Assembly: GCF_947494755.1 (NCBI RefSeq)
Contig: NZ_CANLVZ010000004.1
Location: 124,001 to 188,000, forward strand
Length of the DNA: 64,000 nucleotides
Direction: 5' to 3'
Origin: an uncultured Tateyamaria sp.
GTDB lineage: Bacteria; Pseudomonadota; Alphaproteobacteria; Rhodobacterales; Rhodobacteraceae
The position numbers and the translations under genes were made by a program. Shown piece after piece: positions 1 through 64,000 of this stretch. Numbering within the stretch: position 1 is the stretch's first letter; every line of letters begins with the position of its first letter. The notes under the pieces are model-generated. The model was not told the DNA's origin, made no database searches, and saw only the letters and a list, made by a program, of their open reading frames with translations.

Positions 1-96
1 GATAATGGCTCCTGCCCATACGCCCCGCATCTTGCCCTGCACCCCAGTCCATGCCTCGAATTGTTCTTGGCGCACTATATACGGTTTTTTGGCCAT
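1..96 (-). CDS. possible 5' end of a divergent gene, cut by the left edge
   Basis: An open frame on the minus strand starts at an ATG (94-96) and runs without a stop to base 1, giving 32 codons that begin MAKKPYIVRQEQFEAWTG. It is divergent from ssb, and the intergenic space carries a CtrA-type box. No signal peptide or family is recognisable and the ribosome binding site is weak, so this may be a chance open frame. Confidence 0.3.
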   Translation of the reverse strand, partial: MAKKPYIVRQEQFEAWTGVQGKMRGVWAGAII

Positions 97-124
97 TGTG
101 CCAGTCACGAAGACGAAATGGCGT

Positions 125-141
125 TTAAGCCGCCGTTAACC
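125..141. promoter_or_regulatory. CtrA-type box upstream of ssb
   Basis: The bases TTAAGCCGCCGTTAACC match TTAA-N7-TTAACC, the consensus bound by the alphaproteobacterial cell-cycle regulator CtrA. The box lies 71 bases before the ssb start and about 30 bases before the possible divergent start at 96, so either gene could be the target. The match is seen directly; binding is inferred. Confidence 0.5.
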
Positions 142-211
142 ATGTGTAGTCTAGCCAAAAGCACACTGCGGCGCCCGGAATCGGCGCGCCCGTCAAGCCA
201 AGGGGAAGAAT

Positions 212-727
212 ATGGCAGGGTCCGTTAACAAAGTCATTCTGATCGGCAATCTGGGGCGCGACCCGGAGGTGCGCACGTTCCAGAATGGCGGCAAAGTCTG
301 CAACCTGCGCATCGCCACGTCCGAGACGTGGAAGGATCGCAACACCGGCGAGCGCAAGGAAAAGACCGAGTGGCACTCCGTCGCGATTTTTCAGGAAGGG
401 CTGGTGCGCATCGCCGAACAGTATCTTCGCAAAGGCTCCAAGGTCTACATTGAAGGGCAGTTGCAAACCCGCAAATGGCAGGACCAATCGGGTCAGGACA
501 AATACAGCACCGAAGTTGTCTTGCAGGGCTATGGCGGCACGCTCACGATGCTGGATGGTCGCGACGGCGGCGGCGGCGCTGGCGGCAACTATGGCGGTGG
601 CGGCGGTGGTGGCCAGATGGGCTATGACGATCGCGACAGCGGCTATGGCGGCAGCAGCAGCGGTGGCGGTGGTGGTGGCAATGCCCCAGGCCCAAGCCGT
701 GATCTCGACGACGAGATCCCGTTCTGA
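212..727 (+). CDS. ssb: single-stranded DNA-binding protein SSB
   Basis: SSB binds single-stranded DNA as a tetramer and recruits replication and repair proteins through its C-terminal tip. The 171-aa product has an N-terminal OB fold (about residues 4-110, opening [19 protein letters not shown]), a long Gly-rich linker (about 115-160) and the acidic tip DLDDEIPF that docks partner proteins. AGGGGAAG at 201-208 sets the ATG start. A CtrA-type box lies upstream. The Gly-rich linker produces low-complexity DNA near 565-690. A small membrane protein gene follows after 9 bases. Length and all motifs are normal for the family. Confidence 0.97.
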
Positions 728-736
728 GCCCTTTCC

Positions 737-1048
737 ATGGGTCCTGAACTGCGGATCATTCTGTTTCTGATCGCGGCATTCGGCTTTGCCTATGTCGCGG
801 TCTATCCGCGACTGGGCGTGCAACGACTTGGTGCGTTGCTGGCCTATGATGCGGTGATATCGGCGGTGGTCTTCCTGTGCATCGCCGTTGCCTATGCAGG
901 ACAGGGTCTGTCGTTTGTGATGCTCGGGCTGCCGCTGCCCTGGTGGGCATTTACCGTCCTTGCCGGGGTTGTGATCGAGACTCCGTTCTACTTCTGGTTC
1001 TGTACCCGTCATGGCATCGACCCATGGGGCCAGGATATCGACGACTAG
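737..1048 (+). CDS. small integral membrane protein, unknown function
   Basis: The 103-aa product has about three hydrophobic spans (residues 5-20, 33-57 and 68-90) and an acidic C-terminus ending GQDIDD. I recognise no functional family. It starts 9 bases after the ssb stop, so it is probably cotranscribed with ssb. Its stop overlaps the aroB stop tail-to-tail: the four bases CTAG at 1045-1048 serve both genes. Hydrophobicity and sensible codon use support a real gene. Confidence 0.7.
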   Translation: MGPELRIILFLIAAFGFAYVAVYPRLGVQRLGALLAYDAVISAVVFLCIAVAYAGQGLSFVMLGLPLPWWAFTVLAGVVIETPFYFWFCTRHGIDPWGQDIDD

Positions 1049-2151
1049 GCCAGTGCGTCGCTCAGCACGCCCAAGACCACCTCTCGCGGCACGTCAGAGG
1101 TGACAAAAGCCGACCCGATCCCGCGCACCAGCACAAAGTTCAGCGTGCCTGCCACCACCTTTTTGTCCTGCCCCATCAACTCCAGCAGCGCAGCCGCATC
1201 CGGCAACTCACCGGGGATATCGGCCAGATCCGTCTTCATGCCCATGGCTTTGATATGGGCGCGCACCCGGCTTGGGTCTTCCTGACTGCACAAGCCAAGG
1301 CGAGCCGACAGCTCGAAGGCCAACGCGCAGCCCACAGCCACCCCTTCGCCGTGCAACAGGCGATCCGAATAGCCCGTGGCCGCCTCAAGCGCGTGGCAGA
1401 AGGTGTGACCCAGGTTGAGCAAGGCGCGGTCTCCCTGCTCGGTCTCATCCCGGGTCACGATATCGGCCTTCATCTGAACCGAGCGTCTTACCGCCTCGAC
1501 CCGCAGCACCATATCACCTTGGGCCATCGCGGGTGCGTTTTCGTCAAGCCAGTCGAAGAACGCCGCATCCCCAAGCAGGCCATATTTCACAACCTCCCCG
1601 TACCCGGCCAGAAAATCGCGCGCCGTCAACGTGTCGAGCACGTCAGTATCCGCCAGCACGAGGCTGGGTTGATGAAACGCCCCGGCCAGGTTCTTGCCCT
1701 GGGCCGTGTTGATCCCCGTCTTGCCCCCGACCGAACTGTCAACCTGCGCCAGCAGTGACGTCGGGACCTGAACGAACCGCACACCGCGCCGCAGGATCGC
1801 GCAGGCAAACCCCACCAGATCGCCGATCACACCGCCCCCGAGGGCGATGACCATATCCTGCCGCTCGACCTTTTGATCAAGCAGCCACTCGGTCACCTGC
1901 CCCAGATGCGCCCAGCTTTTGGTGGCCTCCCCGGGGGGCAGTTCTAGGGACACAAGGTCGATGCCCGCCTGCGCCAGACCAGCGCGCAACCCTTCAAGAT
2001 GCAGGGCCGCGACGCGTGTTTCGGTGACCACGGCCACGCGGGGCCGCTTGAGAAACGGCGCGATCAGTGTGCCGGACTCGGCCAGCAAACCGGGGCCGAT
2101 CAGCACGTCATAGGCCCGCGTGCCCAAAGGCACATGAACAGTTTCACGCAT
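1045..2151 (-). CDS. aroB: 3-dehydroquinate synthase
   Basis: AroB converts DAHP to 3-dehydroquinate, the second step of the shikimate pathway, using NAD and a divalent metal. The 368-aa product has the cofactor motif GGGVIGDLVGFAC, the signature PTSLLAQVDSSVGGKTGIN, the GEVVKYGLL helix and metal-binding regions NLGHTFCHALE and HGEGVAVG. I start at the ATG at 2151, giving MRETVHVPLG. That ATG overlaps the aroK stop by eight bases (ATGCGTGA), so the two are translationally coupled. A frame six codons longer exists but would extend further into aroK. aroK-aroB adjacency is common in proteobacteria. Confidence 0.97.
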   Translation of the reverse strand: MRETVHVPLGTRAYDVLIGPGLLAESGTLIAPFLKRPRVAVVTETRVAALHLEGLRAGLAQAGIDLVSLELPPGEATKSWAHLGQVTEWLLDQKVERQDMVIALGGGVIGDLVGFACAILRRGVRFVQVPTSLLAQVDSSVGGKTGINTAQGKNLAGAFHQPSLVLADTDVLDTLTARDFLAGYGEVVKYGLLGDAAFFDWLDENAPAMAQGDMVLRVEAVRRSVQMKADIVTRDETEQGDRALLNLGHTFCHALEAATGYSDRLLHGEGVAVGCALAFELSARLGLCSQEDPSRVRAHIKAMGMKTDLADIPGELPDAAALLELMGQDKKVVAGTLNFVLVRGIGSAFVTSDVPREVVLGVLSDALA

Positions 2152-2731
2152 GTTTCTGCTCCAACACATCCGGGCGTTCGGCCAGCAAGGCCGCGATCAC
2201 GCGGTCCACCATTTCCTCGATCGACAGGTCTGGAAGCGACTTTACCGTCACATCCGCCTGCGCATAAAGCGGAACGCGTGTGTCATAAATCTTGGCCAGG
2301 GTCGCGCGCGGATCAGCGGTGCGCAGCAGGGGCCGCGTGTCCTTGTGGCGCACGCGTTGCCACAAAAGGCTGAGGTCCGCATCCAGCCAGACAGAGACAC
2401 CGCGCGCCGTGATATTGGCGCGGTTCACCTCGGCCAGAAACGCGCCCCCGCCCGTGGACAGCACGCCCCGCGCCTCATCCAGCAAACGGGATATGACTTG
2501 GGTTTCCTTGGTGCGAAAGAACGGCTCACCATCGCGTTCAAAAATTTCGGGCACCGTCATGTTTGCTGCCGCCTCGATCTCGGCGTCGCTATCGAGAAAC
2601 GCCACGCCAAGCCGCAGCGCAAGGGCGCGCCCCACGGCCGTTTTGCCCGCGCCCATCATGCCGACCATCACGATGGTCTTTTTCAGCCTGTAGCGTCCTG
2701 CGGAAAGATGATTTTGCTGATTTTCGCTCAT
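2144..2731 (-). CDS. aroK: shikimate kinase
   Basis: This kinase phosphorylates shikimate at the 3-hydroxyl using ATP, in the cytoplasm. The 195-aa product has a P-loop GMMGAGKT (residues 24-31), the DSDAEIE strand that binds shikimate and magnesium, the GGGAF substrate loop, and a lid rich in Arg (RHKDTRPLLR). An N-terminal extension of about 18 residues precedes the first strand, a little longer than in E. coli AroK. It is the first gene of an aroK-aroB unit and diverges from the 49-aa gene at 2824. Confidence 0.96.
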   Translation of the reverse strand: MSENQQNHLSAGRYRLKKTIVMVGMMGAGKTAVGRALALRLGVAFLDSDAEIEAAANMTVPEIFERDGEPFFRTKETQVISRLLDEARGVLSTGGGAFLAEVNRANITARGVSVWLDADLSLLWQRVRHKDTRPLLRTADPRATLAKIYDTRVPLYAQADVTVKSLPDLSIEEMVDRVIAALLAERPDVLEQKHA

Positions 2732-2823
2732 TATGCCGTATGTGACGTGATTTTAGGAAAAAGGCCATATATGCTTTGGGCAAAACCAAGAAACCATTGG
2801 CAAATTACCGGGGCAGTTAAATT

Positions 2824-2973
2824 ATGGGCCGACTTTTCAAGCTGCTGATCTTCTTATTGATCATCGGGTTCATCGGTCTTGTGTGCTATGCCTATGTCGG
2901 TGAGTATTTTGGCGCGAATTTCTCTCCTGAGCAGACCGAAATCCGGCTGCCTGTGACGCTTGATGCGGAGTAG
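2824..2973 (+). CDS. 49-aa single-span membrane protein
   Basis: The product starts MGRLFKLLIFLLIIGFIGLV, one hydrophobic helix (about residues 5-24) with a basic N-terminus, followed by a short tail ending LPVTLDAE. The topology suggests an inner-membrane anchor with a small periplasmic tail. It lies directly upstream of, and overlaps by 11 bases, the exported-protein gene at 2963, so the two are likely cotranscribed and coupled. Function is unknown. Its short length means automatic callers may miss it. Confidence 0.65.
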   Translation: MGRLFKLLIFLLIIGFIGLVCYAYVGEYFGANFSPEQTEIRLPVTLDAE

Positions 2974-4501
2974 GTTTACCCTTGCCTGTCTGGCCGCTTT
3001 GATGGGTCCGGCAACTCTGGTGGCCCAGACCCCCGTCGAGGCCCCGCTGAGCGTGATTGACTGGCTCGACAGCCAAGCCGCGACGCCCGCAGCCCTGCCA
3101 CAACCGACCGAGCCTGACGTGACCTCGACCGCGACCGTGCCGCAGGTGTCCGTCGCGCCGCTGGATGGGGCGGCCCCCAGACGGGTTGGTCTAGCCCCTG
3201 CCAACGTGACAGGCCTGCCCGATACGCTGTGGTCCGGCAGTGACGGCACCGATCTTGCCCGCACCATCGCGATCATGCCGGATTTGCGCCAGCCAGCCCT
3301 TCAGTCGCTGTTCTACACCCTTCTTTTGGCCGAATCTCTGCCCCCGGCCCAGAATGCGACGGCCTTTGATCTGGCCCGCATTGACGCCCTCTATGCACTC
3401 GGCGCGCTCGACCCGGCCATGGCCCTGTTGCAGCAGGCGGGCCCGGATGCCAGCGCAGCACATATGGCGCGCTATATGGATATGGCGCTGCTGACCGGGT
3501 CCGAGGCGGCGGCCTGCGCGACCTTGCGCGCCCAACCGCACCTGTCCCCCGGCCCTGCGCATGAGGTGTTTTGCGCCGCCCGCGCGGGCGATTGGGACAC
3601 GGCCGTGCTGATCCTCGGGACCGGCCGCGCCCTTGGGTTGATGGATGAAACGACCGTGGCGGCCCTCGAGAGGTTCCTTGATCCGGACCTGTTTGAAGAC
3701 GCAGCCCCCCTGCCCGTTCCCACCACGCCGGACACGTTGATGTTCCGCGTATTTCAGGCCATTGGCACGCCGATCCCGACGCGCGGCTGGCCGGTCGTCT
3801 ATGCCAATGCCGATCTGGCTAACACCGTCGGCTGGAAGGCCCGGATCGAGGCCGGCGAGCGGCTCGCGCGCACCGGCGCTGTGGCGGACAACCGTCTGCT
3901 CGGGCTTTACACCCACCGCCAGCCCGCTGCATCGGGGGGCGTATGGGATCGCGTTTCGGCCCTGCAGCGGGTCGAGACTGCCCTTGGGCAGCGCAGCGTG
4001 AACGCGGTGGCCAAGACGCTGCCGGGGGCGTGGCGCGCGATGCGCTCGGCACGACTGACAGCCCCGTTTGCCAGCCTCTTTGCCAATGATCTTGCCGCGC
4101 TCACACTGAGTGGGCCAAGCGCTGACATCGCCTTTGAGGTGCTGTTGTTATCGCCGCAATACGAGACCGCCGCGCAGATCTTTCCGCAACGCGCGCTGGA
4201 TCGGCCCGTGCTGGCTGCAGTCGCCTCGGGAACAGTGCCCGCGGACCTGACAGGCGACGGCGCTCAAGGAGCCATTTTGGCCGCCTTCGGCGATGCGGCC
4301 CCAGACGCTGGCATCATCGCCTCTGCCCAAGATGGTGATCTGGGCCACGCCATCCTGCGTACCCTTGCCCTAACCCATGCGGGCGGCGCGGGCGATGTGG
4401 CGCAACTGCGCACCGGCCTTGCCACCTTGCGCGCCTTGGGGCTCGAAGACGTGGCACGCCGCGCCGCCTTGCAGGTTCTGCTGCTTGAGGAGCCGGTGTG
4501 A
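2963..4501 (+). CDS. exported protein of unknown function
   Basis: The 512-aa product starts MRSRFTLACLAALMGPATLV and has a signal peptide with probable cleavage after the Ala of VAQ, then a Pro/Thr-rich linker to about residue 75. The rest is Ala/Leu-rich and looks alpha-helical and repeat-like (TPR- or SEL1-like), but I cannot assign a family. A TTG three bases earlier is an alternative start; I prefer the ATG. The 5' end overlaps the 49-aa membrane protein gene and the stop overlaps xerD (GTGA), so the three genes probably form an operon. Confidence 0.75.
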   Translation: MRSRFTLACLAALMGPATLVAQTPVEAPLSVIDWLDSQAATPAALPQPTEPDVTSTATVPQVSVAPLDGAAPRRVGLAPANVTGLPDTLWSGSDGTDLARTIAIMPDLRQPALQSLFYTLLLAESLPPAQNATAFDLARIDALYALGALDPAMALLQQAGPDASAAHMARYMDMALLTGSEAAACATLRAQPHLSPGPAHEVFCAARAGDWDTAVLILGTGRALGLMDETTVAALERFLDPDLFEDAAPLPVPTTPDTLMFRVFQAIGTPIPTRGWPVVYANADLANTVGWKARIEAGERLARTGAVADNRLLGLYTHRQPAASGGVWDRVSALQRVETALGQRSVNAVAKTLPGAWRAMRSARLTAPFASLFANDLAALTLSGPSADIAFEVLLLSPQYETAAQIFPQRALDRPVLAAVASGTVPADLTGDGAQGAILAAFGDAAPDAGIIASAQDGDLGHAILRTLALTHAGGAGDVAQLRTGLATLRALGLEDVARRAALQVLLLEEPV

Positions 4502-5460
4502 CGGCGCATTGGATATCGACCTTCCTTGAGGCGCAGGCCGCCGAATTGGGGGCCGCGCGCAATACGTTATTGGCCTATGGGCGCGACTTGAAGGATGTAG
4601 AGGCCTGGCTGGTGCGTCAGGGAAGCGATTTCGCAATCGCCACCCAAAGCGATTTTGAAAGCTACCTGATCTATTGCGATACCCAGGGACTTGCCAAGGC
4701 GACCCGCGCCCGCCGCCTCTCGGCCATCAAACAACTGTTTCGCTTTGCCTTTGATGAAGGCTGGCGTGCGGACAATCCTGCAATACAGATCACCAGCCCC
4801 GGACAGGACAAGCGCCTGCCCAAGACGCTGGACGAGGCGGAGGTGGACAAGCTGCTTGAGGCCGCCCGCAGCTTTGGCCGCAATCCCCATGACAGGCTGC
4901 GCGACACCTGCCTTATGGAACTTCTTTATGCCACGGGCATGCGCGTCAGCGAACTGGTGGGCCTGCCTGTTTCGGCGGCGCGGGGCGATCCGGAGATGTT
5001 GCTGATTCTGGGCAAGGGTGGCAAGGAACGGCTGGTGCCTCTTTCTCCGCCGTCTCGGGAGGCGCTGAGCGCGTGGATCACGGCACGTGATGAAACGCAG
5101 GAGGTCGCCAGAGGCAAAGGCAGCCCGCCATCGCGGTTCCTGTTCCCGTCGCGCGGAGTCTCGGGGCATCTGACACGCCACTGGTTTTACAGCCGGATCA
5201 AGGGGTTGGCCGCCTATGGTCTGGTCCCGCCCGACAAGGTCACACCCCACACGCTGCGCCACGCCTTTGCCACCCATCTGTTGGCAGGCGGCGCGGATTT
5301 ACGCGCGATCCAGACGATGCTGGGCCACGCTGACGTGGCCACGACCGAGATCTACACCCATGTGGTGGACGAACGCCTGACCCAGCTTGTGCTGGATCAT
5401 CACCCTTTGGCCAAAGGGACACGTAAATCAGGGGGCAACACGTCTTCGGACGGCCAATAG
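4498..5460 (+). CDS. xerD: tyrosine site-specific recombinase XerD
   Basis: XerD works with XerC at dif to resolve chromosome dimers at division. The 320-aa product has an N-terminal SAM-like core-binding domain (to about 100), then the catalytic domain with the Arg of TGMRVSELVGL, the Lys of GKGGKERLVPL, HTLRHAFATHLL, GHADVATTEIY and the nucleophile Tyr of IYTHV. The GTG start overlaps the preceding stop (GTGA). No integrase-type context (att repeats, phage genes) is present, so this is the housekeeping enzyme. Its 3' end overlaps the converging gene by 61 bases. Confidence 0.92.
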   Translation: MTAHWISTFLEAQAAELGAARNTLLAYGRDLKDVEAWLVRQGSDFAIATQSDFESYLIYCDTQGLAKATRARRLSAIKQLFRFAFDEGWRADNPAIQITSPGQDKRLPKTLDEAEVDKLLEAARSFGRNPHDRLRDTCLMELLYATGMRVSELVGLPVSAARGDPEMLLILGKGGKERLVPLSPPSREALSAWITARDETQEVARGKGSPPSRFLFPSRGVSGHLTRHWFYSRIKGLAAYGLVPPDKVTPHTLRHAFATHLLAGGADLRAIQTMLGHADVATTEIYTHVVDERLTQLVLDHHPLAKGTRKSGGNTSSDGQ

Positions 5461-6206
5461 CCGGTTTCGAGGGTCGTGTGATAGCCTTGGGTCAACCCTG
5501 CGGACCGCATGTCAGCTGCCGCCCCTGCCACATCATAAGGCAGCACGTGAAAGGTCGCCCGACCCTGATCCAGCACCGCAAATTGCGTCGCCGCGCACCC
5601 GTTATGCGGCGGCATCCCGATCACCCCTGCATTGATCCAGCGCCCACGCCGCAAGGGGCGGTCAAACGCGATCCCGCTATGCCCTGCGAGGATGTGATCG
5701 ACAGGGCCGATCTGCGCCTCAAGCGCATCCCACTCGTCCTCGAGGTTTGATGCCGGAGAACTCGACCACAAGAAGCGCGCCACATCGCGCACCCCGCCAT
5801 GGATAACGCCGTAGCGGGCGCTTTGGTGATGGAACGTCACCACATCCGGCAGGTGGGCCATCCAGTCCCGATCCGACTTGCTCACCTGCGCGCGGGCAAA
5901 ACCGTACCAGCCAACCGACAGCATGTCGCAGGTCGTGCCCGCCTCGAACCCGCAACCGCAATCGGGCGCATCAGAAGCCAATTGCACCTCGCAATTGCCC
6001 GAGACCACCGCGCAACCCGACGCGCGGATCGCCGCAATCGTCTCGACCGGGCGGGCGCAATAGGCGGCCACATCGCCCGTACAGATCGGCGTAGCCCGGC
6101 GCGCACGGACCTCGGCCAGCACCGCTTGGGTGGCCTGAAGGTTGGAATACGGACCGCCAAAGATCAGCACAGGGCCATCCAAAACGCCCAGATCTGCGTG
6201 CCGCAT
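5400..6206 (-). CDS. metallophosphoesterase-like protein with altered first motif
   Basis: The 268-aa product aligns by motif with YfcE/MJ0936-type phosphoesterases: CTGDVAAYC (GD motif), VSGNCEVQL (the GNHE position), IHGGV (GGxH-like) and LAGHSGIAF (GHTH-like). The usual first motif DxHxN is replaced by GGPYSNLQA, so two expected metal ligands are missing. GGGAGGTGAG just upstream fixes the ATG at 6206. It converges on xerD with a 61-base antisense overlap and diverges from the CBS protein at 6277. Catalytic activity is uncertain. Confidence 0.75.
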   Translation of the reverse strand: MRHADLGVLDGPVLIFGGPYSNLQATQAVLAEVRARRATPICTGDVAAYCARPVETIAAIRASGCAVVSGNCEVQLASDAPDCGCGFEAGTTCDMLSVGWYGFARAQVSKSDRDWMAHLPDVVTFHHQSARYGVIHGGVRDVARFLWSSSPASNLEDEWDALEAQIGPVDHILAGHSGIAFDRPLRRGRWINAGVIGMPPHNGCAATQFAVLDQGRATFHVLPYDVAGAAADMRSAGLTQGYHTTLETGYWPSEDVLPPDLRVPLAKG

Positions 6207-6276
6207 TGCCTCACCTCCCTTGATTGCGCGCGTCCTCACCCCCATAACCCAAGTCAGATCAAAGGATAAATCACGA

Positions 6277-7587
6277 ATGGACGACCCCTCTACCGCGCTT
6301 GACGCAGCCTTCTGGATCACCTGCGGCGTGATCTTGATGCTGCTTTTCATGTCGGGCTTTTTCTCGGGTTCCGAAACGGCCCTGACGGCAGCCTCGCGCG
6401 GGAAACTGCGTGTCCGCGCGGACAAGGGATCGCGCGGTGCCCAACGCGCGCTCCACATCACCGAAGACAACGAGCGGCTGATCGGCTCGGTCCTGCTTGG
6501 CAACAACCTCGTGAACATTCTGGCCACGGCGCTGGCCACCACCGTTTTTACCCGCGCCTTTGGCGAAAGCGGCGTGGCGATGGCGACGCTGGTCATGACC
6601 CTGCTGGTGCTGATCTTTGCCGAGGTGCTGCCCAAGACCTATGCCATCACAAATTCCGAAACAGCCGCCGCCCTCGTGTCGCGCCCCATTTCAATCGTGG
6701 TGCTGCTGTTTTCGCCCATCGTGTCCGCAGTGCGCCTGCTGGTGCGGGGCATCCTGCGCCTGTTCGGTGTGCAGATCGATCCCGACAGCCACATCATGGC
6801 CGTGCGCGAGGAAATCGCGGGGGCGCTCAATCTGGGCCATTCCGAAGGGGTTGTCGAAAAGGAAGACCGCGACCGCATCTTGGGCGCGCTCGACCTCGGC
6901 GACCGGACCGTGGAAGAGATCATGTTGCACCGTTCCGGCATCGAGATGATCAATGCCGATGACGATCCGCAAGACATCCTCGAACAGTGCCTGAAATCGA
7001 GCCACACCCGCCTGCCCCTGTTCCGTGATGAACAGGAAAACATCACCGGCGTGATCCACGCCAAGGACCTGCTGCGCGCGATGTATCAAAAGATCGGCGG
7101 ACCGGAAGGCGATGCGGGCGCGCTCAAGGCGTTTGACATCTCGCAAGTCGCCATGCCCCCCTATTTCGTGCCCGAAACCACAACGCTTGATCACCAGATG
7201 CGGCAATTTCTGCGGATGCGCACCCATTTTGCGCTGGTGGTGGACGAATACGGCTCGTTGCAAGGGCTGATCACGCTTGAGGATATTCTGGAAGAGATCG
7301 TCGGCGAGATCACGGACGAATTCGACCCCGATGGCGATCACGCGATCAACCGGGGCGAGGACGGGCACTATATGGTCGACGGGGCCATGACGATCCGCGA
7401 CCTCAACCGCGCGACCGATTGGAACCTGCCCGATGAAGAGGCCAACACCGTGGCCGGCCTTGTCATTCACGAGGCGCAAACCATCCCGACCCTGGGCCAA
7501 GTGTTCAGCTTTCACGGCTTCCGGTTCGAGGTGAAGGCGCGTGACGGCAATCGAATCACGGCCTTGCGGATCAAAGAGCTGGAGTGA
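6277..7587 (+). CDS. CNNM/CorC-HlyC family membrane protein with CBS pair
   Basis: These proteins are linked to magnesium/cobalt efflux or membrane integrity. The 436-aa product has an N-terminal DUF21 membrane domain with about four spans (from FWITCGVILMLLFMSGFFSG to about residue 170), a CBS pair in the middle (about 200-330, including VIHAKDLL and DEYGSLQGLITLEDILEEIVG) and a C-terminal transporter-associated domain. AAGGAT precedes the ATG. An in-frame upstream extension would overlap the divergent phosphoesterase gene and is rejected. 'Hemolysin' in older annotations of this family is misleading. Confidence 0.92.
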   Translation: MDDPSTALDAAFWITCGVILMLLFMSGFFSGSETALTAASRGKLRVRADKGSRGAQRALHITEDNERLIGSVLLGNNLVNILATALATTVFTRAFGESGVAMATLVMTLLVLIFAEVLPKTYAITNSETAAALVSRPISIVVLLFSPIVSAVRLLVRGILRLFGVQIDPDSHIMAVREEIAGALNLGHSEGVVEKEDRDRILGALDLGDRTVEEIMLHRSGIEMINADDDPQDILEQCLKSSHTRLPLFRDEQENITGVIHAKDLLRAMYQKIGGPEGDAGALKAFDISQVAMPPYFVPETTTLDHQMRQFLRMRTHFALVVDEYGSLQGLITLEDILEEIVGEITDEFDPDGDHAINRGEDGHYMVDGAMTIRDLNRATDWNLPDEEANTVAGLVIHEAQTIPTLGQVFSFHGFRFEVKARDGNRITALRIKELE

Positions 7588-7591
7588 CCGC

Positions 7592-8422
7592 CTAGGCCAA
7601 TTCTTCGGAGCTGGTTTGGCCTGCGAGCCAAAGGCGCACATCCTCTAGCCGTCCCCGCGCCACGGGCACGATTTCCCCGTCGCGCAGACGCAATTTGCTG
7701 CCGGTCAGATCAAGTGCGCTGTCGCTGGCAACCCAATGTGAGCGGTGGGTCTGAATGCCGTCGCCCGGCCCGACCTGCTCCAGAAAGGTGACCATGCGTT
7801 CGCGGATCACCTCTTTGCCATCGGCGCAGTAGACCTCGAGATAGTGTTCGGCCCCTTTGACACGTCTGATCCGTGCCAAAACAAAGCGCCGACCCGCCAG
7901 TGTCACGCTGCGCGCCGTATTTTGATCGGCGCGTTGTGCCCGTTGTGCAGGCAGCAACCACAGCAACGCAACCGTTTCAAACACATGCGCCACGAACACA
8001 TTCCGCAGGTTCATCTGCCAGGTCATGCTGTAAAATGCCGGGCGGCCGGGCTCGAACATCACGGTCAGGAGGGCCGAGGTCAGGTAGGTCGCCGCCAGAA
8101 CCAATGGTGTCGACAGCAAGATCAACGGGATCGGCCCGCCAATCGTGCGGTCCCAGATCCATTGCGCAACCAGGGAATAGGAGGTCGACGTCACCAGATA
8201 GAAAGCCAGCGCGATGCACCAAAACGCCAGCCGCAACCCGAAACTGTCAAATTGGGGCAATGTCACCGGGTGGCCAGTGGTCATGATCATGAAGCCGACG
8301 CAGATCAGAACCCAGAGTTGCCATGACGTATATAGCTCATGCATTTCACGTATCGTGAAATGTGCCACGCTGCCATTGGAGACATAAACGTGCACTTCGC
8401 GGCAATCATCCGTTCGCAACAT
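7592..8422 (-). CDS. membrane-anchored LytTR transcriptional regulator
   Basis: The 276-aa product has four hydrophobic spans (about residues 33-150) followed by a LytTR DNA-binding domain in the last 100 residues (ARIRRVKGAEHYLEVYC ... THRSHWVA). No receiver domain is present, so the signal is probably sensed in the membrane part. A shorter start at the Met of MHELYTSW would keep all spans; I kept the longer ATG, whose ribosome binding site is weak. It stands alone, its stop 4 bases from the converging CBS gene. Confidence 0.85.
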   Translation of the reverse strand: MLRTDDCREVHVYVSNGSVAHFTIREMHELYTSWQLWVLICVGFMIMTTGHPVTLPQFDSFGLRLAFWCIALAFYLVTSTSYSLVAQWIWDRTIGGPIPLILLSTPLVLAATYLTSALLTVMFEPGRPAFYSMTWQMNLRNVFVAHVFETVALLWLLPAQRAQRADQNTARSVTLAGRRFVLARIRRVKGAEHYLEVYCADGKEVIRERMVTFLEQVGPGDGIQTHRSHWVASDSALDLTGSKLRLRDGEIVPVARGRLEDVRLWLAGQTSSEELA

Positions 8423-8576
8423 GCAGGGTCTCTAGCATGTGACGCTAAATAGAGTAAATGTGTCAATATGGCCTGACGGGGGTGCGGTGCGACGACCGAC
8501 GTGATGTCAGTAAACAGGCCTGTGTCCAAAGTGCCGTCACGCCAAGCCGCACCCCGTTTTTTTCAACTTGCAGCCC

Positions 8577-10997
8577 TTAGGCGCGCAACCGCGCACCCGC
8601 CGGATCAAAGGGCGGAGCGTCAAGTATAGTTGCCTTATGGGGCTGTCCCAGCACCATCACCTCGACCTGATCGCCCGCTTTTGGCCCGGACACAAATCCC
8701 AGGGCGAGGCTTTGATTCACGCTGTAGCCGTAGGCCCCGGATGTGACCCGACCCACCCCCTTGCCCTCAAAAAAGATTGGCTCGCCACCCGTGGCATCCG
8801 CACCAGAGGCGGCGGTATCCGCATCATCCAATTGCAAAACCACCAGCGATTCGCGTGCAGGTTGCTGCATCACGTCGCGCACGGCCTCCTTGTTCAGAAA
8901 GTCCTTGTCCATCTTGATCAGCCGATCCAGACCAACCTCTTGGGGCCAATATTCGGGGCTGTATTCCCGGCTCCATGATCCATAACCCTTCTCGATGCGC
9001 AGGCTCATCAACGCGCGGCTGCCCACGGGGCCGATACCCATGTCGCGCCCCGCTTCGATCAGTGCCTCGTAAAGCCGATGTTGATCGGCTTGCGCGCAGT
9101 GCAGTTCCCATCCCAGATCGCCCGTGAACGACACGCGCAGAGCCAGTGCCTTGACCCCGGCAAGCTCGATCATGGCGGAGCGCATGAAGGGGAAATCGGT
9201 CGTTGCCAGCGAGGCATTGGTCATGCGCTGCAACAGATCACGGGCCAGCGGTCCGGCGACGTTAAAACCGCACATCGCGTCCGTATGAGAGATGAATATG
9301 GTGCCGTCCGGCAAGGGCACCTGTTTGAAGAACCGCTGGTGATAGCGTTCCGCCATGCCCGACCCGATGATCCAGAAGGTGTCGTCGGCGATGCGGGTCA
9401 CAGTGAAATCGCCCGCAATGCCACCGCGTTTGCTGATCAAGGGCGTGAGGCAGGACCGCCCGACTGCCTTTGGCATGCGATTGGCGAAAACCGCGTTCAG
9501 CCAGTCCTCGGCCCCCGGCCCTGTACATTCGTATTTCGCGAAGTTCGAGATATCGATGATCCCGCCGCGCTCGCGCAGCATCCGGCATTCCGCGCCCACC
9601 GGCCCCCACCAGTTCTGGCGGGTGAACCCGTCGGTGTCCTCAACGCCGGGTGCATCCGCAAACCATAAGGGGTGTTCCCACCCATAGTTCAGCCCCATGA
9701 CCGCACCCATATCGCGCTGCATTTCGTAGATGGGGCGCGTGCGCACGGGGCGCCCTGCACTGCGTTCCTCGTTTGGAAAGTGGATCTTGAAGCGGTTGGC
9801 ATATTGATCGCCCACGCGGGCCTTGGTGAACGCCTTGCCCGCCCATGACCCAAAGCGCGCCATATCCCAAGCGAACATGTCGTATTTCGTCTCGCCCTCA
9901 ATGATCCACTGCGCCGCAAGCAAGCCCATGCCGCCTGATTGGGAAAAGCCGGGAATGATCCCGTTGCAGCAGAAATAACCCGTCAGTTCCGGCACGGGGC
10001 CAAAGAGGACATTGGAATCGGGCGACCAGATCATCGGCCCGTTGATCACCCGTTTGATGCCTGCCGTACCGACCACAGGCACCCGGTCGATAGCGCGCAT
10101 CATGTTGTCCTCGATGCGCTCCAGATCATCGGCGAACAGCTCATGCCCAAAGCCCTGCGGCGTGCCGTTCTCGGCCCAGAACCGATAGTCTTTCTCATAG
10201 GCCCCGACGAGCAGGCCCCGCCCTTCTTGGCGCAGGTAGTATTCTCCGTCACGATCCGCCACGGATGGCAGGCGACGGTCCATTCCCGCGATCTCGGGGA
10301 TCGTCTCGGTCACGAAATACTGGTGCTCGGTCGGCTGCAACGGCAGCGTGATCCCGGCCAGTGCCGCCACCTCACGCCCCCACAGCCCGGCGGCATTCAC
10401 CACCCAAGGCGTTGCGATATCACCCTTTTCGGTGCGCACGATCCATGTCCCATCAGGCTGCTGTTCGGTGCCCGTGACCGGGCAGAACCGCACAATCTCG
10501 GCCCCGTTCTGGCGCGCTCCGGTGGCATAGGCGTTGGTCACACCCGACGGGTCCACATTGCCGCCTTCGGGTTCCCACATGATGCAGCGGATGCCGTCAT
10601 AATCGACCAGCGGGTGCAGGCGCTCCGCCTCGGCGCGGTCCACCTCGTGAAAATTCATGCCATAGAGTTTCGCCTTGGCCGCTTGCAGGCGCAGTTGATG
10701 CGCGCGCGCTTCGGTCTGCGCGAGATAGAGCGAGCCGGGCTGGAACACGCCGCAGCCCTGCCCGGTTTCCTGTTCAAGCTCTTTGTAAAGGCCCATGGTA
10801 TAGTGCTGAATACGGCTGATGTTGGTGCTGTCATGCAGCCCGTGAATGTTGGCCGCCGCATGCCATGTGGAGCCTGAGGTCAACTCATCCCGTTCCAGCA
10901 GGATCACGTCCGTCCAGCCCAGTTTGGTCAGGTGATAGAGAATCGAACAGCCGATAACGCCGCCGCCGATCACGACAGCCTGTGCGTGGGTTTTCAT
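8577..10997 (-). CDS. FAD oxidoreductase-GcvT fusion (dimethylglycine/sarcosine dehydrogenase type)
   Basis: The family oxidatively demethylates N-methyl amines and passes the one-carbon unit to tetrahydrofolate. The 806-aa product has a Rossmann FAD site VVIGGGVIGCSILYHL (residues 8-23), the STWHAA motif whose His46 would carry covalent FAD in dimethylglycine and sarcosine dehydrogenases, an FAO_M-like linker, and a GcvT aminomethyltransferase domain (about 430-806, with FNVAGPLARDLL and FTGDLGWELH). I start at ATG 10997 (MKTHAQAVV). A paralog lies at 12590 on the other strand. The substrate cannot be told from sequence; methylated glycines are likeliest. Confidence 0.88.
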   Translation of the reverse strand: MKTHAQAVVIGGGVIGCSILYHLTKLGWTDVILLERDELTSGSTWHAAANIHGLHDSTNISRIQHYTMGLYKELEQETGQGCGVFQPGSLYLAQTEARAHQLRLQAAKAKLYGMNFHEVDRAEAERLHPLVDYDGIRCIMWEPEGGNVDPSGVTNAYATGARQNGAEIVRFCPVTGTEQQPDGTWIVRTEKGDIATPWVVNAAGLWGREVAALAGITLPLQPTEHQYFVTETIPEIAGMDRRLPSVADRDGEYYLRQEGRGLLVGAYEKDYRFWAENGTPQGFGHELFADDLERIEDNMMRAIDRVPVVGTAGIKRVINGPMIWSPDSNVLFGPVPELTGYFCCNGIIPGFSQSGGMGLLAAQWIIEGETKYDMFAWDMARFGSWAGKAFTKARVGDQYANRFKIHFPNEERSAGRPVRTRPIYEMQRDMGAVMGLNYGWEHPLWFADAPGVEDTDGFTRQNWWGPVGAECRMLRERGGIIDISNFAKYECTGPGAEDWLNAVFANRMPKAVGRSCLTPLISKRGGIAGDFTVTRIADDTFWIIGSGMAERYHQRFFKQVPLPDGTIFISHTDAMCGFNVAGPLARDLLQRMTNASLATTDFPFMRSAMIELAGVKALALRVSFTGDLGWELHCAQADQHRLYEALIEAGRDMGIGPVGSRALMSLRIEKGYGSWSREYSPEYWPQEVGLDRLIKMDKDFLNKEAVRDVMQQPARESLVVLQLDDADTAASGADATGGEPIFFEGKGVGRVTSGAYGYSVNQSLALGFVSGPKAGDQVEVMVLGQPHKATILDAPPFDPAGARLRA

Positions 10998-11113
10998 GGG
11001 TCTCGTGCCTTTGGTCTCGTTTGCACCACCCACCTTGTGACTTCCGCCGCCGCGCGGCTTGCCCTCTGGACGACAAAACTATCCTCTCAGCGACAAGTTG
11101 CAGCGCTTGCGGG

Positions 11114-12484
11114 TCAGTCCGCGTCCTGCACGCCGTGATCATCCTGCAACGGGTCATCCGCATCTTCGCTGTCAAGCGCGTCCAGCACGGAATAGGCAGT
11201 GGATCTGCGCAACCGGTCCACATCCGGCTCGAAGGTCAGCGCAGCGCGGGCACGGCGGAACTCCAGCCCTGCGGCCACAAAAGCGGCCCGCCCCATATCC
11301 GGCGAGGGATGTTCGATCAGCCGCCCCAGGGCCGATTGCAGGCGTTGCTGCACTTCGATCACGCCCGCGCCATCCCGCGCCAGTGCGCCAAACGCATCCT
11401 CGATCAGGTCATTGGGGCTCAGCGGGCGGACCCACAGGCGGGGATATTCGACCTCGGCGTCCGACTTGGTTTCGTCCTGATAGTCCGACAGAATACGGGC
11501 CGAGCGGGTGATGACGTCGATGGCCGTGCCCGGATCATTGATGCCCGGCGACAGGGCTTTTGATGCAACCTCGCCCAACACCATCAGCCCAAAGCGCGGA
11601 TCCTGATTGTAGGTGCGCACATCGCCGAATTTGAAATGGGCCTGCACGATCTCGGTCATATCGCCGTCCTCGCACCCCTCTTCACGGTCGCGTGCTCGGT
11701 GGCCATAGGCGATCACATCCCCCTCCATCACAAACTTGCCGGGGTTCACGGCCATATAGAGGTCAAAGCCCTGCTCACGCGCCTTGTCGTCGAGGGATTC
11801 GTGATAGAAATGCTGCACATAGCCCGTTTCGGGCGCGCGGATGCTCTCGCAGTCTTCGGGCAACTCGGTCTCGTCCGTCCACGGGTTGGCCCCGAGGCAG
11901 GGCGTCTTCAGCCGTTCCTTGAACTGCGCGCGCGTGATCTTCTCAATCTGGCGGGTGGTGTCCATCAGGCTGCCGAAGGTCTGCAAATGCAGCACCCACC
12001 GCACCAGCGACCACACCACATAGATCAGCACCAGCACCGTCATCACGAACAGCACAAGCGCCCGGTCATCCGAGAATATCTGCAACTCGCGCAGGATGAT
12101 CCCCACCAGCGCATAGACATAGGCCCCGATGAAGCTGGCGAGCGTGTTCTGTGTGGTCGGGTCCTGCATGATCAGCCGATGCACCCGCGGCGTGAACTGC
12201 GAGGACGAGTTGCGATAGACCGTGACCATTACAGTCAGCGAAAAGGTGGTGACCGCAAGCATCGCGCCCGCAATGATCGACAAGAGCCGATCCGCCGCCT
12301 TACCGCTGACATAGCCCGACACCTCGTCCGGCAGGGTCGGCCCCAGCAGGGACGCCACGCCAAGCGCCACAACCGCCATCGCCCCCACAAACAGCACCCT
12401 CACCCATAACTGGGCCAGAAGCTCCTTGCCCAAACGCCAGACCAGACGTTGCCACGCTCCAAATTTCGAAATCAACGGTCCCAT
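11114..12484 (-). CDS. DUF2254 predicted membrane protein
   Basis: The 456-aa product has about four membrane spans in the first 170 residues (including VRVLFVGAMAVVALGVASLL and LVLFVMTVLVLIYVVWSLV), then a soluble C-terminal region with FYHESLDDKAREQGFD and SPGINDPGTAIDVI, typical of DUF2254. Function is unknown. GAGGGCGCG before the ATG at 12484 supports this start; GTG or TTG codons further upstream in frame are alternatives. It lies between the two dehydrogenase paralogs and is divergent from the second, sharing a 105-base control region with it. Confidence 0.85.
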   Translation of the reverse strand: MGPLISKFGAWQRLVWRLGKELLAQLWVRVLFVGAMAVVALGVASLLGPTLPDEVSGYVSGKAADRLLSIIAGAMLAVTTFSLTVMVTVYRNSSSQFTPRVHRLIMQDPTTQNTLASFIGAYVYALVGIILRELQIFSDDRALVLFVMTVLVLIYVVWSLVRWVLHLQTFGSLMDTTRQIEKITRAQFKERLKTPCLGANPWTDETELPEDCESIRAPETGYVQHFYHESLDDKAREQGFDLYMAVNPGKFVMEGDVIAYGHRARDREEGCEDGDMTEIVQAHFKFGDVRTYNQDPRFGLMVLGEVASKALSPGINDPGTAIDVITRSARILSDYQDETKSDAEVEYPRLWVRPLSPNDLIEDAFGALARDGAGVIEVQQRLQSALGRLIEHPSPDMGRAAFVAAGLEFRRARAALTFEPDVDRLRRSTAYSVLDALDSEDADDPLQDDHGVQDAD

Positions 12485-12589
12485 CGCGCCCTCGAATGGT
12501 TTGTTATCGACATCCAAGGTCGCTTTTTTGCGCTCCTGCCCGAGTGTCACACATAGTGTGCACCTGTCAGCGTCAAGGAGCCATAGGAT

Positions 12590-14998
12590 ATGAAGACCAC
12601 CACCCGTGTTGTCGTGATCGGAGGCGGCGTTGTCGGCGCATCCGTGTTGTACCACCTGACGAAACTGGGCTGGTCGGATGTCATGCTGGTGGAACGCTCC
12701 GAATTGACCTCGGGTTCCACGTGGCACGCTGCGGGCGGCTTTCACACGCTCAATGGCGATACCAATATGGCTGCCCTTCAGGGCTATACCATCCGTCTTT
12801 ACAAAGAGTTGGAGGAGATCACGGGCCTCTCCTGCGGGCTGCACCATGTGGGCGGCGTTACCTTGGCCGACAACCGGGATCGGTTCGACATGCTGCTAGC
12901 CGAGCGGGCCAAGCATCGCTTTATGGGGCTTGAGACCGAGATCGTGACGCCAGATGAAATCCGCGACATCGCCCCGATCACCAACACCGACGGAATTATC
13001 GGCGCGCTTTATGACCCGCTCGATGGCCACCTTGATCCATCCGGCACCACCCACGCCTATGCCAAGGCCGCACGCATGGGCGGGGCGGTGATTGAAACCC
13101 ACACCAAGGTGGTCGAAACCAATCAGCGCGCCGATGGTACATGGGATGTGGTCACCGACAAGGGCACCATCCACGCCGAACATATCGTCAATGCCGGCGG
13201 GCTTTGGGCGCGCGAAGTCGCGGCGATGGCGGGCCTTTACCTGCCGCTGCACCCGATGGAGCATCAGTACATCGTTACCGACGAGATTGCCGAGATATAC
13301 AACCGCGACGGCGAACATCCGCATGTGATGGACCCGGCGGGCGAAAGCTATCTGCGCCAGGAAGGGCGCGGGCTGTGCATCGGATTTTACGAGCAACCCT
13401 GCCGTCCATGGGCCGTCGATGGCACCCCGTGGGACTTCGGGCACGAATTGCTGCCGGATGATTTCGACAAGATCGAGGAGTCGATTGCCTTCGCCTACAA
13501 GCGCTTCCCTGTGCTGGAAACGGCGGGCATCAAGTCGGTGATCCACGGCCCCTTCACCTTTGCGCCCGATGGCAACCCGCTGGTGGGGCCGATCCCGGGC
13601 CTGCGCAACTATTGGTCGGCTTGCGGCGTCATGGCCGGGTTCTCCCAAGGCGGCGGTGTGGGCTTGATGCTGGCGCAATGGATGATCGAGGGCGAGCCCG
13701 AGCGGGACGTGACGGCGATGGACGTGGCCCGGTTCGGGTCGTGGATCAGCCCGGGCTATACCCGCCCCAAGGTGGTCGAGAATTATCAGAAACGCTTTTC
13801 CGTGGCTTATCCGAACGAGGAACTGCCTGCCGCGCGGCCCAACCGCACGACGCCGATGTATGACACTTTTTCGGGCATGGGTGCGGTCTGGGGCGCGCAA
13901 TACGGGCTCGAGGTGCCAAACTACTTCGCGCAAGGCGATGAGCCGACCTATGAAACGCCATCCTTCCGCCGCTCCGACGCGTTCGAGGCGACCGCGCGTG
14001 AGGTCAAGGCGGTACGCAGTGGTGTCGGCATCAACGAAGTGCATAATTTCGGCAAATATCGCGTCACCGGGCTGCGGGCGCGGGCATGGCTCGACCGGGT
14101 GATGGCGGGCCGCGTGCCCGCTCAGGGACGCATCTCTCTCACACCGATGCTGTCGCCCAAGGGCAAGCTGATCGGGGATTTCACCATGTCCTGCCTGTCC
14201 GAGGACGACTTTCAGCTGACCGCCTCCTACGGCGCGCAGGCCGTGCACATGCGCCACTTCCACAATAAGGCTGAGGACGGTATGCGCATCGAAAACATCT
14301 CGGACCAGCGCACCGGCTTTCAGATCGCAGGCCCCCGCGCGCGTGAGGTTCTGCAGGGCTGCACCCGCACCGACATCTCGGACATGAAATTCCTTGACGT
14401 GTGGCAGATCATGGTGGGCATGACCGACTGCATCGTGCAGCGCGTCAGTTATACCGGCGATCTGGGGTTCGAGATCTATTGCGACCCGCTGTCCCAACGC
14501 CAGTTGTGGACCACTTTGTGGGAGGCTGGCCAGCCTCACGGCATGATCCCATTCGGGATGCGCGCGATGATGTCGCTGCGGCTCGACAAGTTCTTTGGCG
14601 GTTGGCTGCTTGAGTTCTCGCCCGACTACACGGCGGCGGAAACGGGGCTCGATCGATTCATCTCGTGGAAAAAGAACACCGATTTCATCGGACGTGCCGC
14701 GGCAGAGGCCGAGCGCGCCAATGGACCGACCCGCAAACTCTGCGCCTTCATCGTCGAAGCGGAGGATGCGGATGTGCAAGGGTACGAACCGATCTGGATG
14801 GATGGCACGGTGGTGGGCTTCTGCACCTCGGGCGGCTATTCCCATCATGCGGGGCTGTCGGTGGCCCAAGGGTTCCTGCCCGTCGACAGAATCGAAGAGG
14901 GCCGCGCGATCGAGATCGAAATCCTTGGCCATATGCGCGCGGCGCGCGTTGTGACCACACCGCTGTTTGATGCGGATGGCGCGCGGATGCGGGGGTGA
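12590..14998 (+). CDS. FAD oxidoreductase-GcvT fusion, second paralog
   Basis: The 802-aa product has the same architecture as the protein at 8577: FAD site VVVIGGGVVGASVLYHL (residues 7-23), STWHAAGG with His46 at the covalent-FAD position, then a GcvT folate domain (about 430-802, with FQIAGPRAREVLQ and YTGDLGFEIYC). The N-termini are strikingly similar while the middles diverge, suggesting an old duplication with different substrates. GGAGCCATAGG precedes the ATG. A MobA-like gene follows after 13 bases. Dimethylglycine, sarcosine or related methylamines are plausible substrates. Confidence 0.88.
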   Translation: MKTTTRVVVIGGGVVGASVLYHLTKLGWSDVMLVERSELTSGSTWHAAGGFHTLNGDTNMAALQGYTIRLYKELEEITGLSCGLHHVGGVTLADNRDRFDMLLAERAKHRFMGLETEIVTPDEIRDIAPITNTDGIIGALYDPLDGHLDPSGTTHAYAKAARMGGAVIETHTKVVETNQRADGTWDVVTDKGTIHAEHIVNAGGLWAREVAAMAGLYLPLHPMEHQYIVTDEIAEIYNRDGEHPHVMDPAGESYLRQEGRGLCIGFYEQPCRPWAVDGTPWDFGHELLPDDFDKIEESIAFAYKRFPVLETAGIKSVIHGPFTFAPDGNPLVGPIPGLRNYWSACGVMAGFSQGGGVGLMLAQWMIEGEPERDVTAMDVARFGSWISPGYTRPKVVENYQKRFSVAYPNEELPAARPNRTTPMYDTFSGMGAVWGAQYGLEVPNYFAQGDEPTYETPSFRRSDAFEATAREVKAVRSGVGINEVHNFGKYRVTGLRARAWLDRVMAGRVPAQGRISLTPMLSPKGKLIGDFTMSCLSEDDFQLTASYGAQAVHMRHFHNKAEDGMRIENISDQRTGFQIAGPRAREVLQGCTRTDISDMKFLDVWQIMVGMTDCIVQRVSYTGDLGFEIYCDPLSQRQLWTTLWEAGQPHGMIPFGMRAMMSLRLDKFFGGWLLEFSPDYTAAETGLDRFISWKKNTDFIGRAAAEAERANGPTRKLCAFIVEAEDADVQGYEPIWMDGTVVGFCTSGGYSHHAGLSVAQGFLPVDRIEEGRAIEIEILGHMRAARVVTTPLFDADGARMRG

Positions 14999-15011
14999 TA
15001 TACCCCTGCCC

Positions 15012-15611
15012 ATGATACCGATCCTGATCCCGGCTGCGGGCGCGTCCTCGCGGATGCGCGGCGCGGACAAGCTGCTGCAAGAGGTGGATGGCGTTGCGTT
15101 GCTGCGCCGTCAGGCGATCATGGCGCGGGCGATCAGCGGTGATGTGCGGATCGGCCTACCACTCGGCCCCCATCCCCGCTACGACGCGCTTGAGGGGTTG
15201 GACGCCACATTGATCCCCGTGCAGGACGCGAGCGACGGGTTTGGGCACACCCTACGCGCCCTCTTTGCCAGCCTTGAGGACGTCACAAACCACACCTTGC
15301 TGCTGTTGCCCGATCTGCCCGACATTGGCGAAAGTGATCTGCGCGCCGTCCTTGATGCACGTAACGTGGCCCCCGATGCGCTGATCTGGCGGGGCGCGAC
15401 GCCCGACGGGAAAGGTGGCCACCCGATGCTGATCCACCAGATGATTTTCCCTGAATTTCAAAGGATTACAGGCGACGATGGCGGGCGCGACATCATCCGC
15501 GCCCTCGGGGATCGCGTCCATCACGTGACCTTCGCAGATGACCGCGCGCGCCGCGATCTGGACACGCCCGAAGCGTGGGCCGCATGGCGCGCGGCCCGGG
15601 ATGCTACTTGA
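15012..15611 (+). CDS. MobA/MocA-like nucleotidyltransferase
   Basis: The 199-aa product starts MIPILIPAAGASSRMRGADK, the nucleotide-binding signature (PAAGxSxRM-x-xxDK) of NTP-transferase family 3. It also has LLPDLPDIGESDL (metal-binding Asp region) and GGHPMLI, as in MocA-type cytidylyl/guanylyltransferases that finish molybdopterin cofactors. It follows the FAD-GcvT gene by 13 bases; no molybdoenzyme is in the window, so the substrate is open. Its stop overlaps the stop of the converging Hint protein by eight bases. Confidence 0.8.
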   Translation: MIPILIPAAGASSRMRGADKLLQEVDGVALLRRQAIMARAISGDVRIGLPLGPHPRYDALEGLDATLIPVQDASDGFGHTLRALFASLEDVTNHTLLLLPDLPDIGESDLRAVLDARNVAPDALIWRGATPDGKGGHPMLIHQMIFPEFQRITGDDGGRDIIRALGDRVHHVTFADDRARRDLDTPEAWAAWRAARDAT

Positions 15612-17475
15612 GGCGATCCACGATAATCTCGGCCTCGTGCCGCTTAAGTGACAAACGCGCCGCACCATAGCTGTCGAGACCCGCCAGCGTCTCCAACTCG
15701 GGAAACAGCGACAAAACCTCGTCGCGCTGCTTGGTTCCGATGCCACGCAACGAGTGATCGCCGGGCTGGAAGCTTTCTGACCATGCGCCATCCGCCAACA
15801 CGACTTCGTGCTGATCGAACATCAGGTGCAGATAGCTGACAGAGTCGGTGCGCACCTGATCGATGCCATCAAGGCCGGTCAGATGCTTGGCCGCGATCAG
15901 CACTTCGCGCTCATCAAACATGACAGCCGCCAGATCGGAGGTGACAAGCATCCGGTGCTGCGGGCTGACCATCATGTCGCGTTCAGGCAGGCCCCTGCCC
16001 AACGCCCCCTTGCGGATCAGCACAGGCTGGTAATCACGGTGTGCGCGCATGTCCGCTGCGCCAAGATCACGACGACCCACCCAACGCAGCGCCTGAACGC
16101 CATTGTCGCGGGTAAATACCTTGTCACCGGGGCGCAAATTCTCGACAGCGACTTCGCCCTTTTGGGTGGCGATGCGGGTGCCGGGGGTGAAGCAGATGAT
16201 GATCTGCTCGATCTCGGAGTAGGTGACGGTGCGGGCCACGTTGCCGTTTTCATCCAGCAGTTCCACGGTGCCGGATTCCGGGCCGCTCTGGATCACGTTG
16301 GCGCGCACACCGGTCAGGTCCAGAATATCGATGTCGGAGCCATCCGCATCCTCACCGCCGATGATGGTGGAATTCCCCAGACCATCTAAGGTAAAGCGAT
16401 CCGATCCAAACCCGCCTTCGGCAAGATCATTGTCGGGGCCGACTTGCAGCACGTCCTCACCGTCGCCGCCAAGCAGGGTGTCATCCCCCTTCCCGCCCGC
16501 GAGGAAGTCCGCGCCCGCGCCGCCATCAAGCAGGTCCTGACCTTGGCCGCCCTCAAGCGTGTCATCGCCTTCGCCGCCGTCAAGCGTGTCGTCACCCCGT
16601 CCGCCAAGCAGGCTGTCATTGCCGCCCTGCCCGAAAATCTGGTCCTGCCCGCTGCCGCCATCAATTGTGTCATTGCCCGCCTCGATGGGCGTCACAACAG
16701 CGTCATCGATCAAATCGCCTGAGAACGAAAAACCGGAATTTGTTGTGCGCGCTTCCAGCGTGAATTCCAGAAACTCGCGATTTTCAAATTGCGCCGAGAA
16801 CCACGCATCCTGATCGGACGGGTTGTTCTGCTCGCCGCCCGCCGCTGTGATGGTGCCCGGGCCGGTCGTCACATTCAGCGAGGTGTCGCCGCTGACGCCA
16901 AATGCGGTAAAGCTGCTGGTGTTGATCGTCACCGCCTCGCGGTCGCCCACACTGTTGCGATCAAGGTCGTTGATGGTGGCCACCGAATTCAGCGCGATCG
17001 GGGTGCCGGTCGTTGCATTCGGGCTGTCGGGGATGAAAAATTCCATCCGGAAATCGGCTGTATCGCCCGGCCCATTGCCGTTCATCAGAATTTCCGAGCC
17101 GTTGCCACCAGACAGGTCAACCGTCAGAAACGGGTCGGATTTGGACACCAGGATGATGCGGGCCGAGACCTGCGTGCCGTCCTCAAGCTGCGCGACATTG
17201 CGGTAGACAGCCGATTGCCCGGCTACTGCGTTGTTGTCGGCATTATCCGGGGTGACCAGATTATTGATGTCGATGACAAGCGGGGTCGCGTTATTGCCCG
17301 GCGCCGTGCCCGTGCCCGCATCGCCAAACAGGGTGTCATTGCCACCGCCGCCCAAAATGCTGTCGTCACCGCCCTCGCCCGAGGCCAGATCCTGTCCACC
17401 AAATGCGTTGATTGTGTCGTTATCCGCACCCCCTTGAAGGGTGTCGTTGTTTGATGTCCCATTGAACACTGGCAT
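15604..17475 (-). CDS. RTX-repeat protein with C-terminal Hint domain (623 aa)
   Basis: The product has no signal peptide and opens with Asp/Gly-rich RTX nonapeptides (residues 5-52), then a globular domain (about 55-265) of unknown fold, a second RTX block (about 268-365) and a Hint_2 (Hedgehog/intein) domain of 196 residues. That domain starts at Cys428 (CFTPGTRIAT), with LRPGDKVFTRDNG and VSPQHRMLV. RTX repeats bind calcium and mark type I secretion; the Hint Cys could cleave the chain at its own N-terminus. It lies in tandem with the larger paralog at 17795. No secretion ATPase is nearby. Confidence 0.85.
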   Translation of the reverse strand: MPVFNGTSNNDTLQGGADNDTINAFGGQDLASGEGGDDSILGGGGNDTLFGDAGTGTAPGNNATPLVIDINNLVTPDNADNNAVAGQSAVYRNVAQLEDGTQVSARIILVSKSDPFLTVDLSGGNGSEILMNGNGPGDTADFRMEFFIPDSPNATTGTPIALNSVATINDLDRNSVGDREAVTINTSSFTAFGVSGDTSLNVTTGPGTITAAGGEQNNPSDQDAWFSAQFENREFLEFTLEARTTNSGFSFSGDLIDDAVVTPIEAGNDTIDGGSGQDQIFGQGGNDSLLGGRGDDTLDGGEGDDTLEGGQGQDLLDGGAGADFLAGGKGDDTLLGGDGEDVLQVGPDNDLAEGGFGSDRFTLDGLGNSTIIGGEDADGSDIDILDLTGVRANVIQSGPESGTVELLDENGNVARTVTYSEIEQIIICFTPGTRIATQKGEVAVENLRPGDKVFTRDNGVQALRWVGRRDLGAADMRAHRDYQPVLIRKGALGRGLPERDMMVSPQHRMLVTSDLAAVMFDEREVLIAAKHLTGLDGIDQVRTDSVSYLHLMFDQHEVVLADGAWSESFQPGDHSLRGIGTKQRDEVLSLFPELETLAGLDSYGAARLSLKRHEAEIIVDRLK

Positions 17476-17794
17476 GGCAGAAAACCCCTGACTTCAATCG
17501 CACGTGATGGTCTGCGGCTGACCATCCCCAAGACATCAACACGCTGGAGTGTGATTTAATTCAAATCGACGTGGAATTCAGGGGGAAAATTAACGAGATG
17601 GTAAACTTGGCCCCGAAAAAGGCACTTTCTAGCCACATTGAGGTCAATAACGCCCCCATTTGCGAAACAATAGGTCATTTTAGGGCCTACTGACGACAAG
17701 AGACGGGCGCAGCCCCCTGCCCCGTCTCTCACGTTTTCCGCGAATCATGCGGAAAATGCTGCACAGATCCTAGCGATGCACGAAGCGCGCGACC
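17476..17794. other. intergenic region between the two Hint/RTX genes
   Basis: This 319-base stretch contains no gene I can support. It holds the leader of the 623-aa gene (AGGGG about 11 bases before its ATG), an AT-richer stretch (17530-17690) that probably carries its promoter, and a 9-bp hairpin near 17699-17729. The hairpin suggests that the smaller gene is transcribed separately from the larger one upstream. Confidence 0.6.
17699..17729 (-). terminator. hairpin downstream of the 1912-aa gene
   Basis: AGAGACGGG (17699-17707) pairs perfectly with CCCGTCTCT (17721-17729) around a 13-base loop. It lies about 65 bases past the stop of the large Hint gene. No strong T-run follows on the minus strand, so it may stabilise RNA or act with Rho rather than terminate alone. 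The loop AGCCCCCTGCCC is shared with a hairpin near 44450. Confidence 0.4.
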
Positions 17795-17824
17795 TCAGGT
17801 CAGGAGCCGCGCTTCGTGTTTTTT
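17779..17824 (+). terminator. 11-bp hairpin with T-run overlapping the large Hint gene's 3' end
   Basis: CACGAAGCGCG (17779-17789) pairs perfectly with CGCGCTTCGTG (17808-17818), followed on the plus strand by six T (17819-17824). The right arm lies inside the last codons of the 1912-aa gene and its stop codon sits in the loop. In the plus direction it has the form of an intrinsic terminator, yet no plus-strand gene precedes it; it may block antisense transcripts or protect the mRNA 3' end. Confidence 0.45.
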
Positions 17825-20800
17825 CAGGCTGCGGCGCGCTGCGGCATAGGCCTTGATCCCGGTCTCTGTTTCCAACTCGGGGAACAGTTCCAGAATTTCG
17901 GCCCGTTGCGCATCGCCCATCGAGGCCAGCGTCTGATCGCCGGGCTGGAAGCTTTCGGTCCATGCCCCATCCGACAAGATCACCTCGTGCTGGTCGAACA
18001 TCACGTGGATATAGGTCGTGTCCGACACGTCCACCACGTCGATCCCCTCCATGGCCGTCAGGTGTTTGGCCGCTACGAGCACTTCGGTCTCATCGAAGTA
18101 CAGCGCCGTCTGGTCGCTGGCCATCAGCACCCGGTGCTGGGGCGAGACAAGCATGTCACGCTCCGGCAGACCGTTGCCCAAGGCACCTTTCTGGATCAAC
18201 ACGGGCCGCAGATGCGCCGCGTTGGCAAAATCCGCGCCAGACATTGCGCGTTGACCGACCCAGCAGATTTCCTGGATGCCATTGTCGCGGGTGATCACCC
18301 GATCACCGACAGCCAGGTCCTCGACGCGACGTTCACCTGTTGGCGTTGCGATCAGCGTTCCGGGCGTAAAGCACGGGATGACATTCTCGATGTTGGAGAA
18401 CACCAGTTCGCCCGCGTCCTCACCATCCGCATCGCGGTAGCGTACAACGCCGTTTTCAGGGTTCAGATCGTCAAAGATCACCTGAAGCGAACCACCCTCT
18501 GGTGCTGAGCCGCTCAGATCGAGCGTGTCGAAATCAACGCCGTCGGTGACCTCTTCGTTGCCGTCGACCACGTCGCCTGCGTTCACATTCACAAACGTGT
18601 CCGCGTCCGCGCCGCCAAGCAGGTCATCGTCACCGATGCCGCCATCGATAGTGTCGTCGCCGTCACCACCTGCAACGGTGTCGTTGCCCTGGCCACCCAA
18701 AAGGCTGTCATTGCCGGTGCCGCCATCGATCAGGTCATCGTCGATTTCGCCGTCAATGGTGTCGTTGCCTGCATCCCCGAACAGGAAGTCGGTGTCGTCC
18801 GCGCCAAAGATCACGTCGTCGCCGTCACCGCCAAACACAGTGTCGATGCCGTTGTCGGGACGTGGATCCGCAGGGAACAGCGGGTTCGACCCATCATCCT
18901 CGATGTTGAGCTGGTCGAGGCCCAGGTCGGGGTCGTTGCCTGCAAAGATGGTGTCGTTGCCGATACCGCCTTCGATCAAGTCGTTGCCCTCGCCGCCGAC
19001 GATCCGGTCGTCGCCTTCATCGCCGGTGATCCGGTCATCGTCGATGCCGCCGTCGATGACATCGTTGCCCGAGCCACCTGTGATGGTGTCGCGGTCATCT
19101 CCGGTCGAGATGGTGTCGTTACCCGCACCGCCGTCAACCGAATCCCGGTCGTCTTCGGGGTCCGCGTCGGCCGCAAAGCCGAAGGGGAAGCCGGGTGCAG
19201 GCGTGCCATCGTCATTGGGGAAGCCAAGGTCAGGTGCCAGATCGCCGTTGCCGGTGTCGATCACGTCATTGCCTTCGCCGCCGTCAACGGTGTCATTGCC
19301 GTCGCCGCCGTTGATCACGTCGTCGCCGGTCCCGCCGTCGACCTCATCGTCGCCGTCGCCAGCTTCGACCGTGTCGTTGCCGCCGCCTGCTTCGATGATG
19401 TCATCGTCTTCGTCTTCGGGGTCGTTGGAGAAGATGTTGTCGCCGTTGTCGACCATGTCACCTTGCGGATCGTCCATGTAATCTTCGTCGATCAACTCGC
19501 CATCGTCGGTGCCCGACACGATCCCATCCAGCGGCTGTTCGGCCACGTTGACGGTCCAGACGCCTTCATCGGTGCCGCCGTTGCCGTCCGAAATCGTGTA
19601 GGTGACCTCGGCCGGGCCTTCAAAGCCCGGTGTGGGCGTGAAGGTCAGCGTGCCATCGCCATTGTCGACCACATCCCCGTCAGGCGAAGTCGCCCCGGTG
19701 ATGGAGAGCACGTCATTGGTGTCCGGGTCGGTGTCGTTGGCCAGCACGTCAAAGGTGACGGGCGTGTCAAAGTCCGTGTCGGACGTGTCGTCATTGGCAG
19801 TCGGGCCGTCATTGGCACCTTCCACTGTGACGGTCACGGTCGCCGTGTCGGTGCCGCCGTTGCCGTCCTCGACCACATAGGTAAACGTGTCGGTTGCGGT
19901 TTCACCCACGCCAAGGCTTTCGAAGGCTCCGTTAGCGTCATAGGACACGGAGTCGTTGTCCGGGTTCACCGAAACGGACCCGAGTGTACCGGTGGTGTCG
20001 ATGCTCTGGATTTCCAGGTCGTCGCCATCAAGATCGGTGTCGTTGGCTGTCAGGTCGATGTCGATGGCGGGGCCGTCTTCGTTCGCGACATCCTCGTCAT
20101 CATTGGCAACAGGACCGTCATTGCCTGCGGTCACGTTCACATCAACGGTGGCCGTGTCTTCGCCGCCCTGATCGTCCGTCACCGTGTAGGTGATGGTGGT
20201 GGGTCCGTTGAAGTTCTCGTTCGGCTCGAAGGTGATGGTGCCATCGTCGTTGATGGTCACTTCGCCATCGGGCGAGGTCGCGTCGGTCACCCGCAGCGGA
20301 TCGCCGTCCACATCCGTGTCGTTGTCGAGGACCGGAATGGTGACAGAGCCGTCTTCCTCAACCGTTGCCGTGTCATCATTGGCCACCGGATCGTCGTTCA
20401 CAGGGGTCACATCAACCACAGCATTCGCTGTATCCGTGCCGCCGTTCCCGTCCGAGATGGTGTAGGTGATGGTCGCCTCGCCATTGAAGTTTTCGGCAGG
20501 TTTGAACAGCAGTTCGTTGTCCACAATTTCGACCGTGCCCTGATCTGCGGGCACTGTCGCCGAGATCACCGTCAACTCATCGCCATCGTCGTCGGTGTCG
20601 TTGCCGACCACGTCGATGGTGACGGGCGTGTCCTCTTCGGTGGTTTCGGTGTCGTCATTGGCCACGGGGCCATCATTGACCGCGCCCACATTGACGGTGG
20701 CCTGGCCTTCGTCCTCACCACCCTGACCGTCCTCGACGGTATAGGTGATGGTCGCTGGCCCGTTAAAATTGGGCGCAGGCTTAAAGGTCACCGTGCCGTC

Positions 20801-23533
20801 GCCGTTGTCAACGACCTCGCCCTGCTCGGCAGGGACCGAGACGGAGCCGATGGTCAGCGGATCGCCGTCCACATCCGTGTCGTTGCCGATCAGGTCGATG
20901 ATTACAGGCTCGTCTTCCAGGGTTTCGGCGATATCGTCGACGGCCACCGGATCATCGTTGACCGGCGTCACATTGACGATGGCCTCGGCGGTGTCAGTGC
21001 CCCCGTTGCCGTCTTCGATGGAATAGGAAATCGTCGCATCGCCGTTGAAATCCTGGGCCGGGGTGAACAGCAACTGGTTGTCCACAATGTCGACGGTGCC
21101 CTGATCCGCAGGCACCGAAGCCCCCGTGATCGTCAGAGCGTCGCCGTCCACATCCGTGTCATTGGCGAGCACATCGATGGTGACAGGTGTGTCCTCATCG
21201 GTGGTGGTCGCGTCGTTGACCGCATCGGGTGCATCGTTCACCGGAGTGACATCGACCGTTACAGTCGCGGTGTCTTCGCCGCCCTGATCGTCCGTCACTG
21301 TGTAGGTGATGGTGGTCGGCCCGTTGAAGTTCTCGTTTGGTGAGAACGTGATCGTCCCATCAGGGTTGATCGTCACCTCGCCATCGGGCGAGCTTGCATC
21401 GGTGATGCGCAGGTCATCGCCATCTGGGTCTGTGTCATTGGCCAGAACCGAGATATCGACAGTGCCGTCTTCTTCGACCGTCGCTGTGTCGTCCACGGCG
21501 TCTGGGCCGCGGTTGATCTCGTCGCCGATCACTTCTTCGATCTCGGTAAAGGTCAGGGTCAGACCGTTCGGATTGCCGTCGCCGTCAACGAAGACCACTG
21601 TGCCGTTGATCCCATTGCCGTTGGCGTCGGGCGTCACGCTATCAAGGAAGAAGGGGCCCTGGCCGGTCAGGTCCAGCACGTCGAGGTCGGTGTTCTGATC
21701 GGGGTTGGCGTTGAAGCCGCCCGCGCCACCGTCAACCACGTCGCCCGCACCGCCAAAGATGGTGTCGGCATCGGCACCGCCCGACAATGTGTCGTTACCG
21801 GCACCGCCTGTCAGGACGTCATCGCCGTCCTCACCAAACACCATGTCATTGCCGGCCTCGCCGTTCAGCGTATCATCACCGGTCTGGCCATGGATCCAGT
21901 CGTTGCCAGTGCCGCCGTCAACGGAGTCATTGCCCGAGCCCATCCAGATTTCGTCGTTTCCGGCACCGCCAAAGGCGGTGTCGTCGCCGCCGCCGCCCAC
22001 CAGTGTGTCACGTGCCGCGCCACCATCAAGTACGTCGTCATCCGCACCGCCTTCGAGCCGGTCAGAGCCTGCGCCGCCCACCAGGCTGTCTTCGCCCGAG
22101 CCGCCGCGCAGCAAATCGTCGCCCTCTTCACCAAAGATGGTGTCGTCACCGGCGTCACCGATCAGCGTGTCATTGCCCGGCAGGCCATCGTCCACCAGTT
22201 GCGCATCGAAATAGATGTCCGTGATGTTGATGCCCGAGTTGTTCACACCGTTCTGATCATGTTCGATCACGATCCGGGACACGGGGCCTGCGATGCTGAC
22301 CAGCACCGAGTATTCCGAGCTTGTGTCCAGCAGATAGCCGCCGTTGCTGTCGGCCGTGTCATTGCCCTCAACACCGTCGGTGTCGAGCAGGGTCAGCCGG
22401 TCGCCTCCCTCAAGGTTGACCGCGATCTGCACACCATTTGCATCAAAGGCTTTGACGCGCACAACACCGTCACCGTCAACATCATTGATGCGGAAAGACA
22501 CATCCTCGACAGCGGCCGAGAAATCGAATTGGTAGTCTGTCGAGTTGCCGCTGCCGTTCAGCACGTTGTCGAGCGAGCTGTTGGCGTCCACGGCCATGCC
22601 ATCATCGTCAATGTTGGCGACGTTTTGCTCGGACCCGAGCAGCTTGCTGACCGATGGGCCCGATTGCGACAGGGTCGAGAATGAGACCTCAACATTGCCG
22701 GTGTTCTGCGTGAAGTCGCCAATGGCCTGGCCATTGGCAAAGCCGGACTCGTTCCACTCAAAGCTTTCGCGCACGCTCACGCCCGCATTGGGGCCGTCAT
22801 AATTGCTGTCGCCAAAGATCAGGTCGTCGCCCGCACCACCTTGCACGCTGTCATCGCCGGACCCGGCATAGACTTCGTCGTTCGCCGCACCAGACACCAC
22901 CGTATCGTCGCCGCCAAAGGCGTCCACGATATCGTCATTGGGGCCTTCGCCGGGCAGGATCTGGTCATTGGCGTCAATGCAGTCGCCCTCGGGGTCCTCA
23001 TCATAGGCCCCGTCGATCAGGTTCGCGTCATTGTCACCCTCGACCACGCCGTCCAGACCGCTGTCATCAAAGACGAGGTTATCGATCGCACCCGAGCCGT
23101 GCAGCGTGACATCCATCCGGGCCACGCCGGAGACGTCGAAGTCCTGGATCAACTGGTTGTTATTGCCTGTGGGGTCGACCTCAACTGTTGTGATTACCTG
23201 CCCATTGGCACCGAAAAACGTGACTGTCGCCGTCTCTTCGATATCGAGGAAGGTCAGCCGGTTCACATCTGCGGGCGTGTCGAATACGAATTTGAAGGTG
23301 CCGCCGCCGGCGTTGTCGTCGGGGTCGCTGCTGTCGCCATCTTCGGAAATAATCAGCGCGCCGTTCAGGTTGGTCGTGGCCAAATCATTGTCGCCCCCGG
23401 TGGGGTTGGCGGTGTCGAAAATCATCGCCTGGTTGGACCCGCCCACCGCCGAGATTGTCACACCTTGGCTGGAAAACTCGTTATCAACCACTGTGCCAGC
23501 GGCGAGGTTGTTGAAATCAATAAATTTTGTCAT
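17795..23533 (-). CDS. giant RTX/cadherin-like repeat protein with C-terminal Hint domain (1912 aa)
   Basis: Probably a secreted or surface adhesin-like protein. Order: N-terminal beta-rich domain without signal peptide (1-165), short RTX block (about 195-245), second globular domain (about 255-450), long RTX block (about 455-610), seven tandem cadherin-like repeats of about 90 residues with the NDTDxDGD signature (about 680-1340), a third RTX block (about 1370-1640), and a 192-residue Hint_2 domain from Cys1721 (CFTPGTLIAT). The Hint domain matches the 623-aa paralog without gaps over about 190 residues. Composition is extremely acidic. AGGAG precedes the ATG. No type I secretion genes are nearby. 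Confidence 0.88.
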   Translation of the reverse strand: MTKFIDFNNLAAGTVVDNEFSSQGVTISAVGGSNQAMIFDTANPTGGDNDLATTNLNGALIISEDGDSSDPDDNAGGGTFKFVFDTPADVNRLTFLDIEETATVTFFGANGQVITTVEVDPTGNNNQLIQDFDVSGVARMDVTLHGSGAIDNLVFDDSGLDGVVEGDNDANLIDGAYDEDPEGDCIDANDQILPGEGPNDDIVDAFGGDDTVVSGAANDEVYAGSGDDSVQGGAGDDLIFGDSNYDGPNAGVSVRESFEWNESGFANGQAIGDFTQNTGNVEVSFSTLSQSGPSVSKLLGSEQNVANIDDDGMAVDANSSLDNVLNGSGNSTDYQFDFSAAVEDVSFRINDVDGDGVVRVKAFDANGVQIAVNLEGGDRLTLLDTDGVEGNDTADSNGGYLLDTSSEYSVLVSIAGPVSRIVIEHDQNGVNNSGINITDIYFDAQLVDDGLPGNDTLIGDAGDDTIFGEEGDDLLRGGSGEDSLVGGAGSDRLEGGADDDVLDGGAARDTLVGGGGDDTAFGGAGNDEIWMGSGNDSVDGGTGNDWIHGQTGDDTLNGEAGNDMVFGEDGDDVLTGGAGNDTLSGGADADTIFGGAGDVVDGGAGGFNANPDQNTDLDVLDLTGQGPFFLDSVTPDANGNGINGTVVFVDGDGNPNGLTLTFTEIEEVIGDEINRGPDAVDDTATVEEDGTVDISVLANDTDPDGDDLRITDASSPDGEVTINPDGTITFSPNENFNGPTTITYTVTDDQGGEDTATVTVDVTPVNDAPDAVNDATTTDEDTPVTIDVLANDTDVDGDALTITGASVPADQGTVDIVDNQLLFTPAQDFNGDATISYSIEDGNGGTDTAEAIVNVTPVNDDPVAVDDIAETLEDEPVIIDLIGNDTDVDGDPLTIGSVSVPAEQGEVVDNGDGTVTFKPAPNFNGPATITYTVEDGQGGEDEGQATVNVGAVNDGPVANDDTETTEEDTPVTIDVVGNDTDDDGDELTVISATVPADQGTVEIVDNELLFKPAENFNGEATITYTISDGNGGTDTANAVVDVTPVNDDPVANDDTATVEEDGSVTIPVLDNDTDVDGDPLRVTDATSPDGEVTINDDGTITFEPNENFNGPTTITYTVTDDQGGEDTATVDVNVTAGNDGPVANDDEDVANEDGPAIDIDLTANDTDLDGDDLEIQSIDTTGTLGSVSVNPDNDSVSYDANGAFESLGVGETATDTFTYVVEDGNGGTDTATVTVTVEGANDGPTANDDTSDTDFDTPVTFDVLANDTDPDTNDVLSITGATSPDGDVVDNGDGTLTFTPTPGFEGPAEVTYTISDGNGGTDEGVWTVNVAEQPLDGIVSGTDDGELIDEDYMDDPQGDMVDNGDNIFSNDPEDEDDDIIEAGGGNDTVEAGDGDDEVDGGTGDDVINGGDGNDTVDGGEGNDVIDTGNGDLAPDLGFPNDDGTPAPGFPFGFAADADPEDDRDSVDGGAGNDTISTGDDRDTITGGSGNDVIDGGIDDDRITGDEGDDRIVGGEGNDLIEGGIGNDTIFAGNDPDLGLDQLNIEDDGSNPLFPADPRPDNGIDTVFGGDGDDVIFGADDTDFLFGDAGNDTIDGEIDDDLIDGGTGNDSLLGGQGNDTVAGGDGDDTIDGGIGDDDLLGGADADTFVNVNAGDVVDGNEEVTDGVDFDTLDLSGSAPEGGSLQVIFDDLNPENGVVRYRDADGEDAGELVFSNIENVIPCFTPGTLIATPTGERRVEDLAVGDRVITRDNGIQEICWVGQRAMSGADFANAAHLRPVLIQKGALGNGLPERDMLVSPQHRVLMASDQTALYFDETEVLVAAKHLTAMEGIDVVDVSDTTYIHVMFDQHEVILSDGAWTESFQPGDQTLASMGDAQRAEILELFPELETETGIKAYAAARRSLKKHEARLLT

Positions 23534-24456
23534 GGCGCGGATCTCCTAGGCGTTGTTGCTTACGGCGCGCAACGCGGCCGGGTAAATTACAGAAAGACGA
23601 GAGGGATTGGTGACCATGCCAGGCCTCGCAAGCGCATTGGCTTGGCTGGCGGTTTGCATCTTCTGCTGCAACATCTGGTTCACAACGCATTCCATCTTTC
23701 ACTCACTCGTTACCCACGAAAAGCGATGTGGCGGCATTCTGGGCGGCCAGCACACACGCACGAACAAGGAGAGGAAGAATGACGTTCACGCAAAACCATC
23801 CGGCGCTGAGCTCACATCAGCGCGCTTGTTTTGGCTTGCATTGACTAGCAACGCAGCGAACACACTCTTCGCACCTTTCGGTACGTTTTGTGCGGCCGCC
23901 CCCGTGACCTCAGACATCGCCCCCCAGTTGGGCAATGTCGTCTTACGTTCAGGGAAGCTTCAAAAAAAGGAAAAAATGTCCGAAAAACGGCGTCATTTTC
24001 AGCACGTCAACATCACCATACGGCAGCAGATGGACACAATGCGCAACCGTCGGTAGCGATTTCTCGCTTATGTTAAATTTATTCACCGGCGCGGAATCGC
24101 ACATTTTCCAACAAAGCAAGGGGGTAAGCGGAATTTTGCCCGATCAACTGCGCAACGCCCCGTTTCCAAGGCTGAAACAATCAAGCGGCGCCGTATTGCC
24201 CCGATCTGCGCCATAAACTCGCCAGATTGTGTTCTCGATTTATGATCAATGCCAAAATTTAACTCAAACTGATGCAAGTTTTGCCACATCACCGCCTCAT
24301 TTCGCGAATCGGCCTGTGCAGAAGTCAATGCCAAAATACTACCTAAGCGGGATTTAGCCCAACCTATACGGGAACATCGAGAATGTGATCGCATGCATTC
24401 AGCCCGTCATACAGCGCGCAGCACGTCGGTCTGTATCGCAGACAATTTGGTGAGGC
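23534..24456. other. 923-base gene-poor region
   Basis: This is the leader side of the giant Hint gene and then DNA of lower GC content than its surroundings. Open frames here have no plausible composition, ribosome binding site or family, so none is annotated. The 13-base sequence TCAATGCCAAAAT occurs twice, at 24246-24258 and 24325-24337. The region ends at tRNA-Leu. Confidence 0.5.
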
Positions 24457-24542
24457 TGGTACCCAAGGCCGGACTCGAACCGGCACGCCCGCAAAGGCGG
24501 GGGATTTTGAATCCCCTGCGTCTACCATTCCGCCACTTGGGC
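24457..24542 (-). tRNA. tRNA-Leu (anticodon CAA)
   Basis: The minus strand reads GCCCAAG (acceptor), a D arm with GGAATGGTAGA, the anticodon stem GGGGA/TCCCC around the loop TTCAAAA (anticodon CAA), a long class II variable arm (CGCC-TTTG-CGGGCG), a T arm GCCGG-TTCGAGT-CCGGC, and CTTGGGT with discriminator A and an encoded CCA. The first acceptor pair is G-U. It decodes TTG. Confidence 0.97.
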
Positions 24543-24731
24543 CTCGCAGGATCACCTACACCGTGACCAGCACATGGGCAAGCCGTCCTTATGCCTGTGG
24601 ACCCAGATTTTTTGCGCCCCGCGCGGCGGACCTGCCGCACACCCGTTGCGCGCCATTTCCCCTGCGCTGCCACTGGCACACCGGCACCCGATTTGATACC
24701 GCAGGCCAACCGCAGGCAAAGGTGCAGGATT

Positions 24732-25343
24732 ATGGCTTTCGCGCCCCACGACATGGCAATCTCGGATCGCCTCGCGCATCTGGCCGCAGATGCGACGGGT
24801 GAGGTCGTATCGTTGGATTGGATCCTCACGCAATTGCACGAGCGCGCCTTTGGGCTGTTCCTGCTGATCCTCGCCCTGCCCTGCTGCATCCCCTTTCTCT
24901 ATGGCCTGCCTCAGATCGTGGCGCTGCCGCTGATGTTCGTGTCCTTCCAAATTCTGGCGGGCCGGCGCGTCCCGTGGTTGCCTGCGAAATTGGCCGCGCG
25001 CACCGTTTCGGCCCAAGGGCTTGAGACGCTGTCGCGCCGCGCGGCACCTTGGCTGAAACGGATTGAAGCGGTTAGTCGTCCCCGGCTCGCCGCGCTGACC
25101 CTTGCCCCGATGGACCGCATCGTCGGCCTCTGCCTCGTGCTGTTCAGCGCCTCGATCCTCGTGCCCCTGCCCGGCACGAACTCCGTCCCCGGGCTGGCCG
25201 TCGTGATCGTTGCCATGGGGCTGCTGCAACGTGATGGCATCCTCGTGATTGTCGGCTCGATCCTTGGCATTGCGTGGATCGGCACGCTGCTTTTTGCGGG
25301 TGCGACACTGGTAAGCCTCATCAAGACATGGATCGGACTATGA
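24732..25343 (+). CDS. ExoD-family exopolysaccharide-related membrane protein
   Basis: The 203-aa product starts MAFAPHDMAISDRLAHL and has the conserved LHERAFGLFLLILALPC segment and several hydrophobic spans (about 38-70, 130-150, 155-200) typical of ExoD. In Sinorhizobium meliloti, ExoD affects exopolysaccharide production, alkali tolerance and nodule invasion; its biochemical role is unknown. A Met seven codons further in is an alternative start. The stop overlaps the DsbB start (ATGA). Confidence 0.82.
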   Translation: MAFAPHDMAISDRLAHLAADATGEVVSLDWILTQLHERAFGLFLLILALPCCIPFLYGLPQIVALPLMFVSFQILAGRRVPWLPAKLAARTVSAQGLETLSRRAAPWLKRIEAVSRPRLAALTLAPMDRIVGLCLVLFSASILVPLPGTNSVPGLAVVIVAMGLLQRDGILVIVGSILGIAWIGTLLFAGATLVSLIKTWIGL

Positions 25344-25804
25344 CCCTCACAACACGCACACGCTTGATCGCCGCCGCCGTCCTCGGCTCCGCCTCGTTGC
25401 TGGCGGGCGCGTTCTTCTTTCAGGCTTTGGGTTATGCGCCGTGCAAGATGTGCATCTGGCAGCGCTATCCGCATGCCGTTGCTGTGCTGATCGGTGCCAT
25501 CGCACTTTTCGTGCCGTTGCCCGCGCTGCTGGCCCTTGGCGCACTTGCGGCGCTGACCACCGCAGCCATCGGCGGCTATCATGTCGGGGTCGAGCAAGGC
25601 TGGTGGCAGGGTCCGACCTCCTGTTCCTCCGGTGCCGTCGGTGGGGTGGACGCGGATGCGCTGTTCGACCAGATCATGGCTGCGCCCTTGATCCGCTGTG
25701 ACGAGATCGCCTGGCAGGTCGCAGGCCTCAGCATGGCGGGCTGGAACATGGTGCTGTCACTTGTATTGGCCGGTTTCTGGATCGCCGCCCTGCGCGCCCG
25801 CTAG
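25340..25804 (+). CDS. dsbB: DsbB-type disulfide bond formation protein
   Basis: DsbB reoxidises DsbA and passes electrons to quinone in the inner membrane. The 154-aa product has four hydrophobic spans, the first redox pair C35-KM-C38 (GYAPCKMCIWQRYP) and a second pair C95 and C120 in the second periplasmic loop, as in the family. The ATG overlaps the ExoD stop. The converging Lrp gene shares bases at the 3' end (stop TAG/CTA at 25801-25804). No DsbA gene is adjacent. Confidence 0.88.
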   Translation: MTLTTRTRLIAAAVLGSASLLAGAFFFQALGYAPCKMCIWQRYPHAVAVLIGAIALFVPLPALLALGALAALTTAAIGGYHVGVEQGWWQGPTSCSSGAVGGVDADALFDQIMAAPLIRCDEIAWQVAGLSMAGWNMVLSLVLAGFWIAALRAR

Positions 25805-26226
25805 GCGGATTTGCGGGTCGACAGCAGCAGCGACGTCTCGCTCGCCACCACACCGTCAAGGGCGCGGATACGGAACAGAACCGCATCGAAACGTTCCAGC
25901 GTGTCCGTGCCGATCTCGACAATCACATCCCACCGCCCGTTGGTGGAATAGACCGCGCGCAATTCGCTCATGCCTTGAAGCTGGCGAATGATCCGCTCGG
26001 TGCCGCGCCCTTCGATCCCGATCATCATCAGCCCCCGCACCGGGTCACGCAGCGTATCCTCGCGCAGCACAACGCTGAAGCCAAGGATATCGCCCCGCGC
26101 CCGCAGCTTGTCGATGCGGCTGCGCACCGTGGCGCGCGACAGCCCGAGGCTCTGGGACAGGTCCGACAGGCTGGCACGCGCATCATGGCGCAGAGCTGCG
26201 ATCAGGCGGGCGTCCGTTTCGTCCAT
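25801..26226 (-). CDS. Lrp/AsnC-family regulator
   Basis: The 141-aa product starts MDETDARLIAALRHDARASL with a winged HTH (SLSDLSQSLGLSRATVRSRIDKL, about residues 19-41) and a C-terminal RAM ligand-binding domain (about 65-135). It diverges from the arginase and ornithine cyclodeaminase genes across 105 bases that contain a 12-base repeat pair, so it most likely controls them in response to arginine or ornithine. The ligand is inferred from context only. Confidence 0.9.
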   Translation of the reverse strand: MDETDARLIAALRHDARASLSDLSQSLGLSRATVRSRIDKLRARGDILGFSVVLREDTLRDPVRGLMMIGIEGRGTERIIRQLQGMSELRAVYSTNGRWDVIVEIGTDTLERFDAVLFRIRALDGVVASETSLLLSTRKSA

Positions 26227-26233
26227 CTTGAAT

Positions 26234-26265
26234 GTCCAATTTGATTAATGACCGTCCAATATGAT
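26234..26265. promoter_or_regulatory. direct repeat pair, candidate Lrp operator
   Basis: GTCCAATTTGAT (26234-26245) and GTCCAATATGAT (26254-26265) differ at one base and are spaced exactly 20 bases apart, about two helical turns. They lie between the divergent Lrp gene (start 26226) and arginase (start 26332), which suits the multi-site binding of octameric Lrp proteins. Function is inferred. Confidence 0.5.
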
Positions 26266-26331
26266 CAATTTGTAGTCTTGTCCATGGCACATATCGCGCA
26301 GATATCAAGGACAATCAAAGCGGAGGCATTC

Positions 26332-27252
26332 ATGACCCAAACTGACATCACCCTGATCGGCGTTCCGATGGACAGCGGCAAGAGGCGCCGCGGCTGCCTC
26401 ATGGGCCCCGATGCCTATCGCACGGCCGGGCTGGATACGGCGCTGCGCGATCTGGGTCACAAGGTGAGCGATGCGGGTAACGTGACCCCAGCCCCGTTCG
26501 AGGGCAAACCGCATGACCGCCTGCACGCGCTCGAGGAAACGATTGCCTGGACGCAAGCCTTGTCCGAGGCCGCCCGCACCGTCTGCGCCACTTCCCTGCC
26601 GATCTTTATGGGCGGCGACCACGCGCTGGCCCTGGGCACCGTCCACGGGGTCGCGGCGCACGCGGCAGACCAGAACCGCCCGCTGTTCGTGTTGTGGCTC
26701 GATGCGCATACCGATTACCACACGCCCGCCACCACCGACTCCGGCAACCTGCATGGCACGCCAATGGGCTATTTGACGGGCCGCGACGGGTTCGACGGCT
26801 TTCCCGAGGTCGCCCACCCCATCCCGCATGAGCGGATCGCGATGATCGGCCTGCGCTCGGTCGATGCGGCCGAACGTGCGGCCCTGCAAGACACCGATGT
26901 GGCCTATATCGACATGCGCCATATCGACGAACACGGCATCGCCAAGCCCCTCGCCGCCTTTCTAGAGCGGGTGAAAGAGGACAACGGGATGCTGCATGTC
27001 TCGCTTGATGTGGATTTCCTCGACCCCTCCATCGCCCCCGCCGTTGGCACCACCGTTCCCGGCGGAGCCACCATGCGCGAAGGGCATCTGGTGATGGAGA
27101 TGATCTGCGACAGCGGCCTTCTCACCTCGCTTGATCTGGTCGAGTTGAACCCGTTTCTGGATGAGCGCGGACGCACGGCGCAGGCCATGGTGGATCTGAC
27201 CGCCTCGGCCTTTGGCCGCCGCATTTTCGACCGCCCCACCCGCGCATATTGA
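26332..27252 (+). CDS. rocF: arginase
   Basis: Arginase hydrolyses arginine to ornithine and urea with two manganese ions. The 306-aa product has the metal-binding motifs GGDHALALG, LWLDAHTDYHTP, and SLDVDFLDPS followed by TTVPGG, plus the conserved SLDLVELNP. CGGAGG five bases before the ATG at 26332 decides the start against in-frame Met codons upstream. The stop is followed by the ribosome binding site of the ornithine cyclodeaminase gene 12 bases ahead, so arginine can be taken to ornithine and then proline by one operon. Confidence 0.94.
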   Translation: MTQTDITLIGVPMDSGKRRRGCLMGPDAYRTAGLDTALRDLGHKVSDAGNVTPAPFEGKPHDRLHALEETIAWTQALSEAARTVCATSLPIFMGGDHALALGTVHGVAAHAADQNRPLFVLWLDAHTDYHTPATTDSGNLHGTPMGYLTGRDGFDGFPEVAHPIPHERIAMIGLRSVDAAERAALQDTDVAYIDMRHIDEHGIAKPLAAFLERVKEDNGMLHVSLDVDFLDPSIAPAVGTTVPGGATMREGHLVMEMICDSGLLTSLDLVELNPFLDERGRTAQAMVDLTASAFGRRIFDRPTRAY

Positions 27253-27264
27253 AGGAGCCGCTTG

Positions 27265-28311
27265 ATGCTATCCCCCTCCGACAAGGCCCTCGTGCCCTTC
27301 GTGTCTGTCGACAACATGATGCAACTGATCCACCACGTGGGCCTGCCAGAGATGCTGCGCGGCCTCGCCGACTACATCGCCGACGACTTTTCCCGGTGGG
27401 AGCGGTTCGACAAGACCCCGCGCGTCGCCAGCCACTCCGCCGAAGGGGTGATCGAGTTGATGCCGACCTCGGACGGGGAAACCTACGGGTTCAAATACGT
27501 CAACGGGCATCCCAAGAACACCGTCGAGGGGTTGCAGACCGTGACGGCCTTTGGCCTGCTTGCGGATGTGGAGACGGGATACCCCGTGCTGCTGACCGAA
27601 ATGACGATGCTGACAGCGCTGCGCACCGCCGCAACCTCGGCCCTTGTGGCCAAGACACTCGCGCCCAAGGGGGCGACGATCATGGCGATGATCGGCAACG
27701 GCGCGCAGTCCGAATTCCAAAGCCTCGCGATGATGGCGATTGGGGGCATCACCCACGTGCGGCTTTATGATATCGACCCCGCCGCCACGGCGAAATGTGC
27801 GGCGAACCTCGCGGGTACGGGCTTGCATGTGACGTCCTGTACCAGCGCCGAAGACGCCATCGAGGGCGCGCAGATCCTCACCACGTGCACTGCCGACAAG
27901 GCCTATGCCACGATCCTGACCGACAACATGGTCGGCGCGGGCGTGCACATCAACGCCATCGGCGGGGACTGCCCCGGCAAGACCGAAATCGCACCCGCCA
28001 TTCTGGAACGCGGCGACATCTTTGTCGAATACCCGCCCCAGACCCGGATCGAGGGTGATATTCAGCAACTGGCCGACGACCACCCGGTGACCGAAATCTG
28101 GGAAGTGCTGGCAGGGCGGCGTGCGGGCCGCACATCCGACAAGCAGATCACCATTTTCGACAGCGTCGGCTTTGCCATCGAGGATTTTTCCGCCTTGCGC
28201 TTTGTGCGGGACCGGATCGAGGGGACGGCGTTCTTCCATCCGTTGGATCTGCTGGCCGACCCGGATGATCCGCGCGATCTGTTCGGGATGTTGAACCGGG
28301 CCAAGGTCTGA
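27265..28311 (+). CDS. ornithine cyclodeaminase
   Basis: The enzyme deaminates and cyclises ornithine to proline and ammonia using NAD. The 348-aa product shows the family core: GFKYVNGHPKN near residue 75, LLTEMTMLTALRTAATSALV, the Rossmann site IGNGAQSEFQSLAM, and the catalytic-region Asp of AIGGDCPGKTE. GAAGGAG lies 8 bases before the ATG; a TTG three bases upstream is an alternative. With arginase and the divergent Lrp gene it makes an arginine-to-proline module. Other members of the family act on other amino acids, but the arginase partner supports ornithine. Confidence 0.92.
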   Translation: MLSPSDKALVPFVSVDNMMQLIHHVGLPEMLRGLADYIADDFSRWERFDKTPRVASHSAEGVIELMPTSDGETYGFKYVNGHPKNTVEGLQTVTAFGLLADVETGYPVLLTEMTMLTALRTAATSALVAKTLAPKGATIMAMIGNGAQSEFQSLAMMAIGGITHVRLYDIDPAATAKCAANLAGTGLHVTSCTSAEDAIEGAQILTTCTADKAYATILTDNMVGAGVHINAIGGDCPGKTEIAPAILERGDIFVEYPPQTRIEGDIQQLADDHPVTEIWEVLAGRRAGRTSDKQITIFDSVGFAIEDFSALRFVRDRIEGTAFFHPLDLLADPDDPRDLFGMLNRAKV

Positions 28312-28485
28312 CAGCACTTTACGTTGAGGCACTCAGCCGGCCCCGATTCTAGCCTTGACGAAACGCGCCCAAAAAATGGCTTTTTCGGCCAAGAATAATT
28401 GGGAACGGGGTCGCCTGACATTGTGACGGGCCCCCGGATCACTACACCAAAGAAAAAACGAAACACGAGGGATACATCCGCAGCC

Positions 28486-28737
28486 ATGCCAACGCTTGAC
28501 GACAAAAACACCAAATCGATGATCAAGGATATTCCCAAGAAGGGCTTCACCGCGAAGTTCTGGCAAGATCACCGCTCCGGCTTTTGTTCAGGCAGTGGCG
28601 TCGCCAAGATGATGAACAAGCTGAAAGCCTACAACATTCCGCCCTCGGGCGATCCATCAAATGCCAGCATGATGGAAATGGAGGCCATCGTGGAAACCTA
28701 TGGCAAACTCTACGAGGCGATGGGCAAGGCGGAGTAA
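28486..28737 (+). CDS. small protein of unknown function, first of three
   Basis: The 83-aa product starts MPTLDDKNTKSMIKDIPKKG and is Lys- and Met-rich and mostly helical in appearance, with one Cys and a C-terminal helix ending GKLYEAMGKAE. I recognise no family. GAGGGAT lies about 14 bases upstream, farther than usual. It opens a run of three small genes (to 29370) on one strand with lower GC and more Lys codons than the neighbours, which hints at acquisition from elsewhere. Confidence 0.6.
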   Translation: MPTLDDKNTKSMIKDIPKKGFTAKFWQDHRSGFCSGSGVAKMMNKLKAYNIPPSGDPSNASMMEMEAIVETYGKLYEAMGKAE

Positions 28738-28785
28738 AAATGCACCAAGCTCCAATCGCACACGAAACAGCTGTGCGCCGCATAT

Positions 28786-29079
28786 ATGAAGGAAATCCGC
28801 AGGCTCGAAGCGGTCGCCGTCACGCTGATCAAGAATGCCGACAAGGTCGAAGCCCGCAAAGAGCAGGCAAAAAAGGACGAGGCCAAGGAGTTTGCAAAGT
28901 TCAAGGACGAGCGCGACAAGACACGAGGACTGGTGCTGAAAGAACTGGAAAAGCTGGACACACAGGCGCGCAAAGTGACCAAAGCCTGTGAGAGCATTCA
29001 AAAGGATGTCAGCCTTGCCACCGTGGATCTCAAGAAACTGACGGCGGCGCTGGACGGGCAGTTGGATGGCTCCGGCTAA
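28786..29079 (+). CDS. Lys/Glu-rich coiled-coil protein, second of three
   Basis: The product (97 aa from ATG 28786) is almost entirely charged helix, with heptad-like patterning across about residues 15-90 and many Lys, Glu and Asp. Function is unknown. No ribosome binding site precedes this ATG. The coding-like frame continues back to the stop of the first gene at 28735-28737, while GGAG plus an ATG at 28740 sits one base out of frame, so the start may be damaged by a one-base indel. The stop abuts the GTG of the third gene. Confidence 0.6.
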   Translation: MKEIRRLEAVAVTLIKNADKVEARKEQAKKDEAKEFAKFKDERDKTRGLVLKELEKLDTQARKVTKACESIQKDVSLATVDLKKLTAALDGQLDGSG

Positions 29080-29370
29080 GTGGCCCCGGAACTTCTGTCA
29101 CGGTTTGAAAAAGGTCTCGTCTCGCTTCAGAAAAAGTACAATGTGCCGATCCATGCGCAAAATCTGAAGAACAGTTTGCCGAAGATCTTCAAAGAGCTGA
29201 CAGGTGCCTTCCCGCAATACAGCAAGCTCGACTACGCAAAGGAAGAGCGGATGTCGACGGCGAGCGCGCTCAAAGCAGCGCAAGAGCAGTTGAGAAAGGC
29301 GGACCGTACGTTCAAGACCTATGCCGAATTCCATCAGGCGATGGCTGCGATGATGAACGGGGCGAAATAG
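29080..29370 (+). CDS. small helical protein of unknown function, third of three
   Basis: The 96-aa product starts with GTG directly after the previous stop (TAAGTG), suggesting coupled translation. It is Lys-rich and helical, with QKKYNVPIHAQNLKNSLPKI in the first half and an Ala/Gln-rich helix plus MAAMMNGAK at the end. It has no signal peptide, membrane span or recognised motif. A convergent terminator lies about 30 bases past the stop. With the two genes before it this looks like a functional unit whose role I cannot assign. Confidence 0.6.
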   Translation: MAPELLSRFEKGLVSLQKKYNVPIHAQNLKNSLPKIFKELTGAFPQYSKLDYAKEERMSTASALKAAQEQLRKADRTFKTYAEFHQAMAAMMNGAK

Positions 29371-29397
29371 CACCCGTTATCGCACTGGCCTTTCGGC

Positions 29398-29423
29398 AAA
29401 CAAAAAGCGCATCATGGATGCGC
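29398..29423 (-). terminator. intrinsic terminator downstream of dksA
   Basis: On the minus strand GCGCATC-CAT-GATGCGC (29423-29407) is followed by TTTTT and then GTTTG. The perfect 7-bp stem, 3-base loop and T-run form a standard Rho-independent terminator for dksA, whose stop lies about 90 bases upstream. It sits just past the converging three-gene unit. Confidence 0.75.
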
Positions 29424-29510
29424 CTTACTGTATCGGTGATTGAACGAAGGGTGGGGCTGATGGGTCTTGCCGAACCACCCTTACCACTGATCGCCGTCAC
29501 CTGCGCAAAC

Positions 29511-29933
29511 TCAATCGTCGCGATGTACTTTCTCGCGCCGCTCGTGGCGTTCCTGCGCCTCGAGGCTCATGGTCGCGATGGGCCGCGCATCCAGCCGCTT
29601 GAGCGAAATCGGCTCGCCCGTCACGTTGCAATACCCGAACTCACCCTCGTCGATGCGGCGCAGCGCGCCGTCGATCTTGGACACCAGCTTGCGCTGACGG
29701 TCCCGGGTTCGCAATTCGAGCGCGCGATCCGTCTCTTCAGAGGCGCGGTCGGCAACGTCCGGAATGTTGCGCGTGCCGTCCTGCAACCCCTCAATGGTGT
29801 CTTTGCTGCCAGCCAGCAACTCGGACTTCCAGTTCAGCAGCTTACGCCGAAAATATTCGACCTGCCGCTCGTTCATGAACGGCTCATCTTCGGCCGGACG
29901 ATAATCATCCGGCAAAAACACTTCCTGTTTCAT
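29511..29933 (-). CDS. dksA: RNA polymerase-binding transcription factor DksA
   Basis: DksA enters the secondary channel of RNA polymerase and, with ppGpp, tunes rRNA and amino acid promoters. The 140-aa product has the coiled-coil arms (about 30-100), the DVADRASEETD tip, and a finger region FGYCNVTGEPISLKRLDARP in which only one of the four classical Cys remains, as is usual in alphaproteobacteria. GAGGGGGAACAA precedes ATG 29933; an upstream Met in frame is less likely. Confidence 0.93.
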   Translation of the reverse strand: MKQEVFLPDDYRPAEDEPFMNERQVEYFRRKLLNWKSELLAGSKDTIEGLQDGTRNIPDVADRASEETDRALELRTRDRQRKLVSKIDGALRRIDEGEFGYCNVTGEPISLKRLDARPIATMSLEAQERHERREKVHRDD

Positions 29934-30038
29934 TTGTTCCCCCTCAATTCGACTGATGCTTGCCATCAACGGTCCCCTAAGGTCTCGGACACACCGCCCC
30001 GACCGGTGTTCTGCCGCAGCATTTATCGGAGGGTTTGA

Positions 30039-30058
30039 GGATTGTCACTACACAATCC
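30039..30058. promoter_or_regulatory. inverted repeat upstream of moxR
   Basis: GGATTGT and ACAATCC form a perfect 7-bp inverted repeat with a 6-base spacer, located about 60 bases before the MoxR gene and 105 bases before dksA. It has the size of a regulator binding site. No regulator is identified. Confidence 0.3.
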
Positions 30059-30117
30059 CATCTCAGGTTGGCTAAAAGCGTATCCATGAACAAAGTTGTG
30101 CAACAGGGTGAACCCAA

Positions 30118-30957
<840 letters not shown>

Positions 30958-31152
30958 CACCGTATCCGCTGACCACCAGATCCGTTTGACCGAAAGGCGA
31001 GTCTTTTCGGTCACATGTGTACTTTCCCGCCATGGCTGTGGCGGGCTGTGGATAAAATGTCTTTATTTTGCCTGAAATGCTCCATACCCTAACCTTGATG
31101 AGAGGTGAAAACACCCGCATCCAAAATGCTATAAGGCAGGCAGGCAGTATAA

Positions 31153-31611
31153 ATGAGCTTTTCAGACGCACTTATTGTGCGCCCACTTTCGTTGGCGGAC
31201 CGTCCGCAATGGAACGACCTGTGGGCGGCCTACCTCGCATTCTACAAGACATCCCATTCGCAAGAGGTTTTCGAAACCTCCTTTGTTCGCCTCATCGGCG
31301 ACAACCCGCATGACTTCAACGGGCTGGTGGCTGAACTGGACGGCAAACTGGTCGGGTTGGCCCATTTCCTGTTTCACCGCCACGGCTGGCGCATTGAAAA
31401 CGTCTGCTACCTGCAAGACCTCTATGCCACGCCAGAAGTGCGCGGTTTGGGGGTCGGACGGCGTCTGATCGAAGCGGTCTATGCGACGGCGGACGCCAAT
31501 GCCGCGCCGTCCGTCTACTGGATGACCCAAGAGTCCAACACGCAGGCCCGCAAGCTCTATGACCGTATCGGCCACCTCACGCCCTTCATCAAATACGAAC
31601 GCGCGTCATGA
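31153..31611 (+). CDS. GNAT-family N-acetyltransferase
   Basis: The 152-aa product has the acetyl-CoA-binding motif A (DLYATPEVRGLGVGRRLIEAV, Q/RxxGxG/A form) and the C-terminal SNTQARKLYDRIG helix typical of GNAT enzymes. The substrate is unknown. A 195-base gap separates it from moxR and carries two hairpins (30988-31012 and 31026-31045). Its stop overlaps the start of the DUF2927 gene (ATGA). Confidence 0.88.
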   Translation: MSFSDALIVRPLSLADRPQWNDLWAAYLAFYKTSHSQEVFETSFVRLIGDNPHDFNGLVAELDGKLVGLAHFLFHRHGWRIENVCYLQDLYATPEVRGLGVGRRLIEAVYATADANAAPSVYWMTQESNTQARKLYDRIGHLTPFIKYERAS

Positions 31612-32975
31612 ACCGGATGCGCCGCTTTGTCCTGCCGATGGTGCTGTTGCTGAACGCCTGTATGCCTGTGACGCCGGGCGATACGCCCACGCGCGCCTTG
31701 CCCCAGATCAGCGACCTGCCCCCGATGAAGACCTTTGGCGCGCCGCGCCCTGCGGTCCCGATCCGGTCCAACAACGATCTGGCGCTGGATTTCATCGAGC
31801 TGAGCTTTCAACTTGAGTCCGGGCGAGAGCTGCCCGTCTTCACCCGCTTTGAAGGGCCGATTTCGGTCCGGGTCACCGGCGCGCCACCTGCGTCCCTCGG
31901 GCCCGACCTGCGCCGCCTGATGCACCGGTTGCGCACCGAGGCTGGCATCGACATCGGTGCCGCCACTCCCGGCAGCACCGCCAATATCACCATCGAGGCG
32001 GTCAGCCGTGCGCAGATCCGCCGCGCCCTGCCCCATGCCGCCTGTTTCGTCGTGCCCAACATCACGACCATTTCGGAATATAAATCCAACCGCCGCAGCG
32101 CCCGCACAAGCTGGACCAATTTGCGCACCCGCAAACAACTGGCGATATTCCTGCCCAACGACGCCAGCCCTCAAGAGGTGCGCGACTGTCTGCACGAGGA
32201 ATTGGCCCAGGCCATTGGCCCGCTCAACGATCTTTATCGCCTGCCCGACTCCGTGTTCAACGACGACAATGTGCACACTGTCCTGACCGGCTTTGATATG
32301 ATGATGCTGCGGGCCTATTACGCGCCCGAACTGCGCTCCGGCATGACCCGGGGCGAAGTGGCGCAGCGCCTGCCGGCCATTTTTGCGCGCATCAACCCGC
32401 GCGGCGATCAACTTCCCGCCAAATACGCGACCCGCACCCCCCGCGCCTGGAGCCAGGCCGTGCAGACGGCCCTCGGCCCCGGTGCCACGCAGCCTGCTCG
32501 CCGCGCCGCTGCCGACCGCGCGCTGAAGATCGCGCAGGCCATGGGCTGGAAAGACCACCGCCGCGCCTTTGCCCACTACGCCAATGGCCGCCTGCTGTTG
32601 TCGTCTGACCCAAAAGCCGCGCAGACCCATTTCCGCGCCGCCGACCAGTACTATGCCGCCACCCAGGGGGCCGATCTGCACCGCGCCTATGTCGCCACTC
32701 AACTGGCCGCCTATGCAATCACGCGGGGCGACGGCGATGCGGCCATGGTGATCCTCAGCCCTCATATCGACGAGGCCGCGCTGAACGAGAACGCCGCGCT
32801 GTTGTCTACCCTGCTGCTGTTGCGCGCCGAGGCGCTCGATCTGCAAGGCCGCTCGGCCGAGGCACGCACGGTCAGGCTGGACAGCCTCGGGTGGGCACGC
32901 TACGGATTTGGCCCAGACTGGGCGGTCCGGGCCAAGCTGCGCGAAATCTCGTCGCTGAACCCATTGAATGGATGA
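31608..32975 (+). CDS. DUF2927 lipoprotein
   Basis: The 455-aa product starts MNRMRRFVLPMVLLLNACMP, a lipoprotein signal peptide with lipobox LLNAC and Cys18 as the likely lipidated residue. The middle (about 55-260) matches DUF2927, including DCLHEELAQAIGPLNDLYRLPDSVFND, which resembles the HExxH-like region of peptidase-type folds but lacks a complete zinc motif. The C-terminal third looks like helical TPR-type repeats (about 300-430). Translation is coupled to the GNAT gene. Function is unknown. Confidence 0.85.
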   Translation: MNRMRRFVLPMVLLLNACMPVTPGDTPTRALPQISDLPPMKTFGAPRPAVPIRSNNDLALDFIELSFQLESGRELPVFTRFEGPISVRVTGAPPASLGPDLRRLMHRLRTEAGIDIGAATPGSTANITIEAVSRAQIRRALPHAACFVVPNITTISEYKSNRRSARTSWTNLRTRKQLAIFLPNDASPQEVRDCLHEELAQAIGPLNDLYRLPDSVFNDDNVHTVLTGFDMMMLRAYYAPELRSGMTRGEVAQRLPAIFARINPRGDQLPAKYATRTPRAWSQAVQTALGPGATQPARRAAADRALKIAQAMGWKDHRRAFAHYANGRLLLSSDPKAAQTHFRAADQYYAATQGADLHRAYVATQLAAYAITRGDGDAAMVILSPHIDEAALNENAALLSTLLLLRAEALDLQGRSAEARTVRLDSLGWARYGFGPDWAVRAKLREISSLNPLNG

Positions 32976-33010
32976 ATTTGCCGCCCCAAGCAATTGAGAG
33001 GCAAGGACAA

Positions 33011-33181
33011 ATGATCGTACTCGCAGCCGCCATCACCGGCGCGATTATCGGCGGGCTGACAGCGCGCAAGCGCGGCGGCAACCGGCTGGACATCGCGCAA
33101 TACGCCACGGGATACGCGCTGGCCTTCGTGGTGGTCGGCCTCATCGCCACCGTGTCAATCGACCGCATCCTGAGCACCTGA
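33011..33181 (+). CDS. 56-aa two-span membrane protein
   Basis: The product starts MIVLAAAITGAIIGGLTARK, has two hydrophobic spans (about residues 2-16 and 33-50) joined by a basic loop (RKRGGNR), and ends DRILST. AAGGA lies four bases before the ATG, and the stop is two bases from the start of the VWA gene, so the two are likely coupled. The hairpin topology with a cytoplasmic basic loop fits a small accessory protein of the MoxR/VWA locus, but this is inference. Confidence 0.7.
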   Translation: MIVLAAAITGAIIGGLTARKRGGNRLDIAQYATGYALAFVVVGLIATVSIDRILST

Positions 33182-33182
33182 G

Positions 33183-34370
33183 ATGTTCCTGCCCTTTTTC
33201 GAGAGTTTGCGCAAAGCCGGAGTGCCGGTGTCCTTGCGCGAATTTCTGGCCTTTCTCGAGGGGATGAAGGCGGGGCTGGCGACATACGATGCCGAGGCGT
33301 TCTACTACCTCGCCCGCACCGCCATGGTGAAGGACGAGCGCAACATCGACAAGTTTGACCGCGCGTTTGCCGCCGCCTTTGCGGGGCTGGAACAGATCGG
33401 TATCGATCAGGTCCTCGAGGCGGTGGATATCCCGCAGGACTGGCTTGAAAAGCTGGCTGAAAAGCATCTGAGCGAAGAGGAACGCGCTGAGATCGAAGCT
33501 TTGGGTGGCTTTGATAAACTCATGGAAACGCTGAAGAAACGACTGGAGGAACAAAAGAAACGTCATCAGGGCGGCAGCAAGTGGATCGGGACAGCGGGCA
33601 CCTCACCGTTTGGGGCCTATGGCTACAACCCCGAGGGCGTGCGGATCGGTCAGGACAAATCCCGCCATCAGCGTGCCACCAAAGTATGGGATAAGCGTGA
33701 ATTCAAGAACCTGGACGACACAGTTGAACTGGGCACGCGCAACATCAAGGTGGCCCTGAAACGTCTGCGCCGATGGGCGCGCGATGGCGCGGCAGAGGAA
33801 CTGGACCTCAACGGCACCATCCGCGCCACCGCCGAACACGGCTATCTTGATGTGCAGACCCGCCCCGAGCGGCGCAATGCAGTCAAGGTCTTGCTGTTCC
33901 TCGATATCGGCGGGTCGATGGACCCCCACGTGAAAATTGTCGAAGAGTTGTTTTCCGCCGCCAAGTCGGAATTCAAGCACCTTGAACACTTCTATTTCCA
34001 CAATTGCCTTTACGAGGGCGTGTGGCGCGACAACCGGCGACGGTGGGATGCGCAGACCCCAACCCACGAGATCCTGCGCACCTATGGCCCTGATTACAAA
34101 TGCATTTTCGTGGGCGATGCGAGCATGTCCCCCTACGAAATCGCTTATCCGGGCGGGGCCAACGAACACTGGAACGCCGAGGCCGGACAGGTCTGGCTTG
34201 CGCGCGCGCGCGATCAGTGGGCATCAAACCTGTGGATCAATCCGGTCCCCGAGAAATACTGGGGCTACACCCACTCCATCGGCATGATTCAGGAGATCTT
34301 TGGCCCCGACACCATGGTGCCGATGACTCTCGAGGGCCTCAGCCGGGGCATGAAGGCGATGACCCGCTAG
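33183..34370 (+). CDS. CoxE-type von Willebrand factor A protein
   Basis: The 395-aa product combines an N-terminal helical, highly charged region (about 1-150, with EEERAEIEAL and KKRLEEQKKRHQ) and a C-terminal VWA domain containing the metal-ion-dependent adhesion motif DIGGSMD (about residue 240). CoxE/VWA proteins pair with MoxR ATPases; the MoxR gene is 2.2 kb upstream on the same strand. The client is not known here, since no CO dehydrogenase genes are nearby. Confidence 0.88.
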   Translation: MFLPFFESLRKAGVPVSLREFLAFLEGMKAGLATYDAEAFYYLARTAMVKDERNIDKFDRAFAAAFAGLEQIGIDQVLEAVDIPQDWLEKLAEKHLSEEERAEIEALGGFDKLMETLKKRLEEQKKRHQGGSKWIGTAGTSPFGAYGYNPEGVRIGQDKSRHQRATKVWDKREFKNLDDTVELGTRNIKVALKRLRRWARDGAAEELDLNGTIRATAEHGYLDVQTRPERRNAVKVLLFLDIGGSMDPHVKIVEELFSAAKSEFKHLEHFYFHNCLYEGVWRDNRRRWDAQTPTHEILRTYGPDYKCIFVGDASMSPYEIAYPGGANEHWNAEAGQVWLARARDQWASNLWINPVPEKYWGYTHSIGMIQEIFGPDTMVPMTLEGLSRGMKAMTR

Positions 34371-34409
34371 GGCTGTTCAGTTACGAAACGCCGGGCTAGC
34401 GTCGTGCGC

Positions 34410-35573
34410 ATGTCCAACGCCCCTGTCTTTTCCATCGACCCGGTCGCCTTTCACGCAGATCCCTACCCGACGCTGGCGGCGATGCGCGAGACGGCTCCGG
34501 TCTGCTTTGTGCCCGAGCTTGGCGCGACGCTGTTCACCCGCCGTGATGACGTCTTTGCGCACGAAAAGCGGATCGATCTGTTTTCCAGCCACCAGCCCAA
34601 TGGCTTGCTGACCCGCGTGATGGGCCCCAACATGATGCGCAAGGATGGCGACGCGCATATGTTTGAGCGCCGCGCACTGTTCCCCGCCCTCAGCCCGCGC
34701 ACGGTGCGCGATGTGCTGGCCCCGCAATTCCACGCCATCGTGCAGGGCCATATTGACCGGCTGAAACCGCAGGGCGGATGCGATCTGGTGTCCGATTTCG
34801 CGATGCCGGTGTCGGCAGACGCGCTGCGGGTGATGACGGGTCTGACGAATATGGAGGCGGCAGAGATGGACGCCGCCAGTCAGGCGATGCTCGATGCCGC
34901 CGCGAACTATCAGCGCGACCCGAAGGTGGACGCCAAGGGCCATGGCTATGCCGCCCGTGTTCTCGACCTGATCAAAGACCGCCTGCCCACCCTGCGCGCC
35001 GCGCCCGACCTGTCGATCATCTCGGTCCTCGATCAGGCGGGGTTGGGCGTCGACGCCATCGCAGGCAATGTCCGCGTCATCATCGGCGGTGGCCAGAACG
35101 AGCCGCGTGACGCCATCGCCGGGGCCGCATGGGCCGTGCTGCACCACCCCGACCAACACACGCTAATCAAGGACGGCACCGCCAGATGGGAGGACGTGTT
35201 TGCCGAATATGTCCGCCTCGTCGCCCCCATCGGCATGTCGCCACGCCGGGTCGCCTATGACGGGCAGGCCTGCGGGGTTGATTTCGAGACGGACGAGCTG
35301 ATCTTTTTCATGTTCGGCTCGGCCTGCCGGGACGCCGCACACTTCACCGATCCCGACCACTTTGACGTCACGCGCAACACCGGCCCCGCGATCCCGTTCG
35401 GGGCTGGCCCGCATTTCTGCGCAGGTGCAGCGGCCTCGCGGACGCTGATCGCGGGCCACGCCTTGCCGATGCTGTTTGACCAACTGCCCGGCCTCGCATT
35501 GGCCGGTGATGTCCCTTTTGCCGGGTGGGCCTTTCGCGGTCCTGTCCGTGTCCCCGTCACATGGGAGGCATAA
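34410..35573 (+). CDS. cytochrome P450
   Basis: The 387-aa product has the heme-ligand loop PFGAGPHFCAGAAASR with the Cys thiolate, the K-helix ExxR (EYVR) and the PERF-like region. The I-helix reads IIGGGQNEPRDAIAG, so the usual acid-Thr pair used for oxygen activation is replaced by Asn-Glu-Pro. I start at ATG 34410; a GTG two codons earlier is possible. No ferredoxin or reductase gene is adjacent, so redox partners are elsewhere. The substrate is unknown. The M48 protease gene follows 41 bases later. Confidence 0.9.
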   Translation: MSNAPVFSIDPVAFHADPYPTLAAMRETAPVCFVPELGATLFTRRDDVFAHEKRIDLFSSHQPNGLLTRVMGPNMMRKDGDAHMFERRALFPALSPRTVRDVLAPQFHAIVQGHIDRLKPQGGCDLVSDFAMPVSADALRVMTGLTNMEAAEMDAASQAMLDAAANYQRDPKVDAKGHGYAARVLDLIKDRLPTLRAAPDLSIISVLDQAGLGVDAIAGNVRVIIGGGQNEPRDAIAGAAWAVLHHPDQHTLIKDGTARWEDVFAEYVRLVAPIGMSPRRVAYDGQACGVDFETDELIFFMFGSACRDAAHFTDPDHFDVTRNTGPAIPFGAGPHFCAGAAASRTLIAGHALPMLFDQLPGLALAGDVPFAGWAFRGPVRVPVTWEA

Positions 35574-35614
35574 TGCCGCTTGCCGCGCGCCCTGCCCGGC
35601 CCCATATCTGAGCT

Positions 35615-36304
35615 ATGATCAAGGTTCTTCCCATCCTTCTCGCGCTTGGCTACGGCATCGCGATGTATCGGTTTTCGGTCTGGCGCACGAGCCGGGAATT
35701 GGACGAGAAATCCACAGAACTCGCCGATCCGATGTTGCGCCAAATGTGTGATCAACTTGCGGGTGCGTTGGAGATCGACCGGATCAAGGTCCATATCTAC
35801 GAAATTGCGCCCGTGAACGGGCTGGCTGCACCTGATGGACGTATTTTCATCACCCGCGGCTTCTACAACAAGTTTCGCACAGGGGCCGTGTCCGCCGCCG
35901 AAATGGCCAGCGTGATCGCGCATGAGTTGGGCCATGTCGCCCTCGGGCACAGCCGCCGCCGCATGATTGACTTTTCGGGCCAGAACGCGCTGCGCACGGC
36001 GCTCGCGATGATCCTGTCGCGCTTTATTCCCGGCGTTGGGGTGTGGATTGCGAACGGGCTGACCACGTTGCTGGCCGCCCGCTTGTCGCGCGGCGATGAG
36101 TACGAGGCGGACGCCTATGCCGCCGCTTTGCTCACCAAGGCAGGGATCGGCATTGGCCCGCAGATTTCACTGTTTGAAAAGCTGGAGGCGTTGACGCAAT
36201 CGAACTCGGGCGCAGCCCCGGCCTGGCTGATGAGCCACCCCAAGACCGAACAGCGCATCAAGGCGTTGCAAGACCTTGAAGCCAAATGGCAAATTCCGTC
36301 TTAA
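35615..36304 (+). CDS. M48-family membrane zinc metalloprotease
   Basis: The 229-aa product has an N-terminal anchor (about residues 4-18), the zinc motif HELGH (103-107) with the third ligand in GDEYEADAYA, and a second hydrophobic segment (about 128-150). The family includes HtpX and Ste24-type proteases of membrane quality control; this protein is shorter than HtpX. Its stop overlaps the stop of the converging PIN-domain gene by four bases. Confidence 0.88.
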   Translation: MIKVLPILLALGYGIAMYRFSVWRTSRELDEKSTELADPMLRQMCDQLAGALEIDRIKVHIYEIAPVNGLAAPDGRIFITRGFYNKFRTGAVSAAEMASVIAHELGHVALGHSRRRMIDFSGQNALRTALAMILSRFIPGVGVWIANGLTTLLAARLSRGDEYEADAYAAALLTKAGIGIGPQISLFEKLEALTQSNSGAAPAWLMSHPKTEQRIKALQDLEAKWQIPS

Positions 36305-36849
36305 CCGAGCCGTTCAATGACTTTGCCGAACCGCGGCAGCCGGGCCTTTTTCATCAGCGCGCGTAGGGTCCAATCCTCACCTGAAAGCCTGCGCGCTTCG
36401 GCCAGCACCGCATGGGCCACGGGCACGACGCGGTCCGGGTTCGCCTCGACGCAGCCTTGCAGGTAGCTGTCGGGATCGACACGCACCAGCCCCTCTTCGG
36501 TCAGGATATGACACGGGAAATCCTTGGCATTGACGGTCATGATCGCATCCGACGACCCGGCGATGGCCGACGCCAACACATGCACATCATTGGGGTCGGG
36601 CAGCCACAACCGGTTTTCCAGTTCAGGCGGATGGCGCACTTCGGCCCCCGGCCACGCCGCATTCAGCATCGCGACCTCGCTGCGCGCCTGCGCCGCGCCC
36701 TCGGGCCCAAGTTTTGCCGCCGCCCGCGCCCATTCCTCGAGGATGCGGGGCGACCATTGCGGGGTGAACAGCCCCGCGCGTGCCACACCCAAGACCACTT
36801 CGCGCATGACCGTAGGATAAAGCACATTGGCGTCGATCAGGATTTTCAT
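36301..36849 (-). CDS. PIN-domain protein
   Basis: The 182-aa product starts MKILIDANVLYPTVMREVVL and carries PIN-type acidic residues (Asp7, Glu in LEEWARA, Asp in LPDPNDVHVLASAI, and NAKDFP), indicating a metal-dependent RNase fold. PIN toxins usually have an antitoxin gene upstream; instead this gene overlaps by four bases (ATGA) the stop of the rRNA methyltransferase rlmI, with no small antitoxin-sized frame. It may be a housekeeping RNase of RNA metabolism rather than a toxin. Confidence 0.85.
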   Translation of the reverse strand: MKILIDANVLYPTVMREVVLGVARAGLFTPQWSPRILEEWARAAAKLGPEGAAQARSEVAMLNAAWPGAEVRHPPELENRLWLPDPNDVHVLASAIAGSSDAIMTVNAKDFPCHILTEEGLVRVDPDSYLQGCVEANPDRVVPVAHAVLAEARRLSGEDWTLRALMKKARLPRFGKVIERLG

Positions 36850-38057
36850 AGGCGGAAGAACAGCGCCTTGAGGTATCCGGTTTCGGCCAGTTGCGGCAAC
36901 AGAGGGTGATCAGGCCCGGCCGAACCGCTATGGATCAAGGCTGCACTGCGCCCCGAGCGGCCAATGCCGCGCACGCAGGCGCTCTGGAACTTCGCAAGGT
37001 CTGCGGCATGCGAACAACTACACAGCACCAGAATGCCGCCCTCGGCCACCAGAGGCGTGGCCAGTCGTGCCACGCGCTCATAGGCGCGCAAGCCCGCGTC
37101 GAGCGCGGGTTTGGCGGGCGCAAAGGCGGGCGGATCGCAGACCACGATGTCAAACTTTTGGCCCTCGTCACCAAGGGCTGTGAGTACATCGAACGCATCG
37201 CCCTTGCGTGCCTCAAAGCGGTCGGATGCGCCCATAGCACCCGCCCCTTGCGCTGCCAGTTCCAGCGCGGGCGCTGATCCATCCACGCACAGTGCAGAGG
37301 TCGCCCCACCGGCCAGCGCGGCCAGCCCAAAGCCGCCCACATGCGAAAACACATCCAGCACGCGCGCGCCCCTGGACATCTGCTTGGTCAGCGCATGGTT
37401 GGGTCGCTGGTCAAAGAACAGGCCGGTCTTCTGCCCGCCGACGATGTCGGCCATATAGGTGGCCCCGTTCATCGGCACCGGGATCGGGGCGGTTGGCATC
37501 TCGCCCGACAACACGATTGTCACGTCGTCCAGCCCCTCGAGGCTGCGCGCCCGCCCGCCAGCGTTCTTGATCAGCGTGGTCGCCCCCGTCACCTGCCGTG
37601 CGGCCTCAGCCAGCATCTCGATCCGGGTGTCAGCCCAGGCCGCATTGGGCTGGATCACCAGCAGGTCGCCAAAGCGATCAACAACGACACCGGGCAAACC
37701 GTCCGCCTCGGCATGGATCAACCGGTAAAATGGGGCATCATAAAGCCGATCACGCAACGCCAGAGCCTTTTGCAACCGCGCCGTGAACCACGCCACATCG
37801 ACTTCGGCGGTGACATCCTTATCGACGACACGCGCGATGATCTTTGACGCCGGGTTCACCGCCACCAGCGCCATGGGGCTGCGGTTTTCATCCTCAAGCA
37901 CCGCCAGGGTGCCCGGTGCCAGCGCCTTGGTGCGCCGGTCGGTCACGACCTCATTGGCATAAGCCCAGGGAAAGCCATGGCGGATGCGGCGCGGGTCCAT
38001 CTTGGGACGCAGACGAATTACGGGGCGGGTGTCGGAAACAAGTGAGGGCGCTGTCAT
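36846..38057 (-). CDS. rlmI: RlmI-type 23S rRNA (cytosine-5) methyltransferase
   Basis: This SAM-dependent enzyme methylates 23S rRNA (C1962 in E. coli). The 403-aa product has an N-terminal PUA domain (about 15-85, RIRHGFPWAYANEV), an EEHEE-like linker and a Rossmann methyltransferase domain with VLDVFSHVGGFGLAAL, VVCDPPAFAP and the catalytic-type CSCSH. ATG 38057 is chosen; a Met 19 codons later would lose part of the PUA domain. It is followed by the PIN gene. Confidence 0.88.
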   Translation of the reverse strand: MTAPSLVSDTRPVIRLRPKMDPRRIRHGFPWAYANEVVTDRRTKALAPGTLAVLEDENRSPMALVAVNPASKIIARVVDKDVTAEVDVAWFTARLQKALALRDRLYDAPFYRLIHAEADGLPGVVVDRFGDLLVIQPNAAWADTRIEMLAEAARQVTGATTLIKNAGGRARSLEGLDDVTIVLSGEMPTAPIPVPMNGATYMADIVGGQKTGLFFDQRPNHALTKQMSRGARVLDVFSHVGGFGLAALAGGATSALCVDGSAPALELAAQGAGAMGASDRFEARKGDAFDVLTALGDEGQKFDIVVCDPPAFAPAKPALDAGLRAYERVARLATPLVAEGGILVLCSCSHAADLAKFQSACVRGIGRSGRSAALIHSGSAGPDHPLLPQLAETGYLKALFFRL

Positions 38058-38096
38058 AGCGCCCTCCTCTAGTGTGTTGTGCTGAGCTGCGAAAGG

Positions 38097-38753
38097 TCAG
38101 ATTTGGTTCATCGCCTGAATGAAGCCCAGTTGCGGGTTCTGGAACCCTTCGGCTTGGGTCAGTTCCTGACGGATCACTTCAGCCAGGTGATCGGTGATGC
38201 GGACCTTTTGGGTCTGGCCGCGGGCCTCGGCCTGAATGGCCTGATCGCCGCCGAACCCTTCGAGATCAGCACGCACCATGCGTGGCTCGGCCAGAAGCGT
38301 GCCGGTTTCGGCATCGCGCAATGTCAGCTTGAAGTTGATATTGTGCACGCCGCCAAAGCTGTAGCGCGCCTTTTCGGTCAGGGCGTGAAAGCGCAGCACT
38401 TCGATGTCAAGCGTAACGCCCCGCGTGCCATCAAGGGCTGCGGTGCCGCGCGTCATCGCCTCATAAAAGATCGCTCCGACCTGTGCGTGACGATCCCCGA
38501 TGGGGTCATCGCGCCAGACGATATCGCTTTTGGGCAAGTACCGGTTTGCCTCAGAGACGGTGAGGCTGCGCGGCACGCGCACGGTCACGTCCTCCACCCG
38601 GATCGCGCCGAGGGGCAGAACCTGTTGCACCTGCGGCGTGGCGCTCAGTTGGGGCGCGTCAAAGGGCGCGTTGCGTGTGGCCACGTTGGTGCTTGCGCAG
38701 GCCGAAACGAGGCCACCCAGTGCAAGAAGCAAAACCAGTTTGATACGTGTCAT
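38097..38753 (-). CDS. lipoprotein of unknown function
   Basis: The 218-aa product starts MTRIKLVLLLALGGLVSACAS, a lipoprotein signal peptide with lipobox LVSAC and Cys19. The mature part is beta-rich and resembles a family found in Rhodobacterales (DUF6778-like), though I assign that weakly. GGAGACATGAG precedes the ATG; a longer frame upstream is rejected because it would precede the signal peptide. A CtrA-type box and a 20-bp palindrome lie 42-100 bases upstream, so this gene is likely regulated. Confidence 0.78.
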   Translation of the reverse strand: MTRIKLVLLLALGGLVSACASTNVATRNAPFDAPQLSATPQVQQVLPLGAIRVEDVTVRVPRSLTVSEANRYLPKSDIVWRDDPIGDRHAQVGAIFYEAMTRGTAALDGTRGVTLDIEVLRFHALTEKARYSFGGVHNINFKLTLRDAETGTLLAEPRMVRADLEGFGGDQAIQAEARGQTQKVRITDHLAEVIRQELTQAEGFQNPQLGFIQAMNQI

Positions 38754-38794
38754 CTCATGTCTCCGATCCGCACGAGGGAGTCCCCATGCTTCTG

Positions 38795-38810
38795 TTAACT
38801 CACCGTTAAC
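38795..38810. promoter_or_regulatory. CtrA-type box upstream of the lipoprotein gene
   Basis: TTAACTCACCGTTAAC matches TTAA-N7-TTAAC exactly, 42 bases upstream of the lipoprotein start (38753) on the minus strand. Together with the site at 125 it is one of two such boxes found in intergenic DNA of the window. CtrA control of this lipoprotein is inferred. Confidence 0.55.
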
Positions 38811-38832
38811 TTCCACGGGAATTCTGGCGGAA

Positions 38833-38852
38833 TTGAGACAATATTGTTTCAA
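38833..38852. promoter_or_regulatory. 20-bp near-perfect palindrome
   Basis: TTGAGACAATATTGTTTCAA is symmetric in 9 of 10 base pairs. It lies about 80-100 bases upstream of the lipoprotein start and between two minus-strand genes. The form suits a dimeric regulator such as a TetR- or GntR-type protein; the regulator is unknown. Confidence 0.4.
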
Positions 38853-38881
38853 ATGCGCGATTGTTCTGAGGCGCTCTGCGC

Positions 38882-39160
38882 TCAGTTGGGCCTGTTGCGC
38901 CCGCGCCAGCCACCCCGTCTGCGCGGGCTGGCCTGGCTCATCTGCCCCTCGCGCAACACGTCGGTCATCGGATGATCCGGATGGTCGGTGCCGTAGGTTT
39001 CAAGCAGTCGTGCGATGGCCTCATGGGGGGGTTGCTCCCCCGGCAGGCTCAACGCCCAGTCCAGAAAAATGGTGCGGCACTCGGGCTTGGTGATCCCGGC
39101 AATCCGGTAGGCTTCAAAGATCAGGCCCTTTGGATCGTCTGCGCTGCCTTTGTGGATCAT
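38882..39160 (-). CDS. conserved small hypothetical protein downstream of glnE
   Basis: The 92-aa product starts MIHKGSADDPKGLIFEAYRI, has the segment TKPECRTIFLDWALSLP and ends with a basic tail (PRRRGGWRGRNRPN). Its ATG overlaps the glnE stop (ATGA), so the two are cotranscribed and coupled. The basic tail could bind nucleic acid, but the function is unknown. Confidence 0.72.
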   Translation of the reverse strand: MIHKGSADDPKGLIFEAYRIAGITKPECRTIFLDWALSLPGEQPPHEAIARLLETYGTDHPDHPMTDVLREGQMSQASPRRRGGWRGRNRPN

Positions 39161-41919
39161 GGGTTAGCCTTTGTGTCGGGGTCCCCCACCGCATGTGCAA
39201 TGATGGCGGCGGATTGGGTGTACGCCTCGGTCAATGTAGCCTCGGCTGCTTTTTGGGTTGTGGCACCGGTGGCGCGCATCAACACGCCCAGCCCCCCGGT
39301 GCCCACATCTTCGATGCGCACCGGCCCGGTGCTGAGCAGCCGCGCGGCCATCTGAACCTGCCACAACATCGCATAGGTCGTGGCCAGGGATTGCGCGTCT
39401 GCGTCACTCAGCAAGCCCGCAGCGACGCAGGCCCGCAATCCGCCCGGCACATCAGCGCATGTGTCCGCGCTCAGCACCGTGCCCGCCTGCGCCAACAGTT
39501 CGATGTCCAGCATCCGGCCTGGCCCGGTCTTGGCGTCCCAGACCCCTTGGGACGACTTGGCCTGCGCAATCCGCGCGCGCATATCGTGCAGGTCCGCCAT
39601 GACGGAGGCCCCCGTGCGTGGTTGGGACAGGATCGTTTGGCGGAAGGCGTCGATATCGGCGGCCAGATCGTCGGGCCCCGCAATCGTGCGTGCCCGCACA
39701 AGGGCCAGATGCTCCCACAGCCACGCCTCGTTCATCTGATAGTTCTGGAAGGCCGCCCAACTGGTCGCCACCGGGCCCTGATTGCCCGACGGGCGCAGCC
39801 GCATGTCCGCCTCGTAAAGCCGCCCTTGAGCGGTCTGAGCCGTAACAGCGGTAATCATTGCCTGCGTCAACCGCGCGTAATAGGTGCGCGCAGGCAGGGG
39901 GCGCGGCCCGGCCGAGGCCTCAACCCCATCTGCGTCATAGATGATGATAATATCGAGATCCGAATGGGTCGTGAGCAGCCCCGCCCCCAGACTGCCCATC
40001 CCCACAATCACCGCGCCGCGCCCCGGCGGCGGGCCATAGCGGCGCGCAAACTGCGCCTGCACCTCGGGCCAGAGCGCGATGAGGGCCGCGCGGGCAAGGT
40101 CCGCATATTGCACACCGGCCTCGTCGGCGGTCGTCAGTTCGCGCAAGTGATGCACCCCGATGCGAAAGTGCCATTCCTTCGCCCAGGCCCGGATCGCGTC
40201 GAGCTTGGCCTCGTAATCCGTCTCGGCCTTCATCCGCGTCGCCGCCTCACGCTGCAGCGCAAACTGGCCCGGCCATGGCGCAAAGAATGCACCCCCGATC
40301 ACCGCATCAAGCACGCCCGCATTGCGTGACAGATATTGGGCCAAAGCGCGCGAGGTGCCGACGATATCGACCAGCAGATCGATCAATTGCGGGTTGGCCT
40401 CAAACAGCGCGAACAGTTGCACCCCGGCGGGCAGCCCCGCCAGAAACCGGTCAAAGGCGGCAAATGCCTCGTCCGGCTTGGCGGCTTGGGACAGCCGGTC
40501 CACGAGCACCGGTTCGATCCGGTCAAACAGGGCAGCCCCCCGCGTGCTGCGCAGCGCCGGATAGCTGCGCCAGCGGGCCTGCATGGCCGGATCCGTCACC
40601 AATACTGGTTCGGCGGGTTGGTCGCCGGGCGCAAAGAACCCTTCGGTCTCTTGGTGAACGGCGGCGAGGCGTGTGTGCAACTCCGCCTCCAGAGCGGCGC
40701 GGTCCATGGCCATCATGTCGGCCAGCCGGTCAAACCCCTCATCCGAGCCGGGCAGGTTGTGGGTCTGGGCATCGCGCACCATCTGCACGCGATGTTCCGC
40801 CGTGCGCTCAAAGCGGTAGTGATCGCTGAGTTCGGTGGCGATGTGTGGCGGCACCCAGCCCTTTTCCGCCAGTCGCGCCAGACCTTCGACCGTGCCGCGC
40901 ACGCGCAAGTCCCTGTCCCGGCCCCCGGCGATCAACTGCCGGGTCTGGGTAAAAAACTCGATCTCGCGAATGCCGCCCCGCCCCAGTTTCATATTGTGAT
41001 CGGGCAAGGTGATCGGCCCGCCCGTCCCTTTGTGTTCGCGGATGGCGAGGCGCATATCATGCGCATCCTGCACGGCCGTGAAATCCAGATGGCGCCGCCA
41101 GATGAAGGGGCGCAACTCTTCTAAAAACCGCTCTCCGGCGGCGATATCCCCCGCGCAGGTCCGCGCCTTGATATAGGCCGCCCGCTCCCAAGTGCGGCCC
41201 AAAGCCTCATAATATCGCTCGGCAGCGGCGGTCGACAGCACCACAGGTGTCACCGATGGATCGGGGCGCAGGCGCAGGTCGGTGCGAAACACATAGCCAT
41301 CGCCCGTCAGGTCACTGAGGCAGGCGGACATGTCCTGCACCGCCTTGACGCAGGCCTTGCGCACAGCGCCGTAGCTGTCGGGATCGTGCCGGGTTTCGTC
41401 AAAGAGGCACACAAGGTCGATGTCCGAGGAATAGTTCAGCTCGCCCGCGCCCATCTTGCCCATGGCCAGGACGAACAGACCAACATCCGGATCGGCCAGC
41501 TTGCCCCGCTGTACCTGTCGGGCCAACGCCGCCTTGAGGGCCGTGTCGCAGGCCATATCGGCCAATGCGGTCAGCGCACCCGTCACTTGCTCAAGCGACC
41601 ACGCGCCCCCCAGATCCGCCAGCGCAGCGAGCAGGCCAACCCGCCGCTTGGCCTGCCGCAACGCGGGCCGCAGCGCCTCCAGATCACCCTCGGGCGGCAC
41701 AAGGGCTTTGTGCAAAGCCGCCTCTACATTATCAAGCGCGTCCGGCAGCCACGCCGCCTCGCGCGCGATCAGACCGGCGAGGTAAGGGCTGCACCCCGCC
41801 GCCCCCCGGATCAGGTCCCGCACCGGTCCGGTGAGGTCCGGCAGGCTCTCCACAGCCTCCGCCCCCCTTTCGGGGTTATGGGGGCGCGGCAGGCGGGTGA
41901 TGGCGTCAGTCAATCGCAT
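39157..41919 (-). CDS. glnE: glutamine synthetase adenylyltransferase/adenylyl-removing enzyme
   Basis: GlnE adds and removes AMP on glutamine synthetase in response to PII and glutamine, setting nitrogen assimilation. The 920-aa product has two nucleotidyltransferase domains: the N-terminal removing domain with AMGKMGAGELNYSSDIDL and the C-terminal adenylylating domain with GMGSLGAGLLTTHSDLDI, plus helical linkers. Length is close to the 946 aa of E. coli. I start at ATG 41919; a frame extending upstream would run into the divergent ybaK gene. Confidence 0.95.
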   Translation of the reverse strand: MRLTDAITRLPRPHNPERGAEAVESLPDLTGPVRDLIRGAAGCSPYLAGLIAREAAWLPDALDNVEAALHKALVPPEGDLEALRPALRQAKRRVGLLAALADLGGAWSLEQVTGALTALADMACDTALKAALARQVQRGKLADPDVGLFVLAMGKMGAGELNYSSDIDLVCLFDETRHDPDSYGAVRKACVKAVQDMSACLSDLTGDGYVFRTDLRLRPDPSVTPVVLSTAAAERYYEALGRTWERAAYIKARTCAGDIAAGERFLEELRPFIWRRHLDFTAVQDAHDMRLAIREHKGTGGPITLPDHNMKLGRGGIREIEFFTQTRQLIAGGRDRDLRVRGTVEGLARLAEKGWVPPHIATELSDHYRFERTAEHRVQMVRDAQTHNLPGSDEGFDRLADMMAMDRAALEAELHTRLAAVHQETEGFFAPGDQPAEPVLVTDPAMQARWRSYPALRSTRGAALFDRIEPVLVDRLSQAAKPDEAFAAFDRFLAGLPAGVQLFALFEANPQLIDLLVDIVGTSRALAQYLSRNAGVLDAVIGGAFFAPWPGQFALQREAATRMKAETDYEAKLDAIRAWAKEWHFRIGVHHLRELTTADEAGVQYADLARAALIALWPEVQAQFARRYGPPPGRGAVIVGMGSLGAGLLTTHSDLDIIIIYDADGVEASAGPRPLPARTYYARLTQAMITAVTAQTAQGRLYEADMRLRPSGNQGPVATSWAAFQNYQMNEAWLWEHLALVRARTIAGPDDLAADIDAFRQTILSQPRTGASVMADLHDMRARIAQAKSSQGVWDAKTGPGRMLDIELLAQAGTVLSADTCADVPGGLRACVAAGLLSDADAQSLATTYAMLWQVQMAARLLSTGPVRIEDVGTGGLGVLMRATGATTQKAAEATLTEAYTQSAAIIAHAVGDPDTKANP

Positions 41920-41995
41920 CCGCCCACCATCAAAGCGCACCCGCACGGCGTCAATGGGCCTTGTGGCCCCTCCTATTTCCCGCCACCTTCCCCTT

Positions 41996-42463
41996 ATGAG
42001 CAAAAGTCTGAAACGGGTGCGCGCGGCATTGGACGCGGCAGGCATCGACACCACCATTCAGGAAACCCCGCTGGCGCGCACGGCTGCCGATGCAGCCGCT
42101 GCCATCGGATGCGAGATCGACCAGATCGCCAAATCCATCATCCTTCGCGGCGAAACCAGCGGCACAGCGCTGTTGTTCATCACCGCCGGAGGGAACAGAG
42201 TCGACGTCGATAAAGCGACCGCATTGGCCGGTGAGCCTTTGGGCAAGGCGGACGCGGCACTCATCCGGGCGCAAACCGGCTTTGCGATCGGAGGTGTTTC
42301 CCCCGTCGGGCAACGGTCCCCGATCCGTGCCTTCTTCGACCCAAAACTGACTGAATTCGATGTGATTTGGGCCGCTGCAGGCACCCCGCACCACGTTTTC
42401 AGCGCCAAACCCGACGATCTGATCACATTTTCAGGCAGCCAACCTGCTGATTTTACGTCCTAA
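41996..42463 (+). CDS. YbaK/EbsC-type aminoacyl-tRNA deacylase
   Basis: The 155-aa product starts MSKSLKRVRAALDAAGIDTT and has the family features: the Lys of QIAKSIILRG, ITAGGNRVDVDKA, GFAIGGVSPVGQ, and the C-terminal FSAKPDDLI. Such proteins clear mischarged aminoacyl-tRNA (for example Cys-tRNAPro or Ala-tRNAPro) in trans. The start is nearly without a recognisable ribosome binding site; upstream in-frame codons would overlap the glnE promoter. It diverges from glnE. Confidence 0.88.
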   Translation: MSKSLKRVRAALDAAGIDTTIQETPLARTAADAAAAIGCEIDQIAKSIILRGETSGTALLFITAGGNRVDVDKATALAGEPLGKADAALIRAQTGFAIGGVSPVGQRSPIRAFFDPKLTEFDVIWAAAGTPHHVFSAKPDDLITFSGSQPADFTS

Positions 42464-42607
42464 TCGAAATTTATGTAAAAAAGATTCACATTAAGACTTG
42501 CAAGATCGGCCCAACATGCCAATTTTGAGTATGTGAAGCACATTCACATTAACCGACACAACAGCCATAGGGGCGAAAGAGGCCCCGCTTACGCGAAAGG
42601 TCCGAAA

Positions 42608-43012
42608 ATGACGTCCATGTCCACAAACCCACCAGCACATACCTCGGGCGGATGGTTCAGCAGAGCCGAGTCCTGGCTTGATCACAAAGGCAAAGGGGCC
42701 TGGATCGCGGCCATGGTTCTGGGGTTCATTTTCTTCTGGCCCGTGGGCCTCGCCCTGCTGTTTTACATGATCTGGAGCAAACGCATGTTTTCGAAATCCT
42801 GCAGCACCCGGCGCATGGGCAACGCGATGAGCACAATGCGCTCGACCGGCAACTCGGCCTTTGATGCCTACAAGGCCGACACCCTGCGCCGCCTCGAAGA
42901 AGAACAGCATAACTTTGAATCCTTCCTCGAACGGCTGCGCGAAGCCAAGGACAAATCAGAGTTCGATCAATTCATGGACGAGCGTGCCAAAGCGGCCAGT
43001 TCCGAAGACTGA
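42608..43012 (+). CDS. DUF2852 membrane protein
   Basis: The 134-aa product starts MTSMSTNPPAHTSGGWFSRA, has one or two hydrophobic spans (about 30-55, GAWIAAMVLGFIFFWPVGLAL) followed by MIWSKRM, a Cys/Ser-rich linker and a charged C-terminal helix (about 75-130, LRRLEEEQHNFESFLERLRE). The pattern fits DUF2852 of alphaproteobacteria; function is unknown. An in-frame upstream ATG (25 codons earlier) gives a non-hydrophobic, basic leader and is less likely. The RDD gene follows 59 bases later. Confidence 0.82.
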   Translation: MTSMSTNPPAHTSGGWFSRAESWLDHKGKGAWIAAMVLGFIFFWPVGLALLFYMIWSKRMFSKSCSTRRMGNAMSTMRSTGNSAFDAYKADTLRRLEEEQHNFESFLERLREAKDKSEFDQFMDERAKAASSED

Positions 43013-43071
43013 TACAACCACCGCGCGGCCCCCACCCGGGGTCGCGCATCCCTAGAACGGAGATCCGACCC

Positions 43072-43506
43072 ATGCACCTCGCCGACCCTATCACGCAGCC
43101 CCAGTTCTACCGCGACGTCGCTGGCAAGCGGCTTTTGGCGTGGGTGGTGGACATGGTTGTGATTGTGATCCTGGCGCTGATCATCGTGCCCTTCACGGCC
43201 TTTATCGGGCTGTTCTTCTTCTTTGGGCTCGTGGCGGTGGTCAGCTTTGTCTACCGGGTGATCACGCTGACCACCGGTTCCGCCACATGGGGCATGCGGC
43301 TGATGGCCATCGAAATCCGCGACGCGACCGGCGCGCGGCTCAATCTCGGCCAGGCTTTTGTGCATACATTCGGCTACACGCTCAGCTGGGCCATGGCCCC
43401 ATTGCAGTTGATCTCGGTCGTGCTGATGGCCACATCCAACCGCGGTCAGGGGCTGAGTGATGTGATGCTGGGCACAGCCGCGATGAACCGGCGTGCCCGA
43501 GCGTAA
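43072..43506 (+). CDS. RDD-family membrane protein
   Basis: The 144-aa product has the RDD signature (FYRDVAGKRLLAWVVDM: the Arg, Asp, Asp pattern) and three to four spans (about 22-58, 63-75, 100-125), with the conserved TWGMRLMAIEIRD. RDD proteins are thought to transport ions or small molecules, but no activity is assigned here. GGAG precedes the ATG. The leucyltransferase gene follows after 69 bases. Confidence 0.85.
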   Translation: MHLADPITQPQFYRDVAGKRLLAWVVDMVVIVILALIIVPFTAFIGLFFFFGLVAVVSFVYRVITLTTGSATWGMRLMAIEIRDATGARLNLGQAFVHTFGYTLSWAMAPLQLISVVLMATSNRGQGLSDVMLGTAAMNRRARA

Positions 43507-43575
43507 GGCGCAGTTTACGCACTTGCCTCGCGCCGCTGCGCTGGTATCATCCGCGCGTACCCTGTCAGGAATGAT

Positions 43576-44394
43576 ATGCGCCACACGCTCCCCCTTGCGC
43601 CTCAGTTTTATGTGACGGCCCCGCAGCCCTGTCCGTATCTGGACGGGCGGATGGAGCGTAAGCTGTTCACGGCCCTACAAGGGGAAAACGCGGAAAAGCT
43701 GAATGACAGCCTGAGCCAGCAGGGCTTTCGCCGCTCGCAAAATGTGCTTTACCGGCCGTCCTGTGCGGAATGTTCGGCCTGTCTTTCCGCCCGGATTGAC
43801 GTGTCGGCCTTTGCGCCTACCAAAAGCCAGCGACGCACGCTGAACCGCAATGCAGACATTGATCGGCGCGCCACATCCCCCTGGGCCACCGAAGATCAAT
43901 ATGCCCTCTTTCGCGCCTATCTCGACAGCCGGCACGCCGATGGCGGCATGGCGGATATGGATGTGTTCGAATTCGCGGCCATGATCGAAGAGACCCCCAT
44001 TCGCAGCCGGGTCGTGGAATATACCCGCAAAGAAACCAAGGAACTGATCGGCGTCAGCCTGACAGATGTGCTGACCGACGGGCTCAGCATGGTCTACAGC
44101 TTCTACGCCCCCGACATGACAAAACGTTCGCTTGGCACGCACATGATCCTTGACCACGTGCGCATCGCGCAAGAGGCGAACCTGCCTTACGTCTACCTTG
44201 GCTACTGGGTGCCGGGCAGCCAGAAGATGGACTACAAATCCAAGTTTTCCGGGCTCGAAGTCTACCTGGGCGGACGCTGGCAAAAGATGGCGGACCCCGA
44301 AAACTTCCACCCCGACACGCACCCGCTGTCCAATGACCCGATTGCGGAACAGGTCGCCAATATCTCGCTGCCCGACACACGCCCCACGCGCTGA
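43576..44394 (+). CDS. bpt: aspartate/glutamate leucyltransferase (N-end rule)
   Basis: Bpt transfers leucine from Leu-tRNA to proteins with N-terminal Asp or Glu, tagging them for ClpAP. The 272-aa product has the Ate1-like N-terminal Cys cluster (CPYLDG and [14 protein letters not shown]) and the catalytic domain with [18 protein letters not shown]. Length and motifs match bacterial Bpt. It is the last plus-strand gene before the convergent terminator at 44492. Confidence 0.92.
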
Positions 44395-44443
44395 TCCAGC
44401 CCTTCATTTCGCCAGATAAACCGTGGGGGAGTCCTGAAAGGAC

Positions 44444-44458
44444 GGGGGCAAAGCCCCC
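44444..44458. repeat. short G/C palindrome
   Basis: GGGGGC-AAA-GCCCCC forms a 6-bp hairpin and continues into CTGCCCG. The core AGCCCCCTGCCC also occurs in the hairpin loop at 17711-17722. Similar G/C-rich intergenic palindromes are frequent in Rhodobacterales; a link to termination is possible. Confidence 0.35.
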
Positions 44459-44491
44459 TGCCCGCCAGGGCCTTTATCAATCACAAACAGC

Positions 44492-44524
44492 AAAAGGGCG
44501 CGCCGGTATGGGCGCGCCCTTTTT
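44492..44524. terminator. bidirectional intrinsic terminator between bpt and dctM
   Basis: AAAAGGGCGCGCC (44492-44504) pairs perfectly over 13 bases with GGCGCGCCCTTTT (44511-44523) around the loop GGTATG. A T-run follows on the plus strand, and the A-run on the left gives one on the minus strand. It sits between converging genes, ending bpt and the TRAP operon. Confidence 0.92.
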
Positions 44525-44543
44525 CAGTTGGATCACGTCCGGA

Positions 44544-46898
44544 TCAGTTGGGGATCAGGTCGGGGATGATCGTGACGATCCCGGGGAAGGTCCACAGCAA
44601 GGCCAGCCCCGCCACCTGGATCAACACAAACGGAATGATGCCGCGATAGATATGGCCCGTCGTGACCTCCTTGGGTGCCACCCCGCGCAAGTAAAACAAC
44701 GCAAAGCCAAAGGGCGGAGTCAGGAACGAGGTCTGCAGGTTCACCGCAATCATGATCGTCACCCATTTGGGATCAAACGTGCCCCCATAAATCACCGGGC
44801 CCACGATCGGGATCACGATGTAGATGATCTCGAGGAAATCGAGCACGAAGCCCAATATGAACAGCACAAGCATCACGATCAGGAAGACCGTGAACTCGTT
44901 GTCGAAGGACTTGAGGAACTGCTGGATATAATGCTCCCCCCCAAAGGAGATCACCACGAGGTTCAGCAGTTGCGAGCCGATCAGGATGGTAAACACCATC
45001 GAGGTCACTTTGGCCGTCTCGCGCACCACGGGGGTCAGAACGCCAGACGTCCACAGGATGTAACAGCTGAACAGCAACCCAAAGAGCGCATAAAGATACG
45101 CCGCATAGGCCACAAAGAACGCGATCCAGCTTTGGGCCGAAACCTCACTCTGGTTGATGCGCAGATCAAAATTCACGCCCACAAGGATACAGATGATGAT
45201 GGCCAGCGTGGACCAGATGATCACCTTGGGGCTGCGATCCAGATCCGTCAGCTTGCGATAGGCCGCAAGCATGATGGCCCCCCCTGCACCGAGGGCGGCC
45301 GCCGGCGTCGGATTGGTGATCCCGCCAAGGATCGAACCCAGAACAGCCACGATCAGGATCAACGGTGGAAAGACCACGCGGATCAGCTCATTCTTGGCGC
45401 AGCGTTTCACCCCTTCAATCACGCCGTACATGATCAGCGAAAAGGGGATCGCCATCACAACTACATAGTAGCCCGACGTGTTGCGCGGCCCGACAAAGAT
45501 GATGTCGACCAGCAAGGTCAGCACGATCCCCACCCCGCCGATGATCAGCGGACGGGCATCGTGGCTGGGTGCAATGCCCCGGGCGGTTGTCAGGATCAAC
45601 GCGAGCAGAATCAACAGGATCGCCGTGCCCGTCCCGATCGGGGCTGCGCCGTCGACTTTGGCCTGAATGGCGCTGGCGAGGTCCTCTTCGGACAGACGCT
45701 CGGATTGCGTGACACCGCCTGCCGCCGAAATCTCCTCCTGCTGCGCGACGGCCGCGTCCCAGGCCGCCTGCCCGTGTAGTTCGATCATGGCGGCCTGACA
45801 GTCCGGGCCCACATTGGTGCGCAGGCTCGCCGCCTCTCCGATGTCCGAGAAGGACGACACGGTCGTCGACTGACTGCCCACGATGTTGAGGTTGCCCAGA
45901 AGGATCGTGCCGACGACGATCAGCACCGGCGCGCCAAGGAACCACGTGAACGCTTCGTTGCGCGTGATCGGCTCGGCATTGGTGGTGCCCATTTCGACCG
46001 CAGGTGCTTTCTCCGGGTTCAGCAACGCATAGCCAAAGGCATAAAGCGCATAGAGCAAAGCCAGCAGAATACCGGGCAGCAAGGCCGCCTGGAACAGCGT
46101 GCCCACGGACACAACCGCGGGCTCCCCCAGATAGGTCAGCGCATCGGTACAGCCCGCCGCCTGCGCGCGTGCCTCTTGTGCCGCAGAATAGAGATCGCCC
46201 GCCAGTGTTCCGAGCAGAACGATCACGATGGAGGGTGGAATGATCTGCCCCAAGGTGCCGGAGGCCGCAATGACCCCGGTGGCAATCTCGGGCGAGTAGT
46301 TGTTGCGCAGCATCGTCGGCAGGGCCAGTAGGCCCATCGTCACCACGGTCGCGCCCACGATGCCTGTGGAGGCCGCGAGGAACGCGCCCACAACCACAAT
46401 GGACACAGCCAAACCGCCGGGCAGCGGGCCAAAAACGCGCGCCATGGTGGTCAGCAGGTCATTCGCGATCTTGGAACGCTCAAGCGTGATCCCCATTAGA
46501 ACGAACATCAAAACGGCCAGTAGCGTCTCGATGGACTGGCCTGCCAGGACTCGCTCGTTCATGCGGTTCACGACGAACGATACGTTGCGATCCAGCGCCA
46601 CCTCCCAACCTGACGGGAAGACCGGCTCGCCTATGCGCGGCAGGTCCGGGAAGCGAAATACGGATATCGTATCTGGCTTCACCCCGGAGTTCACAAGATC
46701 GCGGTAAGCCTGGCTTGATTGGTCAATCGCCTGGTGGATCAGCAATCCCGCACTGTCGAGTGCCGCGATGATCCCGAACGAGATGACCCCGGCCCCCGCA
46801 ATCGCAAAGGCCACCGGGAACCCCGAAAGGATGCCGCCAAACAGGCAGATGAAAACGATGATCAGGCCGATCTCTACGCCATCAAGTCCAAACAACAT
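44544..46898 (-). CDS. TRAP transporter large permease DctM, oversized (784 aa)
   Basis: The large TRAP subunit forms the transport path, driven by sodium or proton gradients. Typical members have about 430 residues; this one has 784. The N-terminal core (about 1-340) keeps GGLAVSIVVVGAFLAASTGIVG and APPSI-type motifs such as LGQIIPPSIVIV. Two inserts add length: a soluble segment at about 60-115 and a larger one at about 355-430, with extra membrane spans after it; the C-terminal core resumes with ITNPTPAAALGAGGAI. It follows dctQ by 62 bases. Confidence 0.9.
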   Translation of the reverse strand: MLFGLDGVEIGLIIVFICLFGGILSGFPVAFAIAGAGVISFGIIAALDSAGLLIHQAIDQSSQAYRDLVNSGVKPDTISVFRFPDLPRIGEPVFPSGWEVALDRNVSFVVNRMNERVLAGQSIETLLAVLMFVLMGITLERSKIANDLLTTMARVFGPLPGGLAVSIVVVGAFLAASTGIVGATVVTMGLLALPTMLRNNYSPEIATGVIAASGTLGQIIPPSIVIVLLGTLAGDLYSAAQEARAQAAGCTDALTYLGEPAVVSVGTLFQAALLPGILLALLYALYAFGYALLNPEKAPAVEMGTTNAEPITRNEAFTWFLGAPVLIVVGTILLGNLNIVGSQSTTVSSFSDIGEAASLRTNVGPDCQAAMIELHGQAAWDAAVAQQEEISAAGGVTQSERLSEEDLASAIQAKVDGAAPIGTGTAILLILLALILTTARGIAPSHDARPLIIGGVGIVLTLLVDIIFVGPRNTSGYYVVVMAIPFSLIMYGVIEGVKRCAKNELIRVVFPPLILIVAVLGSILGGITNPTPAAALGAGGAIMLAAYRKLTDLDRSPKVIIWSTLAIIICILVGVNFDLRINQSEVSAQSWIAFFVAYAAYLYALFGLLFSCYILWTSGVLTPVVRETAKVTSMVFTILIGSQLLNLVVISFGGEHYIQQFLKSFDNEFTVFLIVMLVLFILGFVLDFLEIIYIVIPIVGPVIYGGTFDPKWVTIMIAVNLQTSFLTPPFGFALFYLRGVAPKEVTTGHIYRGIIPFVLIQVAGLALLWTFPGIVTIIPDLIPN

Positions 46899-46960
46899 CG
46901 CTTATAGTCCTTGTGAGAAAGTTGCGCGCAGGCAGCGGGCGGTCGTCATAAGAGGGCGCA

Positions 46961-47935
46961 TCAGTGTGTCCCCTCGTATGCTTCTTCGCCGTCGCCCAAC
47001 GTGTCGCGGTCAAGGTATTTGCCCTCGCTCTCGGGTCCTTCTTTCCACTCCAGATACGAGCGGTAGAAGAACGCGATGCCGTGGATGAAGACCAATGCGG
47101 CAAATGTGACAAGCAGGATCTTGAACAGGAAATAGGCGGTGAACCCGTTGGGACTGAACCCGATGGTCTCGACGTTCCACCGCAAGGCGCGTGACTTGCG
47201 CAGCAACAATTCAAGCGTGTCCGAGGCCGACGGGTTCGGCACGATCAGGTGACGCCACAGGAAATACCACCCGTACATCCAGATCATCACCGCAGCGGGC
47301 ACCATGAAGAAAAGCGACCCGAACATGTCGATCACCCGCTTGGCCCGGTGACCGACTGCTGCATAGACCAGGTCGACGCGCACATGACCGCCCTGCACAA
47401 AGGTGTAAGTCACGCAAAGACAGACGACCAACGCATTGTAAAGTTTCAACTCTTCGGCAAACCACGAGATGTCGAATTGCAGAGGAATGCCGAAGCCGAA
47501 CGAAATGTCGGGGCGGGTGAAAATCCGCTGCATGAAGACGATGATGATCTGTTGCAGCACCATGAGCAGGCCCGCCCATGCAAACAAGCGCCCCGTGCCG
47601 TTGGCGAAACCTTCGCAGACCCGCACGACCCCCCACAGGAAATCGTTGCGGAACATGCCGATGATCGTGATTGCCAGAATAATCGTCGCAATCGCAAAGA
47701 AGAACTCAACCGAGCCGCCATAATAGACGAACCGCATGATTGCTTCCTTGTTGGACCAATCCAGCCAAAGACCCGGGCTGAACAGGGCCGCGGGGATGTT
47801 GTAGAGGGCTTCGAGGAAGTTGCCGGAGACGAACTGAACAAGGCCGCTGGACTGGAACTGGTCCAGACAGCTGATGGAATCCTCGACCGCCGGATCGGCT
47901 CGGAAAAACCCTGTGCAGGGTGTCGCGTCGCTCAT
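46961..47935 (-). CDS. TRAP transporter small permease DctQ, enlarged (324 aa)
   Basis: The small subunit bridges to DctM and usually has about 170 residues and four spans. This 324-aa form adds an N-terminal region (about 1-60, with two Cys) and extra spans before a DctQ core (about 135-300, with QGGHVRVDLVYAAVGHRAKRVIDM). GGAGGGGGACACCA precedes ATG 47935; an upstream frame is rejected because it would run into the dctP-dctQ hairpin. It lies between dctP and dctM on the minus strand. Confidence 0.88.
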   Translation of the reverse strand: MSDATPCTGFFRADPAVEDSISCLDQFQSSGLVQFVSGNFLEALYNIPAALFSPGLWLDWSNKEAIMRFVYYGGSVEFFFAIATIILAITIIGMFRNDFLWGVVRVCEGFANGTGRLFAWAGLLMVLQQIIIVFMQRIFTRPDISFGFGIPLQFDISWFAEELKLYNALVVCLCVTYTFVQGGHVRVDLVYAAVGHRAKRVIDMFGSLFFMVPAAVMIWMYGWYFLWRHLIVPNPSASDTLELLLRKSRALRWNVETIGFSPNGFTAYFLFKILLVTFAALVFIHGIAFFYRSYLEWKEGPESEGKYLDRDTLGDGEEAYEGTH

Positions 47936-48034
47936 TGGTGTCCCCCTCCTACATTCGGTTGTGCCCGAATGCCGTAGCTGCTGTTTTGGTGAACCGATTG
48001 CACGGTGCCGCGGCAACAACCTTGATCTGCGTCA

Positions 48035-48062
48035 AAAGGGCCCCCGGCGTCGGGGACCCTTT
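48035..48062 (-). terminator. hairpin between dctP and dctQ
   Basis: On the minus strand AAAGGG-T-CCCCG pairs with CGGGG-G-CCCTTT around a 4-base loop (one internal mismatch), followed by TTTG. It lies 20 bases after the dctP stop and 100 bases before dctQ. Such structures often act as partial terminators or RNA stabilisers that give more binding protein than permease. Confidence 0.6.
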
Positions 48063-48081
48063 GTTATTTTATATCCGGGGC

Positions 48082-49167
48082 TTAGCCGCCCAGAACGCGC
48101 ACGCGCTGTTCGACATAGTAAGCGTCGGACTTGTTGATCCAGCTTGCCGATGTCGCGAGGCTTTCCTCGAACGAGGCACGGATTTTCGCAAACAGTTCGT
48201 CGCCCATGTTCTCGTCCATGACCTCAGCCGAGGCTGCGCCGAACGCATCCCAGACATCGTCCGAGAATTGCAGCGTCTTGACGCCCTGCTGTTGCAGACG
48301 GGCAAGGGCCGCACCGTTGTTGGCCAGCGTTTCGGACAGCTGCACGTGCGTAGTGGCGCGCGAGGCACCTTGCAGCAGTGCTTTGTGCTGCGGCGTGAGG
48401 TCGTTCCAGACGTCGAGGTTGACGGAGGACGCCAGCGCCGAACCCGGCTCGTGGAAACCGGCGGTGTAGTAGACTTTCGCCACTTCCTGGAAGCCCGCGC
48501 GTTCGTCGGCCATCGGGCCAACCCACTCGAGGCCGTCCAGCGCGCCCGAGGACAGCGCCTGATACAGTTCGCCACCGGGGATGTTCTGGATCGATGCACC
48601 CAGTTTACCCAGCACCTGACCGCCAAGGCCGGGCATACGGAATTTCAGACCATTGAAGTCGTCAGCCGAGTTGATCTCGTTACGGAACCAGCCACCGGAC
48701 TGCGAACCGGAGTTCCCCGCCAGCAGGCCTTTGAGGTTGAAGATTTCGCCCAGCTCGTCATGCAGTTCCTGACCGCCGCCGTGCTCGTACCAGTTGGTGA
48801 CTTCCTGCGCGGTGCCGCCGAAGGGCACGGCTGTGAAGTAGGCGTAACCTGGGTGCTGACCGATGAAGTAGTAGTCAGCCGAGTGATACATATCGGCCTG
48901 ACCGGAGGACACGGCATCAAACACTTCGAACGCGCCGACTAGTTCGCCTGGGGCTTTCTTGTCGATGGTCAGCTGGCCGTCCGACATCTCGCTGACGTAG
49001 TTTTCCAGATAGGTGGCCGCATCATCCAGAACCGCAAAGCCGCGGGGCCAGGATGTGACCATTGTCAGGGTCCGCTTACCCTGCGCATAGGCCGGTGCGG
49101 CCAGAGTGGTTGCGGCGGCTGCGGTGCCACCCATTGCAGACGTCTTCAGAAATGAACGACGATCCAT
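48082..49167 (-). CDS. TRAP transporter substrate-binding protein, TakP type
   Basis: The periplasmic receptor delivers the substrate to DctQM. The 361-aa product starts MDRRSFLKTSAMGGTAAAAT, a twin-arginine (Tat) signal with cleavage after AYA. Ligand-binding regions include GGWFRNEIN (the Arg that binds a carboxylate, as in TakP), GGELYQAL and LEWVGPMADE. By motif similarity to Rhodobacter TakP, 2-oxo acids or related monocarboxylates are likely substrates. GGAGGAG precedes the ATG. It is divergent from the Cache-domain kinase. Confidence 0.92.
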   Translation of the reverse strand: MDRRSFLKTSAMGGTAAAATTLAAPAYAQGKRTLTMVTSWPRGFAVLDDAATYLENYVSEMSDGQLTIDKKAPGELVGAFEVFDAVSSGQADMYHSADYYFIGQHPGYAYFTAVPFGGTAQEVTNWYEHGGGQELHDELGEIFNLKGLLAGNSGSQSGGWFRNEINSADDFNGLKFRMPGLGGQVLGKLGASIQNIPGGELYQALSSGALDGLEWVGPMADERAGFQEVAKVYYTAGFHEPGSALASSVNLDVWNDLTPQHKALLQGASRATTHVQLSETLANNGAALARLQQQGVKTLQFSDDVWDAFGAASAEVMDENMGDELFAKIRASFEESLATSASWINKSDAYYVEQRVRVLGG

Positions 49168-49235
49168 AGAGATACTCCTCCCAAATATAATGCCTGACCC
49201 TACCCACTGACGGGCAGATCAAGTCGAGTGGCGCT

Positions 49236-49250
49236 ACCCTAGCGAAGGGT
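49236..49250. promoter_or_regulatory. inverted repeat in the dctP/kinase control region
   Basis: ACCCT-AGCGA-AGGGT is a perfect 5-bp inverted repeat 69 bases before dctP and 169 bases before the kinase. The surrounding 251 bases (49168-49418) hold no gene and must carry both divergent promoters. The LuxR-type regulator at 50849 is the obvious candidate binder; binding is inferred. Confidence 0.35.
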
Positions 49251-49418
49251 TGGCGATAGGGAATACCTAGTACTGCGTAGAAAGTTGGCAAAACCGCATT
49301 TCCGGTCAAAAAAGTGACCCAATCCCGGGCACCTGCTGTCAAACCATCAGTCTGTTAGCGCGACCAATTCGGGGCTGCACTCTATGATTCGCCGCTCTTT
49401 CATCGTATCGAATCGCGG

Positions 49419-50852
49419 GTGAACGCCTCTTTGCCTGCCCTGCGCCTCAGCTATGCGCAAAAACTGTCCCTTGTGGCAGCCGTCCCGCTGATTCTTGCGG
49501 TTGCCGCGATTGCCGTGCTGGTCGCCGTTCAGTCTCGCGCCTTGGCGGAACGCGAAATACAGACCCTCGAGATGCAGTTGATCGAGGCGAAAAAGCGCGA
49601 GTTGCGCAACTACGTCACCCAGGCCCGGAACGGGTTCTACTTCATCTACGGATCTGCCGCCCCCGACGATCAGGCCGCCAAGGATCAGGTGTCTCAAATC
49701 CTGTCGGCGATGATTTACGGGGATGAGGGGTTTTTCTTTGTTTACGATTATGACGGCACTGCCTTGGTGAACCCCCGTCAGACCGACATGATCAATCGTG
49801 ACCTGACAGAGCTGCGGGACAGCCGCGGCACGCCGGTGGTGTCCGATCTGATCCAAATTGCGCGTCAGGGCGACGGTTATCTCACCCATCTGTGGCCCAA
49901 GCCCTCGACCGGGCAAGAGGCCGAAATGATCACTTATGTGACGTCCTTCCCATCATGGCGGTGGGCGGTCGGCACAGGCGTGTTCATCGACGACGTGCTG
50001 ACCTCGGTGGCCGAGGCGCGCGCGGACGTGGAACGCCGGGTGCAGCGCACGTTCTACTACATTTCCGCCATTACCCTTGCAGCCCTGCTGCTGGTCTTTG
50101 CCTCGGGCATGGCGCTCAATTTCCGCGAGCGTCGGCTGGCGGACGCCAAGTTGAAACGCCTCACTCAACGTGTGTTTGACGCGCAGGAAGAAGAACGCGG
50201 CCGTGTGGCGCGTGAGCTTCATGACGGGATCAGCCAGATCCTTGTGGGCGTGCGCTATGCGCTCGACAGCGCGCGGCGCCGGGTCGACAAAGGCGCGGGC
50301 GATGCCGCAACCCCGCTCAATCAGGGGATCGAACATCTGGGCACCGCCATCTCCGAGGTCCGCCGGATCAGCCGCGATCTGCGCCCGGGCGCGCTTGACG
50401 ACCTTGGCCTTGGCCCGGCCCTCAAGACGCTGGTCGGGGATTTTGCCAGCCGCACCGGCACCGAAATCGAGTTCAGCACGGTGGTGTTCCGCAATCGCCT
50501 CGACCCCGACGCCAAGATCGCACTTTACCGTATTGCTCAAGAGGCGCTGACCAATATCGAACGCCATGCCGGGGCCACAAAGGTCTCGGTCGACTTGCGC
50601 GGTCACAAGCGCGGTGCGACCCTGCGGATCACGGATGATGGTGTTGGCATTGATCGCGCTCAAAGCCGGCGTGCCGCCGGGATCGGCCTGCGCAACATGC
50701 AGGAACGGGTGGAGCAGCTCGACGGTGAGCTGCGCATCCTGTCCAGCCCCAACGGCGGCCGCGGCACCGTGATCGAGGCCACCGTTCCCCTCACCCACCT
50801 GTTGCCGCCCGAAGAAACCTCCCCTCCGACGAAGGAGCACGTCCGCGCATGA
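49419..50852 (+). CDS. Cache-domain sensor histidine kinase (NarX/DegS type)
   Basis: The 477-aa product has a first span (about 17-38), a periplasmic single Cache domain (about 40-205, with DEGFFFVYDYDGTALVNP) typical for small organic acids, a second span (about 213-236), a HisKA_3 domain with phosphorylation site His268 (RGRVARELHDG), and an HATPase domain (AQEALTNIERHA ... GIGLRNMQERV). The start is GTG with a weak ribosome binding site. The stop overlaps the response regulator start (ATGA). It is divergent from the TRAP operon and probably senses its substrate. Confidence 0.88.
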   Translation: MNASLPALRLSYAQKLSLVAAVPLILAVAAIAVLVAVQSRALAEREIQTLEMQLIEAKKRELRNYVTQARNGFYFIYGSAAPDDQAAKDQVSQILSAMIYGDEGFFFVYDYDGTALVNPRQTDMINRDLTELRDSRGTPVVSDLIQIARQGDGYLTHLWPKPSTGQEAEMITYVTSFPSWRWAVGTGVFIDDVLTSVAEARADVERRVQRTFYYISAITLAALLLVFASGMALNFRERRLADAKLKRLTQRVFDAQEEERGRVARELHDGISQILVGVRYALDSARRRVDKGAGDAATPLNQGIEHLGTAISEVRRISRDLRPGALDDLGLGPALKTLVGDFASRTGTEIEFSTVVFRNRLDPDAKIALYRIAQEALTNIERHAGATKVSVDLRGHKRGATLRITDDGVGIDRAQSRRAAGIGLRNMQERVEQLDGELRILSSPNGGRGTVIEATVPLTHLLPPEETSPPTKEHVRA

Positions 50853-51496
50853 ATACCCCTATGGTCCGCGTCCTGATCGTTGATGATCACCCGATGGTTG
50901 CCCAAGGCATCCAGTCTGTCCTCGAAGATCACGAAGGCTTGCATGTGGTCGGCACACTCGGCACGGGGCGCGCGGTCGTTGATCAGCTTGATGCGCTGAA
51001 CCCGGACGTGATCCTGATGGATCTGAACATGCCCGAAATGGGTGGGCTGACAGCCACCGAACTGGTGCTGGAACAGCGCCCCGGCACGCGCGTGCTGATC
51101 CTGTCGATGCATGACAGCCCTGAATATATCTCCTCCGCCCTCAGCCACGGCGCGATGGGCTATCTGCTCAAGGACGTGCCCACGGACGAAATCGCCGAGG
51201 CGATCAAGGCGGTGATGCGGGGTGAGCGATATCTGTGTACCGGCGCCGAAGGGGCCATCGCGCCGAAAAGCAGCGATGCGCCCGGCGCCCTGACGGGCCG
51301 CGAGCAGACGATCCTGCTGCAGCTGGCCCAGGGACTGTCCAACAAGGAAGTCGCAACGGCCCTCGATATCTCCGTGCGCACGGTCGAAACGCACCGCAAG
51401 AACATCAAACGCAAGTTGGGGATTTCCTCGACCGCCGGGCTGACACGCTACGCACTGGAACACGGGGTGCTGCAAGGCACCGGCCATGCGCTCTGA
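50849..51496 (+). CDS. NarL/LuxR-family response regulator
   Basis: The 215-aa product has a receiver domain (about 5-120) with phospho-acceptor Asp58 (VILMDLNMPE), the DD pair at 12-13 and Lys107-region LLKD, then a LuxR-type HTH (about 148-210, LTGREQTILLQLAQGLSNKEVA). It is coupled to the kinase gene (ATGA) and is its cognate regulator. The likely target is the divergent TRAP operon promoter. Confidence 0.93.
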   Translation: MNTPMVRVLIVDDHPMVAQGIQSVLEDHEGLHVVGTLGTGRAVVDQLDALNPDVILMDLNMPEMGGLTATELVLEQRPGTRVLILSMHDSPEYISSALSHGAMGYLLKDVPTDEIAEAIKAVMRGERYLCTGAEGAIAPKSSDAPGALTGREQTILLQLAQGLSNKEVATALDISVRTVETHRKNIKRKLGISSTAGLTRYALEHGVLQGTGHAL

Positions 51497-51537
51497 CGCG
51501 GGCCTAAGCTAACGAAATATTCACGTCCACCGCGCTA

Positions 51538-52332
51538 ATGAGGGGGATGAGACACGACCCGATCCTGCATGCCGACCGCGACGGCGATGATGTGGCGCTG
51601 TTTGCGCAGCGTCGCAAGGCGATCGACCTGATCGCAACGTCGCGGGCGCGGGCTGTGCGCTCGGCACTGTTCGGGGCCTATCTGTTTCGCAAACATCCCA
51701 CCAAGACCGAGGATGCCGATACCCGCGCCAATTGGCTGCGCATTCTTAACGAACAGGCGGACGCACTGGCCCGCGCAACCGCGTTGGTGAACGGGCGCGA
51801 TCCCAATCGCGACATTCCCGACGAGGTGTGCCAGTGGATCGGCACCCATGGCAAGAAGCGGCCCGAGGACGTGGCCGTCTTTACCCGGATGCGCGATCTG
51901 ACGCGCGACTTGTGCGTCGCCGCCACTGGTGACGACATCAACGCTTTGGAACGCGCACTGACCGTGCATTTCACCGTGGGCCGGGGTGGGTTCTTTGAAA
52001 CGGTGACGGGGTTTTGCGATGGGATGTGGGCCGACCTTGACAGTCAGCGCCACGCCGAGGTCGACAAGGCCGCCGCCACAGGTGCGGCAATTACCAAGAC
52101 GCTGACCCGGCTCGAACATATCGGCAAACACGTGCGGCTTGTCTCGCTCAACGCCTCCGTTGAGGCCGCGCGCGTCGGGGACGCAGGCCGCGGGCTTGGG
52201 GTGATCGCGGTCGAATTCAAAACGCTGGCCGAAGAGATCCAGTTGCTGGCCACAACGGCGCGCAATGACATCGCCGCCATGACCCACGCGACCCAGCAAA
52301 GCACCCGCGATGTGGTGAAACCGCCCGTCTGA
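51538..52332 (+). CDS. soluble chemoreceptor-like signalling protein
   Basis: The 264-aa product has no membrane span or signal peptide. The C-terminal 90 residues carry the tip of methyl-accepting proteins (LVSLNASVEAARVGDAGRGLGVIAVEFKTLAEEI), the part that contacts CheA and CheW. The N-terminal part (about 1-170) is helical, with two Cys and several His, and may be the sensing region. The coiled-coil arms are much shorter than in normal receptors. Another ATG at 51547 is possible. It is cytoplasmic; the signal is unknown. Confidence 0.75.
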   Translation: MRGMRHDPILHADRDGDDVALFAQRRKAIDLIATSRARAVRSALFGAYLFRKHPTKTEDADTRANWLRILNEQADALARATALVNGRDPNRDIPDEVCQWIGTHGKKRPEDVAVFTRMRDLTRDLCVAATGDDINALERALTVHFTVGRGGFFETVTGFCDGMWADLDSQRHAEVDKAAATGAAITKTLTRLEHIGKHVRLVSLNASVEAARVGDAGRGLGVIAVEFKTLAEEIQLLATTARNDIAAMTHATQQSTRDVVKPPV

Positions 52333-52420
52333 TTTTGCGAAATTACGCAAGCCGACGCTTGGACGTAATAATATGTCGTATTTTTTCCTCCTCACGACAC
52401 ATTTTTCAGCCATTTGACTG

Positions 52421-52449
52421 TTGACGCTCCTTTTGGGCGCGCATACTGT
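52421..52449 (+). promoter_or_regulatory. putative promoter of the ilv operon
   Basis: TTGACG (52421-52426) and TACTGT (52444-52449) with 17 bases between them match a housekeeping sigma promoter. Transcription would start near 52456, about 23 bases before the leader peptide at 52479 and 120 bases before ilvI. Confidence 0.55.
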
Positions 52450-52478
52450 CCGCTCACGCAACAAAAGGCCTTACGGCA

Positions 52479-52526
52479 ATGACATCTCTAGTCGTCATTA
52501 TTGGATACATACGCATGGGCCGGTAA
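52479..52526 (+). CDS. branched-chain amino acid leader peptide
   Basis: A 15-codon frame reads MTSLVVIIGYIRMGR, with consecutive Leu-Val-Val-Ile-Ile codons and a further Ile. AAGG lies about 11 bases before the ATG. It is placed between the ilv promoter and the terminator hairpin at 52553-52576, just as in attenuators where ribosome stalling at scarce Leu, Val or Ile codons allows read-through. The peptide itself probably has no other function. Confidence 0.78.
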   Translation: MTSLVVIIGYIRMGR

Positions 52527-52576
52527 CGGACATCCAGACCCGACCCCATGCGCCTCCGAAACCCGGAGGTTTTTTT
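52512..52576 (+). promoter_or_regulatory. attenuator of ilvI with terminator covering the ribosome binding site
   Basis: CGCATGGG (52512-52519, inside the leader peptide) pairs with CCCATGCG (52545-52552). Immediately after, CCTCCG (52553-52558) pairs with CGGAGG (52564-52569), followed by seven T: a terminator. The GGAGG of the terminator stem is also the ribosome binding site of ilvI (ATG 52577), so folding would block both transcription and translation. The antiterminator pairing is not obvious from inspection. Confidence 0.7.
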
Positions 52577-54367
52577 ATGCGAAAACGACAAACCGCAACA
52601 TCGGAGCACGCGGATATGACACGTCAAATGACCGGAGCGAAAATGGTGGTTCAAGCCCTGATAGATCAGGGTGTGGACACAGTATTCGGATATCCCGGGG
52701 GCGCTGTCCTACCGATTTACGATGAGGTGTTTCAGCAAAACTCGATCAAGCACATCCTTGTGCGCCACGAACAGGGCGCGGTCCATGCCGCCGAAGGTTA
52801 TGCGCGCGCGACGGGCAAGCCCGGCGTGTGCCTTGTGACCTCCGGCCCCGGTGCCACCAATGCGGTCACCGGCCTGACGGATGCCTTGCTGGATTCGATC
52901 CCGATCATCGTTCTGACGGGCCAGGTGCCCACCTTCATGATTGGCTCGGACGCCTTTCAAGAGGCCGACACCGTGGGCATCACCCGCCCCTGCACCAAGC
53001 ACAACTGGCTGGTGAAAGAGACCGACAAGCTGTCGGACGTGATCCACGAGGCCTTTCACGTGGCCACTTCGGGCCGTCCCGGACCCGTGCTGATCGACAT
53101 CCCCAAGGACGTGCAGTTCGCCACCGGCGGCTACAATGCGCCCAAACCCTCGACCTCGCATTACCAGCCGCAGGTCAAGGGCGACATGGAGGCGATCACC
53201 GAACTGGTCGCGGCACTCGAGACGGCCAAGCGGCCTGTATTCTATACCGGTGGCGGCGTGATCAACTCCGGCCCCGAAGCCAGCCAGTTGCTGCGCGAGC
53301 TTGTGTCCTCGACCGGGTTTCCGATCACCTCGACGCTGATGGGTCTTGGCTGTTACCCGGCCTCGGGCAAGCATTGGCTGGGGATGCTCGGCATGCACGG
53401 GCTTTACGAGGCCAACATGGCGATGCATGGCTGCGATCTGATGATCAACATCGGCGCGCGCTTTGACGACCGGATCACGGGGCGCATCGATGCCTTCAGC
53501 CCCAAGTCGAAAAAGGCCCATATCGACATCGACCCCTCCTCGATCAACAAGGTGATCAAGGCCGACATCCCGATTGTGGGCGATGTGGGCCACGTGCTCG
53601 AGGATATCCTCAAGGTTTGGAAATCGCGCGGGCGCAAGACCAACTCGGAGGCCGTCGCCAAATGGTGGGGCCAGATCGAAGAGTGGCGAAAGGTCGACTG
53701 CCTAAAATTCACCCAAGGCCCCAAAACCATCAAACCGCAGCACGCGCTGGCCCGGCTTGAGGCGCTGACCAAGGATCACGACCGCTATATCTGCACCGAA
53801 GTGGGCCAGCACCAGATGTGGGCGGCGCAATACCTCAACTTTGAAGATCCAAACCGCTGGATGACCTCGGGCGGTCTTGGTACGATGGGTTACGGCTTTC
53901 CCGCCTCCATCGGGGTGCAGATGGGGCATCCGGAGGCGCTCGTCATCAATGTCGCCGGTGAAGCATCTTGGCTGATGAACATGCAGGAACTTGGCACAGC
54001 GATGCAGTTCAACCTGCCCGTCAAACAGTTCATCCTGAATAACGAAAGGCTTGGCATGGTGCGCCAGTGGCAGGAATTGCTGCACGGTGAGCGGTATTCG
54101 CATTCCTGGTCCGAAAGCCTGCCCGATTTCGTAAAACTCGCCGAAGCGTTCGGGGCCAAGGGCATCCTCTGTTCGGACCCCGCCGATCTGGACGACGCGA
54201 TCATGGAGATGATCAATCACGATGGGCCCGTCCTGTTCGACTGTCTGGTCGAGAAGCACGAAAACTGCTTCCCCATGATACCGTCGGGCAAGGCGCATAA
54301 CGAAATGCTGCTTGGCGAGGCGGACACCCAAGGGGTGATCGACGCCAAAGGGTCGGTGCTGGTTTAA
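52577..54367 (+). CDS. ilvI: acetolactate synthase large subunit
   Basis: The enzyme condenses pyruvate with pyruvate or 2-oxobutyrate using thiamine diphosphate and FAD, the first common step of Val, Leu and Ile synthesis. The 596-aa product has FGYPGGAVLPIYDEV, the catalytic Glu of VRHEQGAVHAAEGYARATG, GPGATNAVTGL, and the C-terminal cofactor domain. There the usual GDG reads VAGEASWLMNM, a change at the metal-binding Asp. GGAGG at 52565-52569 decides the ATG at 52577. It is controlled by the leader-peptide attenuator and followed by ilvN. Confidence 0.96.
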   Translation: MRKRQTATSEHADMTRQMTGAKMVVQALIDQGVDTVFGYPGGAVLPIYDEVFQQNSIKHILVRHEQGAVHAAEGYARATGKPGVCLVTSGPGATNAVTGLTDALLDSIPIIVLTGQVPTFMIGSDAFQEADTVGITRPCTKHNWLVKETDKLSDVIHEAFHVATSGRPGPVLIDIPKDVQFATGGYNAPKPSTSHYQPQVKGDMEAITELVAALETAKRPVFYTGGGVINSGPEASQLLRELVSSTGFPITSTLMGLGCYPASGKHWLGMLGMHGLYEANMAMHGCDLMINIGARFDDRITGRIDAFSPKSKKAHIDIDPSSINKVIKADIPIVGDVGHVLEDILKVWKSRGRKTNSEAVAKWWGQIEEWRKVDCLKFTQGPKTIKPQHALARLEALTKDHDRYICTEVGQHQMWAAQYLNFEDPNRWMTSGGLGTMGYGFPASIGVQMGHPEALVINVAGEASWLMNMQELGTAMQFNLPVKQFILNNERLGMVRQWQELLHGERYSHSWSESLPDFVKLAEAFGAKGILCSDPADLDDAIMEMINHDGPVLFDCLVEKHENCFPMIPSGKAHNEMLLGEADTQGVIDAKGSVLV

Positions 54368-54400
54368 GACCGCACCATAGAGGATTGAAAAGGAATAAAT

Positions 54401-54961
54401 ATGTCTGCCCTAAAGCTAAAAAAAGGCTCCACCAGCCATTCCGCCTATAACCTGCGTCCCACCTTTTCGGACGTGATCGAAAAACATACGCTCGCGGTGC
54501 TGGTCGAAAACGAACCCGGTGTGCTGGCCCGTGTGATCGGGCTGTTTGCAGGCCGCGGCTATAACATCGAAAGCCTGACCGTGGCCGAGGTCGATCATCA
54601 AGGGCACCTCAGCCGCATCACCATTGTGACCACCGGCACGCCACAGGTCATCGAACAGATCAAGGCGCAACTGGGCCGCATCGTGTCCGTGCACGAAGTC
54701 CACGACCTGACCGTCGAGGGGCCATCGGTCGAGCGCGAATTGGCGATGTTCAAAGTGGCCGGTCAGGGCGACAAGCGGGTCGAGGCGCTGCGGCTTGCCG
54801 ATATTTTTCGCGCCAATGTGGTCGACAGCACGCTGGAGACGTTCATTTTCGAAATCACCGGTGCCCCCGAAAAGATCGACGCTTTTGCCGACCTCATGCG
54901 CCCGCTTGGATTGACCGAAGTGGCCCGGACCGGCGTTGCGGCGCTGTCGCGGGGCGACTAG
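54401..54961 (+). CDS. ilvN: acetolactate synthase small (regulatory) subunit
   Basis: The regulatory subunit activates the large subunit and confers valine feedback inhibition. The 186-aa product has an N-terminal ACT domain (about 25-100: LAVLVENEPGVLARVIGLFAGRGYNIESL) and a C-terminal ACT-like domain (about 110-180). AAGGA precedes the ATG, 33 bases after the ilvI stop. In some nomenclature it is ilvH. Confidence 0.95.
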   Translation: MSALKLKKGSTSHSAYNLRPTFSDVIEKHTLAVLVENEPGVLARVIGLFAGRGYNIESLTVAEVDHQGHLSRITIVTTGTPQVIEQIKAQLGRIVSVHEVHDLTVEGPSVERELAMFKVAGQGDKRVEALRLADIFRANVVDSTLETFIFEITGAPEKIDAFADLMRPLGLTEVARTGVAALSRGD

Positions 54962-54964
54962 GCG

Positions 54965-55762
54965 TCAGCCAAACGGCGCGTCCGCTTGCAGCAGGCGTTG
55001 GTGAAACGGCAGCAAGTCTTCGATACCGCAATACCCACCCGCTTTGCCGGCCTGTTTGGCGCGCCCGATGCTGGTGCCCAGATGTTCGTACACCATGCGG
55101 ACAACCCTGTCGCTGCCCGGCGTCTCGCGCACCGTGCGTGCCACGTAACCGACCCAGTAGTTGTTTTCGAATGAGGTCACCCGGTTCAGGAAATTGAACG
55201 AGGCCGTCATCGCCCCTTTGCGTGAAATCAGGGCGGCGACCCCTTCTTCCTGACGCAACACCAGCCCGCGAAATTCGCGCGCATCGCGGGTCAGGGCCAG
55301 ACCTTGCGCGATCATCGCTGCGCGGGCCTCGTATCCACGGATATAGGTGGCATTCCCGTCGCGAAACACGCGCACCAGCCCGCTCACAAACCGGTTGTGA
55401 TCCAGAAAACTGCGGCGCGAAAAGCGGTAGAACCCGGAAGGGAATAGCGCCTCTTCGACGTCATTGGCTCCGGCCCCGACGAAATCCCGCAGAAACTCTC
55501 CGGTCAGCGGGCCGCTGCCTTTGGTGATGGCATCGACAGGCTCAAGCAGTACCCGCGCATCGACTTGAAAGAACGCACAAATCCGGGCCAGCACATCAGG
55601 GCGCGGAAAACTCTCACCAGACAGGTATCGATTGAACTGCGTGCGGTTGATGCCCAACTGCCGCGACAACTCGGAGATCGAAGGATAGGACCGAGCAAGA
55701 ATCCGCAAGTTGGCCCCAAACATGCTGCGCAATTCCGCCGGTGATCGCCGCGCTTCCGCCAT
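54965..55762 (-). CDS. XRE-type transcriptional regulator
   Basis: The 265-aa product has an N-terminal helix-turn-helix (about 20-75, ISELSRQLGINRTQFNRYLSGE) and an unassigned C-terminal domain of about 180 residues, likely ligand-binding. It converges on ilvN, with three bases between them, and diverges from the small gene at 55988. Target genes and ligand are unknown. Confidence 0.82.
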   Translation of the reverse strand: MAEARRSPAELRSMFGANLRILARSYPSISELSRQLGINRTQFNRYLSGESFPRPDVLARICAFFQVDARVLLEPVDAITKGSGPLTGEFLRDFVGAGANDVEEALFPSGFYRFSRRSFLDHNRFVSGLVRVFRDGNATYIRGYEARAAMIAQGLALTRDAREFRGLVLRQEEGVAALISRKGAMTASFNFLNRVTSFENNYWVGYVARTVRETPGSDRVVRMVYEHLGTSIGRAKQAGKAGGYCGIEDLLPFHQRLLQADAPFG

Positions 55763-55987
55763 TTACAACTCTTCTTCAATTTCAATCTTTGTGCGGAAAC
55801 AGGTGTCCTGATGCTCATTACAAAGCATTTCCGCCGAACTGACGCCCATCCGCGTCAGCGTTGATGCTAAAAAGCACCTAAAGTTTAGCCGCATGGACAC
55901 AAAATGCAAGCGCGCGGTGCTGAGTTAGCCATGTCAACACCAGCGATAAAGGCGTCTTATGGTGCTCGATCAACTTCGGGTAGAACT

Positions 55988-56347
55988 ATGATTGGTGTAA
56001 TTCTTTGGAGTGACGCAGCCGACCAAAAGGCGGTCATTTGGTGTGAGGATCAGGGCGATCTTGCATTTTTATCCAGCCCTGATGCGGTCCATTTGCCCGA
56101 TACCTTTTTTGACGTGGGTGATGTTGTCGAATTTGACGTACAGGCCAGCCGCAACATGCGCCTGGCCCATAACGCGATCCGTTTGCGTCAGGGCGTAGGC
56201 ACCGAGTTGCGCGACGAGTTGCAGGCCATCTCGATGTCCGAAGGCGTCGTTGGCACCAGCAAGACCGCTGAAATCATCCCCTTTCGCATCGCGCATGCCA
56301 CGCGCACGCTGCCGGACCGCGAGACGGCGCACCAGCTGCGCGGCTGA
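55988..56347 (+). CDS. small conserved protein, possible OB/cold-shock-like fold
   Basis: The product (119 aa from ATG 55988) starts MIGVILWSDAADQKAVIWCE and has beta-rich segments around VIWCEDQGDLAFL and DVGDVVEFDV, which resemble small OB-type folds such as cold-shock proteins, though the RNA-binding motifs are absent. A longer in-frame start at 55931 is possible, and neither has a good ribosome binding site. I do not assign a function. Confidence 0.6.
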   Translation: MIGVILWSDAADQKAVIWCEDQGDLAFLSSPDAVHLPDTFFDVGDVVEFDVQASRNMRLAHNAIRLRQGVGTELRDELQAISMSEGVVGTSKTAEIIPFRIAHATRTLPDRETAHQLRG

Positions 56348-56452
56348 ACAGCCCCGGTTTGCGATGTCGTGAACGACAAAGTGCTGTCGAAATTTCACAT
56401 GTCGCTTCTCCGCGCCGCCCTATGCTGATCCCGACACAGATCGGAGGACAGC

Positions 56453-57592
56453 ATGCATCACACAGACCTCAGCGCGGTGCGCAAACCCATCAGCTCTGCC
56501 AACGGTTTGCCCAATGCCCATTATATTGATCCTGCCGTTTACGCCGAAGAGCGCGAGGCGCTGTTGCTGTCGGGCTGGTCGGGTCTTGCCGCCCCCGCCG
56601 ATGTGCCGAGCCCCGGTGACGCGGTTCCATTGACCTTTATGGGCATGCCATTGCTGTTGATCCGCGATGCGGAGGGCACAGTCCGGGTCTTTCAAAACAT
56701 CTGCCGTCATCGCGGCATGATCCTCGTCGATGCCCCGCGCAAGATCGAAGGGGCCATCCGCTGCCCCTATCACAGCTGGTGCTATTCGACCAAAGGTCAA
56801 CTTGTTTCGACCCCGCATGTGGGCGGCCCCGGTCAAAACACGGCCCATGGGATTGATCGCGCCTTGCTTGGCCTGATCGAAGTGCGCAGCCATATCTGGC
56901 TTGGCGTGGTCTGGATCAACGTCTCGGGGGATGCGCCCCCGTTCGAAGTCGCCAATGCCGACCTGCTGGCCCGTTGGGCCGAGTTCGACAAGCCCCTGTA
57001 CCATGGCGGTGCTGATAGTTGCTTTGATCTGCGCGTCAATTCTAACTGGAAGCTGGCGGTCGAAAATTACTGCGAAAGCTATCACCTGCCGTGGATACAT
57101 CCCGGGCTGAACAGCTATTCCCGGCTCGAAGATCATTACCACATTGAAGCCGCCGAGCAGTTTTCCGGTCAGGGCACATTGGTCTACCGACAACTGACCG
57201 GTACGGATGGGGCCACCTTCCCCGATTTCGAGGGCCTCAGCGACAAGTGGGACACCGCCGCCGAATACATCACTGCCTATCCCAATGTCCTGTTGGGCGT
57301 GCACCGCGATCATGCCTTTGCGATCATCCTGCTGCCCGAAGGCCCCGATGTCACAACCGAACGCGTCCATCTGTATTACGCTGATCCGGTGACCGACGAT
57401 GCCTTGCGGGCCAAAAATACGGCGCAGTGGCGCGAGATTTTTGAGGAAGACATCTTTGTGGTTGAGGGTATGCAGCGGGGCCGTCATGCGCCGATGTTTG
57501 ACGGGGGCCGCTTTTCGCCCGCGATGGACGGGCCAACCCACATGTTCCACGACTGGGTGGCGGCGCGGATGGCGGCACACCGGGCGGCGTGA
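56453..57592 (+). CDS. Rieske non-heme iron oxygenase, alpha subunit
   Basis: The 379-aa product has the Rieske cluster ligands C84-x-H86 and C104-x2-H107 (CRHRG and CPYHSW) and the mononuclear iron motif E208-x2-H211-x4-H216 (ESYHLPWIH). Such enzymes hydroxylate aromatics or N-methyl compounds. Relatives that demethylate glycine betaine (GbcA) or act on carnitine (CntA) share this layout; the two GcvT-fused dehydrogenases in the window make an N-methyl substrate tempting, but they lie 41 kb away. The stop overlaps the next start (TGATG). No reductase gene is adjacent. Confidence 0.87.
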   Translation: MHHTDLSAVRKPISSANGLPNAHYIDPAVYAEEREALLLSGWSGLAAPADVPSPGDAVPLTFMGMPLLLIRDAEGTVRVFQNICRHRGMILVDAPRKIEGAIRCPYHSWCYSTKGQLVSTPHVGGPGQNTAHGIDRALLGLIEVRSHIWLGVVWINVSGDAPPFEVANADLLARWAEFDKPLYHGGADSCFDLRVNSNWKLAVENYCESYHLPWIHPGLNSYSRLEDHYHIEAAEQFSGQGTLVYRQLTGTDGATFPDFEGLSDKWDTAAEYITAYPNVLLGVHRDHAFAIILLPEGPDVTTERVHLYYADPVTDDALRAKNTAQWREIFEEDIFVVEGMQRGRHAPMFDGGRFSPAMDGPTHMFHDWVAARMAAHRAA

Positions 57593-57810
57593 TGCGCGAT
57601 CTGGATGCGGCTTTGCTGGCGGCCCATGCGACGGGGGACACGCAGGCCCTCGTCACACTCTACCGCACGGCGGCGGATCAGACGCCGGACCGGGCCGCGC
57701 GCGCCTTTTACCTGACCCATGCGCATGTCTTTGCGCTGGAGTTGGGGCACCCGGACACGGCCCACCTGCGTGCTGCCCTGATCGACATGGGCTGCGAAAG
57801 CCCGCTTTAG
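57592..57810 (+). CDS. 72-aa protein coupled to the Rieske oxygenase
   Basis: The product starts MRDLDAALLAAHATGDTQAL and is helical, with the segment RAFYLTHAHVFALELGHPD that contains three His, and two short TPR-like helices. The start overlaps the Rieske stop (TGATG), so translation is coupled. No family is recognised. It may be an accessory or stabilising subunit of the oxygenase; this is inference from position. It could be missed by gene callers because of its length. Confidence 0.65.
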   Translation: MRDLDAALLAAHATGDTQALVTLYRTAADQTPDRAARAFYLTHAHVFALELGHPDTAHLRAALIDMGCESPL

Positions 57811-57947
57811 CACGCGCCTGCTGCGATCTGCGCAAAGCCGGTGCCATGAAGCGTGGCCAAGTCATGGCAGCAGACCAAACCTCGGCAGTGGAGCCTGAAA
57901 CGGCGGCACGCCCATGGGCAGTGGAGGGTATCGTTCAGTGGGCGCGG

Positions 57948-59369
57948 TCACAGGTGGCCTCCGCTCAGATCAGGCGGGCGCTGGCCCGGCCAATCGGTGG
58001 CCTGATGCCATGCCTCGGCCAGCCGCAAGAGTTGCGCGTCATGGCCACGTCGCCCGATCAGTTGCAGGCCCATCGGCAGGTCATGCGCGCCGCCAAACCC
58101 GGCAGGTACACTAACCACAGGCAGTCCGATCAGGCTGGCCGCGATCACCACCTCCATCCAGCGGTGATAGGTGTCCATCCCCTGCCCCGCGATCTCACGC
58201 GGCCAATCCAGCGTCACGTCAAAGGGCCACATCTGCGCCGAAGGGAGCGCCAAAACGTCGTACGTGTCAAACAGGCGCGCCGCCGCCTTGAACCAATCGG
58301 ACCGGATCACGCTGGCGCGGTGCACATCCATGGCCGACAGGGCCAGCCCGCGCTCGATTTCCCAAATTGCCGTATCCTTGAGGCGGTTGCGTTTGGCCAG
58401 ATCGTCGTAAAGCGCGCCCAATCCCCCGGCCACAGCCCAACTGCGCAGGATGATCCATGCCTCCCATAGGGCATCGCGCGCGAAGGGTGCGGCCACGGCA
58501 TCCACGTCGACCCCGAGCGCGCCCATTTGCGCCAATGCGGCCTCGCATGTGCCAAGCACACCATTCTCCATGGCGAGCGCGCCGTCCCAATCCGCAAGCC
58601 AGCCGATGCGCAGACCCTGCGCACCCGCGTCGATCTGCGGCAGGCTTGGCGGTTGGCTCAGGCCATGAGGCTGGCGCGGATCGGGGCCCGCCATCGTGTC
58701 CAGCAGGGCCGCCAGATCGCGCGGGCAGCGCGCCATCGGCCCGTTGGTTGCAAGCTGATGCAGGAATGTATCGCCCACCGGCTCGGACGGCACGAGGCCC
58801 CATGTGGGTCGCATCCCATAGACATTGTTCCAGCCCGCAGGGTTGCGCAAGGACCCCATCATGTCAGACCCGTCCGCGATGCTCAGCATCCCCGTGGCCA
58901 GCGCACCCGCTGCCCCGCCCGACGATCCACCCGCACTGCGCGAGGTGTCATACGGGTTGCGGGTTGCGCCAAAGACCGGGTTGATGCTGTGCGAGCCAAG
59001 GCCGAATTCGGGCGTGTTCGTCTTGCCGATCACGATCGCCCCTGCGGCGCGCAGACGGGCGACCATGATGTCATCTTTGGGCGCCACTGTTCCCGCAAAC
59101 AAGGGTGACCCCATCGACGTGGGCAAACCCGCCGCATTGGCCAAGTCCTTGATCGCAATGGGAATACCGTGCAGCCATCCGGTCGCGGGGCCTGCATCTG
59201 CGTGGGCTGCCTCTCGCATCAACGCATCCTTGTCGCGCAGCGACACGATGGCATTGACGGATGCGTTGACTTCTCCAACCCGGTCCAGCGTGGCCTGCAT
59301 GACCTCGACCGCAGACACCTCGCCTGCGTCCATGCGCGCCCGCAACGCCAATGCGCCATCGTTGATCAT
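57948..59369 (-). CDS. amidase of the amidase-signature family
   Basis: The 473-aa product has the Ser-cisSer-Lys catalytic triad: the Lys of IPIAIKDL, the cis-Ser of RSAGGSSGGAAGAL, and the nucleophile Ser in DMMGSLRNPAGW. Two Met replace the usual small residues before the nucleophile. It is a stand-alone cytoplasmic amidase and not GatA, as no GatB or GatC gene is adjacent and the GatA C-terminus is absent. GAGGGGGCTGGC precedes ATG 59369. It converges with the Rieske unit. The substrate is unknown. Confidence 0.88.
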   Translation of the reverse strand: MINDGALALRARMDAGEVSAVEVMQATLDRVGEVNASVNAIVSLRDKDALMREAAHADAGPATGWLHGIPIAIKDLANAAGLPTSMGSPLFAGTVAPKDDIMVARLRAAGAIVIGKTNTPEFGLGSHSINPVFGATRNPYDTSRSAGGSSGGAAGALATGMLSIADGSDMMGSLRNPAGWNNVYGMRPTWGLVPSEPVGDTFLHQLATNGPMARCPRDLAALLDTMAGPDPRQPHGLSQPPSLPQIDAGAQGLRIGWLADWDGALAMENGVLGTCEAALAQMGALGVDVDAVAAPFARDALWEAWIILRSWAVAGGLGALYDDLAKRNRLKDTAIWEIERGLALSAMDVHRASVIRSDWFKAAARLFDTYDVLALPSAQMWPFDVTLDWPREIAGQGMDTYHRWMEVVIAASLIGLPVVSVPAGFGGAHDLPMGLQLIGRRGHDAQLLRLAEAWHQATDWPGQRPPDLSGGHL

Positions 59370-59429
59370 GCCAGCCCCCTCTTGCCCGTTCAGGTTCGAC
59401 CGAAGTGGCGCAAATTTCAAGGCTGCCGC

Positions 59430-60554
59430 CTAGTCGCCCTGCGCCTCGGCGCGCGACTTGCCCGACACGGCCAGCGCCAAAGTGGCCGCCATCAACCCGT
59501 CCAGATCACCATCGAGCACGCCCTTGGTGTCGGAGGTTTCGTAATTGGTTCGCAGGTCTTTGACCATCTGGTAGGGCTGCAGGACATAGGACCGGATCTG
59601 GTTGCCCCATCCGGCATCGCCCTTGTTCTCGTGCATCTCGTTCACGGCGGCGTTGCGGCGATCAAGCTCCATCTGATAAAGGCGCGATTTCAACGCCTTC
59701 ATCGCGATATCGCGGTTCTGGTGCTGGGACTTTTCGGAACTGGTCACCACGATGCCCGTGGGCGCGTGGGTGATGCGCACAGCGGAGTCCGTCGTGTTCA
59801 CGTGCTGCCCGCCAGCCCCGGATGATCGGTACGTATCGATGCGGATATCGGCCGGGTTCACTTCGATTTCGATGTTGTCATCAACCACCGGATAAACGCC
59901 AACGGATGTGAAGGAGGTGTGCCGCTTGGCCGCGCTGTCAAAGGGGCTGATGCGCACCAGACGGTGCACGCCGCTTTCGGATTTCAGCCAGCCATAGGCG
60001 TTGGTGCCGCTGATCTTGTAGGTGGCGGATTTGATCCCCGCCTCTTCACCCGCGCTTTCGGACTGCAATTCAACCTTGTAGCCCTTCTTTTCCGCCCACC
60101 GGACATACATGCGGGCCAGCATCGAGGCCCAATCGCAGGACTCGGTGCCCCCCGCGCCCGAGTTGATTTCGAGGAATGTGTCATTGCCGTCCGCCTCACC
60201 GTCGAGCAGCGCCTCCAACTCTTTTTGGGCCGCGGTTTCGGCCAGCGCCTTCAAAGCCGCTTCGGCATCGGAGACAACCTCGGCGTCCTCTTCCATCTCG
60301 CCCAATTCGATCAGCTCGATATTGTCGGCAAGGTCCTGTTTGATCTGGTCATGGGTTGCCATGGCATCGACCAGCATCTGCCGGTCGCGCATCAGCTTTT
60401 GGGCGGCGTCCGGGTCATCCCACAGGTTCGGATCCTCGACGCGGGCATTGAATTCTTCCAGCCGGTGCGGGGCTGTTTCGGCATCAAGACGCTGCGCCAA
60501 CAAGGCCACCGATTTTTCGATGTCGTCCACAAGGTTCTGGATTTCGGCGCGCAT
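59430..60554 (-). CDS. prfB: peptide chain release factor 2
   Basis: RF2 reads UGA and UAA stop codons and triggers peptide release. The 374-aa product has the SPF motif for stop recognition ([10 protein letters not shown]), the universal GGQ ([18 protein letters not shown]) and the usual N-terminal helical domain. The frame is continuous from the ATG at 60554: the programmed frameshift of many bacterial prfB genes is absent. A longer frame upstream would overlap poorly conserved sequence. It is preceded by the penicillin-binding protein gene. Confidence 0.95.
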
Positions 60555-60640
60555 GAGTGTTGGTCCCTTTTCTCCCGCCACGAGATAGCCCATGGCCCCG
60601 GACGCCACAAGCGCCCACAGGATCAATCACTGCGTCTGCG

Positions 60641-63151
60641 TTAGTACAATCCGCCCGAACTGAGCGTGCCGAAGTTCGCCTTGGGTCCCACAACCGCCTT
60701 CTTACCGGTCGAGGTGGTGACCTGACGCCCGCCGCCGCCTGCTTCTTCGAACAGTGGCAAGTCCGCGCCCATGGCAAAGCCACCGTCGAACATCACGCCG
60801 AACGTGGGCTCTTCGCCGTCGCGAAAATACTCGGCCACGACATTGGGGCCCGAGGCGGAATCGCTCAGCCGGGCACCGGTGAAGCGGTCGATGTTGATGA
60901 AATAGCCGCCCTCGGGCACTTCGAATTCGCCGCCGCCGAATTTCTTGATGGCTTCCTGCATGAACGTCTGGAAGACCGGTCCGCACATGCCGCCCCCCGA
61001 CGCGCCGCGCCCCATGGAGCGGGGCTGGTCATAGCCGATATAGCACCCGGCCACGATGTTGTTCGAAAATCCGATGAACCACACGTCCTTGGAATCGTTG
61101 GTGGTCCCCGTCTTGCCCGCGATGGGCACCGGCAGGTTCACCGTGCGCGCCGCCGTGCCGCGTTCCACCACGCCCTGCATCATCGAGGTGAGCTGATAGG
61201 CGGTGATCGGGTCCATGATCTGCTGACGGTTGGATACGATGCGCGGGCCAAAGCCTGCATCAAGGCTCGCCAATTGCAGACAGTCCTCGCATTTGCGTTC
61301 GTCATGGCGGTAGACAGTGCGCCCAAAGCGGTCCTGCACCCGGTCCACAAGCGTCGGCTGCACCCGTTCGCCGCCATTTGCGAACATCGCGTAGGCCGAC
61401 ACCATCTGATAAAGCGTCGTCTCTTCCGCGCCCAAAGAGTTGGCAAGGAACGGGCTCATCCGCTCATAGACCCCAAAGCGTTCGGCGTAATCCGCCACGA
61501 CTTCCATCCCCACTTCTTCAGCGAGACGGATGGTCATGAGGTTCCGCGACCGTTCGATCCCGGTGCGCAGCGGTGTGGGGCCGTAAAACTTGTTGGACGA
61601 GTTGCGCGGCCGCCAGAGGCCCTGGGGCGTGTTGATCTCGATCGGGGCATCGACCACGATCGTGGCGGGCGTGTATCCGCTGTCAAGCGCGGCGGCATAG
61701 ACGAACGGCTTGAAGGACGATCCCGGCTGCCGTTTGGCCTGCGTGGCGCGGTTGAAGACCGAATGCTGGTAGCTAAAGCCCCCCTGCATCGCGATCACCC
61801 GACCCGTGTCGACATCCATTGCAACAAAACCGCCCTGCACCGCAGGCACCTGGCGCAGCGTCCAGCGAATGAACGATCCATCCGCATCCGCCGTCATGGC
61901 GCGCACGTGGACGATATCGCCTACTTCGAAATTGTCGACAAAGCTGCCCTTGATCCAGTCGATATCCTCACGCGGGACCACGGCGGCGGGTTCGTCTTCC
62001 GTCCACCCTTCGATGCCCACACGCATTTCCTGATCGCCGATTTCAAGCACCACGGCGGGGCGCCAGACGCCGTTCAGATCGACGTCACGCGCAACCGGCA
62101 GATTGGCGAGCACCTCGGCCCAGTCCTCGAGCTGCTCCGCTTCGATCTTGCGCCCTGTGCCGCGCCAGACCCCGCGCCCGCGATCAAACAGTTCCAGCTG
62201 CGTGCGCATGGCACGCGCCGCGACGGGCTGCATTTCGGCGTCGATCGTGGCGCGCACGGTGTAGCCGCCGGTAAAGAACTCGCCTTCGCCGAAATCTTCG
62301 CTCAACTGGCGGCGGATTTCGTCGGTGAAGTAGTCGCGCGGCGGCAACTCGCCCTTGAAGCTCTCGAAATCGCCATTCTGGACCGAACGCAGCGGCATCT
62401 GCACCTCTGAGCCGTATTCCGCCTCGTCGAGATACCCATTTTCCATCATTTCCTTGAGCACGAAGTTGCGGCGCGCCAGCAGGCGTTCCTTGCGGCGCAC
62501 CGGATGGTAGTCGGAGGGCGCCTTGGGCAGGGACGCAAGAAAGGCGGCCTCGTGTGGTTTGAGTTCGCTCAGCGTCTTGTTGAAATAGGTCTGGCTTGCC
62601 GCGGCCACGCCATAGGAGTTCTGACCCAGAAAGATCTCGTTGAGGTATAGTTCGAGGATCTTTTCCTTGCTCATCGCCTCCTCGACGCGGGCGGCGAGGA
62701 TGATTTCCTTGATCTTGCGTTCGGCCTGGCGGTCGCCCGACAGCAAGAAGTTCTTCATCACCTGCTGCGTGATGGTCGAAGCCCCGCGCACGTCGCGCCC
62801 GCGCGAGCGGATGGCGTCATAGGCGGCCGAGCCAATGCCGCGCAGATCATAGCCGTCATGGGTGTAGAAATTCTTGTCCTCGGCGCTGATGAACGCCTGT
62901 TTGACCAGTGGCGGGATCGTGTCGGCGGGCGCAAACAGCCGGCGTTCCTGCGCGAACTCGTCGATGATCTGCCCTTCGCCGGAATAGATGCGGCTGATGG
63001 TAGCGGGTTGATACTGCGCCAGCGACTCGTGGCTGGGCAGGTCACGCCCATACATCCAGAAGATCGCACCAACAGACAGCGCAACCATCGCGATGCCCAT
63101 CGTAATCGTTGTGAATATCCCACCAAAGAAGGAAAGAATGAACCGAAACAT
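60641..63151 (-). CDS. class A penicillin-binding protein 1A
   Basis: This bifunctional enzyme polymerises and cross-links peptidoglycan at the inner membrane. The 836-aa product has an N-terminal anchor (about 5-33), a GT51 glycosyltransferase domain (about 60-230, with DKNFYTHDG and RGASTITQQV), an OB-like insert, and a transpeptidase domain with SxxK in PGSSFKPFVYAA, SRN in ERSRNLMTI, and KTG in AGKTGTTND. I start at ATG 63151; a GTG four codons upstream is possible. The cell-wall amidase gene is just upstream on the same strand. Confidence 0.95.
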   Translation of the reverse strand: MFRFILSFFGGIFTTITMGIAMVALSVGAIFWMYGRDLPSHESLAQYQPATISRIYSGEGQIIDEFAQERRLFAPADTIPPLVKQAFISAEDKNFYTHDGYDLRGIGSAAYDAIRSRGRDVRGASTITQQVMKNFLLSGDRQAERKIKEIILAARVEEAMSKEKILELYLNEIFLGQNSYGVAAASQTYFNKTLSELKPHEAAFLASLPKAPSDYHPVRRKERLLARRNFVLKEMMENGYLDEAEYGSEVQMPLRSVQNGDFESFKGELPPRDYFTDEIRRQLSEDFGEGEFFTGGYTVRATIDAEMQPVAARAMRTQLELFDRGRGVWRGTGRKIEAEQLEDWAEVLANLPVARDVDLNGVWRPAVVLEIGDQEMRVGIEGWTEDEPAAVVPREDIDWIKGSFVDNFEVGDIVHVRAMTADADGSFIRWTLRQVPAVQGGFVAMDVDTGRVIAMQGGFSYQHSVFNRATQAKRQPGSSFKPFVYAAALDSGYTPATIVVDAPIEINTPQGLWRPRNSSNKFYGPTPLRTGIERSRNLMTIRLAEEVGMEVVADYAERFGVYERMSPFLANSLGAEETTLYQMVSAYAMFANGGERVQPTLVDRVQDRFGRTVYRHDERKCEDCLQLASLDAGFGPRIVSNRQQIMDPITAYQLTSMMQGVVERGTAARTVNLPVPIAGKTGTTNDSKDVWFIGFSNNIVAGCYIGYDQPRSMGRGASGGGMCGPVFQTFMQEAIKKFGGGEFEVPEGGYFINIDRFTGARLSDSASGPNVVAEYFRDGEEPTFGVMFDGGFAMGADLPLFEEAGGGGRQVTTSTGKKAVVGPKANFGTLSSGGLY

Positions 63152-63264
63152 GACCGCCCGCACCTGATTGCCAAAGGTTGCTTTGAGGCTTTGGTATACG
63201 CCACCTCGCAGGGAGGGTCAAAACACAACTCGGGCGCTATGTCGCTGACGTGATCGCCTTGGCC

Positions 63265-64000
63265 TTACTGACGGATCAGCGGTTGCAGCGCCAGATCATC
63301 GTCCCGCCATTGCAGGATACCTGCCGCAAGCGCCTCGACCATGACCGCGCGCCAGACCGGGTCGCGCAGGTTGGCCAGATCACGTTCGTCCGACAGGAAC
63401 CCCACCTCGACCAGAACCGACGGGATGTCGGCGCTTTTGAGGACGGAAAACCCCGCCTCACGACGCGGGCGCCGATTCATCGGCCCACCCGCCGTGTCCA
63501 TCGCCTCGATCAAGGCGGTGGCGAGCGTGTCGGTGCGCGGCATGGTTTCGGTGCGCGCCAGATCCATTAGAACCGTGGCCACCTCATCATCCGTGCCGGA
63601 CAGGTCTACCCCCGCCAGAATGTCAGCCCGATCATGTTGGGCAGCAAGTTGGGCCGAAGCTTCATCGCTCGCCTGATCCGACAGTGTATAAACTGTGGCC
63701 CCCCGCGCGCGCCCTTGGCTAAGCGCATCCGCATGAAGCGACAAAAACGCATCTGCACCCACCTGATGGGCCAGCGCAACCCGCCCCGGCAGCGACACGA
63801 ACACGTCGGTATCGCGCGTCATCACCACCTCGATATCGCCCGATCGGCGCAGCACATCGCGCAAGGCCAGCCCGATCCCCAGCATCAGGTCCTTTTCAGT
63901 GGTGGTGTCGCGCACGGCACCGGGATCAACCCCGCCATGGCCCGGATCAATCACCAGCACAAAGCTGTCCTCGGCGACCTGCGGCGGCGCGGCCGCCTGT
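63265..64000 (-). CDS. N-acetylmuramoyl-L-alanine amidase, partial at the right edge
   Basis: The enzyme cuts the amide bond between muramic acid and the stem peptide during cell separation. Only the C-terminal about 245 residues are in the window; the frame is open to base 64000. Zinc and catalytic residues are present: the His of VIDPGHGGVDPG, the Glu of TTTEKDL, the His of LSLHADAL and the Glu of VEVGFLSDERD (Amidase_3). The N-terminal AMIN-like region and the start lie outside. It precedes the PBP1A gene, a common cell-wall pairing. Confidence 0.92.
   Translation of the reverse strand, partial: QAAAPPQVAEDSFVLVIDPGHGGVDPGAVRDTTTEKDLMLGIGLALRDVLRRSGDIEVVMTRDTDVFVSLPGRVALAHQVGADAFLSLHADALSQGRARGATVYTLSDQASDEASAQLAAQHDRADILAGVDLSGTDDEVATVLMDLARTETMPRTDTLATALIEAMDTAGGPMNRRPRREAGFSVLKSADIPSVLVEVGFLSDERDLANLRDPVWRAVMVEALAAGILQWRDDDLALQPLIRQ

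Follow-up and report, generated by a model that had tools for sequence, protein, structure and literature searches.

We analysed a 64,000-nucleotide stretch of DNA (the window) from a genome belonging to the Rhodobacteraceae, in which a short leader region precedes ilvI. The nearest named relatives of its IlvI protein come from an uncultured Tateyamaria (93%) and a Sulfitobacter MAG (92%). The features at this locus, all on the forward strand, are the following:

52421..52449, + strand: promoter TTGACG-N17-TACTGT, from the sequence and the pattern in related loci
52479..52526, + strand: leader ORF MTSLVVIIGYIRMGR, 15 codons, with control codons CTA GTC GTC ATT ATT at 52488-52502, from the sequence and the leaders of relatives
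52512..52519, + strand: left arm of hairpin 1:2, CGCATGGG, within leader codons 12-14
52545..52552, + strand: right arm of hairpin 1:2, CCCATGCG, whose last base, G52552, is common to the terminator stem
52552..52576, + strand: intrinsic terminator, GCCTCCG-AAACC-CGGAGGT and then T, from the sequence and the alignment
52603..52606, + strand: GGAG, Shine-Dalgarno of the conserved ilvI start, from the sequence and related loci
52616..54367, + strand: ilvI, acetolactate synthase 3 large subunit, from NCBIfam NF006581 (1126.8 bits, cut-off 974) and start alignment
54401..54961, + strand: ORF, probable ilvH small subunit

The promoter consists of TTGACG (52421-52426), a 17-base spacer and TACTGT (52444-52449). 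Taken alone it is weak, with 8 of 12 consensus matches when counted by hand, and a promoter scan did not list it. The pattern TTGAC-N16..18-NANNNT was found in the expected stretch of 113 of 139 related loci, versus 13 of 2780 mononucleotide shuffles. The leader reads ATG ACA TCT CTA GTC GTC ATT ATT GGA TAC ATA CGC ATG GGC CGG TAA, from the ATG at 52479 to the TAA ending at 52526, and among 2000 dinucleotide shuffles of positions 52421-52600 only 2 gave a short ORF whose Ile/Leu/Val run reached five. Hairpin 1:2 has 8 bp in the window. It is followed by the core arms of the terminator, CCTCCG (52553-52558) and CGGAGG (52564-52569), and by the T-run at 52570-52576. Folding of a 200-base RNA at the locus yielded a z-score of -2.45. 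A covariance model of the leader (R1, see below), which includes the window leader as one of its 139 training rows, had a single match in the window genome, at the leader (E 2.1e-22; runner-up E 0.42). An Rfam scan of the window at the gathering score detected no known riboswitch or T-box, a tRNA being the sole match. The promoter, the 15-codon frame with its Leu-Val-Val-Ile-Ile run, the 8-bp hairpin and the terminator thus lie where the first-pass annotation had placed them, and they exceed chance.

Conservation of the leader across Rhodobacteraceae

IlvI was present in all 149 of the Rhodobacteraceae genomes searched (one genome per genus). Upstream regions were taken at 149 loci (L001-L030 and L111-L229) from 148 genomes, one of which contributed two copies; genome G017 was left out, as its IlvI match had no start. 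One locus (L215) had no locatable protein start, leaving 148 regions. A terminator was placed in 140 of these 148 regions (149 taken) and none was found in the other eight. One duplicate was dropped, and R1 was built from the resulting 139 leader loci. A second set of 80 named ilvI loci partly overlaps the family set, so that counts over the combined 227 loci are non-independent.

The leader codons recur in relatives. Short ORFs with an Ile/Leu/Val run of at least three were found in 133 of the 148 upstream regions, versus 239 of 1480 dinucleotide shuffles. For runs of at least four, the counts were 120 of 148 versus 38 of 1480, and for runs of at least five, 96 of 148 versus 4 of 1480. R1 matched 136 of the 149 genomes (E 1e-4), in 134 of them at ilvI by coordinates, a figure that is partly circular because R1 was built from 139 of these same loci; genomes G004 and G008 were matched only at places other than ilvI. 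Judged by these searches, the putative ilvI leader attenuator is well conserved among marine roseobacters and related bacteria. Genome G024 carries two ilvI copies (L142 and L152), each preceded by a separate attenuator. At three Paracoccus ilvI loci (L087, L089 and L091), neither a branched-chain leader run nor a terminator or T-run was found in the 264 bases inspected, a possible loss of attenuation.

In 150 of the 227 loci the leader carries an R-M motif where the hairpin lies, and 130 of these 150 leaders are 15 residues long. The invariance of R-M is by construction, because the search anchor CGC/CGT-ATGG selects it. The control positions are mainly occupied by Leu, Ile and Val (position -4, for instance, is Val in 125 of the 150 leaders), and their spacing to the left arm of the hairpin is fixed among loci. 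Codon usage in the 150 leaders differs from that in 75 ilvI genes: GTA accounts for 51% of Val codons in leaders versus 3% in ilvI, CTA for 32% versus 2% of Leu codons, and the GGA codon fraction is 0.32 versus 0.05. In the window this bias concerns positions 52488-52505; here as in the relatives, ilvI itself scarcely uses these codons. Starvation-sensitive codon choice has been proposed for E. coli attenuators, and the codon bias of the leaders fits such a choice.

Both hairpins recur as well. A 1:2 stem of at least seven pairs was found in 132 of 139 loci, versus 42 of 139 shuffles under the same search, a control that is inflated by the relatedness of the loci. Divergent loci retain hairpin 1:2 with other letters, as in GCGCAGUCGC/GCGACUGCGC and GGUGCAUGGG/CCCAUGCACC. 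RNAalifold on the full 139-row alignment predicted four terminator pairs and did not predict hairpin 1:2, after which we counted the pairs of the named structure directly in the alignment. For the 14 named pairs of both stems, 94.2% of the cells were paired, versus 31.6-62.2% when the partners were slid, and 43 cells were changed on both sides, versus 9-30 in the slid controls. Compensatory changes in both stems, which had been put forward as a check on the attenuator, are borne out by the covariation score (0.155 versus 0.031-0.096); they are not borne out when one counts how many pairs changed on both sides, namely 9 of 14, within the slid-control range of 5-10. On this alignment, both stems covary.

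The candidate switch and the start of ilvI

The locus combines traits of branched-chain attenuators, namely a leader ORF rich in branched-chain codons, an intrinsic terminator before the first gene and a gene of the cognate pathway (NF006581). Leader-peptide attenuation, as originally proposed for this locus, is strongly supported by the leader runs, the recurrent 1:2 stem, the covariation, the rare codons and the R1 matches at ilvI. Together with the anatomy, the conservation and the fixed spacing, these observations make it very probable that ilvIH is controlled by a ribosome-mediated transcription attenuator, in which a stalled leader ribosome would let hairpin 1:2 form as the antiterminator. 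RNA polymerase would start near 52456, and a ribosome would translate the 15-codon leader. With charged Val, Leu and Ile tRNAs, the ribosome would reach the stop codon (52524-52526) and cover the left arm at 52512-52519, blocking hairpin 1:2, so that the terminator would end transcription near 52576. With uncharged tRNAs, it would stall at codons 4-8, upstream of the left arm, although at codon 8 it may already come into slight contact with the arm. Hairpin 1:2 would then form first and take the foot of the terminator stem, leading to read-through. As the leader contains Val, Ile and Leu codons and a stop signal, the cell can probably turn ilvI on when these amino acids are scarce.

Attenuators of the E. 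coli trp and ilv type comprise a leader peptide, control codons and a terminator. In comparison, the ilvI leader has two conserved hairpins and no separate protector hairpin was found. Neither such a hairpin nor a 2:3 antiterminator emerged from the alignment or from the further pairings that we tried, which showed two conserved helices only. This agrees with the first-pass annotation, which saw no clear 1:2/2:3/3:4 scheme of the classical kind. Hairpin 1:2 is the probable antiterminator. Its right arm reaches into the stem of the terminator in 121 of 139 loci, by 1-4 bases (mostly 2-3), and ends 3-6 positions short of the terminator in 16 of 138. Over 114 of the 121 overlapping loci (those with a stem of at least eight pairs), full formation of 1:2, itself at -22.7 kcal/mol, left a terminator with a mean energy of -6.7 rather than -14.8 kcal/mol. 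Terminator pairs formed with probability 0.98-1.0 when the left arm was blocked; when it was unblocked, averages over 114 loci were 0.68 for the basal pair and 0.77-0.96 for the upper ones.

In the window, the overlap is a single base, and formation of 1:2 weakens the terminator by little, to -9.3 instead of -11.3 kcal/mol, because the ninth 1:2 pair is an A with a C; the window is among 4 of 139 rows without the ninth G-C pair. At equilibrium with the arm free, its six upper terminator pairs keep probabilities of 0.99-1.0, and the basal pair alone falls, to 0.32-0.55. The predicted switch is therefore weaker on paper in the window than in the family: two-hairpin overlap describes the family well and this species less well.

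The one-base overlap in the window, and the lack of overlap in some divergent loci, would also suit an attenuator in which 1:2 is only a pause hairpin, keeping polymerase and ribosome in step, with termination prevented by some other structure or by the ribosome. We consider this possible but doubtful, since the alternative pairings that we tried equal their shuffles and a ribosome at the stop codon would, from the coordinates, be short of the terminator. One of these pairings, a GGA:UCC extension that would deepen the overlap, was seen in the fold of a truncated window RNA, and 63.5% of its alignment cells pair. It was rejected, since its frequency, 0.355, did not exceed the 0.402 obtained with shuffled flanks (0.077 with the GG replaced); no association was seen between the third base of the Gly codon and the terminator base opposite it (Fisher p 0.33). 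A pairing between the left arm and ATGCG downstream of the T-run likewise behaved like its shuffles and was rejected.

The preferred reading, attenuation with 1:2 as the antiterminator, acts on transcription. The first-pass annotation had further identified the right arm of the terminator as the ilvI ribosome binding site, so that a single fold, by hiding GGAGG (52565-52569), would act on transcription and translation alike. GGAGG is indeed followed, after seven bases, by an ATG at 52577 that is in frame with ilvI. However, relatives align at an ilvI start at 52616, 39 bases downstream of 52577, and this conserved start carries its own Shine-Dalgarno sequence. Among the 134 loci with a locatable start, a Shine-Dalgarno core lies 5-16 bases upstream of it in 126 (versus 673 of 2680 shuffles), and GGAG in 99 (versus 198 of 2680). 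GGAGG within the terminator is limited to 4 of 139 loci, the window among them. The ilvI frame is interrupted by a stop after the terminator and before the start in 57 of the 163 loci, out of 227, that matched a strict terminator pattern, which the window itself did not. A start at 52577 with a ribosome binding site in the terminator was thus rejected, and a switch of this dual kind is very unlikely.

An NTG is common near the end of the T-run, at 52577-52579 in the window and in relatives (60 ATG, 50 TTG, 24 GTG and 2 CTG among the 163 loci). These triplets are spread about evenly over the three frames (42, 44 and 50 of 136), so the NTG was rejected as a conserved ilvI start; it is perhaps part of the termination signal.

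Related RNAs in Rfam and before transporter genes

Branched-chain attenuation is a known kind of switch. For Caulobacter, attenuation of ilvBN/ilvIH is described in PMC4117421 (citing Tarleton, Malakooti and Ely 1994). Going by that description, the C. crescentus attenuator resembles that of the window in occurring in an alphaproteobacterium before the same gene, with tandem Ile/Val leader codons and a rho-independent terminator. A cis-regulatory element of Sinorhizobium meliloti ilvIH, in a related order, is listed in PMC2573895 (citing Vitreschak et al. 2004) and is by its description likewise an attenuator before ilvIH. The uORFC-8-2 motif before cysS in Rhodobacterales, as described in PMC8632094, also combines ribosome-mediated attenuation, tandem control codons and a terminator; unlike the ilvI leader, it has cysteine codons and precedes another gene. 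Among the open-licence papers surveyed, mainly by title and the opening of the abstract, none described the present element, whether in Rhodobacterales or upstream of an MFS gene.

The closest Rfam family is RF02502 (Atu_C8), a Rhizobiales sRNA, which has a leader ORF, a GCGCAUGGG/CCCAUGCGC hairpin and a terminator in the same order as the window, and differs in the gap between hairpin and terminator and in being filed as an sRNA. RF02502 matched the window over all 122 positions with 18.8 bits, under the cut-off of 50. It matched the ilvI leader of Mesorhizobium sp. L-8-3 with 100.9 bits (L110, 1298-1419) and a leader before an MFS transporter gene with 98.8 bits (L230, 1501-1620). The other 12 of the 14 loci scanned had no match at the gathering score; six are MFS loci and six belong to ilvI in other Hyphomicrobiales. 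The full-length sub-threshold match, and the description of S. meliloti rnTrpL, an attenuator product, as a dual-function sRNA (PMC10117765), might suggest that the terminated window leader is a small RNA gene acting in trans; this is highly improbable, as the reading frame and the position before ilvI are conserved and RF02502 itself matches an ilvI leader, although the leader RNA might act in trans in addition to attenuating. The RF02502 members at L110 and L230 look like leader attenuators.

We queried 289 genomes of the class with R1 and obtained 30 with E ≤ 0.01, four of them in the family of the window. The six next best matches (L241-L246, from six families, E 4.5e-9 to 1.3e-18) precede not ilvI but a Bcr/CflA-type MFS transporter gene, as does the match in genome G255 (L230/L247, E 9.4e-5). 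Of the other class-wide matches scoring under some 30 bits, most resemble plain terminators when judged by eye. A search of the family of G149 covered that genome alone. RF02502 matched 6 of 36 genomes in the family of G255, all six times before a Bcr/CflA-type transporter. Among 190 genomes of the class it matched three, one of them above the cut-off; a weak one (L231) lies before ilvI. RF02502 thus includes leaders of both kinds, at least one from ilvI loci and six from MFS loci. In Rhodobacteraceae, seven R1 places lie away from ilvI, four of them before the transporter (L272, L273, L274 and L276); the other three (L275, L277 and L278) are not before an MFS transporter.

All 16 loci called MFS encode a homologue, 48-63% identical to that of L274 (L274 itself aside). 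NCBIfam TIGR00710 was above its cut-off in five of the six transporter proteins scanned, with the sixth (L246) just under. The MFS-linked loci (L241-L246, L230, L267-L274 and L276) come from eight alphaproteobacterial families. Their leaders are mostly Val-rich, some of them lacking the branched-chain run, with Ile/Leu/Val runs of 1 to 6 in those read, lengths that err high as the start with the longest run was preferred. The control codons are thus partly lost in the MFS leaders. A transporter homologue (E 1e-70) was found in 136 of 149 Rhodobacteraceae genomes; the R1 element was present at 3 of the best 30 transporter loci examined and before the transporter gene in 4 of 149 genomes. Most Rhodobacteraceae transporter homologues are therefore without the element.

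These distributions allow a more speculative reading, which we regard as unlikely: a single alphaproteobacterial attenuator family, partly filed as Atu_C8, may have split, with the ilvI copies sensing branched-chain amino acids and the MFS copies, which keep the two-hairpin geometry and have partly lost the control codons, reading slowed translation, for example by inhibitors, to make an exporter. The ilvI attenuator family is anatomically clear and occurs in most of the 149 Rhodobacteraceae genera, with the window falling below the Rfam threshold, and an Rfam sRNA family is indicated to contain leader attenuators. As the same RNA lies before an efflux-type transporter, it becomes testable whether amino acid attenuators may have been reused as sensors of translation stress.
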